Shown here: piece after piece, positions 1-22,762 of the stretch
Position numbering within the stretch: the stretch's first letter is position 1
How the letters are laid out: each line of letters starts with the position of its first letter
IMG/VR virus record: IMGVR_UViG_3300044535_002164
Location: 1-22,762 of that record
Direction: 5' to 3' (one strand)
Origin: a virus
Length of the DNA: 22,762 nucleotides
Program-made: the position numbers and the translations under genes
Notes under the pieces: generated by a model
What the model was told of the DNA's origin: nothing
Database searches by the model: none
Seen by the model: only the letters and a program-made list of their open reading frames with translations

Positions 1-297
1 TTTGCTAAAATGCCGTTCTTTTCGTGCAGACACTATACACCCGAAGAGGTAATAAAATCAATAGCTGAATACACCAAATACGACCAAGATTGGAATTTAA
101 TAATGGACGTTGTTGAAAAGATTGAAACGATTGAGGATTGTCGTTTTGATGTAATGAGGGAGCAATATTGCGTTATTATCAAAGATAGCTATCAAATGAT
201 TGAAATGTTTGAAGTTTCGGCTGATACAAAGATTGAGGCACTTTACAACGCTTGTGTTAAATTTGTTAAATGGTATAACAAAACTTTGAAAAAATAA
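1..297 (+). CDS. partial small phage protein, paralog 1 of 3 (5' end outside window)
   Basis: The frame is open from base 1, so the ATG at 10 is probably internal and the gene starts upstream. The preceding codons (F-A-K) align with the KL(F/L)AEF start of the two downstream paralogs. It shares with them a central block KYDQDWNLIMDVVEKIE and a C-terminal block YNACVKFVKWYNK. This family of roughly 95-120 aa proteins is frequent in phages of Bacteroidetes. I know of no function; the layout resembles small phage alpha/beta sandwich proteins, but that is a weak guess. It ends 70 bp before the next gene, with the next gene's promoter in between and no clear terminator. Confidence 0.8.
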   Translation, partial: FAKMPFFSCRHYTPEEVIKSIAEYTKYDQDWNLIMDVVEKIETIEDCRFDVMREQYCVIIKDSYQMIEMFEVSADTKIEALYNACVKFVKWYNKTLKK

Positions 298-315
298 GAA
301 AAATTTAAATTTTTA

Positions 316-347
316 TTTGCACATTAAAAAAAATATCTATATCTTTG
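316..347 (+). promoter_or_regulatory. early Bacteroidetes-type promoter for gene at 369
   Basis: TTTG at 316-319 and TATCTTTG at 340-347, 20 bp apart. This matches the Bacteroidetes primary sigma consensus (-33 TTTG, -7 TAnnTTTG). A 21-bp A-rich leader leads to the ATG at 369. Confidence 0.88.
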
Positions 348-368
348 CAGAACAATTAAATTATTAAA

Positions 369-731
369 ATGACAACAACAGAAAATAATAAGTTATTAGC
401 GGAGTTTATGGGTTGCTACCAAAATAATGAAGGATTTTGGGGGTTTGAAAATACTCCTAATCATAAAAGATGGCATACTGATAGATTTTTAGATTGTACA
501 AAATACGACACCGATTGGAGTTGGCTTATGGAAGTAGTAGAAAAGATTGAGAACTTAAATTTTGAAGTTTCAATATGTGGTTGTTCAGTAACGGTGGTTA
601 GCAATAGTGATAAACACCCATATTTTCAACCACACTCAGTAGAATTAACTAAAAAAGAAAGTATTTACGATGCTTGTGTTACATTTATCAAATGGTATAA
701 CAAAACTTTGAAAAAAACAAGAAAAACTTAA
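369..731 (+). CDS. small phage protein, paralog 2 of 3
   Basis: A 120-aa soluble protein of unknown function. Its N-terminus ENNKLLAEFMG, central block KYDTDWSWLMEVVEKIE (about residues 49-65) and C-terminal block YDACVTFIKWYNKTLKK are shared with the neighbours on both sides, so the three arose by tandem duplication. An insert with aromatic residues (NNEGFWGFENTPNHKRW) lies between the first two blocks and is specific to this copy. It has its own early promoter and no clear terminator, so some read-through into the next gene is possible. Confidence 0.88.
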   Translation: MTTTENNKLLAEFMGCYQNNEGFWGFENTPNHKRWHTDRFLDCTKYDTDWSWLMEVVEKIENLNFEVSICGCSVTVVSNSDKHPYFQPHSVELTKKESIYDACVTFIKWYNKTLKKTRKT

Positions 732-738
732 ATTTTTA

Positions 739-770
739 TTTGCGAATTAAAAAAAATATCTATATCTTTG
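739..770 (+). promoter_or_regulatory. early Bacteroidetes-type promoter for gene at 795
   Basis: TTTG at 739-742, a 20-bp spacer, and TATCTTTG at 763-770. The leader is nearly identical to that of the previous gene (AACAATTAAATTATAAACAATATG family). Confidence 0.88.
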
Positions 771-794
771 CAGAACAATTAAATTATAAACAAT

Positions 795-1100
795 ATGATA
801 AATACAATAGAATCTAATAAGTTATTTGCGGAGTTTGTGGGTGAAATAGACTTAAAACGACACAATAATACTTTTATAACATCTTATAAATACGATACCG
901 ATTGGGAGTGGCTTATGAGAGTAGTTGAAAAGATTGAAAGTTTAGGACATGATGTGTTTATCAATACTTGTGTTTGTAGAATTACAGATGTAGGACTAGA
1001 TATGTTTGAGGATATTGAATGTTTTGTTAATGATAATAAAAGACAAGCAACTTACAATGCTTGTGTTGAATTTGTTGAATGGTATAATAATCAAAAATAA
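795..1100 (+). CDS. small phage protein, paralog 3 of 3
   Basis: A 101-aa paralog of the two preceding genes. It has ESNKLFAEFVG at the N-terminus, KYDTDWEWLMRVVEKIESL in the middle (about residues 35-53) and YNACVEFVEWYNN at the C-terminus. The segment between the middle and last blocks is the most diverged, which suggests that a common scaffold carries variable surfaces. Function unknown. It has its own promoter and leader, and the next gene's promoter begins within a few bases of its stop codon. Confidence 0.88.
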   Translation: MINTIESNKLFAEFVGEIDLKRHNNTFITSYKYDTDWEWLMRVVEKIESLGHDVFINTCVCRITDVGLDMFEDIECFVNDNKRQATYNACVEFVEWYNNQK

Positions 1101-1101
1101 A

Positions 1102-1133
1102 TTTGCAGGTTAAAAAAAATATCTATATCTTTG
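1102..1133 (+). promoter_or_regulatory. early promoter for small gene at 1158
   Basis: TTTG at 1102-1105, a 20-bp spacer, and TATCTTTG at 1126-1133. Its presence is the main support for the 59-codon gene that follows. Confidence 0.87.
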
Positions 1134-1157
1134 TCGAACAATTAAATTATAATCAAT

Positions 1158-1337
1158 ATGAGCAAGTTAAAAATAGATTTAGGTACAGGTAATGAGCAAG
1201 TGTATTCAGTATGGGTTGGTGGAATTGAAGTCAATAATATATTGCTGACAAAAGCTGAAGCTGAAGACCTAGCGAATGAATACAAGGCTGATGGTTACGA
1301 TGATGTTATTATTGATGATTATCGAGAAGAAAATTAA
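1158..1337 (+). CDS. 59-aa acidic hypothetical phage protein
   Basis: The ORF begins MSKLKIDLGTGNEQVYSVWV and ends in an acidic tail (YDDVIIDDYREEN). It sits between a perfect early promoter with the standard leader and the next early promoter, so it is very likely expressed despite its length. Residues 15-30 read like paired beta strands (VYSVWVGGIEVNNILL), followed by a helix (TKAEAEDLANEYKADG). This is a compact beta-beta-alpha layout. Small acidic early phage proteins often bind or inhibit host factors, but nothing here identifies a target. Confidence 0.8.
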   Translation: MSKLKIDLGTGNEQVYSVWVGGIEVNNILLTKAEAEDLANEYKADGYDDVIIDDYREEN

Positions 1338-1338
1338 A

Positions 1339-1370
1339 TTTGCACATTAAAAAAAATATATGTATCTTTG
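1339..1370 (+). promoter_or_regulatory. early promoter for gene at 1396
   Basis: TTTG at 1339-1342, a 20-bp spacer, and TATCTTTG at 1363-1370. The TTTG begins two bases after the stop codon of the preceding gene. Confidence 0.87.
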
Positions 1371-1395
1371 CATAAACAATTAAAATATAAACATT

Positions 1396-1665
1396 ATGGC
1401 ACATCATTTATTTAGTCAAGACCAAGGAATGCTAATCGCATCATTTGAGAAATTTAACAAAGATGAGATTAAAAAATCCATAAAGGAACATTTAACAGAA
1501 TATCCAAACGATGTTTTGGAGTTGTGTAAAGATTATCCAAAAAATAACATAAATCGTTTTATGGGGTATCAAATTATTGATTTCTATCAAGTGAATCCAA
1601 AGAACGCGAAGCCTTCAAAGGTTTATGTTAGAGGGAATGCACAATGTTTTATTTCATTGAAGTAA
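1396..1665 (+). CDS. 89-aa hypothetical phage protein
   Basis: A soluble 89-aa protein beginning MAHHLFSQDQGMLIASFEKF, with no motif I recognise. Two amphipathic helices are likely in residues 15-48 (FEKFNKDEIKKSIKEHL and the following DVLELC). The C-terminal third is beta-rich and ends VYVRGNAQCFISLK. It sits in the early array with its own promoter and ATAAACATTATG leader. No terminator is evident before the next promoter. Confidence 0.82.
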   Translation: MAHHLFSQDQGMLIASFEKFNKDEIKKSIKEHLTEYPNDVLELCKDYPKNNINRFMGYQIIDFYQVNPKNAKPSKVYVRGNAQCFISLK

Positions 1666-1672
1666 AAATAAA

Positions 1673-1704
1673 TTTGCATATTAAAAATATATTTCGTACT
1701 TTTG
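1673..1704 (+). promoter_or_regulatory. early promoter for 36-codon gene at 1723
   Basis: TTTG at 1673-1676, a 20-bp spacer, and TACTTTTG at 1697-1704. The spacer and leader differ more from the consensus cassette than in neighbouring copies. Confidence 0.8.
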
Positions 1705-1722
1705 TATTCTAATTCAAATTGT

Positions 1723-1833
1723 ATGAAATGTGTGAAACAAAATCTATATGAAATTGTTATTGAGGACGTTTTAGGTAAAAGCGTTGTTATTGATGACATT
1801 TTAGACGGAAAAAAGAATACACCTACAAAGTAG
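1723..1833 (+). CDS. 36-aa hypothetical microprotein
   Basis: The ORF (start MKCVKQNLYEIVIEDVLGKS, end GKKNTPTK) fills the space between an early promoter and a strong UUCG terminator, which makes a self-contained transcription unit. It contains IVIEDVLGKSVVIDDIL, a repeated hydrophobic-acidic pattern compatible with two short strands. Function unknown. An alternative reading is that the transcript (about 1710-1930) acts mainly as an RNA, since nearly half of it lies downstream of the stop codon. Confidence 0.6.
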   Translation: MKCVKQNLYEIVIEDVLGKSVVIDDILDGKKNTPTK

Positions 1834-1843
1834 GTTTTAGATA

Positions 1844-1865
1844 AAAAATTCATTAATGAATTTTT
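1844..1865 (+). repeat. 22-bp perfect palindrome
   Basis: An 11-bp inverted repeat with no loop, AAAAATTCATT facing AATGAATTTTT, lies just downstream of the 36-codon gene. It could be an operator or a weak secondary terminator hairpin. Confidence 0.55.
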
Positions 1866-1894
1866 AATTGTTATTGTTTAATGTTTAGTTGAGG

Positions 1895-1930
1895 TTAAGG
1901 GTTGTTCTTCGGAGCGACCCTTAATTGTTT
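1895..1930 (+). terminator. strong intrinsic terminator with UUCG tetraloop
   Basis: A 13-bp stem starting TTAAGGGTTGTTC, a TTCG loop, and the matching arm GAGCGACCCTTAA (with U-G wobbles), followed by TTGTTTT. It is the most stable hairpin in the early array and differs from the A-loop terminators downstream. Confidence 0.88.
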
Positions 1931-1940
1931 TAAAGAAAAG

Positions 1941-1972
1941 TTTGCATATTAAAAAAAATATATGTAATTTTG
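1941..1972 (+). promoter_or_regulatory. early promoter for gene at 1997
   Basis: TTTG at 1941-1944, a 20-bp spacer, and TAATTTTG at 1965-1972. The standard leader follows. Confidence 0.88.
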
Positions 1973-1996
1973 TCGAACAATTAAATTATAAACAAT

Positions 1997-2251
1997 ATGA
2001 ATGGATTAATAGAAGTAACAAAGGAACAATTTTATAACATAGTTGGTATATTAGATGTATGTTTAAATTCATATTTCCATACAAACGAAAAAAGAAATTA
2101 TTTAGATATGCGCCGAGAGAGTGCGAGAGTTTTAACCACAGATTTCAAATTAAGGAATCATACATTGGTTGGTATGGTATCAAAGGATTATGCTTTGCCG
2201 TATAATGAACAAAAAAATATTTACTATATAGATAAAAAATATATAAAATAA
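1997..2251 (+). CDS. 84-aa hypothetical phage protein
   Basis: The protein begins MNGLIEVTKEQFYNIVGILD and ends with a tyrosine/lysine-rich tail (IYYIDKKYIK). The pattern EVTKEQFYNIVGILDVC, then RRESARVLTTDFKLR, suggests two or three helices. I recognise no family. It is a monocistronic early unit: the promoter is 25 bp upstream, and the next promoter starts three bases after the stop. Confidence 0.82.
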   Translation: MNGLIEVTKEQFYNIVGILDVCLNSYFHTNEKRNYLDMRRESARVLTTDFKLRNHTLVGMVSKDYALPYNEQKNIYYIDKKYIK

Positions 2252-2253
2252 AG

Positions 2254-2285
2254 TTTGCATATTAAAAAAAATATCTATATTTTTG
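2254..2285 (+). promoter_or_regulatory. early promoter for gene at 2310
   Basis: TTTG at 2254-2257, a 20-bp spacer, and TATTTTTG at 2278-2285, with the standard leader. Confidence 0.88.
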
Positions 2286-2309
2286 TCGAACAATTAAATT
2301 ATAAACAAT

Positions 2310-2642
2310 ATGAAAAAAATTAATTTTGCAGAAATTACATTGAGACAAGAGATTTCATCGAGAGGTGGTGGAATTGAAATTGACTTAACAACATTGGGTT
2401 TCAAAGATGAAAAAATGAGCGCATATCAAAACTATTTAGGTGGTGGTATGTTAGGTCGTATTTGTGAAAACAATACAATCAATGCTTATAATAAAGTGAT
2501 TTCATCTAAGAAGCAATTGAAGTTGGAGCAAATTGCCGAAGAACTAAAAAAGTATTATCATAGTTTAACAAATCCCGAAGAGGGAGAATGGGAAAGCGTT
2601 TCATACGAACAAAATCAAGAGATGTCAACAAGTGCATACTAA
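2310..2642 (+). CDS. 110-aa hypothetical phage protein
   Basis: A soluble protein with glycine-rich turns (SSRGGGIEIDL near residue 17 and YLGGGMLGRI near residue 42). A helical lysine-rich stretch follows (KKQLKLEQIAEELKKYYHSL), and the C-terminus is acidic. No known domain is recognisable. It is a clean monocistronic unit, with a promoter 25 bp upstream and an A-loop terminator starting 8 bp after the stop. Confidence 0.85.
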   Translation: MKKINFAEITLRQEISSRGGGIEIDLTTLGFKDEKMSAYQNYLGGGMLGRICENNTINAYNKVISSKKQLKLEQIAEELKKYYHSLTNPEEGEWESVSYEQNQEMSTSAY

Positions 2643-2649
2643 CAAAATC

Positions 2650-2683
2650 AAGGTACAACAAAAAAAAGTTGTACCTTTTTTTA
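2650..2683 (+). terminator. A-loop intrinsic terminator, copy 1
   Basis: AAGGTACAAC, a loop of eight A, and GTTGTACCTT followed by a T run. The 10-bp stem is perfect. It is fused directly to the next early promoter. Confidence 0.93.
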
Positions 2684-2689
2684 TTTTTA

Positions 2690-2721
2690 TTTGCATATTA
2701 AAAAAAATATGCTTAATTTTG
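2690..2721 (+). promoter_or_regulatory. early promoter for gene at 2747
   Basis: TTTG at 2690-2693, a 20-bp spacer, and TAATTTTG at 2714-2721. Confidence 0.88.
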
Positions 2722-2746
2722 TCGAAACAATTAAATTATAAACATT

Positions 2747-3064
2747 ATGTTACTAATAGGATTTAAAAATGAAACATCATCAACGGGAAACACCGAAGAT
2801 AATTTGGGAAGCGTTACGCATCAAAGAGTGGATGTTATTGTAGGTTCACCAAACGACACAAAACAAGATTTAGCGCAACTTTATCATTTAATGGTGGAGA
2901 AAGGTAATAAAAGCAAAAAGAAGTTAGCAAAGTTATACGATGAGTTAGAGTTTAGCGATATTTCAGAAAGTGAATTTGAGAAAATGGAAAATCGTTTGTT
3001 ATCTGAAATTAAAATTTTGGAGTATGAAAGAATTATTATTGTAGAAGGATTAATTTTAAAATAA
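2747..3064 (+). CDS. 105-aa hypothetical phage protein
   Basis: The N-terminal third is polar and probably beta (LLIGFKNETSS, then HQRVDVIVGSP). Residues 40-105 are strongly helical and charged (KQDLAQLYHLMVEKGNKSKK and onwards), possibly a helical hairpin for oligomerisation. I recognise no family. It is a monocistronic early unit, with an A-loop terminator beginning 16 bp after the stop. Confidence 0.85.
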   Translation: MLLIGFKNETSSTGNTEDNLGSVTHQRVDVIVGSPNDTKQDLAQLYHLMVEKGNKSKKKLAKLYDELEFSDISESEFEKMENRLLSEIKILEYERIIIVEGLILK

Positions 3065-3079
3065 AACTCAATAAAATCA

Positions 3080-3113
3080 AAGGTATAACAAAAAAAGTTG
3101 TACCTTTTTTTTT
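3080..3113 (+). terminator. A-loop intrinsic terminator, copy 2
   Basis: AAGGTATAAC, a loop of seven A, GTTGTACCTT and a T run. Relative to copy 1, one stem pair has become U-G, so pairing is preserved. Confidence 0.92.
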
Positions 3114-3120
3114 ATTTTTA

Positions 3121-3152
3121 TTTGCATATTAAAAAAAATATCTATATTTTTG
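3121..3152 (+). promoter_or_regulatory. early promoter for microprotein at 3176
   Basis: TTTG at 3121-3124, a 20-bp spacer, and TATTTTTG at 3145-3152. It starts immediately after the T run of the preceding terminator. Confidence 0.88.
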
Positions 3153-3175
3153 TCAAACATTTAAATATAAACATT

Positions 3176-3262
3176 ATGAATTTAGAAGTAGTATTTTGGG
3201 TTATTTGCTTTATGTTAGTTTTAATAATAGCAAAAATAGCAATATTTGATTCAAAAGATTAA
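3176..3262 (+). CDS. 28-aa single-span membrane microprotein
   Basis: The ORF encodes a 28-residue peptide. Residues 5-23 (VVFWVICFMLVLIIAKIAI) form one strongly hydrophobic helix, followed by a short polar tail FDSKD. It occupies a complete transcription unit (early promoter, standard leader, A-loop terminator), so it is very likely a real gene. Small early phage membrane peptides can act on the host envelope or in superinfection exclusion. That role is only inferred here. Confidence 0.78.
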   Translation: MNLEVVFWVICFMLVLIIAKIAIFDSKD

Positions 3263-3271
3263 AAGGAAATT

Positions 3272-3307
3272 AAAAGGTATAACAAAAAAAGTTGTACCTT
3301 TTTTTAT
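3272..3307 (+). terminator. A-loop intrinsic terminator, copy 3
   Basis: AAAAGGTATAAC, a loop of seven A, and GTTGTACC followed by a T run. It is nearly identical to copy 2. Confidence 0.92.
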
Positions 3308-3312
3308 TTTTA

Positions 3313-3344
3313 TTTGCAGGTTAAAAAAAATATCTATATTTTTG
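3313..3344 (+). promoter_or_regulatory. early promoter for gene at 3370
   Basis: TTTG at 3313-3316, a 20-bp spacer, and TATTTTTG at 3337-3344. Confidence 0.88.
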
Positions 3345-3369
3345 TCGAAACATTTAAACAATAAACAAT

Positions 3370-4206
3370 ATGAATAAGCAACCATACAAATCGGAATCAT
3401 TAAAACAAACATTTACCCCAATGTTTGAATACAAAGGTTACACAATATACAAAGGAGATAATCCAATGTATTACGACAAAGGACACACATACGTTGACCA
3501 CGATGGTACACCCTCAAATAAAAATGTACCTTTGTTTTATTCAGAAGTAATTAAAAACAAAAGAACCAAACCCGAAAGATACTTAAATGTATCAATGTTT
3601 GGTGGAGATAAGTTAGGAGATACACATCTTTCTGATATGGAATACACAAAGAAAATGATTGACAGACACGATGAGATAAGACGTGAACAAATATTAAAGG
3701 AGTGGAATAATAGAAATAATACATTACATTATACTTATGAATGCAATAATGTTATTATAAATGTATTGCAAAATTTGAATGATAGAATTGATACACAAAT
3801 ATATGTAAACGAACGTTCATTAAGAAACGTTCATTTGCCCAAAAATTTTACATTTAATGATATTTTGGAGCAGGTTTATATCAATACCATATCGAAATAC
3901 AATACAACCGCATTTAGCAAATTAAACACCAAAATATACAAAAATAAAAAAGTTGAGAAAATAGATTTAACTATTTTGCCCGTTTATGAATTTTTAGGAC
4001 TTGAAGTAGATTATAAGGGTAAAAAGTTTATACCACACAATGTTTTTTTTAGTAGTGCTTACGATGACAAATTTGTTTTTGAAACAAAAGATGACAAAGT
4101 ATTAATTTCAGTTGATGAGATTAAGGACTTGGAACTAAAAATAGTTGAGATACCTAGTATGTATGCACTTATCGTTCTAAAAAATAAATATAAATTTTAC
4201 GAATAA
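3370..4206 (+). CDS. 278-aa hypothetical early phage protein
   Basis: The largest protein of the early array, with no recognised domain. The N-terminal 60 residues are rich in Tyr, Asp and Gly (FEYKGYTIYKGDN, then KGHTYVDHDG) and look beta-rich. Residues 90-130 are helical and charged. The C-terminal 80 residues alternate hydrophobic and acidic residues (LTILPVYEFLGLEVDYKGKK, then DKVLISVDEIKDLELKIVEI), again beta-rich. No signal peptide or membrane segment is present. It has its own early promoter and an A-loop terminator beginning 15 bp after the stop. Confidence 0.87.
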   Translation: MNKQPYKSESLKQTFTPMFEYKGYTIYKGDNPMYYDKGHTYVDHDGTPSNKNVPLFYSEVIKNKRTKPERYLNVSMFGGDKLGDTHLSDMEYTKKMIDRHDEIRREQILKEWNNRNNTLHYTYECNNVIINVLQNLNDRIDTQIYVNERSLRNVHLPKNFTFNDILEQVYINTISKYNTTAFSKLNTKIYKNKKVEKIDLTILPVYEFLGLEVDYKGKKFIPHNVFFSSAYDDKFVFETKDDKVLISVDEIKDLELKIVEIPSMYALIVLKNKYKFYE

Positions 4207-4221
4207 GAACCCAATAAAATT

Positions 4222-4254
4222 AAGGTATAGCAAAAAAAGTTATACCTTTTTTTT
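4222..4254 (+). terminator. A-loop intrinsic terminator, copy 4
   Basis: AAGGTATAGC, a loop of seven A, GTTATACCTT and a T run. It differs from the other copies at paired positions while keeping the stem, using a G-U wobble. Confidence 0.92.
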
Positions 4255-4261
4255 ATTTTTA

Positions 4262-4293
4262 TTTGCACATTAAAAAAAATATCCATATCTTTG
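4262..4293 (+). promoter_or_regulatory. early promoter for membrane protein at 4318
   Basis: TTTG at 4262-4265, a 20-bp spacer, and TATCTTTG at 4286-4293. A TTG start at 4291 would lie inside the -7 element, which rules it out. Confidence 0.88.
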
Positions 4294-4317
4294 CAGAAAC
4301 ATTTAAACATTATAGTT

Positions 4318-4521
4318 ATGAAGTATTACATTATTTTAATTACATTGACATTAGTATCTTTCACTTACGCAAACTTTGGTTATATACCAAAAGAAGACCC
4401 TGATATGATTATAGGCTTATTTTTATTTTCTATCATATCATTTAGTTTATTAGTTATGTTAGGAATAACAGATTTTTTGGAACTAAGAAAAAAAAGAAAA
4501 AATAAAAATAGAAGTTTTTAA
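4318..4521 (+). CDS. 67-aa membrane protein with two hydrophobic segments
   Basis: The ATG at 4318 is chosen because the frame's earlier TTG overlaps the promoter. Residues 2-18 (KYYIILITLTLVSFTYA) form either a first membrane span or a Sec signal ending at an A-x-A-like site. Residues 30-52 (MIIGLFLFSIISFSLLVMLG) are a clear membrane helix. The C-terminus is strongly basic (LRKKRKNKNRSF), which predicts a cytoplasmic tail. It is probably an early protein that modifies the host inner membrane; the function is not identifiable. Confidence 0.83.
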   Translation: MKYYIILITLTLVSFTYANFGYIPKEDPDMIIGLFLFSIISFSLLVMLGITDFLELRKKRKNKNRSF

Positions 4522-4537
4522 TAAATTGATATAAATT

Positions 4538-4569
4538 AAGGTGCAAAAATAAATTGCACCTTTTTTTTT
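4538..4569 (+). terminator. intrinsic terminator after membrane protein gene
   Basis: AAGGTGCAA, loop AAATAAA, and TTGCACCTT continuing into nine T. It has the same architecture as the A-loop family but a different stem sequence. Confidence 0.92.
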
Positions 4570-4642
4570 AAATTTTTTTTTAGCTCTGAAGCCCTTGCAA
4601 ACATTGAGTTTTTAAAAATAAATTGGGAAATATGTATTTTTT

Positions 4643-4675
4643 TTTGACACATTAAAAAAATTTGTTTTATATTTG
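4643..4675 (+). promoter_or_regulatory. early promoter for gene at 4714
   Basis: TTTG at 4643-4646, a 21-bp spacer, and TATATTTG at 4668-4675. The spacing is one base longer and the leader is unlike the other cassettes, so this gene may be controlled differently. Confidence 0.82.
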
Positions 4676-4713
4676 CACTAAATTAAATCATTAACAACTT
4701 AAATTTTTAAACA

Positions 4714-5364
4714 ATGAGTACTCAAACATTAAACAACAAACAAAAAGCAATTTTAGCAATTTTAAACGCTTATAACAATGTAAGTTTAAAGCAAGTAACC
4801 GAACTAATCGAAGCGACAAACGGAATTAACGGAGTTTCTTTTGTTAAAATCAAAGGTTATTCAAGCGACAAAAGTAATAACACCGAAGTAGCAGACCAAC
4901 TTATAAACGTGGGTGCAAGTTATTCTAATATGTTGGTAAAAGATGAAAATATCTTTGCAAACTTTGATTTGTCAAAAGTAGATATAAATAACTTTAATTA
5001 CGATAGTATCGAATTAAAAGGTAAGTCAGTAGAAACCTTTAAAAAAGAAGTTATTGAGGCTTTGCCAATTGCTTTGGTAGAATTAAACAAACCAAAAGAA
5101 AAAAAAGAAACAAACGACATTTGGTTAAATAAGGCTTTGGTATTTAATTTAACCACATTAAGATTATCAATCTTTGGACAAAGTATCAATAAGCAAGTAG
5201 AAGTAAAAGGCGAATTTAAAAAAGTAGCGTCAGCACCTAAAACAATCGCAAAGAAACTAATTGAGAAACAAGCAAAAGGCAAAACACAAACTTTAAGACG
5301 TTTTGCAATTGATAACTTTAACGGCTCAATAAAAGTAAAAGGCGACACAATAGAGATAAACTAA
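4714..5364 (+). CDS. 216-aa basic hypothetical phage protein
   Basis: A lysine-rich protein (start MSTQTLNNKQKAILAILNAY) without a recognised family. Residues 5-45 look like a helix-turn-helix-like helical region (NNKQKAILAILNAYNNVSLK, then QVTELIEA). The central region is hydrophilic and mixed. Residues 165-200 are very basic (EFKKVASAPKTIAKKLIEKQ). The last 15 residues (FNGSIKVKGDTIEIN) form a short beta pair. Nucleic-acid binding is plausible from charge alone. Its codon use favours AAC and GTA more than its neighbours, and its promoter leader is distinct, so it may be a separate, well-expressed unit. Confidence 0.88.
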   Translation: MSTQTLNNKQKAILAILNAYNNVSLKQVTELIEATNGINGVSFVKIKGYSSDKSNNTEVADQLINVGASYSNMLVKDENIFANFDLSKVDINNFNYDSIELKGKSVETFKKEVIEALPIALVELNKPKEKKETNDIWLNKALVFNLTTLRLSIFGQSINKQVEVKGEFKKVASAPKTIAKKLIEKQAKGKTQTLRRFAIDNFNGSIKVKGDTIEIN

Positions 5365-5389
5365 AAAAGTATCTTTATAAGATAAAAGT

Positions 5390-5418
5390 AAAGCACCTCA
5401 AAAGGGTGCTTTTTTTTT
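5390..5418 (+). terminator. intrinsic terminator ending the early array
   Basis: AAAGCACC, a 7-nt loop, and GGTGCTTT continuing into a T run. It closes the last + strand early gene. Confidence 0.93.
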
Positions 5419-5520
5419 AATATAAGAACGTTTATATATAAAATAGTATCTTTGTATAGGAAAGGATAAAAGAACGTCTTAAAACGGCTTAAATTAAGTC
5501 AGCAGTTTATTAACATATAT

Positions 5521-5529
5521 TGTGGATAA
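5521..5529 (-). promoter_or_regulatory. perfect DnaA-box sequence
   Basis: TGTGGATAA on the + strand, which is TTATCCACA on the minus strand, the strict bacterial DnaA-box consensus. It is a single copy in a stretch with other unusual elements. Confidence 0.5.
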
Positions 5530-5534
5530 CTTTA

Positions 5535-5565
5535 TTTGCATATTAAATTAAATATGTTATATATA
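5535..5565 (+). promoter_or_regulatory. degenerate early promoter copy
   Basis: TTTGCATATTAAATTAAATATG closely follows the early promoter cassettes, but the -7 position reads TATATATA instead of TAnnTTTG, and no gene follows. It is a probable relic. Confidence 0.45.
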
Positions 5566-5613
5566 CCCCCCTACACCTACCCCCTACCCGTATCCCCTAC
5601 CCCCTGTCCCCCC
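5566..5613 (-). other. potential G-quadruplex cluster (G-rich strand is minus)
   Basis: Six C-tracts of 6, 5, 3, 4, 5 and 6 bases at 5566, 5580, 5587, 5594, 5600 and 5608. The last five are separated by only 2-4 bases, so the minus strand satisfies the G3+N1-7 quadruplex pattern. It is extreme in this AT-rich sequence. Confidence 0.75.
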
Positions 5614-5660
5614 AGTGTTAGTGGTATGTGGGGGTCAAACATCCAATATAATTATTTCTT

Positions 5661-5835
5661 AAAAAAATTTCTGGGGTATTTTTTTGCCCAAAATTTAGGG
5701 TTTTCCGTAAAGTGACCCTATGGTAAATTCAAAATCATTTTTTCAAAAAATTTCTGGAAAAATTTTCAATCCTAAAAGTCGACCTTGTTTTATTCACAAA
5801 TGGTTTTCCAAAAAAATTTCTGGAGGTATTTTTTT
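5661..5835. repeat. three iterated AAAAAAATTTCTGG repeats
   Basis: Copies at 5661-5674, 5745-5757 (one A shorter) and 5810-5823. The outer two extend into (A)GGTATTTTTTT, giving about 25 shared bases with one indel. The last copy ends at the stop codon of the minus-strand gene. Confidence 0.7.
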
Positions 5836-6409
5836 ATGAGATCTGGGCTTTTATGCTTTTGCCTGAGAAGTAAATCATATTAAATAATCTAACGTCAATA
5901 ACATAACTGCTTTTTGCATTGCCAGAGTTATCATTAACTCTATTCTGATATTCATGCAAAGGCACCAGATTATTTTCAATTAATGATTCAATCTCTGAGG
6001 TTTTTGCATAAAATACGGCTCTCATCAGTTGCGTGGATTGTTCATATAAGGTTTCAGATTTTCTGTTAACATCAAAAAAAATGATAATATCCTTATTATT
6101 GTTTGTGTATTTTTCCTTATATCTAAGATAATCTTTATGGTTATATGTGATAGCCCATTGCGGGTCGACATCATATAATACTTGTGACTTAAAAAAAGGT
6201 GTGTCCTGGGTTTTTAAATCTCCAGCTATTTTATCGTTTATGATTAAATCGTGTGTATATGGATCGTGATCCTTATCTGGGTTAATTTTAATTTTAATTA
6301 GCTCGTTGTTTAATGAATTAATAAACTCAACAAAGGCGGGTTCTTGTTCGTCTGAAGCTTTTTTGCAATATGCTTTTTTATCTTCCGTAGTTGTTTCTAA
6401 TATTATCAT
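5834..6409 (-). CDS. PD-(D/E)xK nuclease-like phage protein
   Basis: A 191-aa protein. The core reads DPYTHDLIINDKIAGDLKTQ (residues 49-68), which fits an acidic residue on one strand (D54), a turn, then D64-L-K66 on the next strand, preceded by a helix with E23. This is the usual geometry of PD-(D/E)xK restriction or Holliday-junction-resolvase folds. The following block (FFKSQVLYDVDPQWAITYNH, then DIIIFFDVN) fits the remaining strands. It is the last gene of the minus-strand block, 42 bp after the 548-aa gene, and has its own TTATTTATG element upstream. Family recognition is by pattern only, and it could be a non-catalytic relative. Confidence 0.8.
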   Translation of the reverse strand: MIILETTTEDKKAYCKKASDEQEPAFVEFINSLNNELIKIKINPDKDHDPYTHDLIINDKIAGDLKTQDTPFFKSQVLYDVDPQWAITYNHKDYLRYKEKYTNNNKDIIIFFDVNRKSETLYEQSTQLMRAVFYAKTSEIESLIENNLVPLHEYQNRVNDNSGNAKSSYVIDVRLFNMIYFSGKSIKAQIS

Positions 6410-6422
6410 GTTACAATAATAA

Positions 6423-6431
6423 CATAAATAA
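6423..6431 (-). promoter_or_regulatory. late-type promoter element (TTATTTATG)
   Basis: A variant of the CTATTTATA element, 22 bp upstream of the start codon at 6409. It is one of the weaker matches. Confidence 0.45.
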
Positions 6432-6451
6432 ACAAGAAAAACAAGCTTTTT

Positions 6452-8098
6452 TTATATATTATCCATTCTATTTAACAGGTTAATTATCTTATATGATTCA
6501 TTCATTACCTGGTTTGCCATTTTTTTTCCCAGCAATCCTTCTCTGCTCATTCTTATTTTTATCTTTCTGGTAAACATGACTTTTTGTTCTGGTGTGAAAC
6601 TTTTATATAAATGATAAAGGGTGGGTGTAATTTTAACCAACTCCTCAAATGTTAATTCATCCCATTGATCCTCATATTTTCTTCGCATTTGTTTTATATT
6701 ATGAATCAATGCTTGTATCTCGAATGTTTTTAAATATACATCCACATTATTTTTATCCTTATTCTTTTCGTAATATTTTGATATGGTTTTTGAGAGATGT
6801 CTGTTGTGCAATGAATCATCCAACCAGTGCACCAATTCATGATATATCGAACCTTTAATTTTTTCCTCACTTAAATCATATTTGGCGGTATTATATGTTC
6901 TTATAAAATCATCAAGTGTGCTAAAACCAAGCGCGGAATCGATAAGATTGCTATTAACTGATATGGATATTAATTCTTTGCTTTGGTCTGATCTGTAATA
7001 ATTACTTCCGTAATTTATATGTATTTCGGTTGGGTTTATCTCGTGGGCTTTAACACATAATGGACTTTTTAATATTGAGGTGTCCGTTGTTCTTTTTGGG
7101 AATGAGTTCTGTGCTATCTTATTGTTAGCCCAAACCCTGTCAAGATCAGCTCTAAAATATGTATCATATATATAATCAACGTCATCATCAATTTCCATTA
7201 GCTTCTCCGTTAAAACTTCCCCCTCATCGATGTCCATAAGTTTTTTTATTCTGTTAATATCTTCGTGTTTTGTTTTTTTAACACAGTTAGGGTATCTCTT
7301 ACCAAACATAGTTTTCATTCCTTTTTGAGTATATCCTTTCCAACATCTTTCAGTTAATTCACCTTCTTTCATTTCTTCTTGTCTACCCATATGACTAAAT
7401 ACTTTTCTTATATCTTTGGGTAAATCGTTAATTGGTATTACCTTTGCCTTAATTGTTTCTAAACCTTTTCTTACCGCCTTTTGCGCTCTGTGGTGTCCGT
7501 CTATAATTGATATGAATTCACCATCATTATCAACAAATATTAATATTGGGTATTGTAAGTCGGCACTTTCTATTTTTTTAATCTCATCTTCATCACCATC
7601 CCAAGTTAATAGGTGTGGTTTTAATTCTTCTACTGATATATTACTTACAGGAATATCTTCTGTCACATTTAATAAATCCATAAGGGTTATTTTATCTCCT
7701 TCATCATTATCCCAAGATGTGTCGTGTAATCCTTCTTTCATCTTCTGAGTTTTCTTTTTTGATTGTTCTTTTTTGGATTCAATGTATTCAAAAGCAGTTC
7801 TTAATCTTTTCTTTACTTCAGGGTCTTTTGCTCTTTCCAAAGCAACCCTTAGTCTTTGGTGAATTAGATTTATAATTTGAGATTGTCTGGCGTGAGATTT
7901 GGATTTAAAACTTTCTTTATTTAAGGTGTCAACAATATCTTGTTTTGTTCTGAACTTTACAGATACAGTATCACTTGGATTTTCATCTGTGTATAATCTT
8001 CTGTCGGAACCTTTGGGTTTTTTTCCCGTTCCGATTTTGGGATCGGACTCAACCAAGTATTCATCCAAAGCTTTCTTTATTTGTTCTTGCAAATTCAT
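6452..8098 (-). CDS. multidomain phage protein: tag, ParB-like DGHHR domain, Cys module, HExxH metallopeptidase-like domain
   Basis: A 548-aa modular protein. Residues 1-18 (MNLQEQIKKALDEYLVES) are a short amphipathic tag. Residues 27-120 form a basic helical region (KPKGSDRRLYTDENP, then SHARQSQIINLIHQR). Residues 145-235 carry a ParB/sulfiredoxin-like core with IIDGHHRAQKAVRKG at 198-212. Residues 251-274 are a small module CWKGYTQKGM...NCVKK. Residues 279-302 repeat the tag motif (INRIKKLMDIDEGE). Residues 305-548 hold a zincin-like domain with HELVHWLD (H420, E421, H424) and a possible third ligand E460 in TFEIQA. Modules meet at L-T-E (248-250, 296-298) and L-M-E (300-302). The combination resembles phage polyvalent proteins that are packaged and injected. 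It is the last gene of the four-gene operon, three bases after the preceding stop. Confidence 0.9.
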   Translation of the reverse strand: MNLQEQIKKALDEYLVESDPKIGTGKKPKGSDRRLYTDENPSDTVSVKFRTKQDIVDTLNKESFKSKSHARQSQIINLIHQRLRVALERAKDPEVKKRLRTAFEYIESKKEQSKKKTQKMKEGLHDTSWDNDEGDKITLMDLLNVTEDIPVSNISVEELKPHLLTWDGDEDEIKKIESADLQYPILIFVDNDGEFISIIDGHHRAQKAVRKGLETIKAKVIPINDLPKDIRKVFSHMGRQEEMKEGELTERCWKGYTQKGMKTMFGKRYPNCVKKTKHEDINRIKKLMDIDEGEVLTEKLMEIDDDVDYIYDTYFRADLDRVWANNKIAQNSFPKRTTDTSILKSPLCVKAHEINPTEIHINYGSNYYRSDQSKELISISVNSNLIDSALGFSTLDDFIRTYNTAKYDLSEEKIKGSIYHELVHWLDDSLHNRHLSKTISKYYEKNKDKNNVDVYLKTFEIQALIHNIKQMRRKYEDQWDELTFEELVKITPTLYHLYKSFTPEQKVMFTRKIKIRMSREGLLGKKMANQVMNESYKIINLLNRMDNI

Positions 8099-8101
8099 GG
8101 T

Positions 8102-8728
8102 TTATTTTTTGTTTGTGTCAATTATATCATAATAAAATGAATCGCCGTCTTCGGTTACCCATCTATCGGACTGGTTTTCAACTGATGGCAATTCGGTGTC
8201 CACCTTAAATTGTTTTAAATCTTCTGGCAATGGTTTGGTTACCCAGTTTGAGTCCTTCCAGAATATTCTATTATTTGGCATGCATAATAAATATCCTTCA
8301 TCGGATTCAAATATATGACCGCATTTGTAATCCGTGGGTTCATCGCTGTAAGGATTGTTAAACCAATCCACGGTGAACATATATGTCCCCCAAACTTTGC
8401 TTCCATCTCTTAAAACAACTTGCGCTCTATGAAATGACAAAAAAGCGTATTCTATTACGCTTACGTTTTCGCTGAAACAATCCCATAGTTGTTTAAAGTT
8501 AAATGGTATATCATTTGTGGGCACCTTTGTATAGATCTCTGAAATGGGAACCCTGCTGCGAACCATTCCATTATCCGTCATAACATGAAATGTTAATATA
8601 ACGCCAGAACAAGACTGAAGCCCAAAAACATATACATCATAAAATTCATCAGCGTCTTTAATATTTTTTGTGAAATATGATTTGCGAACCAATCCCTTAA
8701 AACTTGGTATATTTGAATTTAAAATCAT
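8102..8728 (-). CDS. 208-aa conserved-type phage protein, function unknown
   Basis: A soluble, aromatic-rich mixed alpha/beta protein. N-terminal residues 3-20 read LNSNIPSFKGLVRKSYFT. The middle contains LWDCFSENVSVIEYAFLSFHRAQVVLRDGS, and aspartate/tyrosine-rich strands follow (GTYMFTVDWFNNPYSDEPTD). There is no catalytic signature, signal peptide or membrane helix. Its start overlaps the stop of the upstream 115-aa gene by 4 bp (ATGA type), and its end is 3 bp before the 548-aa gene, so it is translationally coupled within the operon. A virion or ejected-cargo role is inferred from that context only. Confidence 0.85.
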   Translation of the reverse strand: MILNSNIPSFKGLVRKSYFTKNIKDADEFYDVYVFGLQSCSGVILTFHVMTDNGMVRSRVPISEIYTKVPTNDIPFNFKQLWDCFSENVSVIEYAFLSFHRAQVVLRDGSKVWGTYMFTVDWFNNPYSDEPTDYKCGHIFESDEGYLLCMPNNRIFWKDSNWVTKPLPEDLKQFKVDTELPSVENQSDRWVTEDGDSFYYDIIDTNKK

Positions 8729-9072
8729 TTCTTTCTTATAATTAATTCGCCCAACACTTCCAATCTGCCAACCTCTTTTTGAAATTCGGTTTGCGTCATA
8801 TCCAGTGATATTTTTTTATATGTTTCATCGTATTCCTTTTTGGCTGCTTCAATATCAAACTCACCTTCAATTGCTTTTTTATAATAATCTGGTTTTACCT
8901 TAAAGTGATTATAGGTTAATAATGCATCACCACCTTTTTCCTTTGCGTTTTTTATAATTTTTTCGGCACCAGCTAAACGATTTTTGGCAAATGTTTCAAA
9001 ATTAGATTTAACCTCCATTAATCGTTGTTTTATTCCTTCGTTGATTAATTGTTTTAATTCTTGTACATTCAT
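8725..9072 (-). CDS. 115-aa helical tagged phage protein
   Basis: It begins MNVQELKQLINEGIKQRLME, a tag like the start of the 548-aa protein, containing I-N-E and L-M-E triplets that fit T4-type prohead-protease sites. The remainder is almost entirely charged helix (FAKNRLAGAEKIIKNAKEKG, and a C-terminal stretch ending RLEVLGELIIRKK). The start is 3 bp after the 738-aa gene, and the stop overlaps the next start by 4 bp. It may be a small capsid-internal or scaffold-like protein; that is inference. Confidence 0.85.
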   Translation of the reverse strand: MNVQELKQLINEGIKQRLMEVKSNFETFAKNRLAGAEKIIKNAKEKGGDALLTYNHFKVKPDYYKKAIEGEFDIEAAKKEYDETYKKISLDMTQTEFQKEVGRLEVLGELIIRKK

Positions 9073-9075
9073 ATA

Positions 9076-11292
9076 TTATCTGTTTTTATTTGCTTCAATT
9101 GCTCTTAGTTGTGCCAAAGCTTCATGCTCCGTTTCATGTTTGCCAAGGGTCTTTCCCTTTTTTGATATCACGTACCATTTATCTCCTCTGTGTTTAATGT
9201 ATTCTGATAAATTTTTTGGTTGCTCCTCATTCATTGTGGTGTTTTTTCCCACAAATGCATTTGTTGTTTTTTCACCATTTCTTAATAGGGTTGCCGCTCT
9301 GGAATAACCATCCAGCAACTCGCCGTCAACAACAACGATTTCATTATGAATATCTGATGGATCAATATCATCCATTTCATAATCATATCTTTCATCACCC
9401 GATTCATAGTATTCCTTAAAATCTGAATCTGTTTGCAATAATGATTCCAAATCAAAATTATCCACATTTTCAAATTCAGAGCTTCTTATTCTGTCCTTAA
9501 ATCCCCATGGAATATCATCTTCATCTGGTGTTATGCTTTTTATATGATTCCATACATGATTTCCCATGAACTTGTTTTCATTAATGGTTCCGAAATTGCT
9601 GGTGAAATGAACATCGGATCCAACTTTTAAACCTTGTTTATTTAACCATTTTCCCAATTCAATATCCATATTTGGTAATGGTTCATTTTCATTTCCTGGT
9701 TTTGATATCTTTGGCAATATTACCTGGTTAATAAATTCAACCTCAACTTTGTCGTCCAATAGTTCTGATAAATTTGGACTCAATTTGATCGCATCCCAGA
9801 ATGCACCTGTTAGTTGTTTGAACTTATTATCTTTTGGTGATTTTAGTTCAGCTTGTGTAACATTCTTTGCGATTCCAAATAATGCTTTGGCTACGCTGGC
9901 TGTATCATTTAAATTATCCAATACGCCAACCGCATTTGATATAAAATCAATTCCTGGTATTAATGATGCTCCCAGTTTTCCAAGACCTTTTGCGGTTTCA
10001 ATCGCATCTTGTTTTGTTTTTTGGTCTTTTAATGCTTGCAACGCTTTTGATACCTCACCCCAGGTTATGGTTTCCATTTCCTCATTTAATGTTGCTGGTG
10101 TGTTATTATATCCGCATTTGTGACAGGTGTATGTATCTTCACCACCATCTTCAATAGCCCATGACCAACCACAACCATCACAAATAACATCACCATTCTC
10201 AACAACCTCACCCATTACATTCATCATCCTTTTCATTTTGGATAACTCCTCATTCAATTGTTTGGTTTCTTTTGCAATTTCATTATAGTCGTTTGCAATA
10301 TCTTTGTTTGTTGATATCATTTGTTCTGGTGCCATGTTCATCAATTCTTTCATTGTGAAAAATTTATATGATACATGTTCATTCTCATCCAATTCAATAT
10401 TATCCACATCAAACTCGTTTGTGTAGAATACATTTAGTTCCACATTTCCATAATCGTAAACTTCCAATGGTTTGAATGATGTTAATTCAACCCCAGCTTC
10501 TTCGAATACCTCTCTAACAATCGCTTCTTCTGGTGTTTCACCTTTCTCTATTCCACCACCCAACATTCCGTATTTACTTGGGTTTGTTGTTTCGTTTTTG
10601 CTTCTCTTAAATAATAGTGTTTTATTATCCAATACAACAAATAACAATGCAACCCTTTTTATATCATCCGCTTCATTTAATGTGGATTCGTCTTTCGTTT
10701 TTCCCCATTTTTTTCCTTTGCCTGGTGTTCCGCACGATGCTGGTGTCGGTCTGCATGACGGGTACTTCGATCGCTTCTCACCTTTTTCCCTTCCACATGC
10801 TTTGCATTTCTTTCTTCCGCTTTCTGGATCTTTTCTGCAGGTGTTGCAATCAACCCAACCTTTGTTGCCCTCACCACCTCTTCTGGAAAACCATCCGTGC
10901 AATCCGCTTTTTTTTTCTTTCGAATAATCAGTTTTTTTTGCCTCATCCATTGATTCTTCATTATCCAAATGATCATCAATCCACGCTTGTAGTTCATTTG
11001 AATCTGGTGCGTATTCTTTTCCTTTTGTTCTTGTTATGCCATCATGTGCTTTGTATAACAAATCTTTAATATCATCTGGAGCGTCATTAATATCTTCCTC
11101 TTTTAAATCCTTCCAGATTTTTCCTTGACGACATCTAACTATGGCACCTGATCGATATGCTGATGGTTTGTCATATTTTCTTCTGGCTATTCGTAAACAA
11201 CGATCAGCTTTTTCTTCATTGATTAAATCATTGCTTGGGTTTATTCCCATCATTTGTTTTAATCTAGAAAGTTCTTCATTAAGGTTCTGCAT
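9076..11292 (-). CDS. 738-aa modular phage polyprotein-like protein: Cys/basic DUF5872-like, Nudix, zinc ribbon, ParB-like, C-terminal module
   Basis: Residues 1-26 are a tag (NLNEELSRLKQMMGI...LINEE). Residues 30-66 (CLRIARRKYDKPSAYRSGAI) and 122-200 (SGLHGWFSRRGGEGNKGWVD and a Cys/Lys-rich tail) match my memory of phage DUF5872-type proteins. Residues 210-340 are a Nudix hydrolase with an intact box: G246-x5-E252-x7-R260-E261-x2-E264-E265-x-G267. Residues 346-358 repeat the tag. Residues 371-393 are a zinc ribbon (C371, C374, C390, C393). Residues 430-475 are Gly/hydrophobic. Residues 650-683 are ParB-like (LLDGYSRAATLLRNG). Residues 693-738 are a small terminal module (KWYVISKKGKTLGKHETEHE). 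Nearly every seam carries an L/I/M-N-E triplet (26, 207, 348, 404, 572, 689). The Nudix part could hydrolyse nucleotide derivatives. It is the first gene of the operon, and the GTATTTATA element is 28 bp upstream. Confidence 0.9.
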   Translation of the reverse strand: MQNLNEELSRLKQMMGINPSNDLINEEKADRCLRIARRKYDKPSAYRSGAIVRCRQGKIWKDLKEEDINDAPDDIKDLLYKAHDGITRTKGKEYAPDSNELQAWIDDHLDNEESMDEAKKTDYSKEKKSGLHGWFSRRGGEGNKGWVDCNTCRKDPESGRKKCKACGREKGEKRSKYPSCRPTPASCGTPGKGKKWGKTKDESTLNEADDIKRVALLFVVLDNKTLLFKRSKNETTNPSKYGMLGGGIEKGETPEEAIVREVFEEAGVELTSFKPLEVYDYGNVELNVFYTNEFDVDNIELDENEHVSYKFFTMKELMNMAPEQMISTNKDIANDYNEIAKETKQLNEELSKMKRMMNVMGEVVENGDVICDGCGWSWAIEDGGEDTYTCHKCGYNNTPATLNEEMETITWGEVSKALQALKDQKTKQDAIETAKGLGKLGASLIPGIDFISNAVGVLDNLNDTASVAKALFGIAKNVTQAELKSPKDNKFKQLTGAFWDAIKLSPNLSELLDDKVEVEFINQVILPKISKPGNENEPLPNMDIELGKWLNKQGLKVGSDVHFTSNFGTINENKFMGNHVWNHIKSITPDEDDIPWGFKDRIRSSEFENVDNFDLESLLQTDSDFKEYYESGDERYDYEMDDIDPSDIHNEIVVVDGELLDGYSRAATLLRNGEKTTNAFVGKNTTMNEEQPKNLSEYIKHRGDKWYVISKKGKTLGKHETEHEALAQLRAIEANKNR

Positions 11293-11311
11293 AAAAAGTA
11301 GCTTTTATTTA

Positions 11312-11320
11312 TATAAATAC
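11312..11320 (-). promoter_or_regulatory. late-type promoter element for the 11292-6452 operon
   Basis: GTATTTATA on the minus strand, 28 bp upstream of the start codon, with only G for C against the CTATTTATA consensus. Confidence 0.55.
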
Positions 11321-11344
11321 CTTAAAAATAATAAAGATTATAAT

Positions 11345-11370
11345 AAAATAAAGGGGTATTATAACCCCTT
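11345..11370 (-). terminator. probable terminator overlapping the end of the synthetase-like gene
   Basis: Minus strand AAGGGGT, loop TATAAT, ACCCCTT, then TATTTTATT. The last codons and the TAA stop of the synthetase-like gene lie in the stem and loop. The U-tract is imperfect. Confidence 0.65.
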
Positions 11371-12177
11371 ATTTAATTCATATGCTCTTGCCATTCTTGT
11401 TAAACCAATACCCGCGCCAAAACGTGGAAAGAAGTCGAACGATAAAAATTCTTCAAGTTCTTTTTCAACACGCTCTTTTCCGAATAATTCAAATAATTTT
11501 TGTGAATAACCACCATCTGTGATTGAGTAAAATAGGTTTCTCATTTCTTCTTTATCCACACTTCTTTCAGCCGACCCTATCGTTTCTTGACCAAATAAAA
11601 TAACATCAACTTTGCTGAAGATACCATCACCTTTATGTTTCATATTCCAAAATGGTGATGTTCTTATTGGGAAATTTTGTAGTGAAATTACATTACCTTT
11701 TTCTTTCCACATTCTTGATTCGTGCTCGTCTTCAAGAATTGGCACGTTGCCATACTCAGCACATACATCATCATAATTAACTTGAACCATTTCATCACCG
11801 AAACCAAGATATGCCAATAAATCACCTTCCAATTTAATTAAATCTTCCATAGTTCCTTTTGATTCGAACTCAAACATTGGGAATATTTTTTCATGTCTAC
11901 CTGGTATCGGTTCTTTTTCATCTCTGTATGATGTTGTAATACAAAATACACCTTCCCATTCTGGATTTTTTAATAATTCATATTCTAACCACATTTGTCC
12001 AGTTTGTGGCAAGGGCCATACTTCACCATTATAAGTGAAAGTGGATACAGAATGTGGATTCTCACATGCTGCTAAGATTGATAATCTTGATTGTGCTGGA
12101 ACTTCTTTGAATCCTTTGTTGATAAAGAACGTTCTCATTTTTTGTACCAATTCATGGTAAGTTTCTGTGTTTTTCAT
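11359..12177 (-). CDS. stand-alone class II synthetase core, asparagine synthetase / AsnRS-like
   Basis: A 272-aa protein, starting from the ATG at 12177; a TTG at 12201 would fall directly after the terminator T run and is less likely. It has the class II aaRS catalytic fold of the Asp/Asn/Lys subgroup. Motif 2 is TSYRDEKEPIPGRHEKIFPM followed by FEFES. An AsnRS-like GQETIGSAERS block follows, and motif 3 is FGAGIGLTRMARA with its arginine intact. The N-terminal anticodon-binding OB domain (about 100 aa) is absent, as in AsnA and the archaeal asparagine synthetase related to AsnRS. Ammonia-dependent asparagine synthesis through aspartyl-adenylate is therefore the best guess; an amino-acid-activating or tRNA-modifying enzyme is the alternative. 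The Asn-rich leader upstream supports a link to asparagine. Confidence 0.85.
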   Translation of the reverse strand: MKNTETYHELVQKMRTFFINKGFKEVPAQSRLSILAACENPHSVSTFTYNGEVWPLPQTGQMWLEYELLKNPEWEGVFCITTSYRDEKEPIPGRHEKIFPMFEFESKGTMEDLIKLEGDLLAYLGFGDEMVQVNYDDVCAEYGNVPILEDEHESRMWKEKGNVISLQNFPIRTSPFWNMKHKGDGIFSKVDVILFGQETIGSAERSVDKEEMRNLFYSITDGGYSQKLFELFGKERVEKELEEFLSFDFFPRFGAGIGLTRMARAYELNKGL

Positions 12178-12199
12178 GCTTTTTACTTTTTTTTTACCC

Positions 12200-12229
12200 A
12201 AAAAAAAATCTTATCATTACGATAAGATT
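12200..12229 (-). terminator. intrinsic terminator in front of the synthetase-like gene (putative attenuator)
   Basis: Minus strand AATCTTATC, loop GTAAT, GATAAGATT, then a run of T. The 9-bp stem is perfect. It begins 3 bp after the stop codon of the Asn-rich leader ORF and ends 23 bp before the ATG at 12177, with no room for a promoter in between. Expression of the synthetase-like gene must therefore read through it. Confidence 0.85.
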
Positions 12230-12231
12230 CT

Positions 12232-12270
12232 TTAATTATTATTAATAAGGTTTTTTAATTTTTTTTTCAT
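12232..12270 (-). CDS. 13-codon Asn-rich leader peptide (putative attenuator leader)
   Basis: ATG at 12270, peptide MKKKLKNLLINNN, stop TAA at 12234-12232. Four of the 13 codons are Asn, and three are consecutive AAT codons immediately before the stop. The terminator stem begins three bases downstream, so a ribosome paused at the Asn codons would cover the 5' arm and block termination. The gene beyond is an asparagine-type synthetase. Caution: the sequence is AT-rich, so AAT runs are not improbable, and no translation signal is visible beyond an AT-rich leader. Confidence 0.5.
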   Translation of the reverse strand: MKKKLKNLINNN

Positions 12271-12291
12271 CTGTGATAAATATATCCGAAT

Positions 12292-12471
12292 TTAAATAAA
12301 GTTCATTTTTTTATATTTTTTTACGTTCTTATATGCCATTTGAACAATTTCACATCTTGTTTTATCTGTTAATATTTCACTAAGCTTTAAAACCTCATTA
12401 ATCATCTCACCAGCGAAGCCCTTTTTATGGGCTTTATGGTACGTTTTTTCTATTATTTCCTCATTTGTCAT
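12292..12471 (-). CDS. 59-aa small phage protein
   Basis: The ORF begins MTNEEIIEKTYHKAHKKGFA and continues through EMINEVLKLSEIL to a lysine-rich end (NVKKYKKMNFI). It is helical and charged. I recall similar short proteins with a TNEEIIEK(T/V)Y start in Bacteroidetes phages, but no function is known. An ATATTTATA element lies 27 bp upstream of the ATG. It is the first gene of the unit that continues through the leader ORF and attenuator into the synthetase-like gene. Confidence 0.75.
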   Translation of the reverse strand: MTNEEIIEKTYHKAHKKGFAGEMINEVLKLSEILTDKTRCEIVQMAYKNVKKYKKMNFI

Positions 12472-12489
12472 AATAATAAATTTTATACG

Positions 12490-12498
12490 TATAAATAT
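12490..12498 (-). promoter_or_regulatory. late-type promoter element for the 59-aa gene
   Basis: ATATTTATA on the minus strand, 27 bp upstream of the start at 12471. It faces the + strand element at 12522, making a divergent pair. Confidence 0.5.
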
Positions 12499-12521
12499 AA
12501 GAATTTTTAATTAAAACATCA

Positions 12522-12530
12522 CTATTTATG
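12522..12530 (+). promoter_or_regulatory. late-type promoter element (CTATTTATG)
   Basis: ACTATTTATG, 24 bp upstream of the ATG at 12546. It overlaps an in-frame ATG at 12528, which argues against that ATG as the start. Confidence 0.6.
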
Positions 12531-12545
12531 TTTAAAGTACTTTAT

Positions 12546-13052
12546 ATGGAAAATCGTAATTTAATGAATGAAGAGATTAATAAAATGCGTAAAATGATGG
12601 GGTTAAATGAAGGATGGGATAATGATGATTATGTTGATGATATTAGCTCAGCTAAAAGTAGTGCGAAACGCCAATATGATTTCGATCAAGATGCTATTGA
12701 GTATGTTGGTGGTGAGGAAGAGTGGAATAAACTAACACAGGATGAAAAAGACTCCGTAATAAATGATATGGAGCGTGATTTTGATCGTAGTAGAAGTTTG
12801 GGTGAATCCAATGATAACATTATAAACCCAAATTATACTCACTTCGCGATTTTAAATTCAAATAATAAAATTGCAAGTGGTTGGGAGTACGCTTCAGATT
12901 TGGATCGAAGTGATATTATTTATTATGTCAAATTTGATATGGATGATATGGATTACAAACCATCGGAATACAAAATTAGAACAGCTGAATCTTTAAAAAA
13001 TAATGGGATTGACCCATTTAACCCAGAAAATTGGGATAAATATAATAATTAA
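12546..13052 (+). CDS. 168-aa tagged phage protein, function unknown
   Basis: The start at 12546 (MENRNLMNEEINKMRKMMGL) is preferred over the in-frame ATG at 12528 because the latter lies in the promoter element and because the shared tag begins here. The tag NEEINKMRKMMGLNEG matches the 738-aa protein's N-terminus and ends in L-N-E. Residues 20-85 are acidic and helical. The C-terminal domain (NYTHFAILNSNNKIASGWEY and onwards, ending GIDPFNPENW) looks like a small phage domain I have seen in other large phages, without a known function. It may be packaged cargo or a head protein. Confidence 0.85.
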   Translation: MENRNLMNEEINKMRKMMGLNEGWDNDDYVDDISSAKSSAKRQYDFDQDAIEYVGGEEEWNKLTQDEKDSVINDMERDFDRSRSLGESNDNIINPNYTHFAILNSNNKIASGWEYASDLDRSDIIYYVKFDMDDMDYKPSEYKIRTAESLKNNGIDPFNPENWDKYNN

Positions 13053-13072
13053 AAAAAAAACAAAAAACTTAT

Positions 13073-13303
13073 ATGATCAGACCATTGGAAAAATTTATTT
13101 TATCTAAATTTATTAAAACACCTAAAAAAGAATTTGATTTAAGTGTTAAAGGTTTTAAACAAGCTATACTTTGGTGTAGAACACAACCACATCCATTTAT
13201 TGATAAATTAAGTCTATGGGATTATATAAAAAAATTACAACTTAATGATGAATTAAGATTACAGTTAATTAATATTGAATTGTTAAGAATTAATTCACTT
13301 TAA
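13073..13303 (+). CDS. 76-aa basic hypothetical protein
   Basis: The protein begins MIRPLEKFILSKFIKTPKKE. It is basic and helical, with a tryptophan-containing centre (FKQAILWCRTQPHPFIDKL) and a leucine-rich C-terminal helix (LQLNDELRLQLINIELLRI). No family is recognised. It starts 20 bp after the previous stop with no promoter element in between, so it is probably co-transcribed with the tagged 168-aa gene. The next promoter element begins two bases after its stop. Confidence 0.78.
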   Translation: MIRPLEKFILSKFIKTPKKEFDLSVKGFKQAILWCRTQPHPFIDKLSLWDYIKKLQLNDELRLQLINIELLRINSL

Positions 13304-13304
13304 A

Positions 13305-13313
13305 CTATTTATA
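13305..13313 (+). promoter_or_regulatory. late-type promoter element (CTATTTATA)
   Basis: An exact AACTATTTATA, 21 bp upstream of the ATG at 13326. Confidence 0.65.
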
Positions 13314-13325
13314 TATAAAAATATT

Positions 13326-14459
13326 ATGTCAACACCGATAACTTATACAAGTACACCAATTAATGATGATTATGTTTTTACCTCAAAAAAATATGCGATA
13401 AGTAATGGTAGACCTGGTTCAACTGGATTTATTAATTATAGAAATAACCCGAATAGTAAAACTTGGTATCCAGCATATAATTATGACCAATATCATCCAA
13501 ACGGTACTGGTTATTATATAATATCAAATACCAGAGTGCAGGGTGGTCATGCACTAGCTGGTAGTGAGATACCAACATTTCAAGTCACAGGTAATACTAA
13601 TACTGCAATATTACATTTAATAAATAGATTACAAAATCGCACCACTTTTTATACCAATGTTGAGGCTGCTAAAAGTTCAATAATTGCTGACCCTGAGTCT
13701 TTGCAATTTGATGCCGCTTTGTCAAAATATGCTTATTACGCACCACAACATCTTAAATTAAATTTTGATTTTGGTAATTTGAATTGTGACATTAAATCAG
13801 CTGGTGGGGCTGGTCAAATTCATAATTTTACCAGTAATTTATCAGGTTATTTAAATAATATTGCTGATGATTATTTATTTGATGCTAACGATAATTCGAG
13901 TTTTTATCGACAAATAACTAATAATTTGCAAGTACCACTAACAATTAGTTCAGGTATAGCGTCAGTAGAATGTAGTGCTACCGAAGATTTTGTTATTGCT
14001 ATTTGTGTGAAATTAGGGGATATAAGTGCTAATACACAAATATTAGAAATAAGCGACCCTAATTGTATATTAAGTTATTCATCAGGTCAATTTATTTTTA
14101 GTTCTCGTGGTGATACTGTAACACACTCAACAGCATTAGGACTTGACCCTACAATTAATTTTCACACAGTTATATTTGGTAGAGATGTGGCAAATAATGA
14201 AATATTTATATATGTTAATGATAGTAATAATAATAATCAGTATAATACATCTACTCCCAATTCATCTTTCTCATCATTAACTTTTAATAATGATTTTTTT
14301 ATTGGTGATGGTGCAAATAATTTTCCATTTTACCTTGGTATATTACAATATTGGAAAGGTACTGGTTTGGTTGATACAACAACACCAACAATGCCTGGTG
14401 TTTCACAACCTGATTTTACAACTGAAATTTATAATCTATATACTAGCAGATGGAATTAA
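13326..14459 (+). CDS. 377-aa candidate tail-fibre or adhesin protein with LamG-like C-terminal part
   Basis: The composition is that of a secreted or virion surface protein: rich in Asn, Ser, Thr, Tyr and Gly, poor in Lys and Glu, with no signal peptide. The N-terminal 100 residues contain FTSKKYAISNGRPGSTGFIN and YPAYNYDQYHPNGTGYY, reminiscent of phage appendage proteins. Residues from about 215 to 355 follow the strand pattern of a laminin-G/concanavalin-like jelly roll (EDFVIAICVKLGDI, FIFSSRGDTVTHS, NFHTVIFGRDVANNEIFIYV, FFIGDGAN). Receptor binding or host attachment is the likely role. Its own CTATTTATA element lies upstream, and it ends convergently, overlapping the next gene's stop by 4 bp. 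Confidence 0.83.
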   Translation: MSTPITYTSTPINDDYVFTSKKYAISNGRPGSTGFINYRNNPNSKTWYPAYNYDQYHPNGTGYYIISNTRVQGGHALAGSEIPTFQVTGNTNTAILHLINRLQNRTTFYTNVEAAKSSIIADPESLQFDAALSKYAYYAPQHLKLNFDFGNLNCDIKSAGGAGQIHNFTSNLSGYLNNIADDYLFDANDNSSFYRQITNNLQVPLTISSGIASVECSATEDFVIAICVKLGDISANTQILEISDPNCILSYSSGQFIFSSRGDTVTHSTALGLDPTINFHTVIFGRDVANNEIFIYVNDSNNNNQYNTSTPNSSFSSLTFNNDFFIGDGANNFPFYLGILQYWKGTGLVDTTTPTMPGVSQPDFTTEIYNLYTSRWN

Positions 14460-15628
14460 CCCAATAAGTTAATCCATTTTTTAATATCATTAATCGCTTC
14501 ATCGAGGCGATTATTTTTTTCATATACAAATGAATCCATGGTGTCATAAGGTTTATTAAGAGCCATTAATGCAATCTCAACCTCCTTAAGACATTCATTT
14601 TGACCACCACCGCAAATGAGTATATTTGAGAATCTGGTTAAAAAATCCATAAGGTCTGGTATATTTATGCATTCATCGGCGAACTCAAGAAGTTCTCTTA
14701 CATTATCGCTACCATAATTTTCAATAAACTCGTCCCAGAATTCTTTATCCAATTCTCTGGTATCGTTAACGTTATGTTCGATCATCATTTTTATAAGACC
14801 AACGATATCATCGTCATCAATATCATTATCCATGCAATATCTAAAGAAAGCATAACCTTTATCGTAAAATATGGCTTTGGAATAAATGAGTTCTTCATCA
14901 ACACCGAGATCGTATAACCACATTTTATAATCATCTTCGTTAACCATACCAAGCGTATCGTAACCATTGTATAAAAAAACAATAATACCATCATGTTGGT
15001 TAAGCATATTAACCCAATTGTTCAAATCAAAGTTAATGTATTTAGAATATTCTGGTTGTATATCAACTGATATTATCGTCTTACCCGAAGTTTGGTTTTC
15101 ATTAATGGGATTTGCAGGGCCTCTTTGTGTATTAAACTCATATTTACTTGTATTTGAGATTGGATTTGCTTTTCCTCTTTGAGTACCAAATTCATACTTA
15201 CCAGTGTTTGCTGTTGGGTTTGCTTTTCCGCGCTTAGTTCTTTCTGGCGCTGGACTGTTTGTTGATGAAGTTGTGGTTGTATTTTCTTCATTCATATCAG
15301 AATTTTTTGGTTCTCTGTACATTTTTTCTCTGTGGGTATAATCTCTATTCTTACCAGAATTTAAAACAAATCCAAATCTACCATAAAAATCAAGCAACCT
15401 ATTTAAATTGCCACCATAAGCCGAAGATGGTGTTAAAGTTATCTTATAACCAATTTCATCGGCAATTTTACACAATTCATTCATAAAATCGGTTCCAATA
15501 CCAGTATTTCTTAATTTAATTGGAACAATAAAACCAGTTAAGTAAATAATTTTAAACTTATCTCTTTGGATAATTTCAAAACGAATATCACTAAATTTAT
15601 CTTTTAATATTTTCTCAACATCAATCAT
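14456..15628 (-). CDS. GNAT-like acetyltransferase fused through a repeat linker to a conserved phage domain
   Basis: A 390-aa protein. Residues 1-105 fit a GNAT N-acetyltransferase: the acetyl-CoA loop region is LRNTGIGTDFMNELCKIAD (residues 39-57), then ITLTPSSAYGG and FYGRFGFVLN (81-90), with a closing HREKMYRE. Residues 106-185 are a low-complexity linker with 18-residue repeats. Residues 186-370 form an acidic alpha/beta domain (DIQPEYSKYINF, FLYNGYDTLGMVNEDDY, FYDKGYAFFRYCMDNDI, GGGQNECLKEVEIALMAL). I recognise this as recurrent in large phages but cannot name it. MNEE at 112-115 and I-N-E at 175-177 flank the linker, like the seams of the 738-aa protein. Its start overlaps the nuclease stop by 4 bp. 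Confidence 0.85.
   Translation of the reverse strand: MIDVEKILKDKFSDIRFEIIQRDKFKIIYLTGFIVPIKLRNTGIGTDFMNELCKIADEIGYKITLTPSSAYGGNLNRLLDFYGRFGFVLNSGKNRDYTHREKMYREPKNSDMNEENTTTTSSTNSPAPERTKRGKANPTANTGKYEFGTQRGKANPISNTSKYEFNTQRGPANPINENQTSGKTIISVDIQPEYSKYINFDLNNWVNMLNQHDGIIVFLYNGYDTLGMVNEDDYKMWLYDLGVDEELIYSKAIFYDKGYAFFRYCMDNDIDDDDIVGLIKMMIEHNVNDTRELDKEFWDEFIENYGSDNVRELLEFADECINIPDLMDFLTRFSNILICGGGQNECLKEVEIALMALNKPYDTMDSFVYEKNNRLDEAINDIKKWINLLG
15092..15232 (-). repeat. 54-bp in-frame tandem repeats (18-aa unit, 2.6 copies)
   Basis: Encodes RGKANPTANTGKYEFGTQ, RGKANPISNTSKYEFNTQ and the partial RGPANPINENQ (residues 133-179) in the linker of the GNAT fusion. Copy number probably varies by recombination. 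Confidence 0.85.
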
Positions 15629-16209
15629 TGGATTCTATATTTTTCTGGATCAGAAGAAGTTGGTTTTGAATTATCGAAATAATATTGATAGACTTCATTA
15701 TTCGCATAGATTGTTTTATAAAACCCGCTTGGTATTGTGGCACCTGTTGGTAATTTAACACTATTTAAGTCAAAAACACATCTTATCTCGACAACCACAT
15801 TATATTTTGATGCTAATTCCCTTTCTTTTACCTCTAATAACCTCCAGGTTACGCGATTTAAACCTTCATGTTGTAATGCGCAGTTTAAATAAGAAAACGT
15901 CTTATAAAGCATTTCTTTGGTGCAATTAAAATCAGCCGCTGGTGCCATATGTCCTTTATCGTAAACATTGTGAACATAATCGGCATTATCTGATGTTTTT
16001 ACCTCTTTATCAGTATAGAAGTCCATACCAGTTCTGGGAGCTTTACCATCTGGACATAAAACAGTATATCTTACGAATTTTGGTTGTTCTAGTACCTCCG
16101 AGTATACACATTCATATATATCGGTTTTAATGTAAACAGAGTCCCTTAATTGTGCGCTTAGTGATAATGTTAATACTAAAAGTATTATTAATAATAAATT
16201 CTTTTTCAT
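15625..16209 (-). CDS. secreted DNA/RNA non-specific endonuclease (beta-beta-alpha-Me, NucA/Serratia type)
   Basis: A 194-aa protein. Residues 1-19 are a Sec signal peptide (MKKNLLLIILLVLTLSLSA). The catalytic block is YDKGHMAPAADF, with D84-K85-G86-H87 as the DRGH motif and H87 the general base. It is followed by FSYLNCALQHEGLNRVTWRL, where N118 is the metal-binding asparagine and E126 the family glutamate; spacing matches the Serratia nuclease within one residue. It is shorter than typical family members (about 230-270 aa) at the C-terminus but keeps the core. The product should act in the periplasm or outside the cell, for example degrading DNA released at lysis or incoming competitor DNA; that role is inferred. 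It is translationally coupled to the downstream GNAT fusion. Confidence 0.9.
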   Translation of the reverse strand: MKKNLLLIILLVLTLSLSAQLRDSVYIKTDIYECVYSEVLEQPKFVRYTVLCPDGKAPRTGMDFYTDKEVKTSDNADYVHNVYDKGHMAPAADFNCTKEMLYKTFSYLNCALQHEGLNRVTWRLLEVKERELASKYNVVVEIRCVFDLNSVKLPTGATIPSGFYKTIYANNEVYQYYFDNSKPTSSDPEKYRIQ

Positions 16210-16212
16210 ATC

Positions 16213-16221
16213 AATAAATAG
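16213..16221 (-). promoter_or_regulatory. late-type promoter element upstream of nuclease
   Basis: CTATTTATT on the minus strand, only 12 bp from the start codon, so the transcript would have almost no leader, or the gene is read from further upstream. Confidence 0.4.
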
Positions 16222-16235
16222 CGCTAAATTATTTT

Positions 16236-16472
16236 TTATTCTTCATCGTAATCAGGCTCATCAACCTCGTCATATTCGCCATTCTCAATGTCTTCTATGA
16301 TAGCATCGATCTGTTCGACAGATTCTGTTATATAATTAATAACATTGGTTTGTATGTTATTTTGTAAATCATTAGAATTGGTTATGTGTAAAATTGATTC
16401 TCCGTGTTTATCACTTAATATTGATAAATCTTCTCTCAGTGAAAGTAATTGATTAATAGTTTTTTCGTGCAT
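16236..16472 (-). CDS. 78-aa acidic helical hypothetical protein
   Basis: It begins MHEKTINQLLSLREDLSILS, contains heptad-like helices (VINYITESVEQIDAIIEDIE) and ends in a very acidic tail (YDEVDEPDYDEE). No family is recognised. It lies 26 bp upstream of the nuclease gene on the same strand and is probably in the same unit, driven by an ATATTTATC element 25 bp before its ATG. Confidence 0.8.
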   Translation of the reverse strand: MHEKTINQLLSLREDLSILSDKHGESILHITNSNDLQNNIQTNVINYITESVEQIDAIIEDIENGEYDEVDEPDYDEE

Positions 16473-16488
16473 ATATTTTATTATTTTC

Positions 16489-16497
16489 GATAAATAT
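16489..16497 (-). promoter_or_regulatory. late-type promoter element (ATATTTATC)
   Basis: A variant of the element 25 bp upstream of the start codon at 16472, in the divergent region shared with the gene at 16564. Confidence 0.45.
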
Positions 16498-16563
16498 TAT
16501 TTTTTTTTATAAAAGACTTTTTTTATCCAAAAAAATAGTTATTTTTAAATAAAAGTAAAGAAT

Positions 16564-16779
16564 ATGATAAAATTAAATGAATTAAGTGAAGAACTATTAA
16601 AAGACAAATATTGCATAATAAGCAACGATGAGATGGTTGTTAAAACGGGTCGTTCCGCTTTTAAAGACGGTGTTAACGAGGGTTACAACGCATTAGTTGA
16701 GAAGATTAAGCAAATTACCGAAGAAACACCAAATGATATGGATTTGGGTGAGAAAATAAGACGGTTAAAATTTTATTAA
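16564..16779 (+). CDS. 71-aa hypothetical protein
   Basis: The protein begins MIKLNELSEELLKDKYCIIS. It is a small mixed protein with a beta hairpin in the middle (YCIISNDEMVVKTGRSAF) and helices on both sides, ending EKIRRLKFY. I recognise no family. It is the first gene of a + strand set (16564, 16814, 17566). No exact CTATTTATA is present upstream, only a looser TTATTTTTA about 25 bp before the ATG. Confidence 0.78.
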   Translation: MIKLNELSEELLKDKYCIISNDEMVVKTGRSAFKDGVNEGYNALVEKIKQITEETPNDMDLGEKIRRLKFY

Positions 16780-16787
16780 ACTATAAA

Positions 16788-16796
16788 CTATTTATA
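16788..16796 (+). promoter_or_regulatory. late-type promoter element (CTATTTATA)
   Basis: An exact AACTATTTATA, 26 bp upstream of the ATG at 16814. Confidence 0.65.
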
Positions 16797-16813
16797 TAAA
16801 ATAATATAAAAAT

Positions 16814-17563
16814 ATGAATAGTGAAAATACTAATTTAAATGAAAATGACAATCTTAATGAAATTATCGTTAAGATTAATGAATTAAAAGGAATCCAAGCT
16901 AAATTAGATGAGGCATTAGTTAGTTATAAAGAATCTATCGCTGAATTAGAAAAAGCAAAGGATCAATTAGTACCTGAGGTTATGGAGGCTTTTAGGGGTC
17001 AAACAGAAGGTGCTGAAAAATTAAAAATATCGATAGATAATGTTTTAGTTGAGATTATACAAGAATCTGAAAAATTAACGGTATCTTATAAAAATGCATT
17101 TGATACAGCGTTAGAAAAAGTTAATAAAAATACAAAAAAAGTATTAGAACAAATTTTAGAGAACTCAAAAGTGGCATCTAAAGTTAAGGGTCAATTAAAA
17201 ATTGATGGTTCTAAAGTATTTGAGGGTATTAATGAAATGTTAGGTAAGGTAACTGAATGGTTAAGTAATGCTTATAATAAAATAAACATTTTCAGTAGTG
17301 AGGCTCAAGAGGGTGTTGATGAAATAGAAAGTATGATCAAAAACTATGAAAATATGGAATCGGATAGTTTTGCAACACAAAATATGGATGATGTTGAATC
17401 AGGTAATTTGGAAGAGGATGTAGTTGAAGAAGAAAATGAGTCTTGGATGAAAATGAGAGCTGGTGCTGATGGTAAAGTATTTGAAAATGAGTCTGATGTT
17501 GAGGAAGAAAAATCAGAACTTAATGAAACAATTAATAGATTTAAACAAATTATAAATTACTAA
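16814..17563 (+). CDS. 249-aa acidic coiled-coil protein, possible scaffold or internal head protein
   Basis: It is almost wholly alpha-helical and charged. Residues 10-60 (IVKINELKGIQAKLDEALVS) and 75-150 have coiled-coil heptads. Residues 185-235 are very acidic, with VVEEENESWMKMRAGADGKV. The C-terminus SELNETINRFKQIINY (234-249) is a version of the tag motif seen at the N-termini of the 738-aa and 168-aa proteins, here placed at the opposite end. L-N-E triplets also occur at the start (TNLNENDNLNE). High charge, coiled coil and putative protease sites resemble phage scaffold or internal proteins, which is inference. The next gene starts 3 bp after its stop. Confidence 0.87.
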   Translation: MNSENTNLNENDNLNEIIVKINELKGIQAKLDEALVSYKESIAELEKAKDQLVPEVMEAFRGQTEGAEKLKISIDNVLVEIIQESEKLTVSYKNAFDTALEKVNKNTKKVLEQILENSKVASKVKGQLKIDGSKVFEGINEMLGKVTEWLSNAYNKINIFSSEAQEGVDEIESMIKNYENMESDSFATQNMDDVESGNLEEDVVEEENESWMKMRAGADGKVFENESDVEEEKSELNETINRFKQIINY

Positions 17564-17565
17564 TT

Positions 17566-17712
17566 ATGGCAAAGAAAACACAAACAAGCTCTTCAAGAGA
17601 CTTCATGAAAAAACCGAAAAAAAATAGACCCGATATTCACGCTAAAAGTAATACCAGTAAACAAAAAAAATCTAAAAATTATAAAAAAGCATACAGAGGT
17701 CAGGGTAGATAA
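17566..17712 (+). CDS. 48-aa highly basic phage protein
   Basis: The ORF encodes a Lys/Arg-rich peptide beginning MAKKTQTSSSRDFMKKPKKN and ending SKNYKKAYRGQGR. The start is 3 bp after the coiled-coil gene's stop, and a strong bidirectional terminator follows. I recall small basic proteins with a KKPKKxRP...KxYRGQGR pattern in other Bacteroidetes phages, with no assigned role. DNA or RNA binding, or neutralising packaged DNA, fits the charge but is unproven. Confidence 0.83.
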   Translation: MAKKTQTSSSRDFMKKPKKNRPDIHAKSNTSKQKKSKNYKKAYRGQGR

Positions 17713-17715
17713 ATA

Positions 17716-17744
17716 AAAAGAGAGCTTTAAGCTCTCTTTTTTTT
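17716..17744. terminator. bidirectional intrinsic terminator
   Basis: AAAAGAGAGC, loop TTTAA, GCTCTCTTTT. The symmetrical A and T flanks serve both the + strand unit ending at 17712 and the - strand helicase gene ending at 17743. Confidence 0.93.
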
Positions 17745-20175
17745 ATTCACGTATTAAAAAATATAACTCATCTTTTGGTCTTGTTACCGCAACATAGTGA
17801 ATATTTCTAGATTCAATATCAACATCACCTTCATCGGTTAAATAGGTGTATTTATAATCATAATCATTTTCTATCATTTCTGGGTCAATTGAGTTTATGA
17901 TTACACATCTTGGAAACTCACGACCTTTACTTTTATGTATACTTGTTATGAAAACTTCACATTCATTATTTGATTCAATGAAACCAATTAGACCCATAAC
18001 ATTACCATGATAAGGTGCCACGGCATCGATTCTTTTTTTCAATGATGGATTAATCTTACCTTCTCGAATATTTTTAATATCTTGACCCGTTATAAAATTA
18101 AAATATCTCATTTTAATTTTCTTTTTCAAACATTCTTTTTCAATTTCTTTAATAGTGTAATTCGTTCTCGCTAACATTGTTAAAGGTTTACCATCCTCAA
18201 TCATTTCAGCTAATTGGAACTCATCAATCAATTTATGATTAACAATACCCTCTTTTTCATGAAATGGTATTGCAGTTAAGTTACTGTATTTATTTGAATT
18301 TTCAACAATTTTAATAGCCGATCTAAAGTTCTTAGTTAAGGTCATGTAACTTGTTTTACGTTTACTCTTTAATAAAGTTTCAATAGCATCACAATTAGCA
18401 CCAGAAAAACCATAGATTGATTGATTAATATCACCAATTAAATGATATTGTTTCGCATTTAATTGTAATAATATTTTCATTTGTAGTGTTGATGTATCTT
18501 GATATTCATCAACAAAAACATATTCATATATATTCTCAAAATATTTTTTGTATTGTGGGTTTCTTGATAATTTTTCAGTATCAATTAACATATCAGAAAA
18601 ATCTCTACTTTTTGTTTCTTTAATAAATTTAGCATATGCATCATAAAATCTTGGTTTTGGTGATTTAACATCATCCATAGATTGTAGTTTATAAGCTGAA
18701 AATGATGCTGAAATTACACCACTTTCTTCATAAAATTTATCAATAGTTTCAGCATACTCTTTTTTAATTTTCATCGGATCTTTTATATGTGGTTTATATT
18801 TATCTTTATACCAATTGGTAAAATCATAAAAAGTAACAATAGGTTTAAATAATCCCATTTTACCTAATAAACTACTGGTAAAGCTGTGTATTGTTGTTAT
18901 TTTAACATCGTGTTTAATACGAGATTTTAATTCATTAACAGCATCATTGGTAAAACTAAAGAAGATTATTTTACTAGGGTCGGCACCGTCTTCAACCATC
19001 TTATTTAACCTACCAACAGTGCTGTGTGTATTATGTGTCACAATATGATTATCCGTAACGTATAAATGATCTGGATGGTCAATCTCAATACATTGACACT
19101 CAACTGTATCAAAATATTCGATTGATTCAACCGCTCTGTATGGTATATATGTTTTACCTTTATCAACTAAGATATCACGTTTGCGTGGTAATGTAAAAGC
19201 TTTAAATTTTAATTCTTTAGGTAAACAAATAGACATAACATACGCTTGGTTACATTCAATATAAACACCATTCTTTTTATACCTTCCTCTTTTTAGTGAT
19301 ACATAAACAATACCACCGATAGAGTTAACTAACTCAATAATATCATCAACGAGTTTTTTTGATGATAATGTTATGAAAATAGAATTTTTTTCTGGATATC
19401 CATCAGTATCTAATAAACCATTTAATAATCTAATTCTTTGTTCTTCAGATGTTGTTAAATACTCTTTGGGTATAAATTTATCTATTGATAAGTGACCCAT
19501 TAATCCTAATGTTCTTAATTCATTCATTAGTGGGTTAATACTTAATTTTCCACTAGTTATAGTGTAGTCATTTTCTCGATCAACCTTTGATCGTAAAGAT
19601 AATCCCATTGGTTCTATTAAATTACGAATCTCATTTACAATTTCATAATCGGAATTGGTAAATGTAATTTGTGATTGTCTACTTAATCCACCATCACCAA
19701 GTAAACAACCTAATAGATATGGATCAATAGGTAGAGTTTTTTCTGGATATTCAATATTAGTTAATGGTATATACCAAAATTTACTTTTAATTCCGCGAGA
19801 ATCAACATTATATAATTTAGACATCATGTCTTCAGTTGTCACAATATTAAAATTTTTACTACCTTTACCTCTTTGATTTCTTGTTTGTGCTTTCCATAAA
19901 TGTTCTTTACCAGCATAGGTGAATGAACCATCACTAAATGTTACTTTATAAGCTTCTTTTAAACCTTGTGGGTATATACCAACAACATTACTAACTTCCC
20001 CATTTGGTGTTAAAACCTCATCACCAATTTTAATTTCACCCATTGTTGTCCAACCTTTTGGTGTTAATATCTTACAAAAAAGTGGTTGCTCTTTTCCTGA
20101 ACCAGCTGTTGCCGATAGAATGATTGAATCTTCACCCTTGTAATTAATAAACTTTGATTGTTCGTCTGTGTACAT
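17743..20175 (-). CDS. UvrD-like SF1 DNA helicase interrupted by an intein
   Basis: 810 codons, of which residues 29-382 are an intein. The mature protein would be 456 aa, a compact UvrD/PcrA-type 3'-5' helicase. Host motifs: Q-motif YTDEQSKFI (2-10); Walker A SATAGSGK|T split by the intein; motif Ia FFSFTNDAVNELKSRI; motif II VDEYQD (555-560); motif III GDINQSIYGFSGA (581-593); motif IV LTKNFRS; motif V SIHKSKGREF (745-754); motif VI YVAVTRPKD (794-802). It would unwind DNA in phage replication, recombination or repair. Without splicing the ATP site cannot form. Upstream a TACTTTTG (-7-like, 20194-20201) exists without a good TTTG partner. It converges on the terminator at 17716. Confidence 0.93.
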   Translation of the reverse strand: MYTDEQSKFINYKGEDSIILSATAGSGKEQPLFCKILTPKGWTTMGEIKIGDEVLTPNGEVSNVVGIYPQGLKEAYKVTFSDGSFTYAGKEHLWKAQTRNQRGKGSKNFNIVTTEDMMSKLYNVDSRGIKSKFWYIPLTNIEYPEKTLPIDPYLLGCLLGDGGLSRQSQITFTNSDYEIVNEIRNLIEPMGLSLRSKVDRENDYTITSGKLSINPLMNELRTLGLMGHLSIDKFIPKEYLTTSEEQRIRLLNGLLDTDGYPEKNSIFITLSSKKLVDDIIELVNSIGGIVYVSLKRGRYKKNGVYIECNQAYVMSICLPKELKFKAFTLPRKRDILVDKGKTYIPYRAVESIEYFDTVECQCIEIDHPDHLYVTDNHIVTHNTHSTVGRLNKMVEDGADPSKIIFFSFTNDAVNELKSRIKHDVKITTIHSFTSSLLGKMGLFKPIVTFYDFTNWYKDKYKPHIKDPMKIKKEYAETIDKFYEESGVISASFSAYKLQSMDDVKSPKPRFYDAYAKFIKETKSRDFSDMLIDTEKLSRNPQYKKYFENIYEYVFVDEYQDTSTLQMKILLQLNAKQYHLIGDINQSIYGFSGANCDAIETLLKSKRKTSYMTLTKNFRSAIKIVENSNKYSNLTAIPFHEKEGIVNHKLIDEFQLAEMIEDGKPLTMLARTNYTIKEIEKECLKKKIKMRYFNFITGQDIKNIREGKINPSLKKRIDAVAPYHGNVMGLIGFIESNNECEVFITSIHKSKGREFPRCVIINSIDPEMIENDYDYKYTYLTDEGDVDIESRNIHYVAVTRPKDELYFLIRE
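19030..20091 (-). other. 354-aa intein with LAGLIDADG endonuclease, putative class 3
   Basis: Splice junctions are fixed by the helicase: GSGK | EQPLFCKILT ... IVTHN | THSTV, so the insertion sits between the Walker A Lys and Thr. The intein N-terminus reads KILTPKGWTTMGEIKIGDEV. The first residue is Glu, not Cys, Ser or Ala. Residues matching the class 3 W-C-T signature are W94 (in KEHLWK), C362 (in CIEIDHPDHLY) and T380 (in VTHN). The endonuclease motifs are LLGCLLGDGG (154-163) and LLNGLLDTDG (250-259), of the two-motif LAGLIDADG type. The C-terminal H381-N382 and the extein Thr are intact, so splicing and homing both look possible. Confidence 0.9.
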
Positions 20176-20209
20176 ATCTATTTAAATTTTTTACAAAAGT
20201 AATAAAAAA

Positions 20210-20241
20210 TTTGGAATTACGTTTATTTTTTTTTATTTTTG
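20210..20241 (+). promoter_or_regulatory. early Bacteroidetes-type promoter for gene at 20246
   Basis: TTTG at 20210-20213, a 20-bp spacer, and TATTTTTG at 20234-20241. The ATG is only 4 bp beyond the -7 element, so the transcript would start at or near the start codon (leaderless). It is the only good host-type promoter in the right half of the window. Confidence 0.7.
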
Positions 20242-20245
20242 TATC

Positions 20246-20812
20246 ATGGAATGTAAAATAAATTATAAAAATTCATTTGAACCTTGTATTAATACCTTTA
20301 AAAAGGTACAATTAAATGATGTTAAGAGAAAACAACTATCCACAAAAATCATTCAATTAATAAAACAAGATGAGGTTAAAAAAAATAGGAAACTAAATGA
20401 ATCCGAAATTGATCATTATCGTAAATTATTTATGCAAATTGCTGGTGACTTGGTTATTGAACAATTTTTAGATATTAGTATTGTAGATTTAAATGATATT
20501 TTAAATGTAAAGAAATCCCAGATTAATAAACTATTATCACATGGTGAAATAGATATTTGTACATTCACATATGGTTTATTTCCTTTAGTTTATAAATTAA
20601 CTTATCGGAAAACTATTTTTGTTTGCATGTTACCAAATAAAAAAGATTATTATATATGTGGTATGGGTAGTCCACTTATTGTTTCTGGATATTCTGACAA
20701 AAATTTACTCTTATCTAACACATTAAGAGAAAATAATAGGGCTGGGTTTTTTGGTTTTTCTAGATTAACACCAATACCTAATAATATTGGTGATTTTATT
20801 AGAATTATATAA
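20246..20812 (+). CDS. 188-aa hypothetical phage protein
   Basis: The protein begins MECKINYKNSFEPCINTFKK. Residues 15-105 are basic and helical (VKRKQLSTKIIQLIKQDEVK, then LFMQIAGDLVIEQFLDISI). Residues 110-188 look beta-rich (YGLFPLVYKLTYRKTIFVCM, YYICGMGSPLIVSG) and end in FGFSRLTPIPNNIGDFIRII. I recognise no family. It is divergent from the helicase gene and driven by a host-type promoter rather than the late element used by its neighbours, so it is probably expressed early. If translation starts at 20246 the mRNA is nearly leaderless. Confidence 0.82.
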   Translation: MECKINYKNSFEPCINTFKKVQLNDVKRKQLSTKIIQLIKQDEVKKNRKLNESEIDHYRKLFMQIAGDLVIEQFLDISIVDLNDILNVKKSQINKLLSHGEIDICTFTYGLFPLVYKLTYRKTIFVCMLPNKKDYYICGMGSPLIVSGYSDKNLLLSNTLRENNRAGFFGFSRLTPIPNNIGDFIRII

Positions 20813-20821
20813 TATTTTTAA

Positions 20822-20830
20822 CTATTTATA
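20822..20830 (+). promoter_or_regulatory. late-type promoter element (CTATTTATA)
   Basis: An exact AACTATTTATA, 25 bp upstream of the ATG at 20847. Confidence 0.65.
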
Positions 20831-20846
20831 ATTAAATATTTTAATT

Positions 20847-21485
20847 ATGAAGAAAATATATAGGGTATCTGAATCACAATTAGAATCAATAATGAATTAT
20901 ACAGAAGCTAAAAAACAAGCTGATCATGGTCAGCAAACATTAAGCAATGAAATTAGTATTGATGAGGATTCAATAAATGAGATTGATGGTAATGCGGATA
21001 TATTTACGGCGGAAACCACAAATATTGGTTTATATTATAGGGATTTAAATTCGATGTTTAAAGATTATATTAAACCAGGTACTAAAAATGTTATTTTAGT
21101 GGATGGTAATGAATTTGATATTTATATGAGTATTGATAAAGTAATTGCGAAATATAGTTTATCAATTGATTATGAGTCTAACGGTATTCAATCAATAGAA
21201 TTAATACCAATTAGTGTCTTATTAATGGGTGTTTTGGATTTGACTGGTGACAAAGATTCCTTTGATAAAAGTTTTGAAATTACTATTGAGGGTGATAAAA
21301 TTAAAGATAATACCTTATCTGGTGAATTTTCCGTTGGTGGTTATGGTAATATTAATATTGGTGATCTAGCAAGTGGTAATGTAATGTTAACATCAAAAAG
21401 ATTGTCTAATAATCAAGGTTTTTATTTAACTGGTATTGAGATTAATGAAAAGGCTGGTGGATTTTTAATTGAATTCCAATATTAA
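20847..21485 (+). CDS. 212-aa tagged phage protein, function unknown
   Basis: It starts MKKIYRVSESQLESIMNYTE, a tag shared with the gene at 21657 (KYKITEAQMQKIFEAIE). After an acidic linker (residues 25-50) the rest is a beta-rich domain with alternating hydrophobic residues (NVILVDGNEFDIYMSIDKVI, then SFEITIEGDKIKDNTL and GFYLTGIEINEKAGGFLIEF). No catalytic motif is visible. A structural or packaged cargo role is inferred from the tag. It has its own CTATTTATA element. Confidence 0.83.
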   Translation: MKKIYRVSESQLESIMNYTEAKKQADHGQQTLSNEISIDEDSINEIDGNADIFTAETTNIGLYYRDLNSMFKDYIKPGTKNVILVDGNEFDIYMSIDKVIAKYSLSIDYESNGIQSIELIPISVLLMGVLDLTGDKDSFDKSFEITIEGDKIKDNTLSGEFSVGGYGNINIGDLASGNVMLTSKRLSNNQGFYLTGIEINEKAGGFLIEFQY

Positions 21486-21533
21486 TTTACATTTATCATA
21501 TTTTAATTATTTTTATTTTATAAAATAAAAAAT

Positions 21534-21629
21534 ATGTATACAACAGATTATAACCAATTGAATAATAACATAATAACATATTATAGTGAAGTAACACATA
21601 ATATACGATTTACCTGGAAAATAAATTAA
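21534..21629 (+). CDS. 31-aa possible microprotein
   Basis: ORF MYTTDYNQLNNNIITYYSEV followed by THNIRFTWKIN. It fills the gap between two tagged genes. It has no CTATTTATA or TTTG/TAnnTTTG promoter and no recognisable motif. It may be co-transcribed with the gene at 20847, or the stretch may simply be noncoding. Confidence 0.3.
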   Translation: MYTTDYNQLNNNIITYYSEVTHNIRFTWKIN

Positions 21630-21635
21630 TAACAA

Positions 21636-21644
21636 CTATTTATA
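21636..21644 (+). promoter_or_regulatory. late-type promoter element (CTATTTATA)
   Basis: An exact AACTATTTATA, 21 bp upstream of the ATG at 21657. Confidence 0.65.
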
Positions 21645-21656
21645 AAAAAAAACAAA

Positions 21657-22241
21657 ATGGCAAAATATAAGATAACTGAAGCTCAAATGCAAAAAATATT
21701 TGAGGCGATTGAATCCAAAAAAATAACGGAGTTTGTTGATAATTATCCACCTGGATCTGACACGAGTAATGCACCGTGGAATCAAGGGGGTGGTAAAACA
21801 AGTAAAGCTATTACTAGTGATGGTAATTTTGAATTGGTTGGTAATACTTTCGCTTCTTTTTTAATTAGAAATAAAGAAAATAATCAATTGTATTACACGG
21901 ATATTGATGCATGGGAAGGATTGTCGGGTACAAATAAATGGTCTGATATCAAAGATGAGCTATTCGATTTTCTCGAAGTACCTGAAGAGAGTGTTGAGGA
22001 TGAGGATGGTAGAAGCATGGCACCAATTGAGGATTGGAAGGATTCTATTAACAGCGATGATTTAGCTGACGCGTTAGTTAATTACATGAATTATAATGCA
22101 TCGCGTAATAATGATATAAATATTGTTAACTCTGAGGAGTGGCAAGATGGTAATGGTAAATTCGTTATTATCAATAGTGATAATATTGATGATATCACAA
22201 ACGGTTCTTTAAAAGAAAAGGCAATTGCTTTTCTTAAATAA
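21657..22241 (+). CDS. 194-aa tagged acidic phage protein, function unknown
   Basis: The N-terminal tag MAKYKITEAQMQKIFEAIES pairs it with the 212-aa protein. It is followed by YPPGSDTSNAPWNQGGGKTS (residues 30-49), a proline/asparagine motif that I recall in other phage proteins of unknown role. A mixed domain comes next (FELVGNTFASFLIRNKENNQ, LYYTDIDAWEGL), then an acidic helical C-terminal half. I-T-E at 23-25 could be a prohead-protease-like site that would release the tag. It ends convergently, overlapping the next gene by 8 bp. Confidence 0.83.
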   Translation: MAKYKITEAQMQKIFEAIESKKITEFVDNYPPGSDTSNAPWNQGGGKTSKAITSDGNFELVGNTFASFLIRNKENNQLYYTDIDAWEGLSGTNKWSDIKDELFDFLEVPEESVEDEDGRSMAPIEDWKDSINSDDLADALVNYMNYNASRNNDINIVNSEEWQDGNGKFVIINSDNIDDITNGSLKEKAIAFLK

Positions 22242-22632
22242 TATCATTAAATAATTCTTTTTGTTCTTTGGGTACTTCTATATACGTATGGGTGTACCCT
22301 AATTTTTTTTGTGCAACCACACGATGTCTACCATCAATAATCCCTATTTTTCCATCATTTATACTTGCTAATGTTGGTTCGAACATTACCTCGTAATCCA
22401 TTCTTTCATTTGTTTTTGGATTTATCCATCTATTATCTTCAGAGTATTTTTGAATATAATCCACGGCTTTTTCAATTCTACCAATACTAAATGGTATTGT
22501 GGTATTCATGTCGATATAAAAATCAGAATCATCTTTTTTAAATCGATTTAAAAATTTATTGATATCGACTAATAACATGACATTTTTACCTGGGTAAACC
22601 ATTTTATATTTATTCTTATCTATATATTTCAT
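22234..22632 (-). CDS. 132-aa ParB-like (sulfiredoxin-fold) domain protein
   Basis: The core IGIIDGRHRVVAQKKLGY (residues 96-113) is the DGxHR signature of ParB-like N-terminal domains; it binds nucleotide in ParB/Srx folds. The upstream part (VDINKFLNRFKKDD, then IPFSIGRIEKAVDYI) matches the preceding helix and strand. The protein is a stand-alone domain with no helix-turn-helix, so chromosome partitioning is unlikely. Regulation of DNA, nuclease or kinase activity is possible. It is the third ParB-like domain in the window. An ATATTTATT element lies 23 bp upstream of the start codon. Confidence 0.85.
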   Translation of the reverse strand: MKYIDKNKYKMVYPGKNVMLLVDINKFLNRFKKDDSDFYIDMNTTIPFSIGRIEKAVDYIQKYSEDNRWINPKTNERMDYEVMFEPTLASINDGKIGIIDGRHRVVAQKKLGYTHTYIEVPKEQKELFNDII

Positions 22633-22646
22633 TGTGCAAATTTAAT

Positions 22647-22655
22647 AATAAATAT
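22647..22655 (-). promoter_or_regulatory. late-type promoter element (ATATTTATT)
   Basis: A variant 23 bp upstream of the start codon at 22632. It is divergent from the exact copy at 22678. Confidence 0.45.
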
Positions 22656-22677
22656 TTTAATATATAAACTTTTCTAA

Positions 22678-22686
22678 CTATTTATA
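22678..22686 (+). promoter_or_regulatory. late-type promoter element (CTATTTATA)
   Basis: An exact AACTATTTATA, 27 bp upstream of the ATG at 22705. Confidence 0.62.
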
Positions 22687-22704
22687 TTAAATTAATAATA
22701 ATTT

Positions 22705-22762
22705 ATGGTAACAACAAAATTTAAAATTTTAGAATTAACAACACAATCTATTGATAATCAAA
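22705..22762 (+). CDS. start of a partial gene running off the window
   Basis: The open frame begins MVTTKFKILELTTQSIDNQ and continues past the window edge. The CTATTTATA element 27 bp upstream supports this start. Too little is visible to assign a family. Confidence 0.6.
   Translation, partial: MVTTKFKILELTTQSIDNQ

Follow-up and report, generated by a model that had tools for sequence, protein, structure and literature searches.

The 738-amino-acid (aa) protein encoded at positions 9076 to 11292 (minus strand) of the window, by which we mean the whole 22,762-nucleotide stretch of viral DNA analyzed, probably (at roughly 0.7) serves in a marine jumbo phage of the T4 superfamily as a cargo polyprotein that is targeted to the capsid and cleaved there by the prohead protease. 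This reading, which the initial annotation had proposed and which the sequence evidence supports, rests on a leader peptide, on hydrophobic-x-E (hxE) seams, on modules that are permuted among homologues, and on an S77 protease together with an L-N-E capsid site in a colinear relative. In T4, the protease gp21 cuts after L/I-x-E, and the internal proteins IPI-III and Alt carry a capsid-targeting sequence (PMC9026906).

Modules of the 738-aa protein

The open reading frame (ORF) runs from 11292 to 9076, and the plus strand of the same coordinates is rich in stop codons. It has a near-identical relative (L001, 95%) and an orthologue in the colinear 299-kb contig G046. All features in this section lie on the minus strand, and a slash marks a putative cut. 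The N-terminal leader (MQNLNEELSRLKQMMGINPSNDLINE/E, residues 1 to 27; 11212 to 11292) is followed by a DUF5872-like basic Cys module (residues 28 to 66; 11095 to 11211) with a core net charge of +10. Its match to DUF5872 (PF19197) reaches 12.6 bits (E = 0.22), under the curated cut-off of 27.5 bits; a stand-alone relative, L163, scores 26.6 bits (E = 9.6e-6), and the module occurs with a leader of its own in immuto and about 80 contigs; immuto35A_186 combines it with a Cys/basic module behind the leader IIKEILSE/. The seam MDE/A (residues 115 to 117; 10942 to 10950) separates it from a Cys/basic module with six Cys and a net charge of +17 (residues 118 to 200; 10693 to 10941), known from 83 contexts. 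Beyond the seam LNE/A (residues 205 to 207; 10672 to 10680), which reads LNE, INE, or MNE in homologues, comes a Nudix hydrolase module (residues 213 to 332; 10297 to 10656; Pfam PF00293, 2.8e-18). The identity of this module is certain, as the Nudix box Gx5Ex7REUxEExGU is perfectly matched (GGIEKGETPEEAIVREVFEEAGV). Its PDB relatives are MutT-like, and the PDB confirms this part only of the protein.

An internal copy of the leader (LNEELSKMKRMMNVMGE/, residues 346 to 363; 10204 to 10257) precedes a probable zinc ribbon (CxxC..CxxC; DUF1451, E = 0.0016; residues 369 to 398; 10099 to 10188), which ends near the seam LNE/E (residues 402 to 404; 10081 to 10089). The adjoining region (residues 405 to 569; 9586 to 10080) is predicted by AF2, at low confidence, to be helical, and searches of Pfam and PHROG returned no match for it. 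The seam INE/N (residues 570 to 572; 9577 to 9585) leads into a ParB-like module with the motif VVDGELLDGYSR (residues 573 to 686; 9235 to 9576); INE, ISE, or VNE stands before this module in L002, L001, and L248, and its homologues in L002 and L248 are found in other orders. The last seam, MNE/E (residues 687 to 689; 9226 to 9234), is followed by a C-terminal module of 49 aa (residues 690 to 738; 9079 to 9225), the final 45 aa of which match phrog_3684 (7e-12).

The chain holds domains of disparate activity (Nudix, zinc ribbon, ParB-like, and basic modules). The Nudix enzyme is certain, the C-terminal module has a database match, and the zinc ribbon is retained as probable, whereas the DUF5872-like part does not reach the Pfam cut-off and the ParB-like part, which has no Pfam match, owes its label to a DG..R motif and to its relatives. 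An AF2 model of the whole protein (17 partial rows) has a mean pLDDT of 45 and is confident only in the C-terminal module (pLDDT >90 over about residues 700 to 730), so the module edges given here are sequence-based rather than structure-based. The C-terminal module also matches a stretch of Vibrio CP-T1 portal proteins. Separately, a Nudix-like stretch (515 to 662 of 794) in phrog_15528, which is named portal protein, matches residues 205 to 355.

Placement of L/I/M-N-E triplets

The initial annotation had listed six L/I/M-N-E triplets, and all are where it placed them (INE 24-26, LNE 205-207, LNE 346-348, LNE 402-404, INE 570-572, and MNE 687-689); it overlooked the MDE seam at residues 115 to 117. 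Together with a further LNE within the N-terminal leader (residues 4 to 6) there are seven [LIM]NE triplets, compared with 0.85 expected from composition-preserving shuffles, none of which (0/5000) reached seven. In the same protein the generic T4 motif [LI]xE shows no enrichment (10 versus 9.7 expected in shuffles). The signal here is therefore the N at P2 and the placement at module edges, and counting in one protein would not by itself carry the argument. The chance-level [LI]xE count is compatible with an ordinary cytoplasmic multidomain phage protein, in which the leader-like helix would be a generic interaction segment and hxE a matter of composition. We consider this very improbable on the evidence of the leader and of the homologues.

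A leader peptide common to unrelated proteins

The 738-aa protein shares its N-terminus, a leader peptide with the consensus MNLQENIxRIKxMMG[LI]xxE, with dozens of unrelated proteins of other jumbo phages; this leader ends in an hxE site (DLINE/E). A position-specific scoring matrix (PSSM) was built from 41 independent leaders, excluding the window and its near relatives. With this matrix, residue 4 scores 37.4 bits, higher than all 948,290 null positions (internal positions of other ORFs), and a second copy is placed at residue 346 (17.6 bits, null p = 1e-6). Its counterpart in L425, L503, and L002 is their C-terminal tag. Such an internal copy is unusual, since in a 290-kb jumbo contig the PSSM matches 9 of 370 ORFs and all nine matches are N-terminal. 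That distribution, and the occurrence of the leader on many unrelated proteins, argue against a generic interaction segment in a cytoplasmic protein.

Other leader families differ in sequence (RMQKLAGI; ITESQLxxLIRKVxxE) and share the same kind of end, which points to a protease site. [LIVM]xE lies at most nine residues from the leader motif in 58/65 MMG, 46/51 LAGI, and 8/13 ESQL leaders, against 10% to 13% in control windows; the MMG figure is partly biased, because some of that set was fetched by a pattern selecting MMG plus xxT[AG]A codons that favors such ends, whereas the LAGI set was not and its figure is unaffected. The C-terminal tags differ in sequence from the N-terminal leaders.

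The leaders may mimic the docking end of the prohead scaffold. In 147 ORFs, RMQKLAGI or a close variant stands only a few residues from the stop codon; some 60 of these ORFs belong to gp21-anchored loci, where they come right after the protease and precede gp23, which is the scaffold position. The immuto-type cargo leader MKKQILSEEFxRMQKLAGIITE holds this same peptide and is nearly identical to the scaffold end, a further point against the cytoplasmic alternative. In jumbo phages the scaffold end NPQFxRMKDLMGKIK compares with RIKxMMG of the leader, a modest match (jumbo-group scaffold ends score -19 to +7 against the leader PSSM), so scaffold mimicry is a hypothesis that is well supported in one group. 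Resemblance to the scaffold C-terminus sets these leaders apart from the T4 capsid-targeting sequence, MKTYQEFIAE.

Seams in homologues and permuted modules

Three small basic Cys modules (CWKGY, DUF5872, and Cys/basic) were traced through more than 500 loci. A [LIMV]xE ending at most seven residues upstream was present in 96/108 distinct contexts for CWKGY, 102/107 for DUF5872, and 78/83 for Cys/basic. Pooled, this amounts to 276 of 298 contexts (89% to 95% for each module), which are distinct upstream sequences and not independent events. The background in the same proteins is 0.10 to 0.19, and an enrichment measured in this way is not expected if hxE merely reflects the composition of a cytoplasmic protein. 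The expectation that the triplets persist while linkers diverge was borne out at the internal edges examined, where hydrophobic-x-E is kept and x, the linker, and the neighboring module vary. For example, the hxE/AKKTD seam is kept in L001, L002, L425, L503, and L509 despite differing upstream sequence. In 10 of 107 CWKGY contexts the seam is itself a copy of a T4-type leader ([ST][YF]xxF..E; background 0.0014). In cyanophages the P2 residue of the seam does not simply track gp23, which has LTE where the seams often have LDE or FQE.

Module order is not fixed. L002 has GNAT, zinc ribbon, leader, DUF5872, ParB-like, Cys/basic, Nudix, and C-terminal tag, while L248 has leader, a domain without assigned family, ParB-like, and zinc ribbon; the zinc-ribbon module is found in other orders in L002, L248, L382, and L290. 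The window itself encodes a second multi-module protein of 548 aa (6452 to 8098, minus strand), composed of leader, module A, MKE/ParB-like, LTE/CWKGY, an internal leader (VLTE/) at residue 277 (PSSM p = 4e-6), and a module with an HExxH motif (YHELVHWLDD). This protein equals the 160-aa L294 with the ParB-like module added exactly at the MKE seam and the HExxH module after the internal leader. Its ParB-like module stands alone, with its own leader, in L231, L241, L252, and L253.

If separately tagged genes had fused, remnants of their leaders and E residues would be expected in the chain, and L425 and L503 end exactly at the position of the internal leader of the 738-aa protein, which forms their C-terminus. 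The leader could thus be a head-targeting or docking peptide that is cut off at the ends only, or not at all, with the modules staying joined and the internal hxE sites being relics of gene fusion. We regard this as unlikely, although it is the most plausible of the alternatives, because relics should decay and hxE is instead kept at module edges in about 93% of the 298 contexts while x and the linkers vary. It is also kept at seams with no leader remnant (ELTE/CWKGY, GMDE/AKKTD).

Prohead protease and capsid site in relatives

The initial annotation had suggested looking for a gp21-like protease. None was found in the window contig, a fragment of only 22.8 kb, and we therefore examined the colinear relative G046 (298,833 bases), in which a Peptidase_S77 is present. 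G046 is inverted relative to the window and matches 13 of its ORFs in the same order except for one local swap; its polyprotein orthologue is 69% identical over residues 26 to 360, and its helicase 73%. The Peptidase_S77, a prohead protease of the T4 gp21 type (E = 5.9e-20), is followed by a scaffold-like gene and then by a gp23-like capsid protein. The N-terminus of the latter reads ENQASYMLNE/ATSLG at the T4-like propeptide site, which was placed by analogy, and the capsid proteins of ten other jumbo loci have LINE, LLNE, or MLNE there. Hence the L/I/M-N-E of the seams is the capsid propeptide motif in the same phage group. A further relative, G029 (190 kb), has a Peptidase_S77 (1.5e-19) and the helicase of the window. 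Most leader- or module-bearing contigs larger than 150 kb have an S77 match; the leader-bearing G030 (274 kb) and G023 (152 kb) do not, perhaps being incomplete or divergent. The loci L272 and L273 of contig G019 show two Peptidase_S77 matches in one frame of about 614 to 632 aa, so that the prohead protease is possibly duplicated in that genome.

Comparison with known systems

As in T4 IPI-III and Alt, a short leader ending in hydrophobic-x-E is common to the cargo and related genomes encode a gp21-type protease; the C-terminal tags of these phages are likewise comparable to the C-terminal propeptide of T4 Alt. T4 cargo, however, has one protein per leader, whereas here there are several modules per chain and the leader recurs inside. 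Cutting at several sites within one head protein, as proposed here, is known for the T4 core proteins gp22 and gp67 and for SPN3US head propeptides (PMC9026906, PMC10052503), but those cuts serve to clear scaffold or propeptide fragments, not to free several different enzyme modules.

The polyvalent proteins of phages and conjugative elements (Iyer et al. 2017, PMC5512222) likewise unite many disparate domains (GNAT, ParB-like, and others) in a single chain and shuffle them among elements. They are thought to be injected and have been likened to polyproteins, with cleavage by embedded zincins proposed. The 738-aa protein could accordingly be of this type, with an embedded or neighboring zincin metallopeptidase, and not the prohead protease, making the cuts; the HExxH module of the adjacent 548-aa protein would fit this. 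Such processing is improbable, since the 738-aa protein has no metallopeptidase match and no conserved HExxH, and since its seams carry the motif that this phage group has at the gp23 propeptide site. The part of the Iyer et al. paper available to us describes no capsid-targeting leader or prohead-protease seams of the kind found here. The sequence HETEH near the C-terminus of the 738-aa protein was considered as a zincin motif and rejected, because the 95%-identical relative has HETER instead.

Cyanophages carry concatemers of CWKGY-type and related basic modules. The S-SM1 T4-GC 119 protein (SSM1_115) and SSCSM1_29 of S-SCSM1 have a CWKGY-type module and hxE before modules, as in the window; they also contain look-alikes of the DUF5872 and Cys/basic modules, and no Nudix or ParB part was seen in them. 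SSCSM1_29 is annotated in its record as "virion protein", and the S-SCSM1 paper reports that mass spectrometry detected 45 virion proteins. The open literature searched contains no description of prohead-protease polyproteins or scaffold-mimic leaders, and searches there on DUF5872 and on cyanophage capsid targeting likewise returned no prior description of such a design. The DUF5872 family does appear in one paper about an algal giant virus. The cyanophage concatemers L524, L523, and L310 end in DUF6321 (PF19846), and these ends resemble by eye the C-terminal part of the immuto, L005, and L006 genes.

Proposed processing and implications

Under the cargo-polyprotein reading, the 738-aa protein would be made as one chain, and its leader, with the internal copy, would play the part of a T4 capsid-targeting sequence, perhaps as a mimic of the docking peptide at the scaffold C-terminus. 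The leader would dock to the prohead core, the whole chain would enter, and the prohead would then close. Judging from the motif and the genome, a gp21-type protease would cut behind hydrophobic-x-E sites, which here are mostly L/I/M-N-E. The leaders would be lost, and two basic Cys modules together with the Nudix, zinc-ribbon, helical, ParB-like, and C-terminal parts would be set free. The released modules would stay with the DNA or leave with it. The basic Cys modules may bind DNA, given their net charge (+9 to +17), and the enzymes may be ejected, following the T4 precedent (PMC9026906); ejection is not required for the Nudix and ParB-like parts, which are acidic.

The leader and seam design recurs in many marine T4-type phages. 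On balance, the odds seem even that polyproteins are a common head cargo of marine T4-superfamily phages, in which leaders copy the C-terminal docking peptide of the scaffold, modules are gained, lost, and permuted at hxE seams, and the prohead protease releases several packaged enzymes and small basic Cys peptides, the leader proper to each lineage (RMQKLAGI, RIKxMMG, or T4-type F-x-x-E) being repeated inside the cargo. If true, T4-type protein packaging would include a polyprotein route, and leader plus hxE would constitute a sequence code for predicting which uncharacterized marine-phage genes enter the head. The roles of packaged proteins at the start of infection would become testable, and leaders and seams could be used to load several proteins into phage capsids from one chain. 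Scaffold mimicry would also supply a concrete candidate docking site for targeting leaders.

Other genes in the window

Several other genes of the window bear leaders or tags. The gene at 12528 to 13052 (plus strand) has a leader (MNEEINKMRKMMGLNE/, PSSM 28.0 bits), and its G046 counterpart adjoins the polyprotein orthologue. A GNAT-like multi-module protein (14456 to 15628, minus strand) carries the C-terminal tag LDEAINDIKKWINLLG (p = 7e-6 for the tag of its L001 counterpart), and the protein at 16814 to 17563 (plus strand) carries the C-terminal tag NETINRFKQIINY, its G046 orthologue ending in NEAINRFKKIINYI. The GNAT-like protein further contains three repeats of RG[KP]ANP..N..YEF.TQ and a domain without assigned family (ICGGGQNECLKEVEIAL) that recurs in L248.

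The gene at 17743 to 20175 (minus strand) encodes a UvrD-type helicase with a LAGLIDADG intein after the Walker A motif (SATAGSGK); the intein is present in G029, and the relatives in L001 and G046 are without the insert. The product of 15625 to 16209 (minus strand) is a DNA/RNA non-specific endonuclease (PF01223, 2.2e-22) with a signal-peptide-like N-terminus. The gene at 11359 to 12201 (minus strand) encodes a class II tRNA-synthetase-core protein (PF00152, 3.2e-13) that is close to asparagine synthetase A or tRNA ligase paralogues and 82% identical in G046.
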